Below are positions 1-64,000 of a stretch of 64,000 bases of DNA, one piece after another (position 1 is the first letter of the stretch; each line of letters starts with the position of its first letter). The DNA comes from an uncultured Verrucomicrobiota bacterium (GTDB lineage Bacteria > Verrucomicrobiota > Verrucomicrobiia > Opitutales > Opitutaceae): NCBI GenBank assembly GCA_903904685.1, contig CAIVDS010000114.1, positions 1 to 64,000 of the forward strand. Direction: 5' to 3'. The notes under the pieces are model-generated. The model made no database searches, had not been told where the DNA came from, and saw nothing but the letters and a program-made list of their open reading frames with translations. Position numbers and translations under genes: made by a program.

Positions 1-189
1 CCCTCGGATCGCGCACCTCCCGCAACGCCGCTTCGCATTCTCTCCACATCGCCTCGTTCAACACCTTTCTTGATTCGTCCATCCCCATCCTGAATCACAA
101 AGGCTCCTCATCGTACAACTTTTTCGTTAACACTCCCTAGTAGAATTTGTTGTGCCCACCAGTCCGGTCCATGCGCAATGCGTGGCCGA

Positions 190-669
190 CTACCTGAGTC
201 CTTCGCCGGGAGCGAATGACGCGTAGACCACGCCGACGAGATTGGAGGCCGTGACCCGCGCACGATCTTCGACTTCATTGTTCAGCCCTCGGACCTTCCA
301 GCCCCGTCCGGCGACATCATAGGAAACGAGTACGTGCACGACTTGACGGCCATCATCGTTCATATAGGCGACCTGCATACCAGGCTTGAGGTCGGCGAAG
401 TCGGTTTTGATCAATATCAGCACGGTTCCTTCCCCGTAAACGGGCTCCATTGATTTGCCGGCGCCGATCACCGTCATTCGTCCTTCGCCCAGCGCAGTGA
501 CCCGTTCGGCATCCGTCCATGCCTGCATGCGTCCCACGTCTGTCGCCGGTACCGCCTTGGCCGTCGGAGACTCTGACGCTGTTTCGGCGCACCCCAAAAA
601 CAATGCTGTTTGCAGTGCACCCAGCACGATCACCGAGGTGATTGAGCGTAAGTTTAACATTATTTTCAC
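190..669 (-). CDS. Putative lipoprotein with S24/S26 (signal peptidase-like) domain
   Basis: Lipobox-like signal (ALFLGCAE), GKSMEPVYGEGTVLIL serine motif, downstream QVVHVLV and WKVRGLNNEVED resembling the S26 peptidase fold. Confidence 0.55.
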   Translation of the reverse strand: MKIMLNLRSITSVIVLGALQTALFLGCAETASESPTAKAVPATDVGRMQAWTDAERVTALGEGRMTVIGAGKSMEPVYGEGTVLILIKTDFADLKPGMQVAYMNDDGRQVVHVLVSYDVAGRGWKVRGLNNEVEDRARVTASNLVGVVYASFAPGEGLR

Positions 670-806
670 GAATACGATAAATATGAAGAATGCCCGAATT
701 TTTACAAAAATATGTCGCGTCCTCCTGATAGGATGCTTCTCTTGATTTAAAGAAATACGGGACCCTACCCCATTAAACTCACTTTCACCATTTTCGTCCA
801 GCCTCC

Positions 807-1454
807 ATGAAACGACTCGTCATTATTGAAGATCAAACCGCCATTCGTGAGATGCTTGTGGAGATTCTTCGCCTGGATCCCAACTATAAACTCGTCGGCG
901 AAAGCGGCGACGGCCAGAGCGCGCTTGCCCTCTGCCTCGATGTAAAACCCGACCTCATTGTGCTCGATGCCAAACTTCCCGGGCTGAACGGCGTCGATCT
1001 GCTGCGTCGCCTTTCCAAACAACTCAAAAATGTCCGCGTGCTCGTTTTCTCGGGCCACGAAAACCCCGTGCTCGTCCGGGAAATGCTTGAAGCCGGCGCC
1101 CATGGATTCGTCGAAAAAACCGCCGGGCTTTTCGAATTCAAAAAAGGGCTGGAAACCGTCGCCAATGGCGGCACCTATTTTGGTCCTGCGGTCGCCTCCC
1201 TCCTGCGCAACGTCGTGGCCAACCCCGCCGCAAGCACCACGGCTGATTTTATCACTGATCGCGAACGAGAGATTCTTCAACTGGTGGCCGAAAGCCACAG
1301 CACCAAGGAAATCGCAACCAAGCTCAATATCAGTGCGAAGACAGTGGATAACCACCGCACCAATCTCATGCGCAAGCTCAACCTGCATGATGTCGCCAGC
1401 CTCACCCGTTACGCCTTGGAGGTCGGGTTGATTGATCAGAAAAAACCGCTATAA
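807..1454 (+). CDS. NarL/FixJ-type response regulator (REC + LuxR HTH)
   Basis: KRLVIIEDQTAIREML...DLIVLDAKLPGLNG receiver and LTDREREILQLVAES.STKEIATKLNISAKTVDNHRTNLMRKL HTH (TDREREIL... in this copy). Confidence 0.93.
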   Translation: MKRLVIIEDQTAIREMLVEILRLDPNYKLVGESGDGQSALALCLDVKPDLIVLDAKLPGLNGVDLLRRLSKQLKNVRVLVFSGHENPVLVREMLEAGAHGFVEKTAGLFEFKKGLETVANGGTYFGPAVASLLRNVVANPAASTTADFITDREREILQLVAESHSTKEIATKLNISAKTVDNHRTNLMRKLNLHDVASLTRYALEVGLIDQKKPL

Positions 1455-1528
1455 CGCCGGGCGAGGGCAACAACACGGTGAACGTTTCGCGCTCACCCGA
1501 TTTTCCTTCGACAACCTCCGTTCTGTTT

Positions 1529-2410
1529 TCAAAGCGGCTGTGCCTGTGTCAGACGCTCGGCCAGCAATTCCACCAACCGTGCATCCGTGGCCAGCAACTC
1601 GGTCATCGCGGTGGCCAGTCCTGAGCGTTCCGACTTCGCGGATTCGCAGATTTTAGCGACATCGCCACCCGGTCCGGCGTGACGGCCTGGTGACAAAAAT
1701 TGCAGGGCGATGACAACTTCTCCGTGGTCAAACGGCGCGGTACGCAGCGCCACCGCCAGCAGCGGATCGCCAAACTCATAGGCCGGTCCTTCGCGTCGCT
1801 CCATCGAAGCCGCCGTGAGCATGGCGACCTCTTCGCCAAGCTCCATGCGCAGTTGATCGCTCAAATGATTACGCACGGCCGTCACTGCCGGTTGAGGCGA
1901 GCCATGGTCAACCAAGATGACTTTCGGACGGCTCCAGCCTTGTTCCCGGGCAGTCCCTCGCACTCGATCCGCCAACATCACAGACATGCGCCGATCCGTT
2001 TCACGGATGTCCACTAGCCAAGGCGCCAGCCGGATGCGCGCCTTGGGAAACCGTGTTTTCACGGCCTTTATCCGCTCAGGGACATAATCCGTGAGCGCGG
2101 CACTGGGGCCAAAAAAAAGTGGAGAGAGCAGCGCTTCGCCGTCCGGATATGACAAAAAGTGGTCCAGCAAAGCCGGCTCCAGTAACCGGGCCGGTTCTCC
2201 CCCCAGCGCTTCGGCGGGCACGTTTGAAGAGTGTAAAAGGGAGACCGCCCTGACGGTCTTTCCGGTGTGTTTTCCGAGGGCTAAAGCCACCTTGCGCAGG
2301 CTGTGGGTCGAGTCGGCGCGCAGAGATCCGTTATCAAAAAGAAAGCAGATGGATGAGTCCAAAGGGGGCACGGATTTGAAACAAGGGAATGAAATGACTT
2401 GCCGACCCAA
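1529..2410 (-). CDS. CbiX/sirohydrochlorin chelatase-like protein
   Basis: Two CbiX-like halves: LFFGPSAALTDYVPERI and VILVDHGSPQPAVTAVRNHL. Confidence 0.7.
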   Translation of the reverse strand: MGRQVISFPCFKSVPPLDSSICFLFDNGSLRADSTHSLRKVALALGKHTGKTVRAVSLLHSSNVPAEALGGEPARLLEPALLDHFLSYPDGEALLSPLFFGPSAALTDYVPERIKAVKTRFPKARIRLAPWLVDIRETDRRMSVMLADRVRGTAREQGWSRPKVILVDHGSPQPAVTAVRNHLSDQLRMELGEEVAMLTAASMERREGPAYEFGDPLLAVALRTAPFDHGEVVIALQFLSPGRHAGPGGDVAKICESAKSERSGLATAMTELLATDARLVELLAERLTQAQPL

Positions 2411-2460
2411 TTCTATTGGCCAATAAGGTCAAACTACTGTCGTCTTTTACTGTTCAACCT

Positions 2461-3012
2461 ATGAATCTCTTAACCAAGAAACTCTGCTTCGTTGCCCTAT
2501 CCGCCGCCGTTGTTCTCACCGGTTGCTCCAAGAAACCCAAGCGGCCTGATCCCAGCTCGACCGTCCTCGGACCTAGCGGCATCAATCCGACCGATATGAA
2601 TGCCAACGGCGGCCTGACCGATGCCAGCACGAACATCGGAGGCACCAATGCCGCCCTCGGCGATGGCGATCGCACCGCGCTCCAGGCGCAGACCATTTAT
2701 TTCGACTTCGACAAATCCGGCATCAAAGCCTCCGAGCGCCCGAAGCTCGAAGCCGCCAAGAAATACCTCGCCGACCATCCCGAGCTGCGCCTGCTCCTCG
2801 AAGGTCATTGCGACTGGAGGGGCACTTCCGAGTATAATCTCGGCCTCGGCGATCGCCGCGCGAACGCCGCCAAGCAATACCTCACCACCATCGGCGTCGC
2901 CGCCGACAAGCTCGAAACCCTTTCGAAGGGCAATCTCGATGCTGTCGAGAAGGCCGACGAAGCCACCATGTCCAAGGACCGTCGCGTCGAACTCGTGGTT
3001 CTCAAGAAATAA
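2461..3012 (+). CDS. pal: OmpA-family peptidoglycan-associated lipoprotein (Pal-like)
   Basis: Lipobox LTGCSKK; IYFDFDKSGIKASERPKLEAAKKYL...LEGHCDWRGTSEYNLGLGDRRANAAKQYL. Start placed at ATG 2461 before the signal peptide. Confidence 0.92.
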   Translation: MNLLTKKLCFVALSAAVVLTGCSKKPKRPDPSSTVLGPSGINPTDMNANGGLTDASTNIGGTNAALGDGDRTALQAQTIYFDFDKSGIKASERPKLEAAKKYLADHPELRLLLEGHCDWRGTSEYNLGLGDRRANAAKQYLTTIGVAADKLETLSKGNLDAVEKADEATMSKDRRVELVVLKK

Positions 3013-3032
3013 TCCCAGTCCCTGCGACTGTC

Positions 3033-3061
3033 AAAAGCCCCGGAGCAATCCGGGGCTTTTT
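3033..3061 (+). terminator. Rho-independent terminator after pal
   Basis: AAAAGCCCCGGA-gcaa-TCCGGGGCTTTTT: perfect 12-bp stem, tetraloop, T-tract. Confidence 0.9.
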
Positions 3062-3128
3062 GGTGTCTGCGCCACGAGGTCGCCTGCAAGGCGTTTGAGG
3101 TGGCTCGAACTTGGCCTTTTGAACGTGC

Positions 3129-4292
3129 TCAGAACGCCTGAGCCTTAAGCTGTATTCTACGCGTGAAAACACGGGAGTTCTGCTGCGCAATCTGCCACCA
3201 ATATTGGCTTTGGGTTAATCCCGTCGGGATCGTAGGAGTATAGCCGGATGGCGGATTTTCCAAAATCGCAATCAGCCGCGCCCCTTCCTCGGTCAATACG
3301 CGCACCATCACATCGGCCTGCTCGGGGAATGCTCTGATCACAGGCCCAGCGGTGGGCACGCCTTCCGGCGGAATCATAGTCGCAGCAGTCGTATCAGACG
3401 TTGCGGCTAAACATCCGTAAGTCGTCGGTGTGCCGCGGCGATCAATGGGGAAAATCTCGGTCATTGTCGCCGGAGTCCCCGGAAGTGATAGTGGGGGAAC
3501 ATAACTGGCGTAAAACTTCACCCCAAAATCGATGACATTGTTGGCGATGATACGACTGACGCTGGGCCTGCGAATACTCCCTACATTTCCATCGATCGCA
3601 TCTCCTGCATTATAGCTGGGAGTCGGAGAAGCCGCCATGAAAAGATTGTAACCTGCCGTAAAGGTGGACTGGGTCGATCCCGCAGGCCTGACCTCCGATC
3701 TGAATAACGTATAATGTTTTTCGTTACCTGCCGCATTCCTACTACCGCGAACAATTTGATAACTCACGGCGCGAGGAGCGGATAAATTTTTTGGATCAAC
3801 TGTTGGGTCTGTTGTTGATCTCGGAACGTTGTCGGCCGGCATGGTGAACAACCGCAACCAAACTCCCGCCTGACCGAAGCGATAATCGGCAATGTTCAAT
3901 GTTGATGGATTAACCTCCAACGATCCCCCACCGGCAACCGGCCCAGCCAATGGCTTGCCATTTGTCCAATTCGATTTGTAGGTGCTGGTCATCTGGACAT
4001 CATCAGTGGTAGATTGGTCACGCTGAATCGTAGCGGCCAGCCATACATTCCCATCACGTTTCATAATAGCCCCTTGCAAATCCACTGAAAGCTGGTTCAG
4101 GAGAATCGCGGCCTGACTGTTGGCGCTCAGCGTTCCGCTGGAACGATTCCAAGTATTCAAGACGCCGATCACAACGTTGAGCATCAGCGCGACCAACAGG
4201 GCGGTGATGCCCACGGCCACCAAAAGCTCGATTAACGTAAAGGCGGACCGACGCGAGGCAGGCCGATTCCAAGAGTGAGCGACGACATTCAC
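3129..4292 (-). CDS. Prepilin-like protein, Verru_Chthon cassette C-like
   Basis: SAFTLIELLVAVGITALLVALML type IV prepilin N-terminus; third overlapping gene of the cassette. Confidence 0.75.
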   Translation of the reverse strand: MNVVAHSWNRPASRRSAFTLIELLVAVGITALLVALMLNVVIGVLNTWNRSSGTLSANSQAAILLNQLSVDLQGAIMKRDGNVWLAATIQRDQSTTDDVQMTSTYKSNWTNGKPLAGPVAGGGSLEVNPSTLNIADYRFGQAGVWLRLFTMPADNVPRSTTDPTVDPKNLSAPRAVSYQIVRGSRNAAGNEKHYTLFRSEVRPAGSTQSTFTAGYNLFMAASPTPSYNAGDAIDGNVGSIRRPSVSRIIANNVIDFGVKFYASYVPPLSLPGTPATMTEIFPIDRRGTPTTYGCLAATSDTTAATMIPPEGVPTAGPVIRAFPEQADVMVRVLTEEGARLIAILENPPSGYTPTIPTGLTQSQYWWQIAQQNSRVFTRRIQLKAQAF

Positions 4293-4927
4293 GGCGTAAG
4301 CGCTATATTATAGATCATGGATGACTGCGCGGAAGGGCTCGCGAGTTGCGCAGTGGCGGCATTGGCCCCAATATAATAGGGCCATTTCACGACAATCGTA
4401 AGAGCCAAAAATCCGGAGGGACCTCCGATTTGTCCGCTAGGAATGTATGCCAGCGAATTTTGGGGTCCAGTCAGGGGAACCTTCTGAGTAACCACCTCTA
4501 TAAGAAAATAGCGGTTGTTTTTGGCTATACCGCGCGGCTGGTTTGCAGGTGGATTGACTGGATCATTGTTGGCCGGGTTGCTCGAACCCGTGGTTTTATC
4601 ATCCCTCACCACATAGCTGCCATCCGCCACGGCTGTAAGGGAATATTTAGAAGCATCTGAATTTCCTGTATTTATTATTGTGTATAAACCATCCAAGTGG
4701 GTCGGATTCGTGGACGAGGTCGGAATCGAGTCGCGCAACCGGGCCAGTTCGGAGGCAACTCCATCGGCGAGGCGTGTGGCCGCCGCCGTATCCGTCACGT
4801 CGCCGATCGACTTGGCGGTAGGGGCCAAAAGACCGATGACACCCACAATGGCGATGGCAAAAATGCCCACCGCCACCACCACTTCGATGAGGGAAAAGCC
4901 GTGAAATTTAGAAGCTGGCGCTTTCAT
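4289..4927 (-). CDS. Prepilin-like protein, Verru_Chthon cassette B-like
   Basis: MKAPASKFHGFSLIEVVVAVGIFAIAIVGVIGLLAPTAKSI; start moved to ATG 4927; ATGA overlap with the next gene. Confidence 0.75.
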   Translation of the reverse strand: MKAPASKFHGFSLIEVVVAVGIFAIAIVGVIGLLAPTAKSIGDVTDTAAATRLADGVASELARLRDSIPTSSTNPTHLDGLYTIINTGNSDASKYSLTAVADGSYVVRDDKTTGSSNPANNDPVNPPANQPRGIAKNNRYFLIEVVTQKVPLTGPQNSLAYIPSGQIGGPSGFLALTIVVKWPYYIGANAATAQLASPSAQSSMIYNIALTP

Positions 4928-5606
4928 TGATAAGGGTGGCGATGCCGTATGGACTGATACTGATGCCACGGACGTTGTTTGCGTTGTCAAAAGTAAGCGT
5001 CGTAGTGTTTCCTGCGCCCGGACTACTTCTAGCCGTTGAGAGCACAATATTACCAGAAGATGTCGTGCCAAGAGGGGTTATGGAAAAGTAAGCGTAGGGC
5101 TCTGCGGTCGATGAATTGACGGATAAAGTAGTGTTAGCCGATAAAGCCGATGAGTTAAGTGCAGCAAATGCCGCGGCGTTGGGATAATAAAATACCGTGG
5201 TGGGAGAAGTATCCTTAGGCACCACATACACGCCTGTGGGCAATGTGACACCATCATCAATCGGCGTCCAGCCACTGCCATCCTGAGCCGCCGAAGTATC
5301 CACGGCGACGACCAAATGCCTCAGGTAGCGGTCGGGATTCGGATTAGTCGGAGTCGGAGGATTCATGTTCACAAACACCCCTGCATTCTGCTGCTTGAGG
5401 ATGGCTTGGCCGCGGGCGGAGTTTAACATGCTGGAGACTATGCCCTGACCGGTCTGCAGGGCATTGGAAGGGTTACTGCCCTTCAACGCGAGACCGATGG
5501 AACCCAGCAACAGCACAATAATGCCGATGACAACAAGCAGTTCGATCAAAGTGAAGCCGCGTTGAACGCGGGAACCCAGGGAGGTATGAGTGCAGTGCGT
5601 CATCAT
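4908..5606 (-). CDS. Prepilin-like protein, Verru_Chthon cassette D-like
   Basis: RGFTLIELLVVIGIIVLLLGSIGLALKG prepilin N-terminus. Confidence 0.75.
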   Translation of the reverse strand: MMTHCTHTSLGSRVQRGFTLIELLVVIGIIVLLLGSIGLALKGSNPSNALQTGQGIVSSMLNSARGQAILKQQNAGVFVNMNPPTPTNPNPDRYLRHLVVAVDTSAAQDGSGWTPIDDGVTLPTGVYVVPKDTSPTTVFYYPNAAAFAALNSSALSANTTLSVNSSTAEPYAYFSITPLGTTSSGNIVLSTARSSPGAGNTTTLTFDNANNVRGISISPYGIATLINESASF

Positions 5607-6262
5607 TGCCAGCTCATGACTGCATCGGATGATTTCACCGTGCCAGAACCGCCTACACCGGCAGAATAAAACAAGACATTGGCGCGAATGGCCGTGCTGG
5701 GAGAAGTCACGACGGGCAGTGGCAAAACGGTCGGCGACGGGGTAAAAGTGCCGCCACCTACCGCAGTCACCGCTGGTGCTCCTGATGGACAGTCGGTTGT
5801 CGTGATCAAACCATCCCCATCTTTGTCATAGATAACCCCGAAATCGCGATTACCAAAGGCATCCACAAGTTGATAGGGAGTGGTTGTCTTGTCTATTTCC
5901 GTGTCGGCAATGGTGAAATACACATTCAGCCGTACATTACCGCAGAGATTCGTGTCAGTTGTAGGAAGAACGGTCCCAGTGGTCGCACTACGGGTGGTCA
6001 ACGCACCGATGAAAGCGGCGGGATTCACTTTATTGGCGGTGCCGCCGCTATCAACCTGGGGAAAATAACCGTATTCCTGCTTGAACTGCCCCATCGCGGT
6101 CGCCCACTGGGAGAACATGACCTTCACCTTCGCTTTATTTGCGGCTACCCTCACGGCTCCCACCATAGGAAAGATAATAGCCATCAAAATGCCAATGATC
6201 GCAATCACCGTGAGAAGTTCGATCAAGGTAAACGCTTTGGGGGAGGAAGAACGTGGGATCAT
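5603..6262 (-). CDS. Prepilin-like (type II secretion/pseudopilin) protein
   Basis: KAFTLIELLTVIAIIGILMAIIFPMVGAVR; ATGA overlap with the next gene. Confidence 0.85.
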   Translation of the reverse strand: MIPRSSSPKAFTLIELLTVIAIIGILMAIIFPMVGAVRVAANKAKVKVMFSQWATAMGQFKQEYGYFPQVDSGGTANKVNPAAFIGALTTRSATTGTVLPTTDTNLCGNVRLNVYFTIADTEIDKTTTPYQLVDAFGNRDFGVIYDKDGDGLITTTDCPSGAPAVTAVGGGTFTPSPTVLPLPVVTSPSTAIRANVLFYSAGVGGSGTVKSSDAVMSWQ

Positions 6263-6271
6263 AAAAAACAG

Positions 6272-7009
6272 TTAGCGATTGGCATAGATGTGCTTGGCAT
6301 TGACGGCGTCCGTATAAGCGACGATACCGGCCGCAGAAGGCGGCGAGGTGTCTTGTATCTGACTGCTCGTTAAATCTGAGCCAGGACCGACGGAGTAGAG
6401 AACGTATTTGGAGGGAGTAGTGAGCACTCCAGACGTGATAACCGGTGGGATATAATAATAAAGATAACGCCGTCCCCAAGGGTCGAGGAAGGAGTTTACC
6501 GCAGGTTTCGCATTGGCCGGATCGGGATAGACTCCGGGCTGCTCCAAAGTGAATTTCCCGAGATCGACAAAAGACCGGCCATTGGTCAACACAGCCCTTG
6601 TCGAAGTGACATAATTCCATGGGCCATAAAGCCCTGCCATAGAGTTGAAAAAATCATACTGAGCCGTGCCTGAAGCGATGTTAACACCCGTGACGACAAC
6701 CGCACTACCCGGAGCTGGCGCTTGAGTCGCATATGGATAATCGCCATATTGGCGTTTATAACTTTCCAGAGACACCGAAAGGCTGGCGAGTTCCGATCTC
6801 GCCTGCGCCACGGCGGCACGCTCTTTGACCCCGGAAAAAACACCGAGAGAAATGGCCATCAATATTCCGATGATGGTGATCACGGTCAGCAGCTCGATGA
6901 GCGTGAAAGCACGCCCATCGGATATCCGCGAACGGACACCCGATCGACGAGCCAAGGGATGTGCCGGGAAGAGCAACTGCATAGGGGAACGAGTCAGACA
7001 ATCACGCAT
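6272..7009 (-). CDS. Prepilin-like (type II secretion/pseudopilin) protein
   Basis: RAFTLIELLTVITIIGILMAISLGVFSGVKERAA; start placed at ATG 7009 to avoid overlap with acs. Confidence 0.82.
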   Translation of the reverse strand: MRDCLTRSPMQLLFPAHPLARRSGVRSRISDGRAFTLIELLTVITIIGILMAISLGVFSGVKERAAVAQARSELASLSVSLESYKRQYGDYPYATQAPAPGSAVVVTGVNIASGTAQYDFFNSMAGLYGPWNYVTSTRAVLTNGRSFVDLGKFTLEQPGVYPDPANAKPAVNSFLDPWGRRYLYYYIPPVITSGVLTTPSKYVLYSVGPGSDLTSSQIQDTSPPSAAGIVAYTDAVNAKHIYANR

Positions 7010-7076
7010 GAAGATCACTTCAACTGCAAACTGAGACCCGGCCCGTGGCAAATGGTTCGGGGCCGGGGCGTGAAAA

Positions 7077-9068
7077 TCACTCCTCCGTCTGCAACGCGGC
7101 GACGACGGCAAAATCCTCCAGGGTGCTCGTGTCGCCTTTCACCTCGCGACCGGCGGCGATCTCCTTGAGGATGCGGCGCATGATTTTCCCCGAGCGGGTC
7201 TTGGGCAGGCCGGCGGCGAATCGTACGGTGTCGGGCTTGGCGTGGGAGCCGATCTCATGCCCAACGTGGGCGCGCAGCTCGTCCTTGAGTTTGTCGCTGG
7301 CCTCGATGCCGGTCTTGAGGGAGACGAACACCACGAGCGCATGGCCCTTGAGTTCGTCGGGGCGACCCACGGCGGCGGCTTCCGCCACGGCGGGATGCGT
7401 GGCCAGGGCGGCTTCGACCTCGGCGGTGCCGATGCGATGGCCGGAGACGTTGAGAACGTCATCCACGCGGCCGATGATCCAGAAATAGCCGTCCTTGTCC
7501 TGCTTCGCGCCGTCGCCGGTGAAATAGATGCCGGGATAGTCGCTGAAATAAGTTTTCGCGAAGCGGGCGTCGTCGCCCCAGAGCGTGCGGAGCATGGAGG
7601 GCCACGGCTTGGAGATGATGAGCTTGCCTTCGGTACCGCGCGGCACCTCCTTGCCTTTGTCGTCCACGACTTTGGGGACAACACCGAAGAATGGCATCGA
7701 AGCAGAACCGGGCTTCATCGGCACCGCGCCGGGCAACGGCACGATCATGATGGAGCCGGTCTCGGTTTGCCACCACGTGTCCACGATCGGGCAGCGTCCC
7801 TTGCCGATCATTCTGTGGAACCATTTCCACGCTTCGGGGCTGATGGGCTCGCCGACGGAGCCGAGCAGACGCAGCGAGTCGAGACGATGGCGCAGGACGT
7901 AGTTGTCACCCCAGCGCATAAATGCGCGGATGGCGGTGGGCGCGGTGTAGAAGATGGTGAGGCCGTGACGGTCGATCATCTGCCAGAATCGGTCGGGGCC
8001 GGGCTCGTTGGGCGCGCCTTCATAGATGAACACCGTCGAGCCGTTGGAAAGCAGGCCGTAGACGACATAACTATGACCGGTGATCCAGCCGATGTCCGCC
8101 GTGCAGAAGTAACGGTCGGTTTCCTTGAGATCGAAGGCGTAGTGGCTGCTCAACTTGGCGCCGAGCAGATAGCCCGCACTCGTGTGGAGAACACCCTTTG
8201 GTTTGCCGGTCGAACCGGACGTGTAGAGAATGAAGAGCGGGTGCTCGGAATCGAATGCCTTCGCCTCATGCTTGTTCGGAGCGCCATCCCAAGCCTCCCT
8301 CCACCAGACATCGCGACCCTCGACCATGGTGACGGGCGTGCCGGTGCGCTTGACGACGATGACGGCCTGGACGGTCGGAGAGTCGTCGAGCGCCTTGTCC
8401 ACGTTGGCCTTGAGCTCGATGACCTTGCCGCGCCGCCAGCCGCCGTCGGCGGTGATGACGAGCTTGGCCTTGCAATCGTTGAGCCGGTCCTTGATGGCCT
8501 CGGAGCTGAAGCCGCCAAAGATGACGGTGTGAACCGCACCGACGCGGGCGCAGGCCAGCATCGCGATGACCGCCTCAGGAATCATCGGCAGGTAAAGCGC
8601 CACGCGGTCGCCAGCCCCGATGCCCATGTTCTCAAAAATATGCGCGAGACGGCAGACGTGGAAATGCAGCTGCTTGTAAGTGATCGTGCGGACATCGCCC
8701 GGCTCGCCTTCGAAAATTAACGCGGCCTTGTTTTCACGCGCGGTGCCGAGGTGGCGGTCGAGGCAGTTCTCGGAGACGTTCAGTTTGCCACCGGAGAACC
8801 ACTTCGCGTGCGGGGCGTCCCACTGGAGGACTTTCTTGAAAGGCTTGCGCCAGACGAGCAACTCTTTGGCCTGCCGCTCCCAGAATTTTTCTGGGCTATT
8901 GACAGATTCATTATACAGCTTCTTATAAGCGGCATAACTCCCAAGATTTGCTTGGCGTTGAAACTCGGCCGAAGGCTTAAAGACCCGTTTATCGCGGGTA
9001 ACTGAAGTGGTCGTTTGGTCCGTCACGTTAGTCAGAGGGTATAGGCTTCTTTTAAAGTCCACGTTCAT
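7077..9068 (-). CDS. acs: Acetyl-CoA synthetase
   Basis: [76 protein letters not shown]. Exact start uncertain (ORF opens at 9137). Confidence 0.95.
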
Positions 9069-9154
9069 CGCGGACCTCACACTCAAGCCTTTATCCAGTC
9101 GCGGGCTTTCCGCGTCAAGCATCCGTAGCAGCATCATTCATCATTTTTATATCC

Positions 9155-10384
9155 ATGGCTAATAACCCTGACCCACATCCGGCCGAAATGGCTGCCTCCG
9201 AGTCCATTCCAGCCGCCCCCTCGGTCGCCGCACCCTTGCCGCCAGCCGTCCCATTTGAGCGCCCACCCGAAAATCTCGTTCAAGTTGAAGGCGTCCTCGA
9301 CATCGACATCCAAAAAGGCGGCAACGGCCAACTCCTCGATCTCACTCGCTACGGCAAACGCCGGATGACGGATACGTTCGTGCCCAAGGAACTTATCCGC
9401 CGCTTCAAGCTTCGCCAAGGCAGCCATATCGCCGGCACCGCCTGGCCCGCCGAAGGCAAGTTTCCCAATGCCAAGATGAAGTTCATCGAGGCCGTCGACG
9501 GCATGAGCATCGAGGATCGCAAGTTCCGCCCCGAGTTCACCGCCCTCACCAGCATGTCGCCCGACAAGCAGCTCAAGATGGAGCTGAAGGACGGTCGCAT
9601 GACCACCCGCGCCGTCGATCTGTTCTGCCCCATCGGCAAGGGCACCCGCGGCCTCATCGTCGCCCCGCCCCGCACCGGCAAGACCACCCTTCTGCGCGAC
9701 ATGGCGCTGGGCGTCCTTCAAAACCATCCCGAGTGCCACGTCATGATTCTCCTCGTGGACGAACGCCCCGAGGAGGTCACCGACTTCCGCCGCAGCGTCC
9801 CCGCCGAGATCTGGGCCTCATCCAACGACGAGAACGTGGACAGCCACGTGCGCATCGCCGATATGGCGATCGAGCGCGCCAAGCGCCTCACAGAGGTGGG
9901 CCGCGACGTCGTCATGTTCATCGACTCGATCACCCGCCTCGCCCGCGCCCACAACACCTTGAAAAACTCCGGCCGCACCGGATCCGGCGGCCTGGATGTA
10001 CGTGCCCTCGAAAAGCCCCGCCAGCTCTTTGCCGCCGCCCGCAACATCGAGGAAGGCGGCTCGCTCACCATCGTGGCCTCCGTGCTCGTCGAGACCGGCA
10101 GCCGCATGGACGACGTCATCTTTCAGGAGTTCAAAGGCACCGGCAACAGCGACCTCGTGCTCGACCGCAAGTGCGCCGAGATGCGCCTCTGGCCGGCCAT
10201 CAACATTCAGGCCTCCGGAACGCGCAAAGAAGAGCTGCTCATCGACGCCAAAAAACTCGAAGGCATTCACTTCTTCCGCCGCGCCCTCGTCGCCCAAAAA
10301 ATTGAAGAGGCCACCGACACGATGATCGCCCGCCTCTCGAAGACGAAAAACAACGACGAGTTCCTGAAACTCATCGCACGGTAA
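9155..10384 (+). CDS. rho: Transcription termination factor Rho
   Basis: PIGKGTRGLIVAPPRTGKTTLLRDMA, VDERPEEVTDF, FIDSITRLARAHN. Confidence 0.97.
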   Translation: MANNPDPHPAEMAASESIPAAPSVAAPLPPAVPFERPPENLVQVEGVLDIDIQKGGNGQLLDLTRYGKRRMTDTFVPKELIRRFKLRQGSHIAGTAWPAEGKFPNAKMKFIEAVDGMSIEDRKFRPEFTALTSMSPDKQLKMELKDGRMTTRAVDLFCPIGKGTRGLIVAPPRTGKTTLLRDMALGVLQNHPECHVMILLVDERPEEVTDFRRSVPAEIWASSNDENVDSHVRIADMAIERAKRLTEVGRDVVMFIDSITRLARAHNTLKNSGRTGSGGLDVRALEKPRQLFAAARNIEEGGSLTIVASVLVETGSRMDDVIFQEFKGTGNSDLVLDRKCAEMRLWPAINIQASGTRKEELLIDAKKLEGIHFFRRALVAQKIEEATDTMIARLSKTKNNDEFLKLIAR

Positions 10385-10469
10385 GTCAGCCAAGCCGTTT
10401 TTCTTTAATCAGAAGGCGGCACTTTTCGGCTCCGCTTTTTCGTGAGCAAAAACTATCCACCCACGCCAC

Positions 10470-11555
10470 TCACGGCGTGATCACCGGGTAGCTGCCCATC
10501 CACTTCACGAGCGGACAGAATTTCCGCAGCTCGGCGACGGCCTCCTTCATGGCGGCGTCCTCGTAGTGGCCGGTGACGTCGATGAAAAAATAATAGTCCC
10601 ACGGGCGACGTTTGCTCGGGCGCGACTCGATCTTGGAGAGGTTGATGCCACGCTCGCTGAAGGGTGAAAGCATCTTCAGCAACGAACCGGAATGCGACGC
10701 CGCCTCGTCACCGAGGGAGATGAGCAGGCTCGTCATATCGCGACCGCCACCGACGGGGCCGGACGGTTTTTTGCCAAGCACGAAGAAGCGCGTCGTGTTG
10801 TCGGCCTTGTCCTGGATGCCTTTGGCGAGCACCGGAACGTTGTAAAATTGGGCGGCAAGTTCACCGGCGATGGCGGCAACACCGGGCGTCTCCTTGGCAA
10901 TCTGCACCGCGCGGGTCGTGCTGGGCGCATCAATGAGCTGGGCGTGCGGCAGGTGGCGCTGAATCCAAAGGCGGCACTGCGCGAGCGCCGTGTCCTTGGA
11001 ATAGACCTTCTCGATTTTTTCCAGCGGCGTGGCCGAGATGAGCGCGTGGCTGATGTCGAGGTAGATTTGGGCGACGATCTTCAGGTCGCTTTCGGCAAAG
11101 CTGTCGATGGCCTCGCGCACGGAGCCCTCGGTTGAATTCTCGATGGGGATGACCGCATGATCGACCTCGCCCTTTTCCAAGGCGACGAAGATGTCCCCGA
11201 TGGTCGGCATCGCATGGTAATCAACGCTCGCGCCAAATTTCTTCATCGCGGCGGCGTGCGTGTAGCTCGCCTCCGGGCCAAGGTAGGCGATAAGCAGCGG
11301 TTTTTCCAAGGCGATGGCCGCCGACATGATCTCGCGGTAGATGGCCTGCAGCGCCTCATTTTTTATCGGCCCGTGGTTGAGCGCGGAAACCTTGCGCAAC
11401 ACGGCATCCTCGCGCTCCGGCACATAAATCTGGCTGCCGGAAGTGCGCTTGAGCTTGCCGATCTCGGCGGCGAGCGCGAGTCGGCTGTTGAGCAGCTCGA
11501 CGAGCTGGTGGTCATGCGCGTCTATTTTTTCCCGGATGGGTTGGAGCGGGTCCAT
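10470..11555 (-). CDS. pheA: P-protein: chorismate mutase / prephenate dehydratase
   Basis: AroQ-type N-terminus (IREKIDAHDHQLVELLNSR), then LGPEASYTHAA, IPIENSTEGSV, TTRFFVLG and C-terminal ACT-like domain. Confidence 0.95.
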   Translation of the reverse strand: MDPLQPIREKIDAHDHQLVELLNSRLALAAEIGKLKRTSGSQIYVPEREDAVLRKVSALNHGPIKNEALQAIYREIMSAAIALEKPLLIAYLGPEASYTHAAAMKKFGASVDYHAMPTIGDIFVALEKGEVDHAVIPIENSTEGSVREAIDSFAESDLKIVAQIYLDISHALISATPLEKIEKVYSKDTALAQCRLWIQRHLPHAQLIDAPSTTRAVQIAKETPGVAAIAGELAAQFYNVPVLAKGIQDKADNTTRFFVLGKKPSGPVGGGRDMTSLLISLGDEAASHSGSLLKMLSPFSERGINLSKIESRPSKRRPWDYYFFIDVTGHYEDAAMKEAVAELRKFCPLVKWMGSYPVITP

Positions 11556-11558
11556 GGC

Positions 11559-12473
11559 TTAGGCGGAAGTTTTGTCTTCGGGCGTGGCGGGGTCGGAGGC
11601 GGGATGAGGCTCGGCGGCAATGTCGGCATGCGCGTGATGCTCGACCTCGACGGGTTCGAAATTCGGCGAAACGCCCTCCCCTTCCTCCAGCGGCAAACCC
11701 ATCTCAGCGTCGGCCGGAGGCGTGGCGTTTGTGGCGTTCTTGATCCACTCGTCGATCTGGCGCGGCGAAAGCACGTCGGAGGCGGGCAGTTCGACCAAGG
11801 ATTTCACCCCGACGAACTCCAAAAACTTGTCCGTCGTGCCGTATTGCAGCGGACGCCCCGGCAGATCGGCGCGGCCAACGATGTAAACGAGCTCGCGCTC
11901 GAGAAGTTTGCTAAGGCCGGCCTCGGCGGACACGCCGCGGATCGACTCGATCTCGCTTCGCGTGACCGGCTGGCGATAGGCGATGATGGCGAGGGTTTCG
12001 AGGGCCGACTGCGTGAGTTTCACCGGCGCAGGTTCGTCGCGCAGAATGCGAATCCAGCGGGCGAAACGCGGATGCGTGACGAGGCGGTAGCCGTTGGCGC
12101 CGTCGATGAGCAGGTAAATGTCGTTGGCCGCACGCAACTCGGCGGCGAGTTCGTCCATTGCCTCACGGATCTGCGCGGCGGTGATGAGCGAGGGCACATC
12201 TTGATAAAGTTCCTCGTCGGTTTCCGTGGGCGCGGCGACAACCGCCTCGGCGCCATCGTTGGCTGGCGAAGAAATCTCCTCGTTGGGAATCTCTATCTCG
12301 GCGGCTTCGAAGGGGGATTGTCCGCCCGCAATGGCCTGCGGTTCCGCACCGACAAGCGGCAGCGCGTTCTGGTCGTGGAAGCGCGTGAACAACGCCTGGA
12401 TGTCTTTGACCGAAATCGGCTGGCTCGACGAGAAGAGCAGCGCCTTGAGCACTTTTTTGAGATTAAACGCCAT
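11559..12473 (-). CDS. scpB: Segregation and condensation protein B
   Basis: KKVLKALLFSSSQPISVKDIQALF, LSQ/LTQSALETLAIIAYRQPVTRSEIESIRGV; adjacent to pheA. Confidence 0.92.
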   Translation of the reverse strand: MAFNLKKVLKALLFSSSQPISVKDIQALFTRFHDQNALPLVGAEPQAIAGGQSPFEAAEIEIPNEEISSPANDGAEAVVAAPTETDEELYQDVPSLITAAQIREAMDELAAELRAANDIYLLIDGANGYRLVTHPRFARWIRILRDEPAPVKLTQSALETLAIIAYRQPVTRSEIESIRGVSAEAGLSKLLERELVYIVGRADLPGRPLQYGTTDKFLEFVGVKSLVELPASDVLSPRQIDEWIKNATNATPPADAEMGLPLEEGEGVSPNFEPVEVEHHAHADIAAEPHPASDPATPEDKTSA

Positions 12474-12615
12474 GCGAATGAAAGACCGAAGTGATGCGGC
12501 CCGCGCGAGTTGACGCAACCCTGGAAATTACCGAACCACGGCCACCGACTCCGGCACCGCGACATGGGACTTGCCCGCGCCGCCTGCGACCCGTTTTAAT
12601 CCACGGTTTCCAACC

Positions 12616-14340
12616 ATGTGCTCCACGCCCCCGAACGCCACTCCCCGCCCCTATTCCGCCGTCGTCGTTGACGGCAACGACCGCGCTCCCGCCCGTTCCA
12701 TGCTGCGCGCCGTCGGTTTCACGGACGACGACTTCAATAAGCCCCAGATCGCCGTCGCCGCCTCCGCGAGCGACATGACGCCCTGCAACGTCCATCTCGG
12801 CGACCTCAGCGACCACGCCCGCAAAGGCGTCAACGCCGCCGGCGGCAAGGCCGTTTATTTCAACACCATCACCGTTACCGACGGCATCAGCATGGGCACG
12901 CAAGGCATGCGTTACAGCCTCGTTTCCCGGGACGTCATCGCCGACTCCATCGAGACCGCCGTGGCGGCTGAGGGCTTCGACGGGCTCGTCGCCATCGGCG
13001 GCTGCGACAAGAACATGCCGGGCGCGATGATCGCCATCGCCCGCCTCAACCGCCCCGCGGTCTTCGTCTACGGCGGCACCATCCTCCCCGGCTTCACCCC
13101 CGGCGACTGCGACCAGAAAAAGCCCCTCGACATCGTCTCCGTCTTCGAGGCCGTCGGCAAACACGCCAAGGGCGAGCTCAGCGACGCCGGCCTGAAGGAA
13201 GTCGAGTCCTCCGCCATCCCCGGCCCCGGCTCCTGCGGCGGCATGTATACCGCCAACACCATGGCCACCGCCATCGAGGCCCTCGGCATGAGCCTCCCCA
13301 ACAGCTCCGCCCAGCTCGCCATCGGCAAAGAGAAACGCGAAGACTGCGAACGCGCCGGCGCCGCCATCATGGCCATGCTAAAGACAGGTGTGAAACCACG
13401 CGACATCCTCACGCGCCACGCCTTCGAAAACGCCATCATGGTGTGCCTCGCCCTCGGCGGCTCGACCAATCTCATCCTCCATCTCCTCGCCATCGCCCAC
13501 TCCGCCGAGGTTCCCCTCACCCTCGAAGACTTCAAGGTCATCGGCGAAAAGATCCCGCTCCTCGCCGACGTGAAGCCCTTCGGCAAATACGGCATGAGCC
13601 ACCTCATCCGCATCGGCGGCATCCGCCCGATGATGAAGATGCTCCTCGACCGCGGCCTCCTCCACGGCGAATGCCTCACCGTCTCCGGCGAAACCGTCGC
13701 CGAGTCGCTCAGGAACGTGAAACCCTACGGCGCCTATCCCGCCGAGCAGGACATCATCCGCCCCTGGGGCCAGCCCATCAAAAAGGAAACCCACCTCCGC
13801 GTCCTCCACGGCAGCCTCGCCCCCGGCGGCGCCGTCGGCAAGATCACCGGCAAGGAAGGCCTCTACTTCAAGGGTCCCGCCAAGGTCTACGAAGGTGAGG
13901 AAGACGCGCTCCAAGGCGTCCTGCGCGGCGACGTCGTCAAGGGCGACGTCGTCGTCATCCGCAACGAAGGCCCCGTCGGTGGCCCCGGCATGCGCGAAAT
14001 GCTTTCGCCCACCAGCGCCATCGCCGGCCGCGGTCTCATCAAGGACGTCGCGCTCATCACCGACGGACGTTTCTCCGGCGGCTCGCACGGTTTCGATGTC
14101 GGCCACATCACGCCCGAGGCAGCCATGGGCGGCCCCATCGCCATCGTGCGCAACGGCGACCTCATCGAGATCGACGCGGTCAAGAACACCATCAGCCTCC
14201 TCATTCCCGATGCCGAGTATGCCGCTCGCATGAAAGCCTGGAAGCCGCTTCCCCCGAAGGAAACCCGCGGCGTTCTCGCCAAATACGCCAAGCTCGTCAG
14301 CACCGCCTCCGAAGGCGCGGTCACGGATAAATACCTCTGA
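12616..14340 (+). CDS. ilvD: Dihydroxy-acid dehydratase
   Basis: GGCDKNMPGAMIA, GSCGGMYTANTMA, TDGRFSGGSHGFDVGHITPEA. Confidence 0.97.
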   Translation: MCSTPPNATPRPYSAVVVDGNDRAPARSMLRAVGFTDDDFNKPQIAVAASASDMTPCNVHLGDLSDHARKGVNAAGGKAVYFNTITVTDGISMGTQGMRYSLVSRDVIADSIETAVAAEGFDGLVAIGGCDKNMPGAMIAIARLNRPAVFVYGGTILPGFTPGDCDQKKPLDIVSVFEAVGKHAKGELSDAGLKEVESSAIPGPGSCGGMYTANTMATAIEALGMSLPNSSAQLAIGKEKREDCERAGAAIMAMLKTGVKPRDILTRHAFENAIMVCLALGGSTNLILHLLAIAHSAEVPLTLEDFKVIGEKIPLLADVKPFGKYGMSHLIRIGGIRPMMKMLLDRGLLHGECLTVSGETVAESLRNVKPYGAYPAEQDIIRPWGQPIKKETHLRVLHGSLAPGGAVGKITGKEGLYFKGPAKVYEGEEDALQGVLRGDVVKGDVVVIRNEGPVGGPGMREMLSPTSAIAGRGLIKDVALITDGRFSGGSHGFDVGHITPEAAMGGPIAIVRNGDLIEIDAVKNTISLLIPDAEYAARMKAWKPLPPKETRGVLAKYAKLVSTASEGAVTDKYL

Positions 14341-14623
14341 GCCGAGTATTCCCGGATTTATACCCAAGGCGCTGCGCATGACACAGCACCTTTTTCGCGC
14401 ACTTCTCAGAACAAACGACCTCGCTGTATTCTTTCGGTTGATACCGGAGCAACGTGGTTTACGGCATGTGAGGACGGCCGGACATCCGGCGCCTTCCTCG
14501 TCATGCCCCACCTCGTCTCCTCATTTATCTCAACCGAAAATTGGTGAACACGGCCCGGGGAAAAGGTTCTTTCTCGCGTTTATCCGCTGAACGTGACGAA
14601 GAATCAAAAAATCGCCCACCGAC

Positions 14624-15907
14624 ATGCCGCGCAACTCCACTGATAAAATCATCGAGCTCATGGCTCCCGCCGGCTCGTGGGAATCTCTGTCCGCCGCGCT
14701 CAAGGCCGGAGCCGATTCCGTCTATTTCGGCGTTGGAAAAATCAACATGCGGGCGCGCTCCGCCAATAATTTCGAGGCGGGAGACCTCCGCGAGATCACC
14801 GCCAAGTGCCGCAAATTTGGCGCCAAGTCTTATCTCACCCTCAACACCATCCTCTTCGACGGGGAGTTGGAAGCGGCCACGATGCTCTGCCAAAAAGCCA
14901 AAAAGGCGGGCGTGGATGCCGTCATCGCGGCAGACCCGGCGGTGCTGCAAATCGCCCGCGCCGAGGGCCTGTCGGTCCATCTTTCCGTGCAGGCCAACGT
15001 CACGAACCTGGAAGCCGTACAGTTCTTCTCCGTCTTCGCCGACGTGATCGTGCTGGCCCGCGAACTCGGTCTCGACCAAATCCGCGGGATCATCGCCGGC
15101 ATCCGCGAGCGAAAGATTTTGGGACCGTCCGGACGGCTCGTGCAGATCGAGATCTTCGCCCACGGCGCACTCTGCGTGGCCTTTGCCGGAAAATGCCAGA
15201 TGAGCCTGTCGCTTTACGGGCCGAAGGCCTCCGCCAGCCGCGGCGCCTGTTTCCAGCCCTGTCGGCGCAACTACCTCGTCACCGACAAGGAGACTGGGAG
15301 CGAACTCGTGATCGAGGGGCACCAGGTTATGTCGCCGAAGGATCTCTGCACGCTGCCGTTTCTCGATCAGATCCTCGACGCCGGCGTGGCGGTCTTGAAA
15401 ATCGAAGGACGCGGACGCGCGGCCGATTACGTTTCGACGGTCGTGCGCGTTTACCGCGAAGGCATTGCGGCCTGGCAAGACGGCACTTTCCGCGCCAAGA
15501 GCGAGTCGGGCGAATGGATGGCGGAACTGAAGATGGTCTTTAACAGGGGATTCTGGGAAGGAGGGTATTACCTTGGTAAAACCCTCGGCGAGTGGACCGT
15601 CTCGTCGCAGCCCCAAGCGACCGAAAAAAAGGTTTTTTTCGGCAAAATCGTGAAATATTATCCGCGCCTCGGCGTCGCCGAAGTCCTCGTGCGCGGGGAA
15701 CCGATCTCGGTCGGTGATGACGTATGGATTCTGGGCGCCACAACCGGAGCCATTCGCACGAAAGTGACCGAGCTACGGATCGGTGAAGAAGGTGTTCCTG
15801 CCACACGGGCGGAAAAAGGCGTGATCGCCGCCTTCGCCGTGCCGGGGAAAGTCCGCGCGGGCGACCAGCTTTACCGCATCGTCACCACGGCGGGCGCGGT
15901 GCCGTAA
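14624..15907 (+). CDS. Peptidase U32-family protein (TrhP/YegQ-like)
   Basis: ELMAPAGSWESLSAALKAGADSVYFGVG, EIFAHGALCVAFAGKCQMS, CFQPCRRNY. Confidence 0.9.
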   Translation: MPRNSTDKIIELMAPAGSWESLSAALKAGADSVYFGVGKINMRARSANNFEAGDLREITAKCRKFGAKSYLTLNTILFDGELEAATMLCQKAKKAGVDAVIAADPAVLQIARAEGLSVHLSVQANVTNLEAVQFFSVFADVIVLARELGLDQIRGIIAGIRERKILGPSGRLVQIEIFAHGALCVAFAGKCQMSLSLYGPKASASRGACFQPCRRNYLVTDKETGSELVIEGHQVMSPKDLCTLPFLDQILDAGVAVLKIEGRGRAADYVSTVVRVYREGIAAWQDGTFRAKSESGEWMAELKMVFNRGFWEGGYYLGKTLGEWTVSSQPQATEKKVFFGKIVKYYPRLGVAEVLVRGEPISVGDDVWILGATTGAIRTKVTELRIGEEGVPATRAEKGVIAAFAVPGKVRAGDQLYRIVTTAGAVP

Positions 15908-15915
15908 CCGATGCC

Positions 15916-16674
15916 TTACTGAAAATACCCCTCCGCATGCATCACGCCGGAATCGCCATCGTCCATTTCCGACGCTTCACGGCAGGACTCGGGAAACGCC
16001 GGCTGACGCTGGACCCAGCGCACGGCGCACAGGTTGTTGATGAGCGCCTCGTGCAATGCCGAGCCAAAATCATAGGCGTGTCCGTCAAAACCCGCTTCCG
16101 CCACGGCTTGATCAATCGCCAGCATGACGGCAAACATCCGGCCACGAACCCGGGGGATATAGACGTCGATATCCTCGCGTCCGCTCGCAAGATTGGTGCG
16201 GCAGGCTTCGGCGTTATTGCTGTGGTGCGAGCGGCAGGCCTCGGGCCGCGCCCCGTAAATCGAGCAGCTTCCGTTGCGCAGCAGCACGCAGGGTGTTTTC
16301 AGCGCCGTTCGCCCGGCGTTGGAACGCCCGGCAAAGGCCTCGCGATGGGCGGCGGCCCGCGCGATCAACGCGTCAAGCTCCTCGGGCGAAAAATGCGTCT
16401 GCACATGCTGGGCTGCGATGAGCACCTCATGAGCCTGCACACCCACGGGGACATGGCAGCAGGCGTCGCAACCCGCGCGACACGCGACCATTCCCCGGGC
16501 ATCGGCGGGAGCCGATGCGAAGGCGCGGTCAAACTCCTTGTGCGCGCTGCTGATAGCCGAAAGGAGATCGGCCGGATTGCGTGTCTTGCGCAGCCGCTTC
16601 AGCACGGTGGCGCCGGTCTTTTCGAACAGGGTTTCTTCTTCCGGTGAAAATTGTGCACACATTAAACGACGCAC
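15916..16674 (-). CDS. YkgJ-family cysteine cluster protein
   Basis: CRAGCDACCHVPVGV...TPCVLLRNGSCSIYGARPEACRSHHS. Confidence 0.85.
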   Translation of the reverse strand: MRRLMCAQFSPEEETLFEKTGATVLKRLRKTRNPADLLSAISSAHKEFDRAFASAPADARGMVACRAGCDACCHVPVGVQAHEVLIAAQHVQTHFSPEELDALIARAAAHREAFAGRSNAGRTALKTPCVLLRNGSCSIYGARPEACRSHHSNNAEACRTNLASGREDIDVYIPRVRGRMFAVMLAIDQAVAEAGFDGHAYDFGSALHEALINNLCAVRWVQRQPAFPESCREASEMDDGDSGVMHAEGYFQ

Positions 16675-17145
16675 TCAATCTCAGGACCTGAAACATAACA
16701 AGGCCGACCGATGTATGTTTCCCTATAAAACAGGCACGCATTGATCGTAGTTTGTTAGAAGCTATCATGAAGTCTGGTCGAATAAATTTCTGAGCTAAGG
16801 CAGATGAAGGCGAACCAAGGGAGGCCGCCAGATTGGGAAACATCGGGGCACCGGGCCGGATGGCATCGCATATGCTATCACATGGTGTCGGCTGACCACA
16901 CAACCTGCCAAATCCTATGTCGTTTCTGAATACACACCGTCTGCACTGGGGCTCTCATGATGCACTGTCGGGTAATTTTCAGCTGCATCTGGACCTCATG
17001 ATCCACGAGGAAATCAACTTGTTTGTTCCTCTCCACGAGTCCGCCTTGTCGGCCTCGGCCGAACCACCCACCCAAATGCCGGGACAGATTGTGACGTTGC
17101 CTGACGACACCATGGAGCAACTCAGCCCGTGATGACCGCCTTCGC

Positions 17146-19909
<2,764 letters not shown>

Positions 19910-19942
19910 ATCATCGGGGTTTGGTGCCCGCGCCCGATTCGG

Positions 19943-20596
19943 CTAGCGCGGCACGGTCACGCCCAAAAATTCCAAGGGCGCCGTCTTATCGAGCAAAACA
20001 ATTTGGCCGCCCTTATCCATCTTGACCGCGAGATTGTTGACGCGGGCGATCTCCTTGATGAACGAGGCGAAATTCATGATCGATAACTCGCCCTTAAGCT
20101 GGAGCCTGGATGCCATATCCACAGGTTCGGTGCGGATTTCAAGGACGGTGCCACCAGTCGTCTTGGTTCCTGCGGCGGCCAGCCGGCGGTTCAAAAGCTC
20201 AAGCACTTCTTTGAACGGCGTATTGATGTAGGTTGAACCTTGCATACTGCCGGCATGGCTCAGGTTCTCCCACGTCGGGGCATCAAGCTCGCTCCACGGG
20301 GAGGCGGCCGCGCCCTTGTCCCCCTTCGCGGACGCACCCATCTCGGCCCGCTGACGCGCGACATAAGCCTGATCCTCCTTGGAAAAACCAGTGACGGCCA
20401 CGGTGAAAACCCGCCCGTCCTCCCGTTCGATCTTGATGCTGTTGGCGTCGGGCACGTCAAGCAGCCGGGCGGTGATCACCCGGCCGGAACTGTCGGCCCA
20501 CTTGCGGAAGGCCTGAGGGGGAGCGGCCTCTAGGAGGGTAAGACCGCTCATAAACTGGAGGGTAACCAAGCAAGCGAGAAGCTTGAATGATTTCAT
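19943..20596 (-). CDS. Secreted protein with SHD1-like (SLA1 homology) domain
   Basis: Signal peptide; RKWADSSGRVITARLLDVPDANSIKIEREDGRVFTVAVTGFSKEDQAYV. Confidence 0.65.
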   Translation of the reverse strand: MKSFKLLACLVTLQFMSGLTLLEAAPPQAFRKWADSSGRVITARLLDVPDANSIKIEREDGRVFTVAVTGFSKEDQAYVARQRAEMGASAKGDKGAAASPWSELDAPTWENLSHAGSMQGSTYINTPFKEVLELLNRRLAAAGTKTTGGTVLEIRTEPVDMASRLQLKGELSIMNFASFIKEIARVNNLAVKMDKGGQIVLLDKTAPLEFLGVTVPR

Positions 20597-20646
20597 GAGC
20601 GTTGATCAATTCAGGCGGGCACCCAGCACGGCAAGCCTGTTATTCG

Positions 20647-21855
20647 TCACCCGCAGGTCGCCCGCCCGTCCAACAAGGACGGATGCAAGGGGTCGCTCCA
20701 TGTGACGGTGAAACGATCCCGCCCGAAAACCACGGGCAGCCAGACATAGCCGCTGGTCATCAGATTTGTCGGACGCCAAACGTCGAACATCGCGATGAAG
20801 GCGCCCGGCTTGCCGTCGATGGGCAGGAGGCAGGTGCTTTGGCCGCCGAAAGTATGGTCGGCCCCCAAGGTGTATTTTCGGGGGATCCCCCCGACGGAGG
20901 GATAGCCGAGTTCCTTCCATTGGGATGGCGTCAGCTTGAGGGTCTCGCCGGTCGGGGCGTCCTCGATGCACGGGTTGCCCAGCTCCTTCCACGGTCCCCA
21001 GATGGAGTCGGCCACGGCGGAGCGCGCCGGGTTGGGCGCCCAGCCGGTGCAACCCGAACTGATCATCCAGTAGCGACCCTTGTGTTTGCAGAGGGCCGGA
21101 GCCTCGTTCCACTTGTACTCGAACAGGCGCACCCATTCCCCGGAATGGGAGAGGTAATCGTCGCTCAACCGCGAAAGGTGCAGGGTGCTGTTCTCTTCCG
21201 AGGCGAATAGGTGGTAGGCCTTCCCGTCGTCATCGACGAAGAGATTCATGTCGCGGGCCATCTGGCCGCCGTGAAAGTCCCGCGCCAGCAGGTTATGCTT
21301 GGGCGTCTCCGGGCTCGGACCGCCGCTGAAGGACATGCCCTTGAGCGCCTCGACCTCCTTGGGGCCGGCCTTCTGCGCCTCGGTCGCATTGATGGGCCAG
21401 GTGCCCGCGTCGGGTCGCTCGGAGCGGAGATAGACGTAAGGTCCGGTCGGCCTGTCGGCCACCGCCACCCCGCTGCGCGCCGCCTTGTAGCCCTCGCCGT
21501 TGAGTTCCAGGTGAAACCACAGCGCGAACTTCCGGGTCGTCGCGTTGTAGATCACCTTGGGCCGCTCGATGACGCACCCCTCGGTGATCTCGCTCCGCGG
21601 ATCTTTCACCCGCGCCAGGACGATCCCCTCGTCTTTCCAGTTACAAAGATCGGTCGAGGAATAGCAGCGCACCCCGGTCGCCTGCGGTTCCGTGCTGTTC
21701 GCGTCGCGGTAGCTCTCGCCGAACCAGTAATAGACGCCCCGGTGAAACATCACGCCGCCGCCGTGGGCGTTGATAGGAACACCGTTGTTGTCGGGCCAGG
21801 GCCGATCCTGAAAAATCGGGGATCGGGTATGCGTTGCCGGCGGTTCTTCGGTCAT
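20647..21855 (-). CDS. Glycoside hydrolase family 43-like beta-propeller protein
   Basis: INAHGGGVMFHRGVYYWFGESY...YSSTDLCNWKDEGIVL...RPKVIYNATTRKFALWFH; five-bladed GH43/beta-xylosidase style motifs. Confidence 0.7.
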   Translation of the reverse strand: MTEEPPATHTRSPIFQDRPWPDNNGVPINAHGGGVMFHRGVYYWFGESYRDANSTEPQATGVRCYSSTDLCNWKDEGIVLARVKDPRSEITEGCVIERPKVIYNATTRKFALWFHLELNGEGYKAARSGVAVADRPTGPYVYLRSERPDAGTWPINATEAQKAGPKEVEALKGMSFSGGPSPETPKHNLLARDFHGGQMARDMNLFVDDDGKAYHLFASEENSTLHLSRLSDDYLSHSGEWVRLFEYKWNEAPALCKHKGRYWMISSGCTGWAPNPARSAVADSIWGPWKELGNPCIEDAPTGETLKLTPSQWKELGYPSVGGIPRKYTLGADHTFGGQSTCLLPIDGKPGAFIAMFDVWRPTNLMTSGYVWLPVVFGRDRFTVTWSDPLHPSLLDGRATCG

Positions 21856-22529
21856 TTGCTCAACTCGGGACGGATGCGCGCGGCGAATACCTTATAGCCT
21901 TCGGCGTTCAGATGGAGCCCGTCCTTGGCAAAAAGCTCCGGGCGGGGTTGGCCATCGGGGCCGAGCACCATGTCATAGGTGTCGAGGTAGCGGAGATGGG
22001 GTTTGCCCTTGGTGTAGTCGGCCACGAGCGCATTCAGGGCCTTCTCCTTGTCCGCTTGCTTCCGGCGTGCGATGCTGGGAGTGAGCGACAAAAAGACGAT
22101 GTCTGTGTCGGGCAGCTTCGCGTGCACGGCGGCTGCGAACTCCTTGAAATCGGCGAACACCTGCTCGGCCGAGGCTCCTCGCGCGAGATCGTTTCCCCCG
22201 GAGCGGAGGTAGATGGCGCGGGGCTCGTAGGGGAAAATCACCCGCGAGGCGAAATGGGTGACGTCCGCGATCTCGGAACCCCCGAAGCCGCGATTGATGA
22301 CCGTGAACGGCGCGAAATCCTGCGCGAGCGTGGTCCATCGGGTGATATAGGAGGCCCCGGTGAAGAGGAGCGCTCCTTTGGGCGGTGGAGCGACCCGGTC
22401 GGCCTGCTCAAAGGCTGCGATATCTTTCTCCCACCGGGTGAAATTGTGCGACGTGTCGGCCCCGACAGCGGCGAGCCACGACAGGGGTAGAGCGACGGCG
22501 GCCCATAGAAATGCGGTGCTGGGTTTCAT
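21852..22529 (-). CDS. SGNH/GDSL-type hydrolase, secreted
   Basis: Signal peptide; LLFTGASYITRW, VINRGFGGSEIAD, YLRSGGNDLARG, KDGLHLNAEGYKVFA. Confidence 0.85.
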   Translation of the reverse strand: MKPSTAFLWAAVALPLSWLAAVGADTSHNFTRWEKDIAAFEQADRVAPPPKGALLFTGASYITRWTTLAQDFAPFTVINRGFGGSEIADVTHFASRVIFPYEPRAIYLRSGGNDLARGASAEQVFADFKEFAAAVHAKLPDTDIVFLSLTPSIARRKQADKEKALNALVADYTKGKPHLRYLDTYDMVLGPDGQPRPELFAKDGLHLNAEGYKVFAARIRPELSK

Positions 22530-22592
22530 GGGTGTTTTTCTTTCAGGGATTCATTCATGGATCAAACTCGCCGCGACCCCTTTGGCTTATCT

Positions 22593-22865
22593 TCATTTCT
22601 TGCGATAGGTTCTTGTGCAGGAAAATCCGAATAATCCTATGGCTGAAATAAAACAGAATGCGCTGCCAACTGTGGAAATCCGATCACTCCAATATGCATT
22701 TCTGGCATCTTCTGTATAATTTTTCTCTTTATTTCGTCCCACGATAAAATACCCGACTTCGTCTTTTCCCGGCGGATATTTTAGAAACGGCATAAGAAAT
22801 ATAATAAGTCCGAATCCAAGAATAAGCAGGGCGAAAGAAAGTGATAGCATATGTTGGGGCTTCAT
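22593..22865 (-). CDS. Small membrane protein of unknown function (two predicted TM segments)
   Basis: MKPQHMLSLSFALLILGFGLIIFLMPFLKYPPG...GSAFCFISAIGLFGFSC; start at ATG 22865. Confidence 0.5.
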   Translation of the reverse strand: MKPQHMLSLSFALLILGFGLIIFLMPFLKYPPGKDEVGYFIVGRNKEKNYTEDARNAYWSDRISTVGSAFCFISAIGLFGFSCTRTYRKK

Positions 22866-22980
22866 GTTTTGCCGATCAGAGTTTTTAGGCCAAAGGGGTT
22901 TGGTGATTTGGCTAAGACATGAGGAGGAGATACCACGCCAAAGGGGCGCGGCGAGTTTTATCAATCAGCTGCGGACACGG

Positions 22981-23301
22981 TCAGGACGACGGGCGGTCGA
23001 GGCGCACCAGGCAGTGGCCGAAGTCGATCTCAAACGTGCCGGGCGCCGGACGGAAGGCGGGAGTCAGCGAATACATCCGGCCATACACCGACTTCACTAC
23101 GCCGAGTTTGAGCATCAGCGCCATGTGATGGGAGGCCATGCCCCGCGACCGCCCCATCCGTCGCCCCAGCTCATTGACGGGCAGCACAGGCTCCTTGCAC
23201 AGCTCGCGCAGCGCGATCCATCGTTCCGTGCGGCCCAAGAGACTCGTGACTTGCTTCAGATTTAGCGCCGGTGCGGGGATTGTCGGGTTGGTTTCGCTCA
23301 T
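22981..23301 (-). CDS. Small winged helix-turn-helix DNA-binding protein, divergent from array 1
   Basis: LLGRTERWIALRELCKEPVLPVNELGRRMGRSRGMASHHMALMLKLGVVKSVYGRMYSLTP: ArsR/MarR-like wHTH. Confidence 0.75.
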   Translation of the reverse strand: MSETNPTIPAPALNLKQVTSLLGRTERWIALRELCKEPVLPVNELGRRMGRSRGMASHHMALMLKLGVVKSVYGRMYSLTPAFRPAPGTFEIDFGHCLVRLDRPSS

Positions 23302-23311
23302 AAGATGAAAA

Positions 23312-23324
23312 ATCGGCCTCCGAT
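23312..23324. promoter_or_regulatory. Palindrome upstream of the wHTH gene (candidate operator)
   Basis: ATCGG-CCT-CCGAT perfect 5-bp inverted repeat about 10 bp upstream of the wHTH start. Confidence 0.3.
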
Positions 23325-23390
23325 GGCCTGTTTTTGGGTAAAATCGACGTTTTTAGGGGTTCAGCACCTCATTTCGGGGTATTTTCGATG

Positions 23391-23726
23391 GTTTTTGGCC
23401 TTTTGACAATAGTTTTTACGCTTACACCGACAACTTTTACTATTACACCGATAGTTTATCCGCCCACGCGGATAACATTTCAGACTACACGGCTAGTTTA
23501 TCCGGTTACATCGGTAGCTTTTTATATTACTTAGCTAACTTATCTTATTACATGGCTAGTTTGTCTTATTACATGACTAACTTTTCTTATTACCGCGCTA
23601 GCTTTTTATCTTACCGCACTCGGTTTTATTCCTACCGCGCTAGCTTTTCTTATTACATGACTAGGATTTTCTATCACACGGCTAGTTTTTGTTCTTACAC
23701 GGCTAGATTTTACCCCTGCCGCGCTA
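23391..23726. repeat. Array 1: about 16 degenerate tandem units, 21-bp period, T-rich
   Basis: Consecutive 21-mers from 23391: GTTTTTGGCCTTTTGACAATA, GTTTTTACGCTTACACCGACA, ACTTTTACTATTACACCGATA, GTTTATCCGCCCACGCGGATA, ACATTTCAGACTACACGGCTA, GTTTATCCGGTTACATCGGTA, GCTTTTTATATTACTTAGCTA, ACTTATCTTATTACATGGCTA, GTTTGTCTTATTACATGACTA, ACTTTTCTTATTACCGCGCTA and so on. Confidence 0.93.
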
Positions 23727-23832
23727 CGGTCGGAGCCGCCAGCAATGACCCGGCGGACGACATGGCACGCTCGCGGAATCCCCACATACGGGCTTGCCCG
23801 CAATCGGGCGGGCCAGCAACTTGGCCCCCTTC

Positions 23833-24849
23833 ATGAAAAAAGCGCTCATCACCGGCATCACCGGACAGGATGGTTCTTATCTCGCCGAGTTGCTGCTCGC
23901 CAAGGGCTACGAGGTTCACGGCGTCATCCGCCGGGCGTCCACCTTCAATACCAGCCGGATCGACCACCTCTACCACGACCCGCACGTCAACGGAGTGCGC
24001 CTGTTCCTGCACTACGGCGATCTGGCCGACTCGGTGCAGATGGTGAAGCTGCTCTACAAGCTCCAGCCCGACGAAGTCTACAACCTCGGGGCCCAGTCGC
24101 ACGTGCGCGTCTCCTTCGACGTCCCCGAATACACAGGCGATGTCGTGGGTCTCGGCGCCTTGCGCATCCTTGAGGCCATCCGCGAGGCGGGCCTCGTTGA
24201 AAAAGTCCGCTACTATCAGGCTTCGTCCTCCGAAATGTTCGGCAAGGTGCAGGAGGTGCCCCAAACCGAGAGGACTCCTTTCTGGCCGCGCTCGCCCTAC
24301 GGTTGCGCCAAGATGTATGCCCACTGGCTCACGGTGAACTACCGCGAGAGCTACAATCTGCACGCGTCCAACGGCATTCTTTTCAACCACGAGTCGCCGC
24401 GTCGCGGCGAGACCTTCGTGACCCGCAAGATCACCCGCGCCGCCGGACGCATCAAACTCGGCCTGCAGGACAGCCTCTACCTCGGCAACCTCGACGCCCA
24501 GCGCGATTGGGGCTACGCCAAGGAATACGTCGAGATGATGTGGTTGATGCTCCAGCAGGACAAACCCGACGACTACGTGGCGGGCACCAACGAGACCCAC
24601 AGCGTAAAGGAATTCTGCCAGGTCGCCTTCGCCCGCCTCGGTCTCGACTGGGAAAAATACATCCGATACGACCAGCGCTACGAACGCCCCGCCGAGGTCG
24701 AGTTGCTCATCGGCAATGCCGCCAAGGCCAAGAAGCAGCTCGGCTGGGAACCCAAGGTGCGCTTCAAGGAACTCGTTGAGCTCATGGTCGACCACGACCT
24801 CGAACTCGCCAAACGCGAGGCCCAGATCTCCAAGCTGCCGCCGCTCTGA
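23833..24849 (+). CDS. gmd: GDP-mannose 4,6-dehydratase
   Basis: [68 protein letters not shown]. Confidence 0.96.
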
Positions 24850-24876
24850 GGTCAGGCCCATCCCCGCCAACGGAGC

Positions 24877-25812
24877 ATGAAACTCTACATCGCAGGTCAC
24901 AACGGCATGGTCGGCTCCGCGCTCGTGCGGCGCTTCCGGCACGAGGCCGGCGCGACACTCGTCCTTCGCACGCGCAAGGAGCTCGATCTTTCGTCGCAGG
25001 CCGCCGTCGACGCCTTCTTCGCCGCCGAAAAACCCGAGATGGCCATCATCGCCGCCGCCAAGGTCGGTGGCATCCACGCCAACAACACCTACCCGGCGGA
25101 CTTCCTCCAGGAGAACCTCGCCATCGCCTCCAACACCATCCACGCCGCCTGGCGGCACGGCGTGAAGCGCCTGCTGTTCCTCGGCAGTTCGTGCATCTAC
25201 CCCAAGCACGCGCCGCAGCCGATGTCCGAGAGTTGCCTGCTCACCGGCGAACTCGAACCCACCAACGAAGCCTACGCCATCGCCAAGATCGCCGGTCTCA
25301 AGCTTTGCCAGTATTACCGCAGGCAGCACGGCGTGTTGTTCCACTCGGCGATGCCCACCAATCTCTACGGGCCGGGCGACAACTACCACCCGCAGAACTC
25401 GCACGTTCTCCCCGCCCTCATCCGCCGCTTCCATGAGGCGCGCCTCGCCGGCAAGGCCGAGGTGGTCGCCTGGGGCACCGGCACGCCTAGGCGGGAGTTC
25501 CTCCACGTGGACGATCTCGCCGACGCCTGCGCCTTTCTTATCAAGCAGGATAATCCGCCCGACTGGATCAACGTCGGCACCGGCACCGACGTGACCATCA
25601 AGGAACTCACCGAAGCCGTCGCCGAGATCACCGGCTTCAAGGGGAAAATCCTTTGGGACTCCAGCAAGCCCGACGGCACGCCGCGCAAGCTCATGGACGT
25701 GTCGCGCCTCACGTCGCTCGGCTGGCGAGCCCGCATCGCCCTGCGCGCCGGCCTGGAAAAAACCTACGCCTCGTTTCTCGCCGAACAGTCCGCCGGCGCG
25801 CTTCGCGGATAA
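24877..25812 (+). CDS. fcl: GDP-L-fucose synthase
   Basis: [57 protein letters not shown]. Confidence 0.95.
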
Positions 25813-25896
25813 TCCGTCGCGACAGGTCCGCCGACGGTCGAACAGGCGCCCGCCTGCGGCCTTTCCAAAACCAAGACCACGTTCACGACTCGCGCC

Positions 25897-27363
25897 ATGC
25901 CCGTAGCACAGACCGCTCCTCCTCCGTCGTTGGAAACGATCAAACGCCTCCTGCCGTGGCTGGTGGCGATTTCGTTTTTCATGGAATCGCTGGACATGAC
26001 GATCCTGAACACGGCGGTGCCCACGATCGCCGGCGCCCTCGGCGTCGCGCCGTTGAGCCTCAAATCGGCGCTCACCAGCTACACCCTCAGCCTCGCGCTC
26101 TTCATCCCGCTCAGCGGCTGGATCGCCGACCGGTTCGGCACGCGCAGGGTGTTTTCCTCGGCCATCGGCATCTTCGCCCTCGGGTCGTTGCTCTGCGGAC
26201 TCTCGACCGGCGTGCCGTTTCTGGTGGCGGCGCGTATTCTCCAGGGAATCGGCGGAGCCATGATGATGCCGGTGGGCCGCATCGCGATCGTGCGCACCTT
26301 CGACAAATCGGAGCTCATCCGCGCAATGAGCTTCGTTGTCATCCCCGGCCTCATCGGGCCGCTGATCGGACCGCTGGCCGGCGGCGCGATCGTGGGATAT
26401 TTCCATTGGCGCCTCATCTTCTTCATCAACGTGCCCATCGGCCTGCTCAGCCTGTTTTTCGTCTATCGCTACATGCCCGACTATCGGGCCGCGCGGAGCG
26501 AACGGCTGGATTTCACCGGATTCGTGCTCTTCGGGGTCGGCGTCGCGCTCCTGTCCCACGTGCTGGAGGTTTTCGGGGAGCATTCCACGAGCCTGCCCGA
26601 CGTGCTCGCCATGCTGGGCGCGTCGCTCGCCCTGCTGCTGATCTACGCGCGGCACTCGCTCCGCACGCCGCATCCGCTGCTCCGCGTCTCGCTCTTTCGC
26701 AAGCGCACCTTCGGCACCGCCGTGACCGGCAGTTTCATCTCCCGGCTCGGCATCGGCGGAATGCCGTTCCTGCTGCCGCTTTATTATCAGGTCGGGCTTG
26801 GCTACACCGCCGTCCACTCGGCCCTGCTGATCATGCCGCAGCCGTTCGCCGCGATGACGTTGAAGATGATCGTGCCGCGCATCCTCAACCGGTTTGGCTA
26901 CCGGCGGATTCTCATGTTCAACACCATGGCTCTCGGCGTGCTCATAGCGCTTTTCGCCACCGTCACCGCCGCGACCCCCGTCTGGATGATCCTCGCGCAG
27001 GCGTTCTGCTTCGGGTTTCTGATGTCGCTGCACTACACGAGCAGCAACTCGCTCATGTTTGCCGACCTCACCGCCGAGGAGACCAGCATGGGCAGCAGCA
27101 TGGGCAGTGTCGCCCAGCAGCTCTCGATGAGTTTCGGCGTGGCGACGGCCTCGCTCCTCACCGCGATGTTTCTTGGGTTCGACCATGGCGCAGACTCGGT
27201 CGCTTCATCGACCCTGGCCACGGCCATTCGCAGCAGTTTTGTGACCCTGGGCGTTATCACCCTGACGACCGCCCTGTTCTTTCGCAGGCTGCACCCGACC
27301 GACGGCGACAACGTCAGCCGGCAAAAGGCGAACCCCGCGCCGTCGGAAACAGCACGCACCTGA
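25897..27363 (+). CDS. MFS transporter, DHA2 (EmrB/QacA-like) family
   Basis: 14-TM-like pattern; LDMTILNTAVPTIAGALG, GWIADRFGTRRVF, GGAMMMPVGRIAIVR. Confidence 0.9.
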   Translation: MPVAQTAPPPSLETIKRLLPWLVAISFFMESLDMTILNTAVPTIAGALGVAPLSLKSALTSYTLSLALFIPLSGWIADRFGTRRVFSSAIGIFALGSLLCGLSTGVPFLVAARILQGIGGAMMMPVGRIAIVRTFDKSELIRAMSFVVIPGLIGPLIGPLAGGAIVGYFHWRLIFFINVPIGLLSLFFVYRYMPDYRAARSERLDFTGFVLFGVGVALLSHVLEVFGEHSTSLPDVLAMLGASLALLLIYARHSLRTPHPLLRVSLFRKRTFGTAVTGSFISRLGIGGMPFLLPLYYQVGLGYTAVHSALLIMPQPFAAMTLKMIVPRILNRFGYRRILMFNTMALGVLIALFATVTAATPVWMILAQAFCFGFLMSLHYTSSNSLMFADLTAEETSMGSSMGSVAQQLSMSFGVATASLLTAMFLGFDHGADSVASSTLATAIRSSFVTLGVITLTTALFFRRLHPTDGDNVSRQKANPAPSETART

Positions 27364-27382
27364 CGCCGCTTCAGCGGGTAGT

Positions 27383-28114
27383 TTACAACTGGGACGCCGC
27401 CGCCTCGTCCACCAGCCACACGACCCGGTCGGAACACGTTGCGAGGATCTGCGCCGGAGCCTGCGTGGGATCAAAGGGGCCGCGCATGACGCGCCGCAGC
27501 GCCTCCGCCTTCCCTGCCCCGAGAGTCATCACGACAATCAGTCCACAAGAGCGCAGCCCCGCCGGAGTAATGGTGAGACGCCAGCCCTTGCCCGGCACGT
27601 CGATCGCCGCAAACGGAAGGTTGCCGTCATCCTCCAGCAGCGGGCTGCCGGGGAAAAACGACGCGGTGTGCGCATCGTCGCCCATCCCGAGGAAACAGAC
27701 GTCGTAGCCTTTGCCCGGCCCCGCGAGGATCATCATCGTGCGGCGGTAGGCCTCGGCGGCTTGAGGAGGCTCGTAAGCAACCACCCACGGATGCCGATGC
27801 TCCGCCGGCACATCGAGTGGCGAGAGCAGCAGGCGCTCGGCGTTGCCGAAATTACTTTGGTCGCTGTTGAGCGGCACATGGCGTTCGTCGCTCACCGTGA
27901 AATGCGTCGTCGCGATCACGCCGGACGGAAGCACCTTCGCCGACGCCACCCATTTATACCAATCCTGCGGCGTCGAGCCTCCGGTGAAGGCCCACGTGAA
28001 ATGTTTCGATTTCGTGCCAGCGTGCGCCTCGACCGCCAGCGCGGCCGCTTTCGAAAAAATCTGCTCCTTGGAGCCGACGAAAAGCCGGCCGTAATCGGTG
28101 GTTTGCTCGGTCAT
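27383..28114 (-). CDS. pgl: 6-phosphogluconolactonase
   Basis: FTGGSTPQDWYKWV, HFTVSDERHVPLNSDQSNFGNA, FLGMGDDAHTASFFPGSP; downstream of zwf-opcA. Confidence 0.93.
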   Translation of the reverse strand: MTEQTTDYGRLFVGSKEQIFSKAAALAVEAHAGTKSKHFTWAFTGGSTPQDWYKWVASAKVLPSGVIATTHFTVSDERHVPLNSDQSNFGNAERLLLSPLDVPAEHRHPWVVAYEPPQAAEAYRRTMMILAGPGKGYDVCFLGMGDDAHTASFFPGSPLLEDDGNLPFAAIDVPGKGWRLTITPAGLRSCGLIVVMTLGAGKAEALRRVMRGPFDPTQAPAQILATCSDRVVWLVDEAAASQL

Positions 28115-28137
28115 GCGAAAAAGAAGTCCGGTCCTCC

Positions 28138-29121
28138 TTAAAAAAACATCGCCTCGCCCAGTGCAGCTTCGGGGCTGAGCAGGCTCACCGCTGTGGGCAA
28201 CACCGTGCGGCCCGTCCCGAAGTCGGCCTCCAGGCGGGCGATCCCATGCTCCAAGTCGCCGCTCCAGTGAAAGTGATGCGCGTTGTCGTAGTTGAAATCC
28301 AACTCGAAGGACATGCCGTCGTCGCGCTGCTCGGAGCTTACCACGACCTGACCTGCCTTCGCCCCGCAGGCTTCAAGACGCGGCGTGAACCACGCCAGCA
28401 TCACCCGCGCCTCGGCGGAGACAGAGCCGTGATGGCGCAACGTCACGCTTTGCAGACCGTCGACCAGCCGCGCCGGTTCATAGGCGCTCAGGAACTGGCC
28501 GAGCGACTGCCGCACCGGCAGCAGGCGGGCGTAGGCGAGATCGCGCACCGTCTCGGGACGCGGCCAGGGAAACGTGAGGGCGTCCGCCGGCACGAGCGCG
28601 CTGTCCAGCATCACGCGCTTCGCCCGACTAAGCAGATAGTGGAATTGGTTGATGCGCGCGCTGGAGACAAACCGGTGGGCCCAATAATACAGTGGCAGGT
28701 CCGATGATAGGCAGATGGAAACCTGATCCTCGATGTAAGGACGGGCGCCGAACGAGTAGGTCAGCATGACAAACTCGCAGCAGCGAGTGTCGCCCTTGGA
28801 TTTGCCGAGATGGCACTCGCCATAAACTTTCGCCCGCACCTCCACCGTTGCGCTGTCGTCGGCCATCGGACAGAGCACGACCACCCGGCACGGGTAGCGC
28901 CGGGAAAACCGCACGGACGTCTGGAACTGCTCCACCGCGTCATCAACGGTCGTGTTGAAGCCGAGGTGCATGACAAAGTTCACCTGCGTGGCCTTGGCAT
29001 CGTCCGAAGCCGGCGCAGGGCCGCCCTTGGAAGCGGTGTCATCCCACATCGCGGTCAGGCTGTGTTTGATGGAGCCGACAGGAACCTCGATCCCGGGCAA
29101 TGCGTTAAAAATGGCGGACAT
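28138..29121 (-). CDS. opcA: Glucose-6-phosphate dehydrogenase assembly protein OpcA-like
   Basis: RYPCRVVVLCPMADD, DLPLYYWAHRFVSSARINQFHYLLSRAKRVMLDSA; position between zwf and pgl. Confidence 0.8.
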   Translation of the reverse strand: MSAIFNALPGIEVPVGSIKHSLTAMWDDTASKGGPAPASDDAKATQVNFVMHLGFNTTVDDAVEQFQTSVRFSRRYPCRVVVLCPMADDSATVEVRAKVYGECHLGKSKGDTRCCEFVMLTYSFGARPYIEDQVSICLSSDLPLYYWAHRFVSSARINQFHYLLSRAKRVMLDSALVPADALTFPWPRPETVRDLAYARLLPVRQSLGQFLSAYEPARLVDGLQSVTLRHHGSVSAEARVMLAWFTPRLEACGAKAGQVVVSSEQRDDGMSFELDFNYDNAHHFHWSGDLEHGIARLEADFGTGRTVLPTAVSLLSPEAALGEAMFF

Positions 29122-29130
29122 GGAGGAGGC

Positions 29131-30669
29131 TTACGGTTGGCGCCAGACGTGGCTGCTCTTGGCCAGCAGCAAATCGGCCGTGCCCGGCCCCCATGAACCG
29201 GCGGGATAACTGTCCATGCCCTCGCGGCCGGCGGCGGCCCATGCTTGGAGGACGGGCGTGTAGAGTTTCCACGAGGTCTCCGCTTCGTCGCCGCGGATGA
29301 AAAGCGTGCCGTCGCCGATCATGGCGTCGAGCACGAGGCGTTCGTAGGCCTCGGGCGTGTTGGACCCGAAGGTCGTCGAGTAGCGGAAATTCATCTTCAC
29401 CGGCTGCGTGCGCGTTTCGAGACCGGGTATCTTGCCATTGAGGACAAGGCCCAAACCTTCGTCGGGCTGGATCTGGAATGCGAGGGTGTTGGGCGCGAGG
29501 TTGAAGCGCTCGCCCTCGGCGAACAATGTGCCGGGCGGACGTTTGAACTGAATCGCGATTTCCGAGACGCGGCGGGCCATCCGTTTGCCGGAGCGCAGAT
29601 AAAACGGCACGCCCTGCCAGCGCCAGTTATTGATCGAAAGCTTGATGGCCGCGTAGGTTTCGGTGGCCGACTGCGGATTGATGCCGCTCTCCTGGAGATA
29701 GCCGGCGACCTGCTTGCCTCCCATCATGCCAGCGGCGTATTGGGCGCGGGCAACGTCTCCGCCAGCCGTAAGGTTGAGGGGTTGAATGGCGCGGAGGAGC
29801 TTCACCTTCTCGTCGCGAATCGCCTCGGCATCCAGCGACACGGGAGGCTCCATCGCGGTGAGCGCGACGAGCTGCATCGTGTGGTTCTGGATCATGTCGC
29901 GGAGCGCGCCGCTTTGTTCGTAATAACCGCCGCGAGTGCCCACGCCGACCTCCTCCGACACGGTGATCTGGACGGAGTCGATATAGTTGCGGTTCCACAA
30001 CGGCTCGAAGATCGAGTTGGCGAAACGCTGCACCAACAGGTCCTGCACGGTCTCTTTGCCGAGGTAGTGGTCGATCCGGTAAACCTGATATTCCTCGAAG
30101 ACCTGACGAATCGTCTGGTTCAGCGCGAGGGCCGAGGCGAGGTCTTTGCCAAAGGGTTTTTCGATGATGACCTTCGCGTGGTGGTCCTTGCCGAGGTATT
30201 TCGAGGCGAGCCCGCTGGCCCCGAGGTTGAGCAGGATGGGCGCAAACACCGACGGCGGCGTGGAAATGTAGAACAGCGTCTGCACCTCGCGGCCGAGGTT
30301 CTTTTCGATGGCGGCGATGTGCTGGGCGAGTTTGTCGAACGCGGCCTTGTCATCGTAGCCGCCCGACACGTAGGTCGTGCGCTCGGCGACGCGGCTCCAC
30401 ACCTCGGCGTTGAGCTCGCGGCGGGAAAACTCCTTGATCGCCGCCGCCGCGTCGGTGCGGAATTCTTCGTCGGGAATCGCCTTGCGCCCGTAGCCCACCA
30501 GATAGAAATCCGCCGGCAGCAGGTTGTCGTAGCTGAGGTTGTAGATCGCGGGGATCAGCTTGCGGGCGGTCAGATCGCCGGAGGCGCCAAAAATAACGAC
30601 AACCGTCGGCGGCGCACCGCGGTGTTTGCTGAGTCCTTGGAGGAACGGATGACGTTGAGCTTCGTCCAT
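29131..30669 (-). CDS. zwf: Glucose-6-phosphate 1-dehydrogenase
   Basis: VVIFGASGDLTARKLIPAIYNL, YRIDHYLGKETVQDLLVQRFAN; start placed at MDEAQRHPFL. Confidence 0.96.
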   Translation of the reverse strand: MDEAQRHPFLQGLSKHRGAPPTVVVIFGASGDLTARKLIPAIYNLSYDNLLPADFYLVGYGRKAIPDEEFRTDAAAAIKEFSRRELNAEVWSRVAERTTYVSGGYDDKAAFDKLAQHIAAIEKNLGREVQTLFYISTPPSVFAPILLNLGASGLASKYLGKDHHAKVIIEKPFGKDLASALALNQTIRQVFEEYQVYRIDHYLGKETVQDLLVQRFANSIFEPLWNRNYIDSVQITVSEEVGVGTRGGYYEQSGALRDMIQNHTMQLVALTAMEPPVSLDAEAIRDEKVKLLRAIQPLNLTAGGDVARAQYAAGMMGGKQVAGYLQESGINPQSATETYAAIKLSINNWRWQGVPFYLRSGKRMARRVSEIAIQFKRPPGTLFAEGERFNLAPNTLAFQIQPDEGLGLVLNGKIPGLETRTQPVKMNFRYSTTFGSNTPEAYERLVLDAMIGDGTLFIRGDEAETSWKLYTPVLQAWAAAGREGMDSYPAGSWGPGTADLLLAKSSHVWRQP

Positions 30670-30748
30670 GGCCCAGATTCCGCCTAGGCGACTATCGGTA
30701 AGCAAGGCTAATGCCTCGAATAATCTGCATGGAAACCATCATTCCTTC

Positions 30749-31225
30749 TCATGGACGAAAGTGCTTGGGGAGAAGCGGCACGTTTTCGAAATGCCTCACT
30801 TCCGGCACATCATCGCCATGAGTGGCGACTTCCACCACATCCAGCCGGAAAGTCGCCGGCGTCGGACGCAAACCTCGCAGATACGCCGTCGCCGCGCGGC
30901 GAAGGACATCCTTCTTGCGCCGATCAACCGCGTGGTAGCCGGGCACGAGTGCGGTCGCCGCGCGGGTCTTCACCTCGACGAACACCAACACCTCACCGTC
31001 GCGGCAAACAAGGTCGATCTCGTCGCGCCGATCATGCGGGCTGCGCCAGTTGCGGGCGATGATTTTGAAGCCCCGTCCGCCCAAAAATTCCGCCGCCAGC
31101 CGCTCGCCGCGATCACCGGTCGCCGCCGTCCCGGTTGCGCGAAAGACGCCCATCCATCGTTTAAGGCGGTCCAACCAGCGGCTTTGTCGGGGTTTCGACT
31201 GGAACTGCGTCACGCGAATTGTCAT
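30749..31225 (-). CDS. YraN/UPF0102-family protein
   Basis: [50 protein letters not shown]; start uncertain. Confidence 0.85.
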
Positions 31226-31286
31226 TGCGACATGGCCCGTCCAATGGCAATTCCAGACTCGCACTCCTTCGGGTGCCTTCGCCCTT

Positions 31287-33470
31287 ATGCCCACGGCCTC
31301 ATCTGCAAATACCCTTCGCCGCTCCCTGCTCATCAAGCTGATCTCGAAGCCGGCTCCGAGCCGCGAGGACATGGCCTCGGTCATTGAGCTCACCGCCTCC
31401 AAGGTCGTCGAGGCTCTTCAGGCGCAGTCGATCACCCTCTATCTGGTCGAAGGCAACGAGATCGTTTTCCGTCACGTTTACTACTCCCCCAGTCTGTGGG
31501 GCGCCGACAAGGCGCTCGAGGCCAAATTCAAGGAAACCGCCGCCAAGCTGCTGAAACTCAGGCTCCCCACTGGCAAGGGAATCGTCGGCAAGGTCATCGC
31601 CGAGGGGAAGGAACTGTTTTTCCGCAATACCCAGACGCAGTCTCCCATGATGGCCTCCATGACCCAAAACACCGGGTTTGAGGTTTTCTCGATGCTAACG
31701 GTGCCGCTCAAGGCGGGCAATGCCGTCATCGGTGCGATTCAGGTGCTCAACAAGGAACCGGTTTCTGGAACCAACAGCCAGTTCACCGACACCGACCTGC
31801 CCCTCCTCCTGGAGGTCGCTGAATACTCCGCCAGCCTCATCCAGCGCATGCTGGACCCCAAGCACCAGCTCAGCGCCGACGATACCGCAAAGTTCATCGC
31901 CCGCCTCACCAATCATCCGCTGGTTACCAAGATCGACGAGCTTCCCATCGATGAAAAACTCGTCCAGGTCATCGGCGACGCCATCATCCGCCGCGAAGGC
32001 ATTTTCCCCACCAAAAGCCTCACGCCCAATTCCCTCGCGGTGATCATGGCCAACCCGCTCGACTACGCCAAACGCGAGGCGTTCCAGCAGGCCACCGAGC
32101 TCGTCATCGACGAAATCCACGTCGCCTCCGCCACGCTCATCGAGGCGCTCATCAAGAAGTATTTCAAAACCGACACCAATGCAGGAAACGGCGACATCGA
32201 CATCTCCAAAGTCGCCGAGGTCATCACCACCGCCTACAATTCCGATGGAACCGGGGAAATCACCTTGGGCGACCTCGAAAGCGAGGACTCCGCGCCCATC
32301 ATCCAGCTGACCAACCGCGTCATCGAGGACGCCTACATCTGCGGCGCGTCCGACATCCACATCGAACCGCAGGAAAAAGACCTCGTCATCCGCTACCGCA
32401 TCGACGGTCTCTGCCAAGAGAAACTCCGCTTGCCCAAGCAGGTCGCCAACGGCCTCGTCACCCGCATCAAGATCATGTGCAACCTCGACATCGCCGAACG
32501 CCGGCTGCCGCAGGACGGACGCATCGTCTTCAAAAAATACACCAAGAAGAACATCGACATCGACCTGCGCGTCGCCACCGGCCCCATGAACCACGGCGAG
32601 AAGGTCGTCATGCGCATCCTCGACAAATCGAAGAGCACGCTTCCCCTTCCCGCCCTCGGCTTCTCCGACGAGAATCTCGCCCGCTACCGCGAGTGCATCC
32701 GCCAGCCCTACGGCATGATTCTCCACTGCGGCCCCACCGGCTCCGGCAAATCGATGACGCTTTACTCCGCCCTCGGCGAAGTGAACACGCCCGACGTGAA
32801 CATCCAGACGGCCGAGGACCCCATCGAATACACCCTCGCCGGCATCAACCAAATGCAGATGAGCCGCCAGATCGGCCTCACCTTCGCTCGAGCCCTCCGC
32901 TGTTACCTCCGCATGGACCCCGATATCATCCTCGTCGGCGAAATCCGCGACGAGGAGACCGCGCAGATCGCCGTCGAGGCGGCCCTCACCGGCCACTTGC
33001 TCGTCTCCACGCTGCACACCAACGACGCGCCCTCCACCATCTCCCGCATCGGCGAGATGGGCGTCGAGCCGTTCAATATCTCCGCTTCCCTCGTCTGCGT
33101 GTGCGCCCAGCGTCTTCTCCGCCGCGTCTGCAAAAACTGCAAGCAGCCCTACGAACCCGCCGGCCGCGAAAAAGAAATCCTCGAAAAAGCCATCGGCTGG
33201 AGCGGCCAGATTTTCAAGGCCCACCCCCAGGGCTGCCCCGTGTGCAATGGCAACGGCTACAAGGGCCGCGTCGGTATCCACGAGCTCATGATCAACAGCG
33301 AGGAGCTCACCGAAGGCATCAACAAGGAAGTCGAGGTCGCCGCGCTCAAGCGCATCGCGATGAAGAACGGCATGAAGACCCTCCATCAGGATTCGATGCT
33401 CAAGGTCAAGATGGGCCTCACCACGATGGAAGACGCCCTCTCCAACGTCCCGCCGGATCTGGTCACGTAA
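31287..33470 (+). CDS. pilB: PilB/GspE-type ATPase with N-terminal GAF domain
   Basis: GAF-like N-terminus ([25 protein letters not shown]...[15 protein letters not shown]); [40 protein letters not shown]...[17 protein letters not shown]. Confidence 0.9.
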
Positions 33471-33543
33471 AATCGTTCTCTTTCTCTCCTCCTAAAACGC
33501 CTGATCCCGGAAACGGGCAATAAAACTGGAAACGAGAACGATT
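33471..33543 (+). other. Nested inverted-repeat structure in the pilB-recO intergenic region
   Basis: AATCGTTCTC (33471-33480) and GAGAACGATT (33534-33543) are exact reverse complements; inside is CCCG-GAAA-CGGG. Confidence 0.6.
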
Positions 33544-33548
33544 GCCCC

Positions 33549-34190
33549 ATGCCCGGCCCCACGCTCACGACCGACGCCATCGTGCTGCTCAAGCGGCCTC
33601 CGTCCGACCACTTCCAGACCCTCGCCGTTTTCACCGCCACGCACGGAACGTTGCGCGTCATCCAGCGCCTCCCTAAAAAAACGACGACCTCCCACCTCGC
33701 CCTCGATCTTTTCGACGAGGTCGCGTTGCTCCTCGAATGCGCCCCGCAAGGCGACGCCTGGTTCGTCAAGGAACCGCGCCTCCTCACCCGCCACAGCGGC
33801 ATCGGACGCCATTACGAATCGCTCGTCCGCGCCTCCGCCTTCGCGACTTTGGTCGCCCGCAATCCCGTGCCCGAAGAAAGTCGTGCCTCCATCCACGCAT
33901 TGTTGCGCACGGCGTTTGCCGCCTTTGCGACCGATGCCTCCGCCGACACCGTTTACCTGAAATGCCTATACTGTTTCGCCCGCGACGAAGGCTACCCGGT
34001 CAAGCAGCAGTGGATTCCCTCGCTCTCGCCCGAACTTTCCGCCGCCGCCGCCCGCCTGCTGCATACTCCGCTCGCGACGCTGGCCCGTGACGATTTCCCT
34101 CCTTCGCCGGTCGCAACACTCCTGCGCCACCTTGAGCACTACCTGCGCAACCATACGGAAATCATGATGGATGAGCGCGGCGAACGTTGA
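33549..34190 (+). CDS. recO: DNA repair protein RecO-like
   Basis: TDAIVLLKRPPSDHFQTLAVFTATHGTLRVIQR OB-fold N-terminus; RecO-like length and layout. Confidence 0.7.
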   Translation: MPGPTLTTDAIVLLKRPPSDHFQTLAVFTATHGTLRVIQRLPKKTTTSHLALDLFDEVALLLECAPQGDAWFVKEPRLLTRHSGIGRHYESLVRASAFATLVARNPVPEESRASIHALLRTAFAAFATDASADTVYLKCLYCFARDEGYPVKQQWIPSLSPELSAAAARLLHTPLATLARDDFPPSPVATLLRHLEHYLRNHTEIMMDERGER

Positions 34191-34229
34191 CGCCGGCGCA
34201 TTTTCCCGCGCCCTTCGTGGTGAGCGCAC

Positions 34230-36602
34230 ATGGACTTCGACCTCGATCAACGCACCGCCAGCCTGAGCATCGGCGAATTCTCCGCGTTCACCGTCGGTCC
34301 CCGTGAATCGGACGACGGATCACAGGGCATCTGGCGCGCCCAGCTAGGCACCCGCTGGCATCAGGAGCTCCGCGCCACCGCGAGTGTCGCCACGCCCGCC
34401 GCCACCTTTGAGGTTCCCGTGACCGGCCGCGTTTTCCACGCGGGCTGGACGCTGACGCTCACCGGCCGCATCGATCAGTTCATCCCCGCCACGGTCTTGG
34501 CGCCCGCGATCCTGCGGGAAATAAAGACCACGCTTCGCCCGCTCCCCGCCGACGAAACCGGACTGCGCGTTGATCATCCCGCTTATTTCGCCCAGCTCGC
34601 CACCTACCTCGCCCTCCGGCGCATCGCAGATCCTGCCGAAAAAATCCGCGGCGAACTCGTCTTCGTCGAAGCCGGAAGCGGCCTCAGCCAGACGATCCCG
34701 TTTACCTCCGCCGACGAAGCCTCGTTCCGCGCCCAGCTCGAACGCGTCGCCGAGTTTCTCAACCTCCGCCATCGCGCCCGCGACCGCCTTCGCACCCTCA
34801 CCTTCCGCCCTGCGTTCACCGAGCTTCGCGCCGGTCAGGAGACTACCCAGGCCGATCTCGCCGCCGCGCTCGCGGGCCACCGCCACGTTCTCTTCACCGC
34901 ACCCACCGGCTTCGGGAAAACCGGCGTCATCCTCGAATGCGCCCTCGGACAGATGAAGGCAGGCCGCTACTCCCGCCTCCTCTACCTCACCAGCAAATCC
35001 ACCGGCCAGCTCCAGGTCCTCCGCACACTCCAAGGCATGACCGACGCCACCGCCGGTGGTACGCCGGTCGCCTCATGGCACGTGCGCCCCAAGCGCGAGC
35101 ACTGCGTCAATCAGACCTTCCACTGCGTGCGCGCCAGTTGCTCCTATCTCCACGACCTCGACCGGCGCTGGGCTCGCAGCGGACTCTCCCGGTTTTATCT
35201 CTTCGAAAACGAAGCCCGCGACATCGACGCCCTCCGCGCCGCCGGCCGCGACGCGATGATCTGCCCCTACGAGATCACCCGCACCGCCCTCGCGTTTCAG
35301 GACGTCTGGGTGGGTGACTACAACTACGTCTTTGCCCCCGCCAACCGGGGGCTTTTCTTCGACCAACCCGGCTTCAATCCCGCCGAAACCCTCCTCGTGC
35401 TCGACGAGGCCCACAACCTCCCGTCCCGCGTGGCCGACGCCTATTCCCACACCGTCCTCGCCGACGACGCCCGCACCGTCCTTGTCGAGCTCGACCACCA
35501 CCACGCCCCCGCCCCTCTCCGCCGCGCTTGGGAAAACTGGACGCTCCTGCTCGCCAGCCTCCCTCTCTGCGACGGACTCGGTCTCGCGCAGGAAGACGAC
35601 CTCGCCGACCTCCTCCGCGCCCTCGCCGACGCCCTCCCGCAAGCCTCCCTCGACTACGCTGCCCTCGGCCCCTTCGTCTCCGAAAAACTCTGGCAGATTC
35701 CCGTGCTCCACGAATGGCTCTCCAACCCCGCGCTTAAAAAACTCCTCTGGGTCCCCCGCTCCGGCGAACTGCGTTTCACCTGCCTGGATGCCGCCGCCCC
35801 GCTCGGCGAAACGTTGCGCACTTTCGGCGGCGTGATCTTCGCCACCGCCACCGCCGGCCCCGCCGAGGTCTTCGCCGAAGCCTGCGGGCTGACTGCCTCA
35901 GGCTCTCAACTATCGACGCTCAACGATCAACTCTTCAGCGTCACCGCCCGCACCCCCTGGCGCGACAACGCCTACGACATCGCCTACGACGTGCGCGCCG
36001 ACACGACCTATCAAAATCGCGCGCGCCATCACGACCTCACTGCCGCTACCATCGCCCGTCTCCACAAGGCGGCAAACGGTCCCGTGGCCGTCTTCTTCCC
36101 CAGTTACGCCTACGCCGACGCCGTCGCAAACGCCCTTCGGGCCAACCACCCCGCGCTGCGCGCCGTTATCCAGCCCCGCCAGTCCGATCTCGCCGCGCAA
36201 TCTGCCTGGGTCGAAGAATCGCTCCTCTTCGCCGACGCTCTTTTCCTTGTGCTCGGCAGTAGCTTCGCCGAAGGCATCGACGTGCTCGGCGGACGTATCG
36301 GCCACGCCATGGTCGTCGGCCCGGCGCTGCCCGAGGTCAATGCCATGCAAAAAGCCCGCATCGCGGCGCTCCCCGGCCTCACCCGCGAGGAGTGCTTCCG
36401 CCGCGTTTACCAGATTCCCGGCATCCAGAAGGTCAACCAAGCCATTGGTCGCCTCGTGCGCGCCCCGGGGCAACGCGCCAAGGTTCTCCTCCACTGCCGC
36501 CGTTTCGCCGAACTCAGCTACGCCAGACTCCTCGACCACGACTACCAGTTCGGCCAGACCATCGCGAACGACGCCGAGTTGACCGCGTGGTTGCATGAGT
36601 GA
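34230..36602 (+). CDS. Fusion of PD-(D/E)XK (Cas4-like) nuclease and XPD/DinG-type helicase
   Basis: N-terminal GRIDQFI...ILREIKTT...AYFAQLATYLAL nuclease motifs; TAPTGFGKTGVILECAL Walker A; cysteines EHCVNQTFHCVRASCSY...MICPYE; VLDEAHNL; C-terminal AIGRLVRAPGQRAKVLLHCRRF. Confidence 0.82.
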   Translation: MDFDLDQRTASLSIGEFSAFTVGPRESDDGSQGIWRAQLGTRWHQELRATASVATPAATFEVPVTGRVFHAGWTLTLTGRIDQFIPATVLAPAILREIKTTLRPLPADETGLRVDHPAYFAQLATYLALRRIADPAEKIRGELVFVEAGSGLSQTIPFTSADEASFRAQLERVAEFLNLRHRARDRLRTLTFRPAFTELRAGQETTQADLAAALAGHRHVLFTAPTGFGKTGVILECALGQMKAGRYSRLLYLTSKSTGQLQVLRTLQGMTDATAGGTPVASWHVRPKREHCVNQTFHCVRASCSYLHDLDRRWARSGLSRFYLFENEARDIDALRAAGRDAMICPYEITRTALAFQDVWVGDYNYVFAPANRGLFFDQPGFNPAETLLVLDEAHNLPSRVADAYSHTVLADDARTVLVELDHHHAPAPLRRAWENWTLLLASLPLCDGLGLAQEDDLADLLRALADALPQASLDYAALGPFVSEKLWQIPVLHEWLSNPALKKLLWVPRSGELRFTCLDAAAPLGETLRTFGGVIFATATAGPAEVFAEACGLTASGSQLSTLNDQLFSVTARTPWRDNAYDIAYDVRADTTYQNRARHHDLTAATIARLHKAANGPVAVFFPSYAYADAVANALRANHPALRAVIQPRQSDLAAQSAWVEESLLFADALFLVLGSSFAEGIDVLGGRIGHAMVVGPALPEVNAMQKARIAALPGLTREECFRRVYQIPGIQKVNQAIGRLVRAPGQRAKVLLHCRRFAELSYARLLDHDYQFGQTIANDAELTAWLHE

Positions 36603-36698
36603 AAAGGAACAGGTCCTAGCCGGATCGCGCTTGAGGTGACAAGCCGGTGGGATTTTCCCGCTTGTCCGCCTTGCCGCTTCACGACACAAACATCCTTC

Positions 36699-37244
36699 GT
36701 GTCCGCACCGCAAAGCATCCCCGCCGCCGAGATTCACGCCGCCATCGACCGGCTGGCCAAGGCCATCGCCGAGCGCCACGGCCCCAAGGGAAACCTTCTC
36801 CTCCTCGGTATCGCCAACGGCGGCATCACTTTGACCCGCCGCCTCGCCGCCCGCATCGCGACTCTCAGCCCTCGACTTTCGGCCCGTTCCGGCACCCTCG
36901 ACATCTCCTTTCATCGTGACGACATCGGCCGCCACCCGATCCCCAAGGAATTCGCGCCAACGTTGATTCCCGTCGACGTCACTGGCGCCAGCATCGTGCT
37001 GGTTGACGACGTTCTTTTTTCCGGCCGCACCATCAAGGCCGCCCTGACCGAGCTCTCTGATCATGGCCGCGCCGCCCGCGTCGAACTTGCCATCCTCGTT
37101 GATCGCGGCTTCCGCAAACTGCCCATTGCCGCCGACTACACCGGCCTCATCCTCAAAGCAACTGAAACGGCCAAGATCGTCGTCAAACTCGATTCCGCCA
37201 ATCCCGCCAATGACATGATCGCCGTCGTTCCCGCCAAACGCTGA
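36699..37244 (+). CDS. pyrR: PyrR-like uracil phosphoribosyltransferase/regulator
   Basis: LLLGIANGGITLTRRLAARI, SIVLVDDVLFSGRTIKAAL PRPP loop; immediately upstream of pyrB; GTG start assumed. Confidence 0.88.
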   Translation: MSAPQSIPAAEIHAAIDRLAKAIAERHGPKGNLLLLGIANGGITLTRRLAARIATLSPRLSARSGTLDISFHRDDIGRHPIPKEFAPTLIPVDVTGASIVLVDDVLFSGRTIKAALTELSDHGRAARVELAILVDRGFRKLPIAADYTGLILKATETAKIVVKLDSANPANDMIAVVPAKR

Positions 37245-37286
37245 TTCCTTTCCTCAATCCGGTATCCCAAATCAAAAATTCCCAAG

Positions 37287-38231
<945 letters not shown>

Positions 38232-38242
38232 TTTCCCGCGCC

Positions 38243-39532
38243 ATGCCCTCCCTCTGGATCTCCAACGCCCGCGTCATCGACCCCGCCGCCAAGCGCGACG
38301 CCGTCGGCGACCTCTTCATCAAAGACGGAAAGATCGTCGCGTCGCTCTCCGTCGCCGACAAAAAAAAGGCGAAGAAAATCGACGCCTCCGGCCTCGTCGC
38401 CTGTCCCGGCCTCGTCGATATCCACGTCCATTTCCGCGAGCCCGGCCAGACCCACAAGGAGACCATCGAGACCGGTTCCCGCGCCGCCGCCGCCGGCGGC
38501 TTCACCAGCGTCGTCTGCATGCCCAACACCGCGCCCGTGGCCGACACCCCCGGCACCATCCAGCTCATCAACGACTCCATCAAGCGCACCGCCTGCATCA
38601 AGGTTTACCCCACCGGCTGCATCACTGTCGGAATGAAAGGCGAGGCTCTCGCGCCCATCGGCTCGCTCAAGCGCGCCGGCGTCGTCGCCATCACCGACGA
38701 CGGCGACTGCGTCCAGTCCAACGAACTTATGCGCCGCGCCTGCGAATACGCCAAAATGTTCGACCTGCCGCTCATGGATCATTGTCAGGACCACTCCATG
38801 ACCGTCGGCGCGGTGATGAACGAGGGCGTCGTCTCCACCCGTCTCGGACTCAAAGGCTGGCCCAACGCCGCCGAGGATCTCATCGTCGCGCGCAACGCCA
38901 TTCTCTCGGAATACACCGGCGCCCACATCCACCTCCAGCACATCTCCTCGAAATTCTCCGTGGATATCATCCGCCGCGCCAAAAAGCGCAACGTCCGCAT
39001 CACCGCCGAGGCCACCCCTCACCACATCGCCCTCACCGACGAGTCGCTCGGCACCTACGACACCCATTTCAAGATGAATCCTCCCCTCCGCACCGAGGAG
39101 GACCGCTTGGAAATCATCTCCGGCCTGCGCGACGGAACGATCGACATCCTTGCCACCGACCACGCCCCGCACACCGACTACGAGAAGGACAAGGAGTTCG
39201 ACTACGCTCCCAACGGCATCCTCGGCCTCGAAACCGCCTTGGCCGTCTCGCTCGAAATCCTCGTTCGCCAAAACAAGTTTAAGCTCCCCTTCGTCGTCGA
39301 TCTACTCACCCGCAAGCCCGCAGAACTTCTCAAACTCGAAGCCGGCACGCTGGCCGTGGGCACGCCTGCCGATATCTGCCTGTTCGATCCCGACAAGAAA
39401 TGGACCTACGACGCCAAGGCGGGATTCAGCAAATCCGGCAACAGCCCGTGGCATGGCCAAACCCTGCGCGGACGCGTCAAAACTACGATCGTCGACGGCC
39501 GGGCGGTCTTCGACGGCACCTGTATTCTTTGA
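38243..39532 (+). CDS. pyrC: Dihydroorotase
   Basis: GLVDIHVHFREPGQTHKETIETGSRAAAAGGFT, ILATDHAPHT; start at ATG 38243. Confidence 0.96.
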   Translation: MPSLWISNARVIDPAAKRDAVGDLFIKDGKIVASLSVADKKKAKKIDASGLVACPGLVDIHVHFREPGQTHKETIETGSRAAAAGGFTSVVCMPNTAPVADTPGTIQLINDSIKRTACIKVYPTGCITVGMKGEALAPIGSLKRAGVVAITDDGDCVQSNELMRRACEYAKMFDLPLMDHCQDHSMTVGAVMNEGVVSTRLGLKGWPNAAEDLIVARNAILSEYTGAHIHLQHISSKFSVDIIRRAKKRNVRITAEATPHHIALTDESLGTYDTHFKMNPPLRTEEDRLEIISGLRDGTIDILATDHAPHTDYEKDKEFDYAPNGILGLETALAVSLEILVRQNKFKLPFVVDLLTRKPAELLKLEAGTLAVGTPADICLFDPDKKWTYDAKAGFSKSGNSPWHGQTLRGRVKTTIVDGRAVFDGTCIL

Positions 39533-39547
39533 CGGTGTCCCAGCCGC

Positions 39548-40078
39548 ATGAAGATAATCCGCCGCCCCTCTGCACTCTTGGTTACCGCTTTGATATCGCT
39601 TGCCGCAGCCGCTCCGGTCAGGGCCAACGAGGAACTCTATTTTTCCCGCAGTGATCCCGTTGAAAAAACCCTGGTTCAGGAGATTGCCCGTGCGACCAAG
39701 TCGATCCACCTGCTCATGTATTCGTTCACCGATGATGCGCTGGCCGGAGCCCTCGTTCAGGCCCAACGACGCGGCGTGGACGTGAAAATCGTTTTGGATC
39801 GCAGCCAGACCTTCGAAAAACATTCCCTCGCAAATTTCATTCTCGAAAAACTCGGCCCTGCGCGATGCGAGTTTCGCACGGGCAAAGGCCGCGGCATCAT
39901 GCACGAGAAGATGGCGATTTACGACGATGCCGACGTGTCGATGGGCAGCTTTAACTGGACTGATAACGCCCGTGACAACAACTGGGAGAATCTCGACATT
40001 ATCCACGACGCGAAAATCGCCGCTTCTTGTGAACGAGAGTTCCAGCGGGTGTGGTCCAGTCCGGACAAAGACAAGTGA
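39548..40078 (+). CDS. Secreted phospholipase D-like (single HKD) protein
   Basis: Signal peptide; GIMHEKMAIYDDADVSMGSFNWTDNARDNNWEN. Confidence 0.85.
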   Translation: MKIIRRPSALLVTALISLAAAAPVRANEELYFSRSDPVEKTLVQEIARATKSIHLLMYSFTDDALAGALVQAQRRGVDVKIVLDRSQTFEKHSLANFILEKLGPARCEFRTGKGRGIMHEKMAIYDDADVSMGSFNWTDNARDNNWENLDIIHDAKIAASCEREFQRVWSSPDKDK

Positions 40079-40122
40079 TCCCCGTTCGTCACGCTAAGGG
40101 TGGATCGCCCGCCCATTAACGC

Positions 40123-40974
40123 ATGTCCGCCCCCCTGACTTCACCTTCCCCCATCCTCACCACGATCGAAATCGCGCTTTGGGTTGTCGGCCTGATCATA
40201 TTGTGGCGGGTTCAATTCGGACAAACCAGTCGCGACAAAACTCCGGACCGGCTCACTCCGTGGGAACTGTTGCCCACATCAATTCTAGCAATGGCGCTGT
40301 GCGTCATCAGCGGCGGATGGCTCGCCCAATATATCGTTTCCAACCTGAGCAATCATGCGCTCGGACCCGCTGCGCACGACGTGGAACTGTGGGAACTGGT
40401 TCAGGGTATTGCCCTCCAACTGGGTTTGCTGGCCGGTGTCATCGTCTCGGTTTTCCTTGTCCGTTTTGCAAAGCAAAAACCGGCCCTTGCCGACGCGATT
40501 TCACCGACTCCATACCCGCATCCTTTGCTTGCCGCAGTCGGCACTTTCCTGATCGCACTATCGGTTCTCACCATCGTCGGCTACGTTTGGAAAAAGGGAC
40601 TGGAAGCGCTCGGCCTCGATGTTTCCGAGCAGGATGCGGTGGAGATTTTCCAGCAGGCCGACTCGCCGACCAAACTGATCGTCTTCATCGGGCTGGCGGT
40701 AATCGTGGCGCCCCTCACCGAAGAACTGATTTTTCGGGCGGGTCTGTTTCGTTATCTGCGCACTCGGGTGCCACGCTGGATCGCCCTGCTGGTCCCCGCC
40801 GCCCTTTTCGCCGCCCTCCACTCCAACTTGGTCGCCTTTGTCCCCCTGCTGCTGCTCGGCGTCTTGTTCTCCCTCGCCTACGAACGCACCGGACGCATCT
40901 CCGTCACGATCGTCGCTCATGGGCTTTTCAATTTGCACACGATCTTGTTGATCCTTGCCGGCGTGACATCCTGA
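40123..40974 (+). CDS. CPBP-family intramembrane metalloprotease
   Basis: APLTEELIFRAGLFRYLRTR (EExxxR) and ALFAALHSN motifs in a multi-TM protein. Confidence 0.88.
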   Translation: MSAPLTSPSPILTTIEIALWVVGLIILWRVQFGQTSRDKTPDRLTPWELLPTSILAMALCVISGGWLAQYIVSNLSNHALGPAAHDVELWELVQGIALQLGLLAGVIVSVFLVRFAKQKPALADAISPTPYPHPLLAAVGTFLIALSVLTIVGYVWKKGLEALGLDVSEQDAVEIFQQADSPTKLIVFIGLAVIVAPLTEELIFRAGLFRYLRTRVPRWIALLVPAALFAALHSNLVAFVPLLLLGVLFSLAYERTGRISVTIVAHGLFNLHTILLILAGVTS

Positions 40975-41362
40975 TCCCTGCTCCTAAAGGAACCGCAGGA
41001 ATCACCTGCCCTAGCTCGGTTCGCTTGCGGGAGGCAACCAGGCAAAAGCGACCTGGATCGTAAATCCACAATGGCCGGCTAACCACTTACGGCTTGTCAT
41101 CATGAGTTTTTCACCCTCATGTTTTGGTCGTCGCGTCCTTTCATTTTTTATATGTTACGACAGCACACCGCGCACAGGTTACTGGCATCACCGCCAAACC
41201 GGAGTATCCCCTGATCGCAGAGACACCGCCTTGGTGTTTACCGATAAACTCATTTGGAAAATCGCCTGAAGCCAAAACCGTATCGGGCACGCTCCATCCC
41301 AGGCCTTTTCCTTTGTTTCTCATTTCCGACTGCTCACCCCAAACCCTAAAGACCACATCCCC

Positions 41363-42589
41363 ATGCGCACCAAGATCTCTTCGCTCTTCGTCGCCGGCCT
41401 CATAGCCGTCTCCTCCGCCCTCGCCGCCAACCTCTTCGAAGTAACCGCCACCGATGGCTTCACCACCCAGACGTTCAGCAACTCGAACGTGCTCGATCTC
41501 ATCAAGACGACCATCCAAGACACGACCCTGATATTCCCGGTCGGCATCACCACCGCCGACCTGACCTTTCTCGGTGTCCCCAAAGCCATCAGTTACAATC
41601 TTAACCCCGCCGGCACCAGTTCCACGCTCACCATCCCCTCCATCGGCTTTACCCGCACCTTCACCGGCGCCAACCGCGCGGCGGTTTACAGCGCCATGCA
41701 GGATTTCCTTAAAACGGATGGCTCGGGTGTGCTCGCCCGCTTCCTCAAGGAGATGGCCAAGCAGTCCCCCGTAGCCGTCACGGACGGCAACCCCAATGCC
41801 AGCACGGCCGTCGCTGCCAATGGTATCTTTATGTCGGAAGGATTCACCCCGGCCGACCAACTATCCTTTGAGGGAAACGCGCCCCGGCCTAATTTTGGAG
41901 GTTTCGGCATCGGTTTTAACAGCGGTCGGTTCGCCGCCAAGGTCGCCGGCGGCACCCTTAGCGGCGAATTCGCCGAACTCGGTTTGACTTGGTTCAATCT
42001 CGGCCTTGGCGACCGCGTGCGCCTGCTCGCGCCCTTTTCCGCCAGTTACCTCACCATTGATAATACCGCCGTTTACGGTGTCGGCCAGTCGCTGTCCCTC
42101 CCGATTCGCATCCTGATCATGGATAAAACCAACCCGTGGAACTGGCGCCTCACTCCCGTCGCCGGCATCAGCGCACGCGCCTCCATCGATGCCCTTTCGG
42201 GCGCGGTCATCTGGCACGCCGGCTTGGTCAACTCCATCGACTACCGGGTCAACCACCGCCTGATCGTCTGTCTCGTCGACCAGCTCACCACCCACCAAGG
42301 CCTGCCCGTTAAATACGGAGACTACTCCTTCGATTCCGAAGTCGACCAGCTCATCGCCAAGAACGGCCTCCGCCTCGTCACCCCGCTCACCAAGCGTCTC
42401 ATCGGTGATCTCTATTTCATCGACACCCGATTCCTCAACGCCGCCGCCGTGAAACAATTCGAGACGGTCGGCGCATCCATCTCCCTCCGCGCCACCAAAA
42501 AATACAAACTCTCCCTCGCCGCCAACTACGACTTTGGCAACAACTACAAAGCCTACTCGGTCGGCCTCACCTCCGCTTGGAACTGGTAA
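41363..42589 (+). CDS. Secreted/outer-membrane protein of unknown function
   Basis: Signal peptide MRTKISSLFVAGLIAVSSALA; C-terminus ends in aromatic SAWNW. Confidence 0.6.
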   Translation: MRTKISSLFVAGLIAVSSALAANLFEVTATDGFTTQTFSNSNVLDLIKTTIQDTTLIFPVGITTADLTFLGVPKAISYNLNPAGTSSTLTIPSIGFTRTFTGANRAAVYSAMQDFLKTDGSGVLARFLKEMAKQSPVAVTDGNPNASTAVAANGIFMSEGFTPADQLSFEGNAPRPNFGGFGIGFNSGRFAAKVAGGTLSGEFAELGLTWFNLGLGDRVRLLAPFSASYLTIDNTAVYGVGQSLSLPIRILIMDKTNPWNWRLTPVAGISARASIDALSGAVIWHAGLVNSIDYRVNHRLIVCLVDQLTTHQGLPVKYGDYSFDSEVDQLIAKNGLRLVTPLTKRLIGDLYFIDTRFLNAAAVKQFETVGASISLRATKKYKLSLAANYDFGNNYKAYSVGLTSAWNW

Positions 42590-42610
42590 AACCACGTCCG
42601 GCCTTTGCGC

Positions 42611-42641
42611 AGACCCGGTGCATGCCGCCGGGTCTTTTTTT
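42611..42641 (+). terminator. Rho-independent terminator
   Basis: AGACCCGG-tgcatgccg-CCGGGTCTTTTTTT. Confidence 0.85.
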
Positions 42642-42722
42642 GCGCCAACGCTGGCGACCAATGCATCGCCCGCTCTGAGCTTGTGAGGCTGCGGTGTCTT
42701 TCATCACCATTCCTGCCTTCCC

Positions 42723-43670
42723 GTGCATCCCTTCACCGACAACCCGGCCGAGGCCGTATCATCGCTTGGCGAGCTGAAACTCATCGCCGCCATCCGACGC
42801 TGGCTTGGCGACGCCACCCCGGATGCCCCGTTCGGCATCGGCGATGATTGTGCCATCCTGCCGGTCTCCTCCAGACGCCAGCTCGTGACGGTCGATCCGG
42901 TGATCTACGGACGGCATTTTAACGACACGGTTGCCGCCAACGCCGTCGGTCAAAAGCTGCTTAAACGCAATCTCAGCGACATCGCCGCCATGGGTGGACG
43001 TCCACGCGCGGCGGTCATTGCCCTGGCGTTGTCTCCGCAACTAAAGATGCGCTGGCTCGCCGGCTTCTACCGCGGACTGGCCGCGGCCAGCCGGCGCTAC
43101 AAGGTTCCCATCGTCGGCGGCGACATCGCCCAGCAGCCAGAAGGATTTGCGGCCACGCTCACCCTGATCGGTGAAGCCGCCACGGATCGCGTGCTCACCC
43201 GCCAGGGATCCAAAACCGGTGACTGGATCTATGTGACGGGCAGACTCGGCGGCAGCCTTCTCGGCCATCAACATCGCTTTACCCCGAGACTCAAAGAAGG
43301 CCGGTGGCTCGCTACTCGCCGCGAAGTTCGATCAATGATGGACGTGAGCGATGGCGTGGCCAAGGATGTGTTCGCTTTGACGCAGACGGGGGCGGTTCCC
43401 GCGTTGGAGGCTTCACTCATTCCCATCAGCGCCGCTGCGAGGCTCCGCGCACGGAATAGTTCAAAGTCTCCATTGCACCATGCGCTAACCGATGGCGAAG
43501 ATTACGAGTTGCTTCTGACGGTCGCCGCCCGCGCCGATCGAGCCGCATTCGAAGCCGCGTGGAAGAAAAAATTCACAATCCGTCTGAGCTGCATCGGGCG
43601 ATTCGCGCGGGCGACTTCTCCCAAACATATCAATCTGCAGGCCTTTCATGGCTATGAACATCTTCGCTAA
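42723..43670 (+). CDS. thiL: Thiamine-monophosphate kinase
   Basis: IGDDCAILPVSSRRQLVTVDPVI, RNLSDIAAMGGRPRAAVIAL, MDVSDGVAKDVFAL, ALTDGEDYELLLTV; GTG start. Confidence 0.93.
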   Translation: MHPFTDNPAEAVSSLGELKLIAAIRRWLGDATPDAPFGIGDDCAILPVSSRRQLVTVDPVIYGRHFNDTVAANAVGQKLLKRNLSDIAAMGGRPRAAVIALALSPQLKMRWLAGFYRGLAAASRRYKVPIVGGDIAQQPEGFAATLTLIGEAATDRVLTRQGSKTGDWIYVTGRLGGSLLGHQHRFTPRLKEGRWLATRREVRSMMDVSDGVAKDVFALTQTGAVPALEASLIPISAAARLRARNSSKSPLHHALTDGEDYELLLTVAARADRAAFEAAWKKKFTIRLSCIGRFARATSPKHINLQAFHGYEHLR

Positions 43671-44091
43671 ACTCCGCTCCGGAGTCACCACTTCCTCGGC
43701 ACTGGAGACACGCACGCTGGCCCATGAACTGGCGGCCGCACTGCCGGCCGATGCAACGCTCGCATTACATGGCGATCTCGGTGTGGGTAAAACGACATTT
43801 GTCCAAGGTCTGGCGCATGGACTGGGCATCGCTGATGCGGTGACCAGCCCCACCTTCCCCATTTTCACGCTGCACCGCGGAGGCGCACGAACCCTTGTCC
43901 ACCTTGACGCCTACCGCCTCGAAAATGACCGCCAGATCGAATCGCTGATGCTGGAGGATTTTCTCATCAGCCCGTGGTGCATGGCGGTGGAGTGGCCGGA
44001 GAAAATCGCCGCATGGATTCCGAAAAACGCCTTCCATCTGGACCTCGGCATTACGCCGGAAGAGCGGCATACGATTCGATTACGGTCATAA
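43648..44091 (+). CDS. tsaE: tRNA threonylcarbamoyladenosine biosynthesis ATPase TsaE
   Basis: LALHGDLGVGKTTFVQGLAHGLG, VTSPTFPIFTLH, HLDAYRL, AVEWPEKI. Confidence 0.93.
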   Translation: MAMNIFAKLRSGVTTSSALETRTLAHELAAALPADATLALHGDLGVGKTTFVQGLAHGLGIADAVTSPTFPIFTLHRGGARTLVHLDAYRLENDRQIESLMLEDFLISPWCMAVEWPEKIAAWIPKNAFHLDLGITPEERHTIRLRS

Positions 44092-44117
44092 AAAAGCCGC
44101 CCTTTTCAGGACGGCCT
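44091..44117 (-). terminator. Rho-independent terminator for the minus-strand gene ending at 44125
   Basis: Minus strand GCCGTCC-tgaaaa-GGGCGGC-TTTTTT. Confidence 0.65.
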
Positions 44118-44124
44118 TCGCAAA

Positions 44125-45984
44125 TCAACTGGCGGGGGTTTCGGGAGCTGGCTCTTCGGGAATCGGAGCAGCTTCGGCAACCGGCTCGGCGGCTGGCTCG
44201 GCGGCTGGCTCGGCAACCGCTGGTGTTTCCGCAACCGGCGCCTCCGGGAAATTCTCCGGATCATGCTCGGCTCCCTCGATCTCCTTTTTACGGGCATCGA
44301 CCACGGCAGGCGCGGCAAAGAGGCGTCCATCGATGAACTCCGTGACGTAGCCCTCGGAAACCAGCCAGCGCAAATCGCCGACCAACCGGTTCAACTTGCC
44401 CTGTTGTTCGGCTGTAAGCGGCGTGCTGGACGCAGCCGGAGCCGTCGTTTCCGCGGCAACTCCCTCGACCGGCGCAACCGGTTCGGCTGGCTTCGAGACA
44501 ACCGGCGCGGCAAAGCCGAAAAACTTCTCGGCCAGCTCGCTGGCCTTGATCATCGGATGCGCCTCGATGAAGGCGATGAGCGCGCCGATCGAGTCGGCGA
44601 ACGTCTGGCCGGGCACGCGGAACTTGCGTTTCACGGCGCAAACATAGCTGACGCCCTTGGAACCCTTCTTGAAGATCGTGAAACTCTCGCGACGCAGACG
44701 GCCGCGCAGTGCGTTGGCGGTGTCCAAGGGGAACCGGCGCTGACGCTCAAGCGCGCCTTCCAAGGTGCGACGGAGCTCGCCCTGCGGCAGCGTCTCCATG
44801 TTTTTCCCATGAAAACGCACGGCGTCCGTCGTGCGCACGACTTTGTCGCGCGCCTCGGCCAGCAGATATTGGCGGGCCTCTTCAATCGTATCGAAGGCCG
44901 GCGCGGGCACAGGCTCGGGAGCGGGTGCAACGGGAGCGGCCTCGCCCTCGGCGGGAACCGTAGGCTCCACGGGAGCCACCGTCGTCGGTGCCGATGCCTG
45001 CTTCCACGTGTACCGCGTAGCCTTCTTCATCTTTGCAAGCCACTGGGCGATGGCCTCGGGATCGCGAACAGACTCGATGCGGCTGCGATAAACCTCGAAC
45101 GGCAACTTTATGTGTGCGGCATGGTGCTGCTGCACGATCTGGTTGTAACGGTGGTAATTGGGCGGCCCGAGCAATTCGCCCGTGACGGTGCACTTGTTGA
45201 CCACCTGAAAATTCCCCTTGGGCGCATCGATCTCCACCTCGGCCACGTCAAAAAACTGGCCCAGATGTTTTTCAAAAACATGGGCGATGGCGGCGGCCTC
45301 GTTCTCAAACGGAACACCATCGGGCACGGAGACGGCGAACGGCGCCGGTTTGGGCGCGTCTGGCGCAGCCCCCTCGGGAACCTTGTGCTGGACGACCGCC
45401 ACGAAACGATCGTTCTTGCCGATGATCACTCGGGCGATCTCGAAAAGTTCGTAGGTGCGGCAGGAACTGCGGATGACCTTGGCCAGCGCGGAAAACCCGG
45501 TGTCCTCGGGATAAAAGGTAACGTTGAAGAACGGACTGATATAGGGGCCTTGATCGCGCACCGGAAATCCGCCTTCACGCGGACCACCGAAACGCTGGCC
45601 ACCGTCACGACGGGGGCCGCCACCACGGAATTCACCACGGTCTTGTTGTCCCGCAGGACCTTCGCGGCGCGGGCCGCGTGATTCAAACCCGCCCTCGCGT
45701 GGCGTGCCGGCTGGCTTGTCGCCCGCAGGCGCACTGCCCTCGTTGCCTGGTGCACCGGCAGGCTTGCGAAAGCCTCGACGATCACGGGGCGCACCCGGGC
45801 CGCCACCGGGTCCTTCGCGACGAGGACGGTCATCGCGGCGGGATTCACGTCCGCCGTCAGATTTACCCGCAGGCGTTGACTTGTCCTGAGTCCACTGCGT
45901 GCCAAAGCTGAAGCTTTGAAGTTGGGCCAAATCGATTTTGTTAAAATCCTTGGCGGGTTTGTCGTTAGAAGACGTCTCGTCCAT
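44125..45984 (-). CDS. Hypothetical protein with RG/G-rich disordered N-terminus and Pro/Ala/Glu-rich tail
   Basis: RRDDRPRREGPGGGPGAPRDRRGFRKPAG...REGGFESRGPRREG...GGGPRRDGGQRFGGPREGGF; start at MDETSSND. Confidence 0.7.
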   Translation of the reverse strand: MDETSSNDKPAKDFNKIDLAQLQSFSFGTQWTQDKSTPAGKSDGGRESRRDDRPRREGPGGGPGAPRDRRGFRKPAGAPGNEGSAPAGDKPAGTPREGGFESRGPRREGPAGQQDRGEFRGGGPRRDGGQRFGGPREGGFPVRDQGPYISPFFNVTFYPEDTGFSALAKVIRSSCRTYELFEIARVIIGKNDRFVAVVQHKVPEGAAPDAPKPAPFAVSVPDGVPFENEAAAIAHVFEKHLGQFFDVAEVEIDAPKGNFQVVNKCTVTGELLGPPNYHRYNQIVQQHHAAHIKLPFEVYRSRIESVRDPEAIAQWLAKMKKATRYTWKQASAPTTVAPVEPTVPAEGEAAPVAPAPEPVPAPAFDTIEEARQYLLAEARDKVVRTTDAVRFHGKNMETLPQGELRRTLEGALERQRRFPLDTANALRGRLRRESFTIFKKGSKGVSYVCAVKRKFRVPGQTFADSIGALIAFIEAHPMIKASELAEKFFGFAAPVVSKPAEPVAPVEGVAAETTAPAASSTPLTAEQQGKLNRLVGDLRWLVSEGYVTEFIDGRLFAAPAVVDARKKEIEGAEHDPENFPEAPVAETPAVAEPAAEPAAEPVAEAAPIPEEPAPETPAS

Positions 45985-46177
45985 GCGGAGTCGGTGCGGG
46001 ATGAATCCCACGTAGGTGTTTACTGAAGGGCTGTCTTAGTGGCGCAAATGCGCATTACGACTGTCTTCAGAGGCACGAGAGTAGCAAGCAGTTTCCCAAG
46101 GAAGGAAAATACATTTCGAGGCTTTACACGGCAGCGAAGATTTATCTTAGTCCGCCTTCCTCTCAGTAGTCAGCAAT

Positions 46178-46262
46178 GCTCGGGTGGTGGAATTGGTAGA
46201 CACACACGTTTGAGGGGCGTGTGCCGAAAGGCGTAAGGGTTCGAGTCCCTTCCCGAGCACCA
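46178..46262 (+). tRNA. tRNA-Leu (anticodon GAG), CCA encoded
   Basis: GCTCGGGTGGTGGAATTGGTAGACACACACGTTTGAGGGGCGTGTGCCGAAAGGCGTAAGGGTTCGAGTCCCTTCCCGAGCACCA; acceptor GCTCGGG/CCCGAGC, long variable arm, loop TT-GAG-GG. Confidence 0.93.
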
Positions 46263-46347
46263 TCTTTCTCAGAGGTAAAAAGCCCCAAGGGGCTAATACT
46301 CAGGCCAAAATAACTGGCATGAGTAGGTTGACGAGACCTGCAACGGA

Positions 46348-47553
46348 ATGGAGGTCTCTATGAAAGCCGGCGAATTTAAGATCCGCCGCATCCTAGCCCG
46401 AGAGCGAGGCTTCACCTACCCTACCTATCAGGTCGTCGGGTATCTGGAGGGACAACGAGTCCGCAAACGGTTCAAATCCCTCGAGGAAGCGGCCGGCGAA
46501 AAGTCCCGGCTCGAGATCGCGGCGGCAAATGCAGACGGCGGCGTCCGGTCCGTGCATACCCGCCTGTCCACAGACCAAGTGGCAGAAGCCGAGGCGTGCG
46601 TCCGTCGTTTAGGGGGCAGATCACTGACCCTGGCCGTTGACTGGTTTCTTGAAAATTACCGGCCGCCATGCGCAGAGAAACCGCTCTCCGAGGCCGTCAC
46701 AGATTTTGTCACCTCCCGCGCCGAGCAGGGTGAGGCCGTCCACCGGGACGACGTCGAGTGCAAGTTGAAGGCGTTCGGCAGAAAGTTCCCGAACCAACGC
46801 GTTCACGAAATCGGCACCGCCGACGTCCTCCAATATCTGACGCGAAGCGGATGGGCTCCGAAGACCCAGAACAACATCCGCGGAATCCTCCACACGTTTT
46901 TCTCATTCTGCGCGGACGATGCTCGACGCTGGGCTACGTCCAATCCGGTGAAGGCCGTGCCTAAATTGGACGTCCCCCGTGGCCTGCCGGAAATCATGAG
47001 CGCGGACCGAATCACAGAGCTATTCACCTTTCTGGAGACCTACACCGGCAGCCCACGCAAACCCCAGAAGCCGGGATTTCTGGTCCCGTATTTCGCCCTA
47101 GCGACCTTCGCTGGGATGCGCCCTGCCGTGCCCACTGGGGAAATTTGGAAGCTGGGCCATGTCCGGGACCTAAAACGCCTGGTCGACTTGGATGTCGGAG
47201 TGATCCGCGTCACCCCGGACGTCGCAAAGACCGACTCGATCCGTCAGATTAAAGTTCGCCCCAATCTGGCCGCTTGGCTGAAACGCTACCCATTGGGCGA
47301 GTTCCCAATAGTTATGCCAGGGATGCAAGGACTGGTCAGCGAGGTGCGGAAGAAATTTGCAATCGGTGACGACGTGCTGCGGCACACATTCATTTCAATG
47401 CACGTCGCCAAGTGGCGATCCCTGGGCGAAGCGGCCTTGGAAGCCGGCAACTCTGAGGGAATAATCAAAAAGCATTACCTCAATTTGGTCGGGGAATCTG
47501 AAGCGGACCGTTTCTGGGAAATACGGCCAACGCACGTCGTCATGTTGGCGTGA
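46348..47553 (+). CDS. int: Tyrosine recombinase/integrase
   Basis: SAM-like N-terminal region; ATFAGMRPA, DVLRHTFISMHVAKW, NSEGIIKKHYLNLV. Start 46348 or 46360. Confidence 0.85.
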   Translation: MEVSMKAGEFKIRRILARERGFTYPTYQVVGYLEGQRVRKRFKSLEEAAGEKSRLEIAAANADGGVRSVHTRLSTDQVAEAEACVRRLGGRSLTLAVDWFLENYRPPCAEKPLSEAVTDFVTSRAEQGEAVHRDDVECKLKAFGRKFPNQRVHEIGTADVLQYLTRSGWAPKTQNNIRGILHTFFSFCADDARRWATSNPVKAVPKLDVPRGLPEIMSADRITELFTFLETYTGSPRKPQKPGFLVPYFALATFAGMRPAVPTGEIWKLGHVRDLKRLVDLDVGVIRVTPDVAKTDSIRQIKVRPNLAAWLKRYPLGEFPIVMPGMQGLVSEVRKKFAIGDDVLRHTFISMHVAKWRSLGEAALEAGNSEGIIKKHYLNLVGESEADRFWEIRPTHVVMLA

Positions 47554-47622
47554 CAACGTGCGTTGACTCATCCCGGCGCCGGGAGGAACGCGCCGGACAA
47601 GTTGACACCATTCGGGCATTAT

Positions 47623-47868
47623 ATGCCCACCAACATTGACCAAGCCCGCCAGCTCGTAGACGCCCAGAAGCTCCTCGAAACCCTATTCGACGCCGACACT
47701 CGTCCCACGGACCGCTGGCTCCGTAAAATGACCCGCCGGAAGGTGGTCCCCTACTATCGCATCGGCGGACTCCTTCGCTTCGATGTCGAGGAGGTCCGCG
47801 CGGCACTCGAACGCGACTGCCGCGTGGTCTCCAAGGCCAGCCGCAAAACAGTATCCCCGCGCGCGTAA
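47623..47868 (+). CDS. Small HTH (excisionase/AlpA-like) DNA-binding protein
   Basis: DRWLRKMTRRKVVPYYRIGGLLRFDVEEVRAALERD; directly downstream of int. Confidence 0.65.
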   Translation: MPTNIDQARQLVDAQKLLETLFDADTRPTDRWLRKMTRRKVVPYYRIGGLLRFDVEEVRAALERDCRVVSKASRKTVSPRA

Positions 47869-47870
47869 CC

Positions 47871-48053
47871 ATGAAACCGCGCATCCCCACCGCAAAAGGC
47901 GTGAGTCGCAGCGGACGCGTTAAACACGCGCGTCTCGCCTGTCTCCCGATCAACCACCGTCGGCTCCAGCGCGAGCGCGACCTCGAAATCCGGGAGCAGA
48001 ACCTCCTGGCCTCACTCGCCATCTTCAACGCCTACGAAGCCCGCACACCATGA
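47871..48053 (+). CDS. Small hypothetical protein of the element
   Basis: 60-aa ORF, ATGA overlap with the next gene. Confidence 0.4.
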   Translation: MKPRIPTAKGVSRSGRVKHARLACLPINHRRLQRERDLEIREQNLLASLAIFNAYEARTP

Positions 48054-48427
48054 GCTTCCAGCCTCACCTAACTCGCGAGGAACTTCACTCGCGGCTCACG
48101 AAAATGGTCGCCCGAGTCCTTGCCCAACCCGAGGAGCTAACGGCCGCGAGCTTGGTTGAAGAAATCGAAGCTGAGGTCGCCGAGTTCGGCGTCCAAGCCG
48201 CCGAGGTATCTTTCCAGGCAACTCTCGGCCCTGAGATGGGACGCGCGGTTTTCAAAGACATCACGAGCACGGCCGGGGTCAGTAATGCGGACCTGGTCGA
48301 AGGCAAACTGAGCCGTGCGGCTGTATCCAAAATGTGCTGCCGGGTGCGTCGATTTATGGGTCTGCCACTGCGCCAACCCAACAACGCCCGCGCCGGTCGG
48401 AAACCCAAAGCCCCACAGCCCTTATGA
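48050..48427 (+). CDS. Hypothetical protein of the element
   Basis: 125-aa ORF joined by ATGA overlaps on both sides. Confidence 0.5.
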   Translation: MSFQPHLTREELHSRLTKMVARVLAQPEELTAASLVEEIEAEVAEFGVQAAEVSFQATLGPEMGRAVFKDITSTAGVSNADLVEGKLSRAAVSKMCCRVRRFMGLPLRQPNNARAGRKPKAPQPL

Positions 48428-48744
48428 ACACTCTTCACACCAACCTCACCGCCGAGGCCGTTGCCTCCTACCGGACCCGACTCACTGAAACGGCGCTGCG
48501 GATTGCACGCGGACGGAACGACCAGTCGATTAACGTAACCCTTAGCACCCTCGATCCGTTGCCCGCCATTGACCGATCCCCCCGGAAAAACGTGGCGTGC
48601 TTCGTATTTAAGGACGGCACCGTGCATCGGACGACACGCTGCTACCGGCACGTTCAGCTCCTACGAGACACCTACCTCCCACCTCACGCTCGGCTCGTCG
48701 TCCGCGCCGCGTTGCTCGACGTGAGTCTACCAAAATCCAAATGA
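48424..48744 (+). CDS. Hypothetical protein of the element
   Basis: MNTLHTNLTAEAVASYRTRL; ATGA overlaps on both sides. Confidence 0.5.
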   Translation: MNTLHTNLTAEAVASYRTRLTETALRIARGRNDQSINVTLSTLDPLPAIDRSPRKNVACFVFKDGTVHRTTRCYRHVQLLRDTYLPPHARLVVRAALLDVSLPKSK

Positions 48745-49139
48745 ACGCCCCATTTAACTACCACGACGCACTCGTCAGTCGGGCGAACGCCACCTCGAAC
48801 GCGATCCTCGGCACACCGGCCACCGTCGGCTCGATCCTAGACGGCATCAAAAATGGCCAATGGGCGGGCCGTATAGCCGAACTCCGCGCGACCGTTCAAC
48901 CCGAGGCCGCGAAGTCACTGAAGCGCGCTTTGCCTGCCGTGATCTTCGGTGGCACGTTCTCGACGCGGAGCAAAGCGGGCCTCATCGCGCGGTCCGGTGT
49001 CTTGGTCATCGACTTCGACGACTTGCCAGACCCAGCCGCAACACGCACGTCACTGGCGAACGATCCAATCGTCTGTTCAGCTTTCGTAAGCCCGAGCGGC
49101 ACAGGCGGAACCAAACTTGTCCGTCACGACGACCGTTAG
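48741..49139 (+). pseudogene. Truncated BT4734/VirE N-terminal-like replication (primase-associated) protein
   Basis: KRALPAVIFGGTFSTRSKAGLIARSGVLVIDFDDL...DPIVCSAFVSPSGTGGTKLV, then stops at the point where such proteins normally continue. Confidence 0.55.
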
Positions 49140-49381
49140 GATCGAATAACCTGAAGACTGGATCGGCTCAATATTGGAGACCGTGATGAAGCCCGGAACA
49201 TCGCCCCATGCGGTTGCGATGTTCGCGCCTGTCAATTCTTCGGTGGGTCCGCAGTATCCGGAACGATGGATTCGCTAGCCCCGCGCAGCGGACTATCAGA
49301 ACGGCCAGTCCCCGACTTTTCTAAAGCCACACCCATTTTCCACCGACACCGAAGTCCGAAGAGCTAAGCAGGAAGCTCGTC

Positions 49382-49822
49382 TCAGTGGATCTTCGAATGA
49401 TTCTTCAGATGTTGTTGGAAAGCGGTGAGCGTCTCGGTGCTGACATGGTGCTCCATGCCCTCGGCATCAATGTGAGCGATGGCCTCCGGGACACCGAGTG
49501 ACTTGAGAAACGTGCTTACGATCTCATGGCGACGACGAGATTCCTCTGCAAGACTCCGTCCGGCATCAGTGAGAAAGATCGCACGGTAAGGGAGCGCGGT
49601 GACAAGCCCATTGCGTTGCAACCGCCGAATGCTGCGATTGACGGTCACATGCGTGACGCCCAATCGGCGGGCAAGATCGGTTACGCGGGCTTCACCCATC
49701 GTGGAAATGAGATCGCTAATCATCTCTACATAGTCCTGCGCTGTTTCCTGAGCATGCTCTTCCCGCGTGCGCTGGAAACTGATCTTGGGTGCGGTGGAGC
49801 GGGTTTTGACGGATCGGGCCAC
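49382..49822 (-). CDS. mntR: DtxR/MntR-family manganese-responsive regulator
   Basis: DYVEMISDLISTMGEARVTDLARRLGVTHVTVNRSIRRLQRNGLV, AIAHIDAEGMEHHVSTETL; divergent from mntH. ORF opens at 49918; GTG at 49822 preferred so the start lies downstream of the palindrome. Confidence 0.88.
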   Translation of the reverse strand: MARSVKTRSTAPKISFQRTREEHAQETAQDYVEMISDLISTMGEARVTDLARRLGVTHVTVNRSIRRLQRNGLVTALPYRAIFLTDAGRSLAEESRRRHEIVSTFLKSLGVPEAIAHIDAEGMEHHVSTETLTAFQQHLKNHSKIH

Positions 49823-49881
49823 GCGAAAATTAATGACGATACAGAAGGGAAAGGAAAGCTTGTTGACATGACGGCCAACAA

Positions 49882-49899
49882 ATGTAGCGCTAGCTACAT
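49882..49899. promoter_or_regulatory. Putative MntR operator between mntR and mntH
   Basis: ATGTAGCGCTAGCTACAT: ATGTAGC/GCTACAT inverted repeat in the divergent region. Confidence 0.5.
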
Positions 49900-49900
49900 C

Positions 49901-51334
49901 ATGGAGTCGGATCGACAAACCCTAGTCCCCATGCGCCCGAGTTCCGTTGGGCTGGTGCCCGGCGGATCGTCGGCCAACCATCGATCGCTCGAGGAAGTGC
50001 ATGGTTCCGTACCAGCTCCGTTGCATAAGGCCGGATTTTGGCAGCAGTGGAAGGCGTTTTCTGGGCCCGCGATACTCGTGAGCGTTGGCTACATGGATCC
50101 GGGCAACTGGGGCACCGATCTAGCGGGGGGAGCGCAGTTCAAATACGGCCTGCTGTGGGTAGTGGCGCTCGCCAGTTTTATGGCGGTGATCATGCAGGTT
50201 ATCTCAGCCCGGCTGGGTGTAGTCACCGGAAACGACCTGGCTCAATGTTGCCGCAAGCACTATCCGACCTGGACCCGCTGGCCAAACTGGATCGCCATGG
50301 AGGTCGCGGTCGGCGCAACGGACCTGGCGGAATCGCTGGGCAGCGCGGTCGCCCTCAATCTGCTCTTCCACATCCCTCTTTCGTGGGCGATCATCATCAC
50401 CGCTGTCGACGTGCTCCTCCTTCTGGCGTTGCAGGGTTTGGGGATCCGGATGATTGAGGCGGTAGTCGGATTGTTCGTGGCGACCATCGCCGTCTGCTAC
50501 GGCATCGAGATATTTGTATTGCCGCAGATCCAGCCCAATTTCGCAGAGATGAGCCAGGCGTTGGTCCTGCCGAGCCTCGGCCAGACGGGTATGCTCGTGG
50601 TAGCTATCGGCATGATTGGAGCCACCGTCATGCCGCACAACCTGTTCCTTCACTCCGCTCTGGTGCAAACACGCAAACTTGAGCGCGATGATGATTCGAT
50701 CCGCACCGCGATTCGCTTCAACACAATCGATTCTGCGGTCATGTTATCCGTCGCATTCATCGTCAACGCCGCCATTCTTGTGCTGGCCGCGATTGTTTTC
50801 TATGGCAAGACGAGTGTCACGGTCTCCGGTGGGGCTATCGTCGCGTTCAGCCCCGACAGTGACTGGATCCGAATCGCGCACCTGACGCTGGCCCCCTTGC
50901 TGGGGACGACCCTCGCTAGCACACTCTTTGCCGTCGCGTTGCTCGCCAGCGGGCAAAGCAGCACGATCACCGGCACGATGGCGGGCCAAGTGGTAATGGA
51001 AGGCTTCATGAACTGGCGTATCCGGCCTTGGGTCCGCCGGATGATTTCCAGAGTCTTGGCGGTGATCCCAGCCATTTTGATTATCAGTGTCCGTGGTGGC
51101 GGCAGTGTGACCGACCTAGTTAATCTGAGTCAGGTCATTCTCTGCCTTATCCTGCCATTTGCGATGTTCCCGCTGCTACACCTGACGTCTTCACGCCGGA
51201 TTATGGGGAAATGGGCCAACGGATGGTTCCTCCTGATCTTGGGCTGGGGCAGCGTCGCGTTCATTACTGCGATGGATATCTACAGTCTACCAGAGTCACT
51301 CCGAGAAGCGTGGCGCATCATTGTTAACGGTTGA
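49901..51334 (+). CDS. mntH: Nramp-family Mn2+/Fe2+ transporter
   Basis: GPAILVSVGYMDPGNWGTDLAGGAQF, GMIGATVMPHNLFLHSALVQTR, GQSSTITGTMAGQVVMEGF; start 49901 or 49934. Confidence 0.95.
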   Translation: MESDRQTLVPMRPSSVGLVPGGSSANHRSLEEVHGSVPAPLHKAGFWQQWKAFSGPAILVSVGYMDPGNWGTDLAGGAQFKYGLLWVVALASFMAVIMQVISARLGVVTGNDLAQCCRKHYPTWTRWPNWIAMEVAVGATDLAESLGSAVALNLLFHIPLSWAIIITAVDVLLLLALQGLGIRMIEAVVGLFVATIAVCYGIEIFVLPQIQPNFAEMSQALVLPSLGQTGMLVVAIGMIGATVMPHNLFLHSALVQTRKLERDDDSIRTAIRFNTIDSAVMLSVAFIVNAAILVLAAIVFYGKTSVTVSGGAIVAFSPDSDWIRIAHLTLAPLLGTTLASTLFAVALLASGQSSTITGTMAGQVVMEGFMNWRIRPWVRRMISRVLAVIPAILIISVRGGGSVTDLVNLSQVILCLILPFAMFPLLHLTSSRRIMGKWANGWFLLILGWGSVAFITAMDIYSLPESLREAWRIIVNG

Positions 51335-51527
51335 CGCCCGATTCGCCGCAATCGCTACACCTTGTCGGCGCTCGGTCCTACTTCACAGTCTGCGTGGCGC
51401 TCGTCGGTTTGAAGCGAAGATGTAACGCCACCCTGGTCGCACAGCTCGCTCGCCTATCCATGTCTTCATCGGTGGCGTAAGCTTGGGCCTTGCTTCGCCT
51501 CAGGCAGCTTGGCCACACTTTCCTCCA

Positions 51528-53222
51528 ATGTCACAGTCGTTTGCCCGGCTGGTTTTTTTCTTCACGGCGGCATTTTTCGCCGTGTTTTTCATCTGGCCGC
51601 TCATCCAGATTTTAAAAGGCGGCTTCATCGACGCCGACGGCCATCTCACGGTCGCCTATGTAAAGGCACTGCTCGTAGAGCCGATCTATCTGGGCGGCAT
51701 TGGAAACTCCTTCCTGCTCGCATGCACGACGACAACTGCAGCGTTTCTCATCGCCCTGCCGCTGGCCTTCGTGAGCGACCGCTTCCATTTTCCCGGCAAA
51801 GGCCTGCTCGGCTCCATCGTGCTTATTCCGATGATCCTGCCGCCATTTGTCGGCGCGATCGGGATCAAGCAAATCTTCGGACAATATGGTGCGCTCAACG
51901 CCCTGTTCATTCACCTGCATCTCCGCCCCGAAGGCTGGACCTACGACTGGTTTGCGATGAGTCCGTTTTTTGGCATCGCCCTCGTCAACGCCCTTTCGCT
52001 CTACCCCATCATCTATCTCAACGCCTCCGCCGCCCTCGCCAACGTTGATCCTGCGATGGAGGAAGCCGCCCAAAACCTTGGTTGCACCGGTTTCCGGCGC
52101 TTCTTCAAGATCACGCTGCCGCTCATCAATCCCGGCCTCTTCGCCGGCGGCACCATCGTTTTCATCTGGGCCTTCACCGAGCTTGGCGTGCCTCTCGTTT
52201 TTGACTATCCACGCGTCATCTCGGTGCAAATTTTTTATGGCCTCAAAGATATTGGGAGCAACCCGTTCCCCTACGCGCTCGTCGCCGTGATGCTCGTCTG
52301 CACCGTGATCATCTACGCGGTTGGCAAAGGCCTCTTCGGTCGCCAGGGACACACGATGATGGCCAAAGCCACCAGCTCCGGCGGCCCGCGCTCCCTGCCC
52401 GCTTCGCAAGCTTGGCTATGCACCGCTCTCTTCGGCGGCGTGACGTTTCTCGCCGTGCTACCGCACATCGGCGTGATCCTAGTCGCCTTCTCCCGCGATT
52501 GGTATGCGAGCATCCTGCCTGCGCACTTCACGTTGGAAAACTTCCATCTCGCGCTCGGCAACAATCTCACCGTCCCGGCCATCGCCAACAGCCTCAAATT
52601 CGCCAGTGTCTCCACCCTGATCGACGTGGTGCTCGGCATCGCGATCGCCTATGTAGTGGTGCGCTCGAAAATCCCCGGACGCCAAGTGCTCGATTTTCTC
52701 GCCATGCTGCCGCTTGCCGTGCCAGGATTAGTAATAGCCTTCGGTTATCTGGCCATGAGCCAGGAGGGAAAATTCTTCGCCTTTCTCAATCCGGTGCGCG
52801 ATCCGACCATCCTGCTTATCATCGCCTACTCGGTGCGCCGCCTGCCCTATGTCGTGCGCTCGGCGGCGGCCGGTTTTCAGCAGACGAGCGAAACGCTGGA
52901 GGAAGCCGCCCAAAATCTCGGCTGTCCCCCGCTCAAGACCACCTTCAAAATCACCCTTCCTCTCATCGCGGCCAACCTGATCGCCGGCGGCCTGCTGGCA
53001 TTTGCCTTCGCGATGCTCGAAGTCTCCGACTCGCTGGTGCTCGCCCAAAAACAGGCGTTCTATCCGATTACCAAGGCAATTCTTGAACTCTTCCAACTGA
53101 TCGGTGATGGCAAGTTCATCGCCAGCGCGCTCGGCGTGTGGGCCATGGTGTTCCTCGGTGTCACGATTGTTGGCATGAGCTTGATCCTTGGCAGGAAACT
53201 CGGCGCCATCTTCCGAGTTTGA
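51528..53222 (+). CDS. Two-domain ABC transporter permease (Fe3+ / FbpB-ThiP type)
   Basis: Two permease EAA-type loops: MEEAAQNLGCTGFRRFFKITLPLINPG and LEEAAQNLGCPPLKTTFKITLPLIAAN. Confidence 0.9.
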   Translation: MSQSFARLVFFFTAAFFAVFFIWPLIQILKGGFIDADGHLTVAYVKALLVEPIYLGGIGNSFLLACTTTTAAFLIALPLAFVSDRFHFPGKGLLGSIVLIPMILPPFVGAIGIKQIFGQYGALNALFIHLHLRPEGWTYDWFAMSPFFGIALVNALSLYPIIYLNASAALANVDPAMEEAAQNLGCTGFRRFFKITLPLINPGLFAGGTIVFIWAFTELGVPLVFDYPRVISVQIFYGLKDIGSNPFPYALVAVMLVCTVIIYAVGKGLFGRQGHTMMAKATSSGGPRSLPASQAWLCTALFGGVTFLAVLPHIGVILVAFSRDWYASILPAHFTLENFHLALGNNLTVPAIANSLKFASVSTLIDVVLGIAIAYVVVRSKIPGRQVLDFLAMLPLAVPGLVIAFGYLAMSQEGKFFAFLNPVRDPTILLIIAYSVRRLPYVVRSAAAGFQQTSETLEEAAQNLGCPPLKTTFKITLPLIAANLIAGGLLAFAFAMLEVSDSLVLAQKQAFYPITKAILELFQLIGDGKFIASALGVWAMVFLGVTIVGMSLILGRKLGAIFRV

Positions 53223-53256
53223 CCATGTCATAAATATCCGCGCCTTTGGTCTGTCC

Positions 53257-54111
53257 ATGTTTTACCTGCTTGCCGTTTCCTTTCTTTGGGCGTTCTCCTT
53301 CGGCTTGATTAAGGGCCGGCTCGCCGGACTCGACTCAACCGCCGTGGCGGTCGTCCGGCTGGCGTTTGCCCTCGTCGTTTTCCTGCCACTGCTGCGTCTG
53401 CAAAAAATTCCCCGCCGCGCCGCCTGGTGGCTCGCGATGATTGGCGCATTCCAATTCGGGGCGATGTATGCGCTTTATCTGCGCGCCTTCGATTATTTAC
53501 AGGCCTACGAAGTCGCTCTGTTTACGATCTTCACGCCGCTCTATGTCGCGTTGCTCGACGCCGCCTTGGAAAACCGTTTCCGGCCCAAGCATGCAGGCGC
53601 CGCCGCGCTCTCGGTGGCCGGTGCCGGCGTCATCATGTGGAACAGCACGTTGAGCGATGGCCTGATGATAGGGTTTATTTTGGTGCAATTTTCCAACCTC
53701 TGTTTCGCCGCCGGCCAGATCGCCTACAAACGCACACGGCCTTTGCTGGGGGATGTGAAAGATATCAACCTTTTCGCTTTGCTGCTGGTCGGAGCACTGG
53801 CGGCCACGGCGGCATTTTCGATATTTACGACGCGTTGGACTGAGTTTCATCCGACCGCCGGGCAATGGGGCGTGCTGGCATATCTCGGGGTGCTCGCAAG
53901 CGGGCTGGGATTTTTCTGGTGGAACCTCGGGGCCACCCGCGTAAACACCGGCACGCTGGCGGTGTTCAACAACGCCAAAATCCCCCTCGCCGTCGCCTGC
54001 TCCCTGCTCTTCTTCGGTGGTCACGCCGATCTGCCGCGCCTGATCATCTGCCTGCTTCTGATCGCCAGCGCCGTGTGGGTGGCCGAATCAAAACAAAAAG
54101 CCCGCTCCTGA
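53257..54111 (+). CDS. EamA/DMT-family transporter
   Basis: Ten-TM pattern with two EamA repeats; FYLLAVSFLWAFSFGLIKG. Confidence 0.85.
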   Translation: MFYLLAVSFLWAFSFGLIKGRLAGLDSTAVAVVRLAFALVVFLPLLRLQKIPRRAAWWLAMIGAFQFGAMYALYLRAFDYLQAYEVALFTIFTPLYVALLDAALENRFRPKHAGAAALSVAGAGVIMWNSTLSDGLMIGFILVQFSNLCFAAGQIAYKRTRPLLGDVKDINLFALLLVGALAATAAFSIFTTRWTEFHPTAGQWGVLAYLGVLASGLGFFWWNLGATRVNTGTLAVFNNAKIPLAVACSLLFFGGHADLPRLIICLLLIASAVWVAESKQKARS

Positions 54112-54124
54112 CAAGGAGCCGGGC
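54096..54124 (-). terminator. Rho-independent terminator for the TPR gene, overlapping the end of the EamA gene
   Basis: Minus strand GCCCGGCTCCT-tgtc-AGGAGCGGGCTTTTTG. Confidence 0.7.
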
Positions 54125-54157
54125 CCGGCACAAAACAGTGACGATTGATAGAAGAAA

Positions 54158-55552
54158 TCAGCGACTTGAGTAGTAGGCGTTGATTTTGTCGGCCACGTCG
54201 CGAAACCCAATGTCGTCGCTGTAAATGATCTTATACTCGGCGATCGCCTCTTCCTTCTTGCCCATGGCCTCGTAACACTGGGCGAGCTGGTAGATGACCT
54301 CCTTCTTGAGATCATCCATCGAGGATAACTCGGACTTGGCGACCTGAAACTGTGCCACCGCAAGGTCGAACATTTTCCTTGCCTTGAGCGATTTACCCAT
54401 GCCGGTGATGGCGGCGATGCGAACCTTGGGGCTCTTTTGCGCCTGCTGATAGTTGGCGATGGCATTCTGATAATCGCCCGTATCGAAATGCAGGTCGGCA
54501 AGCGTGAACCGGGCCTCGTAATCATTGGGGTAACGCTCCACGTAGAGCTTTGCCTGCGTGATCTTGAAGGTCGCAAGCTCAGCCTTGGCTTTTTCAAGCT
54601 GAGTCTTGAGGGCGACATCCTCCGGTGACTTGGCGAGCTGGGACTGCAGTTCCTTCGCTCGTTTATCCAAAATATCCGTCTGCAAATCGCTTTCCTGTTT
54701 TTCCAAGCTGCTATCGGCGGCACCGGCGGGGATCTTGCGGGCCTGGCGCACATAATTCAGCGCTTCATCGAGATTGTTGAGCTTGCGATAACCGTCAACA
54801 ACACTGCGATAGTGATTGAGGCTGTCGGGCTGGGCCTTGATCCGCTCCAACGCCTCGGCGATCAGACGGTGGGTCATCTCCTCCGAAGTTACGATCTTGG
54901 ATGCCTGCTCGAGCGAGATGGATTGGGTCTCGTTCTTCAGCTTTTCCCGATAGTCACCCTTCTCCTCCCACTTGCCCTTTTCTGTGGTCTGCGCGATGGC
55001 GGCCTTGCGCATGATGCCAAGAGCGTCACCGTCCTGCGGTTTCGTTTTCAATAACTTGTCAGCGGCGCGCAACGCATCATCGGAGCGATTGGCCGCAAGA
55101 TAAGCCTCGGCCAGATTGAGTAGGAATTCGCGATTGGCCGGGTGAAGCTCATGAATCGCCTCCCATGCAAAAGCGACCGTTTCGGGCAAGTCGAGGCCGG
55201 CGGCGGCCTCCGCCAAGAGCTTGAGCGCAGGCACGCTGGTTGGGTCGGTGACGAGCAATTTCTCGGCATTTTCAAGCACCTTGATCGGCTCCTTCTTGCC
55301 GCCCCCGAACAAGAAACCGGCCTGGGTGACTGACCCAAATGCCTTGGTGAACATCCTGTTCTTGGAGGCGAACTGCTTCATCTGGGCCGTCCGTTGCAAT
55401 CGGCGGACAGGCAGACACCCGGGCTCCGCCTTCAGGACTTGGCTCGTGACATCGAGCACATATTCGAGATTGCCGCGTTGCAACGCGACTTGAGCATTTT
55501 CAAGTTGCTTCTGAAGGCGGGGATCAAGCGATGAAACTGAAATTTCTGGCAT
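54158..55552 (-). CDS. Tetratricopeptide repeat protein
   Basis: Repeated TPR-like helices (ARFTLADLHFDTGDYQNAIANYQQAQK, YQLAQCYEAMGKKEEAIAEYK). Confidence 0.85.
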   Translation of the reverse strand: MPEISVSSLDPRLQKQLENAQVALQRGNLEYVLDVTSQVLKAEPGCLPVRRLQRTAQMKQFASKNRMFTKAFGSVTQAGFLFGGGKKEPIKVLENAEKLLVTDPTSVPALKLLAEAAAGLDLPETVAFAWEAIHELHPANREFLLNLAEAYLAANRSDDALRAADKLLKTKPQDGDALGIMRKAAIAQTTEKGKWEEKGDYREKLKNETQSISLEQASKIVTSEEMTHRLIAEALERIKAQPDSLNHYRSVVDGYRKLNNLDEALNYVRQARKIPAGAADSSLEKQESDLQTDILDKRAKELQSQLAKSPEDVALKTQLEKAKAELATFKITQAKLYVERYPNDYEARFTLADLHFDTGDYQNAIANYQQAQKSPKVRIAAITGMGKSLKARKMFDLAVAQFQVAKSELSSMDDLKKEVIYQLAQCYEAMGKKEEAIAEYKIIYSDDIGFRDVADKINAYYSSR

Positions 55553-55611
55553 AGTGAGCGGGCAGCAAACGAAATCCGGCACCGTGAAGCGGTCAACGCT
55601 AGAGTGCCGAT

Positions 55612-56940
55612 TTAAATGACTTCGAGATCGGCGCGCGCCGCCGTCTCAAGCATGTCGATCCCCGCTTCGACCACCGATTCAGTCGGCCCTTCGACCAGCA
55701 AGCGCAACTTGGCTTCCGTGCCCGAAAAACGCACCAGCACCCGTCCTTGCGCTCCCAATTTTTGCTCAACGCTCTTGATCGCCGTCGTCAGAGCGATGCA
55801 AGCCGCCAATTCGCGCCGGGCGCGAACCTTCACGTTGCGAGTCGCCTGGGGAAATTTCCGCAGCGCCGTGCGCAATTCGGAAAGTGGACGCCCGGTGGCC
55901 AGCATGACCTCGATCACTTTGAGCGCTGCGACCAATCCGTCTCCCGTGGGTGAAATATCCGAAAAAATAATATGGCCGCTGGACTCTCCTCCCAGCCTGG
56001 CGCCGGTGACGAGCATGCGCTCGATCACATAACGATCTCCCACGGCGGTGCGCACGACTCGTCCGCCGACGGCGCCCACGGCGGTATCGACGCCCAGGTT
56101 GCTTTGCAGGGTGACGACCAGCGTGTTGGTCGCGAGTCGACCCGCTTTAAGTGCATGCAAGGCGAGCAACGTGAGCACTTCATCGCCATCCAGCACCACG
56201 CCCTTTTCATCACACAGGATGCAACGATCGCCATCGCCATCATGCGCAAGGCCGAGTCGAGCACCGGTCGCGCGCACTTTGCCCGAGAGTTTTTCAGGAT
56301 GTTCGCTGCCCACGTCGGCATTGATATTGTGACCGTTGGGCGCATCACCGATGCCAATCACCTCCGCTCCCAGCGAACGCAACACGAAGGGACTCGTCAC
56401 CGAAGTCGCCCCGTTGGCCGTATCCAAAACGATCCGCCAACCCGCCAGCGCATTCGGCACCAACAACGTTCCAGCCGCCGCCATGTAGTCTGCGATGGCT
56501 TCGGGACGATTAACTGGACCATCACCTTTCCGCGCCACTGCCTCCGCAGGCAGCAACCGCTCGATTTGAGCCTCATCCGCATCCGTCAGTTTGATCCCGG
56601 TACCCGCGAAAAATTTAATGCCGTTATCCACGGCAGGATTATGCGACGCGGTGACGACGACGCCCAAGACCGCACCCTCCATGCGCACCGCTCGTGCCAC
56701 TGCCGGAGTAGGCAGCACACCAAGGGAAACAGGTTCCAATCCAGCGGCGACGAGCCCTGCGGCGACGGCGTTGACCAGCGATTGGCCGGAAGCGCGGGTA
56801 TCGCGTCCGATGAGGACCCGCCCTTTGCCGCCGGCCCATTTTCCCGCCGCCTCACCCAAGCGGGCGGCAAAATCTTCGTTGATCACCGGACCTCCATAAG
56901 GTCCGCGCACGCCGTCGGTGCCGAAATACACGCGTTTCAT
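55612..56940 (-). CDS. glmM: Phosphoglucosamine mutase
   Basis: YFGTDGVRGPYGG, VVTASHNPAVDNGIKFF, LAHDGDGDRCILCDE. Confidence 0.96.
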   Translation of the reverse strand: MKRVYFGTDGVRGPYGGPVINEDFAARLGEAAGKWAGGKGRVLIGRDTRASGQSLVNAVAAGLVAAGLEPVSLGVLPTPAVARAVRMEGAVLGVVVTASHNPAVDNGIKFFAGTGIKLTDADEAQIERLLPAEAVARKGDGPVNRPEAIADYMAAAGTLLVPNALAGWRIVLDTANGATSVTSPFVLRSLGAEVIGIGDAPNGHNINADVGSEHPEKLSGKVRATGARLGLAHDGDGDRCILCDEKGVVLDGDEVLTLLALHALKAGRLATNTLVVTLQSNLGVDTAVGAVGGRVVRTAVGDRYVIERMLVTGARLGGESSGHIIFSDISPTGDGLVAALKVIEVMLATGRPLSELRTALRKFPQATRNVKVRARRELAACIALTTAIKSVEQKLGAQGRVLVRFSGTEAKLRLLVEGPTESVVEAGIDMLETAARADLEVI

Positions 56941-57983
56941 GAATGGAAAAACTCCTTGGTTGCCGCGATTTTTTTCTTCACCGCGCCGCCGAGCAGCAAT
57001 TCGCGGGCTTGCGCCACGCCGTCACTCACCGCTCCGGTTCGACCGGTGATCCACAAGGCGGTGGCCGTGTTGTAGACAATCGTGTCCACCAATCCGACCG
57101 GCCCGCGTCCGGCGAGCAACGCCTCCACGATGGCTAGATTCGTCTGCAAATCGCCGCCTTGGAGGTCGGCAAAGGGCGCGAGCTGAAATCCGTGCTCCGC
57201 GGCGTTCCAGACACCATCGACGGACCGCAGCCGACCGATGCCGCGCACCCGGTTGGCCGTCGCCGTCGTGAGTTCGTCGATACCGCGTCCGGGGGCGATG
57301 ATTCCGTGCACCGCCAGACCGGCCTCCGTGCCCAGTAAATCAAAAACATCCGCAAGCCGGGCCACCCACGCCTCCGAAAACACACCCAGCAACACATTCG
57401 CAGGCCGCCCGGGATTGATCAGCGGACCGAGAATATTGAAAACTGAACGCCGCCCTTGCACAGCAAGCTGCCGGCGCACCGACCCGATGTGCTTGAAGGC
57501 GGGATGATACGCCGGTGCGAAAAAAAACGCGTAGCCAAGCTGATCGAGTCCCTCGCGCACTTTGTCCGGCGAAGCTTCCAGATTGACGCCCAAGGCGGCG
57601 AGTAGATCGGCGCTGCCGCACTTCGAGGTGACGCCACGGTTGCCGTGTTTCATCACCGGCACTCCGGCGCAGGCCAGCGTGAGCACGACCATGCTGGAGA
57701 TGTTAAACCCGCCCGCAAGATCGCCGCCCGTGCCAACGATGTCGACGGCCTTCGCCGACCACACTTCGACTCCGGGATTGATCGCCCGCGCGCGAAACGC
57801 CCGCGCAAACCCGGCGACCTCGGCGGCCGTCTCCCCCTTCTCGCCCAGCGCGAGGAGGAACGCCGTCTTGCCCTCGGCGGCGATTTCGGGCGACGCGAGC
57901 GACGCCGAAGCGCGCTCCACCTCGGCGGACGTAAGCTCCTGGCGCGCCACCAAGCGGCGCGTGAGTTCGGCAAGTTCGGACAT
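56937..57983 (-). CDS. trpD: Anthranilate phosphoribosyltransferase
   Basis: VDIVGTGGDLAGGFNISSMVVLTLACAGVPVMKHGNRGVTSKCGSADLLAALG; ATGA overlap with glmM. Confidence 0.95.
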   Translation of the reverse strand: MSELAELTRRLVARQELTSAEVERASASLASPEIAAEGKTAFLLALGEKGETAAEVAGFARAFRARAINPGVEVWSAKAVDIVGTGGDLAGGFNISSMVVLTLACAGVPVMKHGNRGVTSKCGSADLLAALGVNLEASPDKVREGLDQLGYAFFFAPAYHPAFKHIGSVRRQLAVQGRRSVFNILGPLINPGRPANVLLGVFSEAWVARLADVFDLLGTEAGLAVHGIIAPGRGIDELTTATANRVRGIGRLRSVDGVWNAAEHGFQLAPFADLQGGDLQTNLAIVEALLAGRGPVGLVDTIVYNTATALWITGRTGAVSDGVAQARELLLGGAVKKKIAATKEFFHS

Positions 57984-58122
57984 TGGCGACAGGAAATCGA
58001 AAGAACTCCCTGCGTGGAAAGCATAAACTCGACCATGCTCCGCCCTATGTGGCAAAAACCGTGCGCCCCATCCTCGCCCCCGTCGGACTTCGCCTGGCTT
58101 GATCACCTCATGGTTATAGCGC

Positions 58123-58152
58123 TTGACGATGGAAAGCGCGGGCCTCTACTTT
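58123..58152 (+). promoter_or_regulatory. Putative sigma70-like promoter for rpmF
   Basis: TTGACG - 18 bp - TACTTT upstream of rpmF. Confidence 0.4.
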
Positions 58153-58217
58153 GAACCTTTCACACTCGTCACAGACATCGTCACACGAACGTCACCCACT
58201 CTTAATCCACACCGACC

Positions 58218-58397
58218 ATGGCTAATCCGAAACGCAAGCAGTCCAAACGCCGTAGCGCCAACCGCCGCGCCGCCAACGCTTTCAAGGCTCCCCAGATCGC
58301 CAAAGATCCGACCGATGGCACCGCTTTCCGCCCGCATCACGTGAATCCGACCAACGGCACATATCGCGGTCGCCAAGTGGTCAACGTCGAGGTCTAA
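58218..58397 (+). CDS. rpmF: Ribosomal protein bL32
   Basis: MANPKRKQSKRRSANRRAANAFKAPQIAKDPTDGTAFRPHHVNPTNGTYRGRQVVNVEV (59 aa, absent from the supplied ORF track); upstream of plsX. Confidence 0.93.
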   Translation: MANPKRKQSKRRSANRRAANAFKAPQIAKDPTDGTAFRPHHVNPTNGTYRGRQVVNVEV

Positions 58398-58417
58398 ATC
58401 CTCGCGTTGCAGAAACA

Positions 58418-59500
58418 TTGTCCACCATCCCGGCGATGGTTACCCCCTCCGGTATTTCCGGGCGCATAGCGGTTGACGCGATGGGCGGCGATCACGGTCC
58501 GTCCGAAGTGGTTGCGGCCGTCAAACTCGCGTTGACCGAGTTTGCGGATCTCAACCCGGTGACGCTCGTTGGTGATGAAGCGGTGCTCAAACCGCTTTTG
58601 AAACAACAAGGTCTCGGCGATCATGCATCGCTGCAGATTTTGCATGCCTCCGAAGTCATCACAATGGATGACAAACCTCTTCCGGCCCTGAAGCGAAAAA
58701 AAGACGCCTCGATGTTCAAAGCCATCGAATTGGTGAAATCCGGGGAAGCCGCCGCCGTCGTCAGCTGTGGCAACACCGGCGTGCTCATGGCCGGCGGCAC
58801 AGTCAAGCTCCGCACGCTTGGCGGCGTGGATCGACCCGCCCTCGCCGCCATCATCCCGCGCAAGAACGGTTATCTGATTCTCATCGACGCCGGCGCCAAT
58901 CCCGAGGCCACGGCGGAACATCTCGTTCATAACGCGATTCTCGGTTCTCACTACGCCCGCGTCGTCCTCGGCGCGGCGAGTCCGCGTGTCGGCCTGCTCA
59001 CCATCGGCACCGAAGAAGGCAAAGGCAACACCCTCATCGCCGCGACCCATGACCACCTCAAGGCGGTCGGCGACTTGATCAATTACGTCGGCCTGACCGA
59101 GGGGTTTCAGGTTTTTACCGATCACTGCGACGTCGCCGTATGCGATGGCTTTGTCGGCAATCTCCTGCTCAAGAGCTGGGAGTCGCTCGCCCATTTCTTC
59201 TCCGCCACGCTCAAAACCGAGCTCAAGGCCAATCCCCTGCGCATCACCGGGGCGGTGCTCGCCGGCGGCGCGTTCAAGGCCCTCAAAAAGCGCATCAATC
59301 CCGAGACCTACGGCGGCGCCCCCCTGCTCGGATTGCGCGGAAATATCCTCAAGGCCCACGGCTCCAGTTCGCGCCATGCGATCAAGAACGCGATCCGCGT
59401 CGCCAGCGAAGTCGTGAATGCCGACATGATTCACCACATCGAAACCGACGTTGCCCGCGCCAACGCCATCATCCGCCCTCAACCCCCCGTCTCGACCTGA
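58418..59500 (+). CDS. plsX: Phosphate acyltransferase PlsX
   Basis: RIAVDAMGGDHGPSEVVAAVKLAL, VVSCGNTGVLMAGG; start TTG 58418 or ATG 58436. Confidence 0.95.
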   Translation: MSTIPAMVTPSGISGRIAVDAMGGDHGPSEVVAAVKLALTEFADLNPVTLVGDEAVLKPLLKQQGLGDHASLQILHASEVITMDDKPLPALKRKKDASMFKAIELVKSGEAAAVVSCGNTGVLMAGGTVKLRTLGGVDRPALAAIIPRKNGYLILIDAGANPEATAEHLVHNAILGSHYARVVLGAASPRVGLLTIGTEEGKGNTLIAATHDHLKAVGDLINYVGLTEGFQVFTDHCDVAVCDGFVGNLLLKSWESLAHFFSATLKTELKANPLRITGAVLAGGAFKALKKRINPETYGGAPLLGLRGNILKAHGSSSRHAIKNAIRVASEVVNADMIHHIETDVARANAIIRPQPPVST

Positions 59501-59544
59501 TCGCCCCGCGGCCCGTTTGGTCCGCGTTTTCATACTTTTTTTCA

Positions 59545-60534
59545 ATGGGTTCCCCTGATATCGCCATCCTCGGCACCGGCTCCTACGCCCCCGAAAAAAT
59601 CGTCACCAACGACGATCTTTCCCAGCGGGTGGACACCTCCGACGAATGGATATTCTCCCGCACGGGCATCCGCGAACGCCGCATCGCCGGGGAAAACGAA
59701 ACCACGTCCATGATGGCCGCCGCCGCCGCGCGCCATGCCTTGGCGTCTGCCGGCGTGACCGCTGCGGACATTGACCTCGTCATCGTCGCCACGATGACCC
59801 CCGATCTGCCCATGCCGGCCACGGCCTGCTTCGTGCAACATCTCCTCGGCGTCCCCCTGAACACCGCCTGTTTCGACCTCAACGCGGCGTGCTCCGGGTT
59901 TATCTACGCGCTCGACACCGCCTGGGCCATGCTCGCCTCGGGCCGCTACAAGCACGCGCTCGTCATCGGTGCGGAAAAAATGTCCACCGTGCTCAACTGG
60001 AAGGACCGCACCACCTGCGTGCTTTTTGGCGACGGCGCGGGCGCGATCGTGCTTGGTCCCGCTCGCGGCACGGCGAAGATCCTCGGCACCCGGCTTTACG
60101 CCGATGGCGCGCACACCGATCTGCTGTGCGTGCCGGGTGGCGGCAGCAACGTCCCCGACCCGTCCGCCGATCCCTCCGGCCCCCAGCGGCACATGACGAT
60201 GAAGGGCCGCGAGATCTTCAAGGTCGCCGTCCGTGAGATGGAGGATGCCGCCCGGGAGATTCTCGCTCAGCACGGCCTCGTCGCCGCCCAGATCGCCTGC
60301 GTCATTCCCCATCAGGCCAACCAGCGCATCATTGATACTCTCGCCCAGTATCTGAAGCTGCCCGCCGACCGTTTTTTCGTGAACCTCCACCGCTACGGCA
60401 ATACCTCCGCCGCCTCGATTCCCCTCGCGCTCGACGAGGCGCGGCGCGCCGGACGCGTCAAAGCCGGTGACACAACCCTGCTTGTGGCGTTCGGGGCAGG
60501 CTTGACCTATGGGTCCGCGCTGGTTCGCTGGTAA
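59545..60534 (+). CDS. fabH: 3-oxoacyl-ACP synthase III
   Basis: AILGTGSYAPEKIVTNDDLSQRVDTSDEWIFSRTGIRERRIA, FDLNAACSGFIYAL, IPHQANQRII. Confidence 0.96.
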   Translation: MGSPDIAILGTGSYAPEKIVTNDDLSQRVDTSDEWIFSRTGIRERRIAGENETTSMMAAAAARHALASAGVTAADIDLVIVATMTPDLPMPATACFVQHLLGVPLNTACFDLNAACSGFIYALDTAWAMLASGRYKHALVIGAEKMSTVLNWKDRTTCVLFGDGAGAIVLGPARGTAKILGTRLYADGAHTDLLCVPGGGSNVPDPSADPSGPQRHMTMKGREIFKVAVREMEDAAREILAQHGLVAAQIACVIPHQANQRIIDTLAQYLKLPADRFFVNLHRYGNTSAASIPLALDEARRAGRVKAGDTTLLVAFGAGLTYGSALVRW

Positions 60535-60546
60535 ATCCTTTACGAC

Positions 60547-61596
60547 ATGCCCACCACACCCGCCCGCGCCTTATCTGCGCTCTGTGTTCTCTGCCTAGCA
60601 TTTGTCGTTTTCACGGGCGCGGCCCGGGCCGACCTCGTCTGGACCCCCGCCTCCGGCTGGAAAGTCCAGGGCGAGAGCGTGCTCACGGGCATCCTCCCGG
60701 AGGAAGGCCACAACGCTCTCGACTCCATGAACAAGGCGCGCGCCATCGAGGAGAACGGCCACCACTCCTCAGCGATGAGCAGCTATGAACGCATCGCCCG
60801 GAAATATCCCAACTCCATTTACGCGCCCGAGGCCCTCTACCGCGCCGCGAAGATCCGCCTCGAGCGCAAGCAATACAACAAGGCGTTCAATCAGTTTCAG
60901 GACATCGTCACCCGCTACCCCGGCACCACCCATTTCAACGACATCATCGGCGAACAATACCGCATCGCCAACGCCCTTCTCGATGGCGCGCGCAACCGCT
61001 ATTTCGGCCTTATCCCCGGCTTCAAAAACCGCGGCAAGGGCGTGGACGACTTCGAGAAAATCCTCGTGACCGCCCCCTACAGCGACTACGCGCCGCTCGC
61101 GCTCATGAACGTCGCCCGCGGCCACCAGAAGTTGCACGAGCCCGACGAGGCCATCGACGCGCTCGATCGCATGATCAACAACTACCCGCAGAGCCTGCTC
61201 ACTCCCGACGCCTACCTGAAACTGGCCCAGGCCCACCAATCTCTCGTCGAGGGCCCCTACTACGACCAAGGCTCCACCAAACAAGCCATCACCTACTTCG
61301 AGGATTTCATGATCCTCTTCCCCTCCGACCTCGGCGTCGCCACGGCCGACAAAGGGCTGGCCGATATGAAGCACGTTCTCGCCGACAGCAAAATCAAGAT
61401 CGGCGACTTCTACTTCTACAAGCGCTCGAATTACAAGGCCGCCCGCGTCTTCTACAACGAGGCCATCACCTCGTATCCCGATTCCCCCATCGCCAAGACC
61501 GCCCGCGCCCGCCTTGTCGAGGTCGATGCCGCCGAGGCCCTCTCCAAAAACCCGGCTGCCCCGCGCAAGCACACGCGTCACTTCTGGCTGTTCTGA
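60547..61596 (+). CDS. bamD: Outer membrane assembly lipoprotein BamD-like
   Basis: Signal peptide and TPR-like repeats: YERIARKYPNSIYAPEALYRAAKIRLERKQYNKAFNQFQDIVTRYPGT. Confidence 0.75.
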   Translation: MPTTPARALSALCVLCLAFVVFTGAARADLVWTPASGWKVQGESVLTGILPEEGHNALDSMNKARAIEENGHHSSAMSSYERIARKYPNSIYAPEALYRAAKIRLERKQYNKAFNQFQDIVTRYPGTTHFNDIIGEQYRIANALLDGARNRYFGLIPGFKNRGKGVDDFEKILVTAPYSDYAPLALMNVARGHQKLHEPDEAIDALDRMINNYPQSLLTPDAYLKLAQAHQSLVEGPYYDQGSTKQAITYFEDFMILFPSDLGVATADKGLADMKHVLADSKIKIGDFYFYKRSNYKAARVFYNEAITSYPDSPIAKTARARLVEVDAAEALSKNPAAPRKHTRHFWLF

Positions 61597-61620
61597 TCGC
61601 CCCGCCCGAATCCCACGCCC

Positions 61621-62124
61621 ATGCGCATCTTTCTTTTCTGCCTCGCCGGTATCCTCGCCCTCTCGGGCTGCGCCCACTACCACCTGGGCAGCGGCGGCAA
61701 GCCCGCCTTCAAGACCCTCTACGTCGCCCCGGTCGTCAACGCGAGCAACCTCCCCCAGGCCGTCGCCGTGGTCAGCACCGAGCTTCGCGAATCATTCCTC
61801 CGCGACGGACGAGTCGCCCTTGTCAACTCCGCCGACGAAGCCGACGCCATCCTCACCGTCCGCCTGACCAAATACGGCCGCTCCGTCACCGCCGGCCAGT
61901 CCACCGACACCGGCCTTGCCCGCAAATTCGACGTCACCCTCTCCGCCGAGGCTTCGCTGCGCGACAACCGCTCCGGCAAGTTCCTTTTCGAAAAGCGCCC
62001 GGTCGAGGCCGTCCGTCAAATCTACACCGACAGCGGTCAACTCCAGGCCGAGTATCAAACCGTGCCTCTGCTCGCCGAGACGCTCGCCAAGAACGTCCTC
62101 TCCGCCACGCTTGATGTGTGGTGA
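61621..62124 (+). CDS. lptE: LptE-like LPS assembly lipoprotein
   Basis: Lipobox ALSGCAHYHLG; TLYVAPVVNASNLPQAVAVVSTELRESFLRDGRVALV. Confidence 0.7.
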   Translation: MRIFLFCLAGILALSGCAHYHLGSGGKPAFKTLYVAPVVNASNLPQAVAVVSTELRESFLRDGRVALVNSADEADAILTVRLTKYGRSVTAGQSTDTGLARKFDVTLSAEASLRDNRSGKFLFEKRPVEAVRQIYTDSGQLQAEYQTVPLLAETLAKNVLSATLDVW

Positions 62125-62140
62125 TTCCCCTTCGGCGGAT

Positions 62141-62797
62141 ATGAAGCGCGCCTCCGTCCTTGCCCCGTCGATCCTCGCCGGCGATCACGCCAACCTCGCC
62201 GCAAGCGCCAGGATCGTCGCCGATCTCGGCCTCAAGTGGATCCATCTCGACATCATGGACGGCCACTTCGTGCCCAACCTCAGCTTTGGCCCGCAGACCG
62301 TCGCCGCGTTGCGCAAAGACTCCTCCCTCTTCTTCGACACGCACCTGATGCTCGACGAACCCCGCCGCTACATCGAAGCCTTCGCCAAGGCCGGCGCCAA
62401 CCTCATCAGCGTCCACATCGAGCCCCCCTTCGATCACGCCGCCGCCCTCGCCCGCATCCGCGAGCTCGGCTGCCAGAACGGCATCGTCCTCAATCCCGAC
62501 ACCCCCGCCGAGGCCGTCGAGCCCTTCCTCCCCCTCGTTGACCTCGTGCTCGTGATGACCGTGCAACCCGGCTTCGGCGGACAACCCTTCCGCCGCGACA
62601 TGCTCCCCAAGATCGCCCTCATCGACCGCTGGCGCCGCGAACGCGCCCTCCCCTTCCGCCTCGAGGTCGATGGCGGCGTGGACCTCGCCACCGGCGCCGA
62701 ATGCCGCGCCGCCGGAGCGGACACCTTTGTCGTGGGCACCGCCTTTTTTGCCGCCGCCAACCCGGCCGCCGTCGCCCGCACCGTGTCGGCCTGGTAA
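62141..62797 (+). CDS. rpe: Ribulose-phosphate 3-epimerase
   Basis: LAPSILAGDHANLA, WIHLDIMDGHFVPNLSFGPQTV, MTVQPGFGGQPF. Confidence 0.96.
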   Translation: MKRASVLAPSILAGDHANLAASARIVADLGLKWIHLDIMDGHFVPNLSFGPQTVAALRKDSSLFFDTHLMLDEPRRYIEAFAKAGANLISVHIEPPFDHAAALARIRELGCQNGIVLNPDTPAEAVEPFLPLVDLVLVMTVQPGFGGQPFRRDMLPKIALIDRWRRERALPFRLEVDGGVDLATGAECRAAGADTFVVGTAFFAAANPAAVARTVSAW

Positions 62798-62985
62798 ACC
62801 GCCCCCCTCCCCCTCGCGGGAGACCCGGCGGCTCGCGCCGGAGCGGGCAACCCGCCCCGCAACGATTCGTCGGCATCCGCCAAAGACCCGCGCCCACCCC
62901 TCACGGGCGCAACCGCATCCCCCAACGGGATAAACCCTCCCCTCGGAACTCCGCCCGGCTTCGATGGACGCTTGTTGCGATTCCC

Positions 62986-63489
62986 CAACACGCCAACCGG
63001 ACACCCCAATGCCAAAACCAGACGCCCCAGTGGAAGAAATCCTCACATCAATGGCGTAATCGCTCACATCAGTGGAACAATCCCTCACATCAATGGCGTA
63101 ATCCCTCGCATCAGTGGAACGATTCCTCTCATCAATGGCGGAATCGCTCACATCAGTGGCGTAATTGCTCACGTCAGTGGAGGAATCCTTCACGTCAATG
63201 GAGCAATTCCTCTCATCAATGGCGTAACCGCTCTCATCAATGGCGTAATTGTTCACATCAGTGGAACAATCCCTCACGTCAGAAGCGTAAATCCTCTCGC
63301 CACAAGCGTAACTTCTCTCACCAGAGTCGTAATCTGTCACGCCAGCGCCCTAACCGGATGCGCCACTACGCTAACCGGACACACCAATGGCCTAACCGGA
63401 CGCGCCACTGCGCTAACTGGACACGCCAACGTGCTAACCGGACGCACCAACGCCCTGATTGGACGCGCCGGAAGCCCTTTTGCACGCAA
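62986..63489. repeat. Array 2: about 24 degenerate tandem units, 21-bp period, two subfamilies
   Basis: Consecutive 21-mers, e.g. 63049 CAATGGCGTAATCGCTCACAT, 63070 CAGTGGAACAATCCCTCACAT, 63091 CAATGGCGTAATCCCTCGCAT, 63112 CAGTGGAACGATTCCTCTCAT ... 63385 CAATGGCCTAACCGGACGCGC, 63406 CACTGCGCTAACTGGACACGC, 63427 CAACGTGCTAACCGGACGCAC. Confidence 0.95.
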
Positions 63490-63649
63490 CGATATCTGAA
63501 CGGCACAGGAAACCGCGCTTCTAAGACGCACCGGAAGTCGCAGTTACGCGGGTAATACTTCAATTGCACCTCCCATGATGCCAACGCAAAGCCATCCCGC
63601 CCCGTTTCCCCTCCGGCCACTGCCTTCCGTCCACCGCCGCAGGCGCGCC

Positions 63650-63749
63650 CTTCAACTTGAACTCCCAACTTGAACTGCACGGCGTCGCAACCCCGTCCGC
63701 CCGCATCCTTGAACTTGAACTGGCAACTTGAACTTCGCGGCGCCGCATC
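63650..63749. repeat. Two imperfect 42-bp direct repeats containing CAACTTGAACT motifs
   Basis: 63650 CTTCAACTTGAACTCCCAACTTGAACTGCACGGCGTCGCAAC and 63708 CTTGAACTTGAACTGGCAACTTGAACTTCGCGGCGCCGCATC. Confidence 0.8.
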
Positions 63750-63823
63750 GGCGCCTCGTTCCCTTTGGGCCATCCGGCCCAGAATCAAACCAAAAAAACA
63801 TCAAAACCTAACTCATCACTAAC

Positions 63824-64000
63824 ATGGCTGACTCAAACTCACCCACCCCCACGCCCGACGATCCCAACTCGGAGAAGGCCAAACGCCTTCGCTCCGTCAT
63901 CAACCAGGCCCTCTCCGCCGAGGTCACCCTCGGAGGCGCGGTCGCCGCCGCCGCCGCCAAGGTCGAATACGCCGCCGCCCTTGCCGCCGAAGGCATCGAG
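63824..64000 (+). CDS. N-terminus of an Ala-rich hypothetical protein, cut by the window end
   Basis: MADSNSPTPTPDDPNSEKAKRLRSVINQALSAEVTLGGAVAAAAAKVEYAAALAAEGIE, open to the window edge. Confidence 0.55.
   Translation, partial: MADSNSPTPTPDDPNSEKAKRLRSVINQALSAEVTLGGAVAAAAAKVEYAAALAAEGIE

Follow-up and report, generated by a model that had tools for sequence, protein, structure and literature searches.

Dispersed degenerate tandem arrays with an exact 21-bp period upstream of winged-helix and orphan genes in a bacterial genome

The window, i.e. the whole stretch of 64,000 nt analyzed here (contig C114, positions 1-64000, of a fragmented 3.23-Mb host assembly of 114 contigs), contains two arrays of degenerate tandem units with an exact 21-bp period, and at least 26 such arrays, each of roughly 300-500 bp, are present in the host genome, most of them shortly before members of two otherwise unknown gene families. 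An array lies directly upstream of a small winged-helix (wHTH) gene in all eight of its genome copies, and directly upstream of a 240-aa orphan gene in ten out of ten copies whose upstream region is on the contig. We assign about even chances to the reading that the array is a helically phased, DNA-level cis element in a dispersed family of cassettes organized as array, leader and gene. No description of such arrays was found in the open-access literature.

The relevant features of the window, with array limits placed by a periodicity scan plus eye, are the following.

22557..22586, plus strand: 30-bp inverted copy of a segment of the 3' repeat; it closes off the variable ORF
22596..22865, minus strand: small variable ORF behind the ~115-bp repeat (90 aa, membrane-like)
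22864..22980, minus strand: dispersed ~115-bp repeat directly 3' of the wHTH gene, also found after the C31 and C99 copies and partially elsewhere
22981..23301, minus strand: winged-helix gene (106 aa, ArsR/SmtB-like), with eight genome copies, each behind a 21-bp array
23302..23390, minus strand: leader separating array 1 from the wHTH gene; its A-tracts are spaced by 10.5 bp and lie in helical phase with those of the array, and the leader is conserved at each wHTH copy
23391..23726, minus strand: array 1 (16 units, 21-bp period, type T1; unit approximately TAGCSRTGTAATAAGAAAAGC in gene orientation)
63004..63490, plus strand: array 2 (about 23 units, 21-bp period, type T2; unit approximately CATCAATGGCGTAATCGCTCA, unrelated to the unit of array 1)
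63824..64000, plus strand: first part of the orphan gene (240 aa) that follows array 2 and runs on to C114:64543

Array 1 had been noticed in a preliminary description of this DNA as a block of about 16 in-register units, and our analysis confirms 16 units with zero indels at window positions 23391-23726. Identity at lag 21 is 0.65, versus 0.28 expected from composition, and is comparable at lags 42, 63, 84, 105 and 126; moreover, TRF independently detects the array with periods 21 and 84. The units mostly end in CTA, as had been described, with 1.66 bits in each of columns 20 and 21; columns 4 and 6 of the unit are invariant, and others are free. The block is also the AT-rich island it was said to be (GC content 0.39 vs 0.607 in the whole window), but the additional recurrence at 8-11 bp is absent, identity at lags 10 and 11 (0.17 and 0.15, respectively) being below expectation. 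The units are contiguous, with no spacers, and thus differ from the constant repeats alternating with unique spacers that characterize CRISPR. With array 1 as the query, a BLAST search of the host assembly yielded about nine more loci. Together with the adjoining winged-helix gene, array 1 forms part of a repeat, about 0.9 kb long, that is dispersed in the genome (90% to C99, 94% to C31), and the C99 array exceeds array 1 by 21 bp.

The cassette is read on the minus strand in the order 21-bp array, leader with 10.5-bp A-tracts, 106-aa wHTH gene. The encoded protein matches HTH_24, MarR_2 and ArsR-type profiles, as well as the NmtR, CadC and SmtB sequences of solved structures; its AlphaFold model, obtained from a two-sequence input, has a pLDDT of 48, too low for the model to be used. 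The slot of the variable ORF is occupied by a CdiI_3 immunity protein at C31 and by a zinc-ribbon protein at C99, the ORFs behind three wHTH copies being small and unrelated (CdiI_3, zinc ribbon, DUF202-like). The partly inverted repeats around the variable ORF (22557-22586 and 22864-22980) look like a cassette slot. The 3' repeat of the wHTH cassette recurs at C31, C99, C21, C56, C4 and C43; at the loci examined, the small gene that follows it differs from copy to copy.

Array 2 is the same kind of element as array 1, and a similarity search with it against the host assembly gave five further loci. The orphan protein encoded behind it (240 aa) has 15 matches in the genome, of which 12 cover its whole length or almost all of it; no Pfam or NCBIfam match was found for it, nor any PHROG match for the copy in the window. 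Two copies of the orphan gene, at C113 and C26, carry in-frame 21-bp repeats in the N-terminal coding region (L076:4743-4980, L075:5334-5636), encoding Pro/Thr/Ala-rich heptads, and thus the periodicity extends from intergenic into coding DNA.

Throughout the host genome, unit sequences are mostly unrelated between loci (e.g. GTTGGGAATAGTTTTTTCGAT at C98, AAGAACGAGTGGTTTCGCGCT at C14, ACTAACTATGAAGTAAGCCTA at C21), and grouping by similarity of unit profiles yields about ten unrelated families, all with period 21. Several families span different gene types, T1 and T2 each being found with both wHTH and orphan genes, and T4 with orphan and restriction-modification genes. All significant pairs of unit profiles at gene-bearing loci agree in how they are oriented to the gene, also where the genes are of different families (gene-less arrays, for which orientation was picked by similarity, were left out of this count). 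Arrays that have neither a wHTH nor an intact orphan gene are located near accessory or defence genes, such as Mrr (C56) and a type IIG enzyme (C43), and behind the arrays at C91, C49 and C112 only a remnant of the orphan gene is present. At C21 (L102:11278-13940), a C19a-type array with its leader directly precedes two genes, for a restriction endonuclease of the Eco29kI type and for a cytosine methylase, which occupy the place expected for the orphan gene.

In 458 kb of host DNA (about 1/7 of the genome) scanned for periods 9-60 without reference to known sequence, seven strong tandem arrays are present, each of them with period 21. In relatives sampled for tandem arrays (G002, G003, G006, G008, G009, G010, G011 and G016, comprising congeners and one other member of the family), 21-bp arrays are found at orphan or wHTH genes with one exception, and the few remaining tandem repeats have other periods. 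The exception is a weak 21-bp array in G010 (L110:5440-5720) beside GmrSD-AlbA and PIN/NYN genes, with neither gene family nearby. The congener G002 has tandem repeats of periods 32 and 39 (L135:16315, L130:10838), and no 21-bp array is present in the sampled DNA of this genome.

Among 141 genomes searched, the wHTH or the orphan gene is present in four congeners (G003, G006, G010, G011), where the homologs have a 21-bp array upstream, yet with other units (the array in G006 is weak). G159, which belongs to another genus of the same family, has a distant homolog of the wHTH gene that is directly preceded by an array of 42/21-bp periodicity, and G033 contains a C-terminal fragment of the orphan gene with no array. 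A search of genome contigs produced one relative of the wHTH gene, on the MAG contig JANXRL010000160.1, and none of the orphan protein. One more copy, on contig C88 of G077 (another genus), was discarded, since it matches host C12 over 1939 bp with 100% identity; probably this contig is shared by the two assemblies or is misbinned in one of them (L205, L215). The preliminary description had named the lack of arrays in relatives, or a period not conserved there, as evidence against its observation; the congeners keep the period, and the observation survived.

The spacing of the units is conserved much more strictly than their sequence. Neighbouring units typically differ by 27-50%, and in 32 arrays (524 units) 22 indel bases are observed against 3,400 substitutions (1:155). 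In the leaders behind wHTH arrays the ratio of indels to substitutions is 1:21 (the sequence pairs being non-independent), so that indels relative to substitutions are about sevenfold rarer in the arrays than in the adjoining leaders. The differences are distributed unevenly over the 21 columns (p<=0.012 in 31 of the 32 arrays). Near-identical units of varied lengths, as in Borg-type repeats or slippage products, are not observed; the units are degenerate and the period is always 21. Selection on spacing, as had been proposed for array 1, is thus supported by about ten unrelated families at 21 bp, by the rarity of indels and by retention of the period in congeners. An exact rhythm with fully different letters suggests selection on the spacing of DNA, not on sequence, RNA or protein.

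The helical phase can be followed into the leaders. A-tracts spaced by 10.5 bp are observed in the leaders of all wHTH loci and of the C24/C91/C49, C26 and C113 groups, that is, in four leader families (p from 0.003 to 0.037 for the wHTH, C24, C26 and C113 groups), while 3.4% of control upstream regions have p<=0.01 for such A-tracts. At type T1 loci, the A-tracts of the leader are 4 to 30 degrees off the helical phase of the A-tracts in the array; this agreement could partly reflect the common origin of leader and array. Nine other leaders of orphan genes are mostly without phased A-tracts. Power in the conserved columns of the units peaks at the 10.5-bp harmonic (p=0.001 by permutation), which is suggestive, given p=0.076 against an autocorrelated null. 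Predicted curvature, calculated with wedge values, is raised in most arrays, with a positive mean z. As a universal property curvature was rejected, since by the same wedge values C19a, C100, C56b and C21b are not above control. Palindromic units as half-sites for the wHTH protein were rejected as well, showing no general excess across the arrays. The iteron-like or curved-DNA role suggested in the preliminary description is compatible with the wHTH gene downstream and with A-tracts in the phase of the array, but its curvature part does not hold for all arrays.

According to the mechanism that we propose, each array would serve as a row of sites exactly two helical turns (21 bp) apart. With such spacing, a protein bound at each site, or a bend within each unit, would point to the same side of the helix throughout, and, if the function depends on phase, indels would be purged. 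The unit sequence would turn over freely by point mutation and by duplication of blocks of whole units, the latter arising when unequal exchange or slippage adds or removes multiples of 21. In wHTH cassettes, that of the window included, the likeliest reader would be the small ArsR-like protein encoded immediately downstream, which may coat its own array and repress its own promoter in or beside the phased A-tract leader; it could also act in trans on arrays of the same type before orphan or restriction genes. For arrays without a wHTH gene, the orphan protein may be one candidate reader. As arrays of types T1 and T2 are found before non-wHTH genes too, and for several types no wHTH partner is recognized, autoregulation would not be the whole story. 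We favour an operator or scaffold for the control of mobile accessory genes, to which the wHTH protein, where there is one, would probably bind.

The explanation that we rank as the main rival, while considering it unlikely, is common descent with concerted evolution and no function: one ancestral 21-bp array would have been carried with the genes, with unequal exchange maintaining multiples of 21 during sequence drift. Higher-order blocks are present (42 and 84 bp), the length difference between the C99 array and array 1 is one such multiple, and arrays persist after gene loss at C91, C49, C112 and C12, all of which agree with this explanation. However, it does not account for the indel to substitution ratio of 1:155 in the arrays versus 1:21 in the neighbouring leader, nor for the uneven conservation over unit columns; moreover, about ten complete turnovers should have let some arrays drift to 20 or 22 bp. 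It is also quite unlikely, in our estimate, that the arrays are a platform for recombination or mobility, i.e. the ends of accessory-gene cassettes at which cargo (the orphan gene, wHTH, restriction genes) is exchanged by homologous or site-specific recombination. Here the same array and leader are indeed found before differing cargo (the orphan gene at C24 vs Mrr at C56; the orphan gene at C19a vs Eco29kI with the methylase at C21), copies of arrays lie at several contig ends, and the distribution among relatives is sporadic. Still, recombination is impossible between unrelated unit families, no recombinase gene was seen accompanying the array, and neither a defined element end nor a target duplication was found.

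Less probable again is a role at the RNA level, where the array would be transcribed as a long 5' leader or as a repeat RNA (similar to a type III antitoxin or a regulatory RNA). Such a role would agree with the constant orientation of arrays to the gene across gene families and with the skewed composition of the gene strand at several loci, and array 1 folds somewhat better than shuffled sequences (z -1.98). At most loci, however, folding is unexceptional compared with controls of the same period, array 1 has no Rfam match, and the exact period of two DNA turns and the phased A-tracts are left unexplained by an RNA reader. The particular version put forward in the preliminary description, a structured RNA leader of gmd, is not supported: the gmd upstream regions of congeners that were examined have no 21-bp array, so array 1 is not a gmd leader, and the constant orientation of arrays towards the wHTH or orphan gene also opposes it. 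Hardly credible is the coding of seven-residue repeats (21 bp being seven codons). The period is divisible by three, an open frame runs through some arrays (array 1 has one such frame), and the N-terminal coding repeats of the orphan gene at C113 and C26 have the same length; yet the C21 array, beside an intact wHTH gene, contains at least five stops in each of the six frames, stop counts per frame are not depleted compared with column shuffles, there is no 3-bp signal in column conservation, and the GC content of arrays is as low as 0.32-0.39.

Beyond the phased cis element itself, we tentatively suggest that the arrays belong to a class of elements selected for the two-turn 21-bp rhythm of DNA, not for sequence, and acting as a phase-dependent scaffold that marks and controls mobile accessory genes; such a scaffold might be used by two unrelated protein families and might outlast complete turnover of its units. 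Repeat arrays of bacteria are normally recognized by sequence, while the approximately ten families described here share only the two-turn period, the orientation and the downstream gene family; since the units are unrelated and the period common, selection on helical phase alone is directly testable. The arrays also open a first way into the study of two gene families of which little is known, and of the possible control or exchange of accessory genes near restriction and immunity genes.

Curved DNA formed by phased A-tracts occurs near bacterial promoters. The host loci resemble it in the 10.5-bp A-tracts between array and gene and in the two-turn spacing of the array; unlike it, they have extended arrays of 9-24 degenerate units, and curvature is not predicted for all of them. 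With type III toxin-antitoxin systems of the ToxIN kind (PMC8860590) they share the placing of repeats ahead of a single gene, oriented alike, but the 21-bp units are shorter and more numerous, no conserved RNA fold is present, and the products of downstream genes have no recognized toxin domains. Borg elements carry tandem repeats that are nearly perfect and vary widely in unit length (PMC9879509). These are similar in being numerous and locus-specific, with unrelated units, genic and intergenic location and restriction to one genome type (PMC9879509), whereas the host arrays have degenerate units of a constant 21 bp, lie for the most part between genes and are associated with two gene families. 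In iteron centromeres of the TubRC/ParRC type, the small winged-helix protein TubR coats the repeats and represses the operon (PMC5016525), and the wHTH cassettes are similar in having a small wHTH gene behind a block of direct repeats upstream of an operon. In particular, the direct-repeat array upstream of a wHTH gene, as in type III partition (TubZRC), is observed for 8 of 8 host copies and in G006 and G159; no TubZ-type cytomotive GTPase is encoded by the ORFs behind three wHTH copies. The wHTH cassettes differ from TubRC in being present in many chromosomal copies with no TubZ-like partner gene seen behind the wHTH gene, in having wholly different unit sequences at paralogous loci, and in sharing their 21-bp arrays with the unrelated family of orphan genes.

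Follow-up and report, generated by a model that had tools for sequence, protein, structure and literature searches.

Operators of the ArsR type typically consist of one or two imperfect palindromes, and plasmid iteron/Rep origins carry tandem repeats of about 21–22 bp, set in helical phase and adjoining an autoregulated gene; a spacing of 21 bp corresponds to two turns of B-DNA. In the TubR–tubC system, a small winged-helix protein binds several direct repeats ahead of its own operon, which it thereby represses; the N-termini of its recognition helices enter the major groove, and a filament assembles along the repeats (PMC5016525). Here we describe tandem arrays with a period of exactly 21 bp in a 3.2-Mb Opitutaceae assembly (114 contigs, 99.98% complete). 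The stretch of DNA analysed, called the window throughout, comprises 64,000 nucleotides of contig C114 (C plus a number denotes a contig of this genome, G plus a number another genome and L plus a number a fetched locus) and contains the following features:

22981–23301, minus strand: predicted ArsR-like winged-helix (wHTH) gene, 106 aa (MSETNPTIPAPALNLKQ...), one of eight paralogues
23302–23406, minus strand: wHTH leader of about 105 bp, 70–93% identical between wHTH paralogues
23411–23725, minus strand: array 1, family F1, immediately ahead of the wHTH gene, with about 15 units of 21 bp that are unrelated to those at 62979–63468
23708–23763, minus strand: conserved left end, common to the wHTH loci on C99 (98%) and C56 (93% over 29 bp), the C56 array itself being unrelated
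62979–63468, plus strand: the array under study, family F2, 23 units of 21 bp (62986–63468) plus 7 bp
63469–63552, plus strand: decayed 3' edge of this array, its phase only partly kept
63553–63823, plus strand: spacer or leader between array and family-A gene, with out-of-phase indels between copies
63824–64000, plus strand: start of the family-A gene, an orphan of 240 aa that runs past the window to C114:64546

The likeness to TubZRC lies in the wHTH gene standing behind a block of direct repeats, an arrangement found at all ten wHTH genes (8/8 in this genome, plus one each in G213 and G118). It differs from TubZRC in that no TubZ GTPase or other conserved partner lies beside the wHTH genes within the fetched flanks, in that there are about eight dispersed chromosomal copies with exact 21-bp units, usually more than ten of them, and in that arrays are common to wHTH genes and to the unrelated family-A genes. 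In the mechanism proposed below, the arrangement would work like TubR on tubC, but it does not amount to TubZRC. The wHTH protein resembles the ArsR/SmtB proteins CadC, CzrA, NmtR and NolR in fold and sequence, but the arrays hold about 8–28 direct units without dyad symmetry. With iteron/Rep origins they share tandem, near-21-bp repeats in helical phase next to a gene; in contrast, they are multi-copy, no Rep-like protein is present, and the neighbouring gene encodes either a wHTH protein or an orphan helical one. An iteron/Rep origin was rejected because the adjacent gene is not a replication initiator, family A matching no family and the wHTH protein being ArsR-like.

Within positions 62980–63560, identity at a lag of 21 reached 0.62, with peaks at multiples of 21 only, as against at most 0.34 in 500 shuffles of the same interval, which bears out the 21-bp register proposed in the initial annotation. 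The two unit sub-families described there are likewise present, the early one (62986–63342) following CAxTGG...AATCxCTCACAT and the late one (63343–63468) following ...CTAACCGGACGCGC. Other elements of that description needed adjustment: the claimed 24 or so units resolve into 23 full ones followed by a decayed tail, and the motifs said to stay in phase beyond 63469, as far as about 63552, do so only in part. Since homology to two other genomic copies begins at 62979, the true left edge lies a few bases outside 62986. The proposed 42-bp alternation holds up, although a higher-order repeat of 84 bp, within which it is nested, is stronger, as shown for the early block by identities of 0.72, 0.76, 0.72 and 0.83 at lags of 21, 42, 63 and 84 and by TRF scores of 200, 258 and 325 for 21, 42 and 84 bp. 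Segment 63238–63279 closely matches 63049–63090, as read from the unit listing, and the reported excess of transitions between units holds (ts/tv of 1.0, compared with 0.47 predicted from composition). The units of this array show no significant dyad symmetry.

The array is not an isolated feature of rpe, and the initial annotation had not seen the wider class of arrays, their association with genes or the link to a regulator. Besides the second array in the window, the genome holds several homologous copies and many arrays of unrelated sequence but identical period, about 30 in all; random sampling and targeted fetching gathered about 28 strong ones, mostly of 18–28 units. A random 598-kb sample, which includes the window, contained six arrays, all of exactly 21 bp when periods of 10–70 were scanned, and none occurred in 400 kb of chromosome from TAV5 (G104). 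The first survey relied on a TAR-based pattern and is biased, which does not affect the random sample or the gene-led counts, and most repeated counts refer to paralogues within one genome. Several arrays are solo, with no obvious partner gene. A protein-coding heptad repeat was rejected, as most arrays carry stops in most frames and the mod-3 pattern is inconsistent, and a guide-RNA (TIGR/CRISPR-like) array was dropped because no unrelated spacers separate the units. In the literature on Verrucomicrobia and Opitutaceae we found no description of 21-bp arrays or of such an array–regulator arrangement.

Several observations concern the surroundings of these arrays. Heptamer tandem repeats of the TAGGAGC type, frequent in other Opitutaceae, mimic a 21-bp period (e.g., G212:C1:785712, G218:C10:19466 and G133:C1:1787993). 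Several arrays are bordered at their outer edge by a dispersed palindromic repeat of about 120 bp (L118:1595–1725, L126:6583–6701, L161:8752–8860 and 10629–10747, L175:14062–14152), which also stands on both sides of the unit of array and gene on C113; a second repeat, about 150 bp long, occurs close to the arrays on C14, C19 and C67. Contig C12 (L119, L206) shares about 6.9 kb at 100% identity with G013:C88 (L199), from another genus; this may reflect a foreign contig cross-binned into one of the bins or a very recent transfer, and no main conclusion depends on C12.

The array had been discussed as an element of the rpe neighbourhood, with orthologous loci lacking it named as evidence against a constrained function. 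Such loci are the rule: the array is present at 0/11 congeneric rpe loci, and among 80 more distant ones no strong array adjoins rpe, two loci having a weak or heptamer-like signal elsewhere, so that an rpe-linked cis element is rejected. However, this comparison looked to the wrong one of the two flanking genes. The upstream synteny (lipoprotein and rpe genes) is kept in relatives; the array is the upstream region of the next gene, a member of family A, and not a feature of rpe.

Family A has ten full copies in this genome, and a 21-bp array lies directly upstream in all nine that are testable. The tenth starts at the end of contig C43; the end of C63, which overlaps that of C43 by 9 bp, carries an array and leader that match, and this, as read from the printed ends, indicates that the tenth copy is probably array-preceded too. 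Elsewhere, all three full copies (G208, G216 and G111, the last from another genus) are preceded by an array; behind the arrays on C12, C49 and C112 stand remnants of a family-A gene, from its C-terminal part. The spacer in the window contains a hairpin, GGGCC-ATCC-GGCCC, at 63767–63780. No significant match to the protein was obtained in Pfam, NCBIfam, PHROG or PDB, a phage, plasmid or viral origin found no match either, and a fold search gave 0 matches at E <= 0.001, with no recognisable DNA-binding fold in the predicted structure, which is modelled as all-helical and apparently composed of two similar halves. Several family-A proteins are basic (pI 9–10), others have a pI of 6–8. In the family-A gene on C113 (L161:9677–10016), the N-terminal coding region consists of a 7-aa repeat (TEIPSTG AESPSAT), the 21-bp period running into the protein.

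A second orphan family, YIPR, shows the same placement in other genera, where all eight full copies lie directly behind a 21-bp array; none was found in an even sample of the phylum, a sample that carried no positive control. Comparison of the two families with hhalign (probability 4%, E 0.011) is only suggestive of homology. Unit dyad symmetry is significant in six of the eight YIPR arrays. In G103, two YIPR genes encode proteins 98% identical and match at 96% of DNA positions from the 3' end of the array onward, the arrays themselves being unrelated. Upstream of both arrays of this pair (G103:C62; arrays from L194:7217 and L216:8150) stand poly-C runs of about 27 and about 12, in flanks that are diverged but related, and the tract is possibly phase-variable. 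In TAV5 and G103 (L190, L194) the YIPR gene is followed by a gene with an FGE-sulfatase domain, with a PEP-CTERM motif in TAV5. The YIPR arrays in L209 (G087:C206), L210 and L212 show block inversion within a fixed 21-bp unit, for example AAGACGTTCTTGTTTGCCTCA versus AACAAGAACGACTTTGCCCCA.

The wHTH family came to light through the flanking ORFs of arrays that lie outside the other families. The array-linked protein of 106 aa is, by sequence and modelled fold, a predicted ArsR-like winged-helix protein, with Pfam matches to HTH_20, HTH_5 and MarR_2, profile matches to NmtR (3e-5) and CadC (5e-4), and fold matches to CadC and CzrA (the two best) and to NolR. At all eight loci of this genome the array ends about 105–126 bp ahead of the start codon. 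Only two further homologues were found, in G213 and, from another genus, G118; the G213 array is weaker and that of G118 has mainly a 42-bp period, and the G213 locus is orthologous to that on C56, since a purN-like neighbour is common to both. Within the fetched flanks the wHTH loci have no downstream gene in common, the wHTH gene appearing monocistronic, and no wHTH gene was found beside the arrays of other genera (YIPR arrays included) or the solo arrays of this genome. The paralogous genes are 75–96% identical, and their arrays can be aligned within a family and otherwise not at all: between sub-families the leaders remain 70–83% identical and the arrays are unalignable. The recognition helix spans residues 53–65, and columns 51–55, which cover the turn and the N-terminus of this helix, form the most variable five-residue window of the protein (0.80 versus a mean of 0.29; 0 of 20000 permutations). 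In the same columns pN/pS is 4.9, compared with 0.46 elsewhere, values resting on few sites and 21 non-independent pairs.

Although adjacent units differ at about 35–50% of positions, the signal at a lag of 21 is not approached by that at any nearby lag. Alignment of paralogous arrays yielded 19 gaps, 16 of them multiples of 21 and 3 not, whereas 0/13 gaps in the adjacent spacers were multiples; these counts were made with strict gap penalties (cheap gaps gave compensating artefacts) and reuse related pairs. Out-of-phase gaps per substitution differ between arrays and spacers with a Fisher p of 2e-5, which is indicative only because the compared pairs share members. In the C99 array, a 20-bp unit is offset a few units on by one of 22 bp. 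The pattern supports the proposal that arrays grow by duplicating units, which then diverge with their period constrained, and the arrays thus appear constrained in spacing, not in sequence. The wHTH loci on C56 and C114 share left end and leader with unrelated arrays between them and, together with the YIPR pair of G103, indicate that arrays are replaced or rewritten in place with the period retained.

Clustering of the arrays connects wHTH and family-A genes. F1 unites the wHTH loci on C114, C31 and C99 with family-A loci on C24 and C49 and two solo arrays; F2 joins the wHTH locus on C39 to the family-A loci on C114 (the array under study), C63 and C112 and to a solo array (S:C19b), its members matching the array under study at E values of 1e-34 to 1e-126. 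F3 comprises the wHTH loci on C56, C100 and C96, F4 that on C21 with two solo arrays (profile z 7.2 and 5.2), and F5 and F6 have no recognised wHTH member. In F1 and F2 the orientation of the array relative to the gene is identical for wHTH and family-A members, and none of the F1–F6 unit consensus sequences has dyad symmetry. These memberships point to the wHTH paralogue on C39 (C39:37764–38081) as the candidate regulator of the array under study. The co-divergence of array and wHTH could be joint inheritance, but the conserved leader and left end speak against simple drift; on C99 the recognition helix differs, yet the array belongs to F1.

We favour, with a probability of about 0.58, a reading in which the arrays are helix-phased operators bound by co-diversifying wHTH autoregulators that control the family-A genes. 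It draws on evidence that is all comparative: the location of the arrays upstream of gene families, the exact phase, copy change by whole units, the array families common to wHTH and family-A genes and the hypervariable recognition helix. From this we infer that the wHTH proteins physically bind the arrays, that they do so cooperatively and that they regulate, probably repress, the genes behind; any role of family A is inferred too. The array at 62979 would be a series of protein-binding sites two helical turns apart, forming the control region of the family-A gene at 63824. Such arrays would be bound cooperatively, along one helical face, by small wHTH proteins whose genes lie elsewhere in the genome; every wHTH gene, having an array of its own, would regulate itself, and family-A genes preceded by an array of the matching family would answer to the wHTH protein of that family. 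Arrays would gain and lose whole units, and array sequence would shift together with the recognition helix, so that several mutually independent families of regulator and array would coexist in the genome. Against this reading, ArsR dimers usually prefer imperfect palindromes, and the F1–F6 consensus has no dyad, dyads occurring mainly in the YIPR arrays. A bolder version, which we put forward tentatively and with the odds somewhat against it, is a self-diversifying system of mobile wHTH genes, each with a phased array read by it alone, in which joint change of array and helix would open new channels that family-A and YIPR genes could join by acquiring a matching array.

The arrays might instead be a functionless satellite, made by slippage or unequal exchange and associated with genes only through joint duplication. 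Satellites and VNTRs typically change copy number by whole units, have decayed edges and contain higher-order repeats, and the many solo arrays fit as well, but we think this unlikely: the phase is held at about 40% unit divergence, with many substitutions and out-of-phase indels nearly absent (3/19 array gaps versus 13/13 spacer gaps, in non-independent pairs), and the arrays occupy a fixed location before three specific gene families in several genera, with unrelated arrays at the equivalent upstream position. The two YIPR copies of G103, alike from the array edge and preceded by unrelated 21-bp arrays, and a recognition helix diversifying at pN/pS > 1 tell against it too.

That the family-A or YIPR protein binds its own array, as plasmid Rep binds iterons, would explain the strict adjacency of gene and array and agree with the basic pI of several family-A proteins. 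We nevertheless rate it improbable, given that the predicted structure of family A neither matches the PDB significantly nor shows a recognisable DNA-binding fold, that its other members have a pI of 6–8, and that similar family-A genes (C98 and C19) and near-identical YIPR genes stand behind unalignable or distant arrays. A role as transcribed leader RNA, through repeated motifs or as a decoy, not as DNA sites, could account for the constant orientation in F1 and F2; it is very improbable, as the array under study matches no Rfam family and the arrays, unrelated in sequence, have only a DNA-helix-like spacing in common. Finally, the arrays could be recombination or insertion platforms for gene shuffling by cassette exchange, without regulatory role. 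The mixed combinations of one gene family with several array families, the duplication boundary in G103 exactly at the array end and the palindromic repeats abutting several arrays are compatible with this, the least probable of the readings weighed here: it leaves the exact phase and the hypervariable recognition helix unexplained, and neither a recombinase nor a target-site duplication was identified at the loci.

In the reading we favour, that of operator arrays bound by wHTH autoregulators, anonymous tandem repeats become tied to specific genes, with a candidate regulator proposed. The wHTH paralogues would form a natural series of predicted DNA-binding proteins whose hypervariable recognition helices lie beside their likely targets, making the evolution of independent regulator–operator pairs directly testable, and the arrays show that a two-turn spacing of 21 bp can be retained through complete replacement of the sequence.
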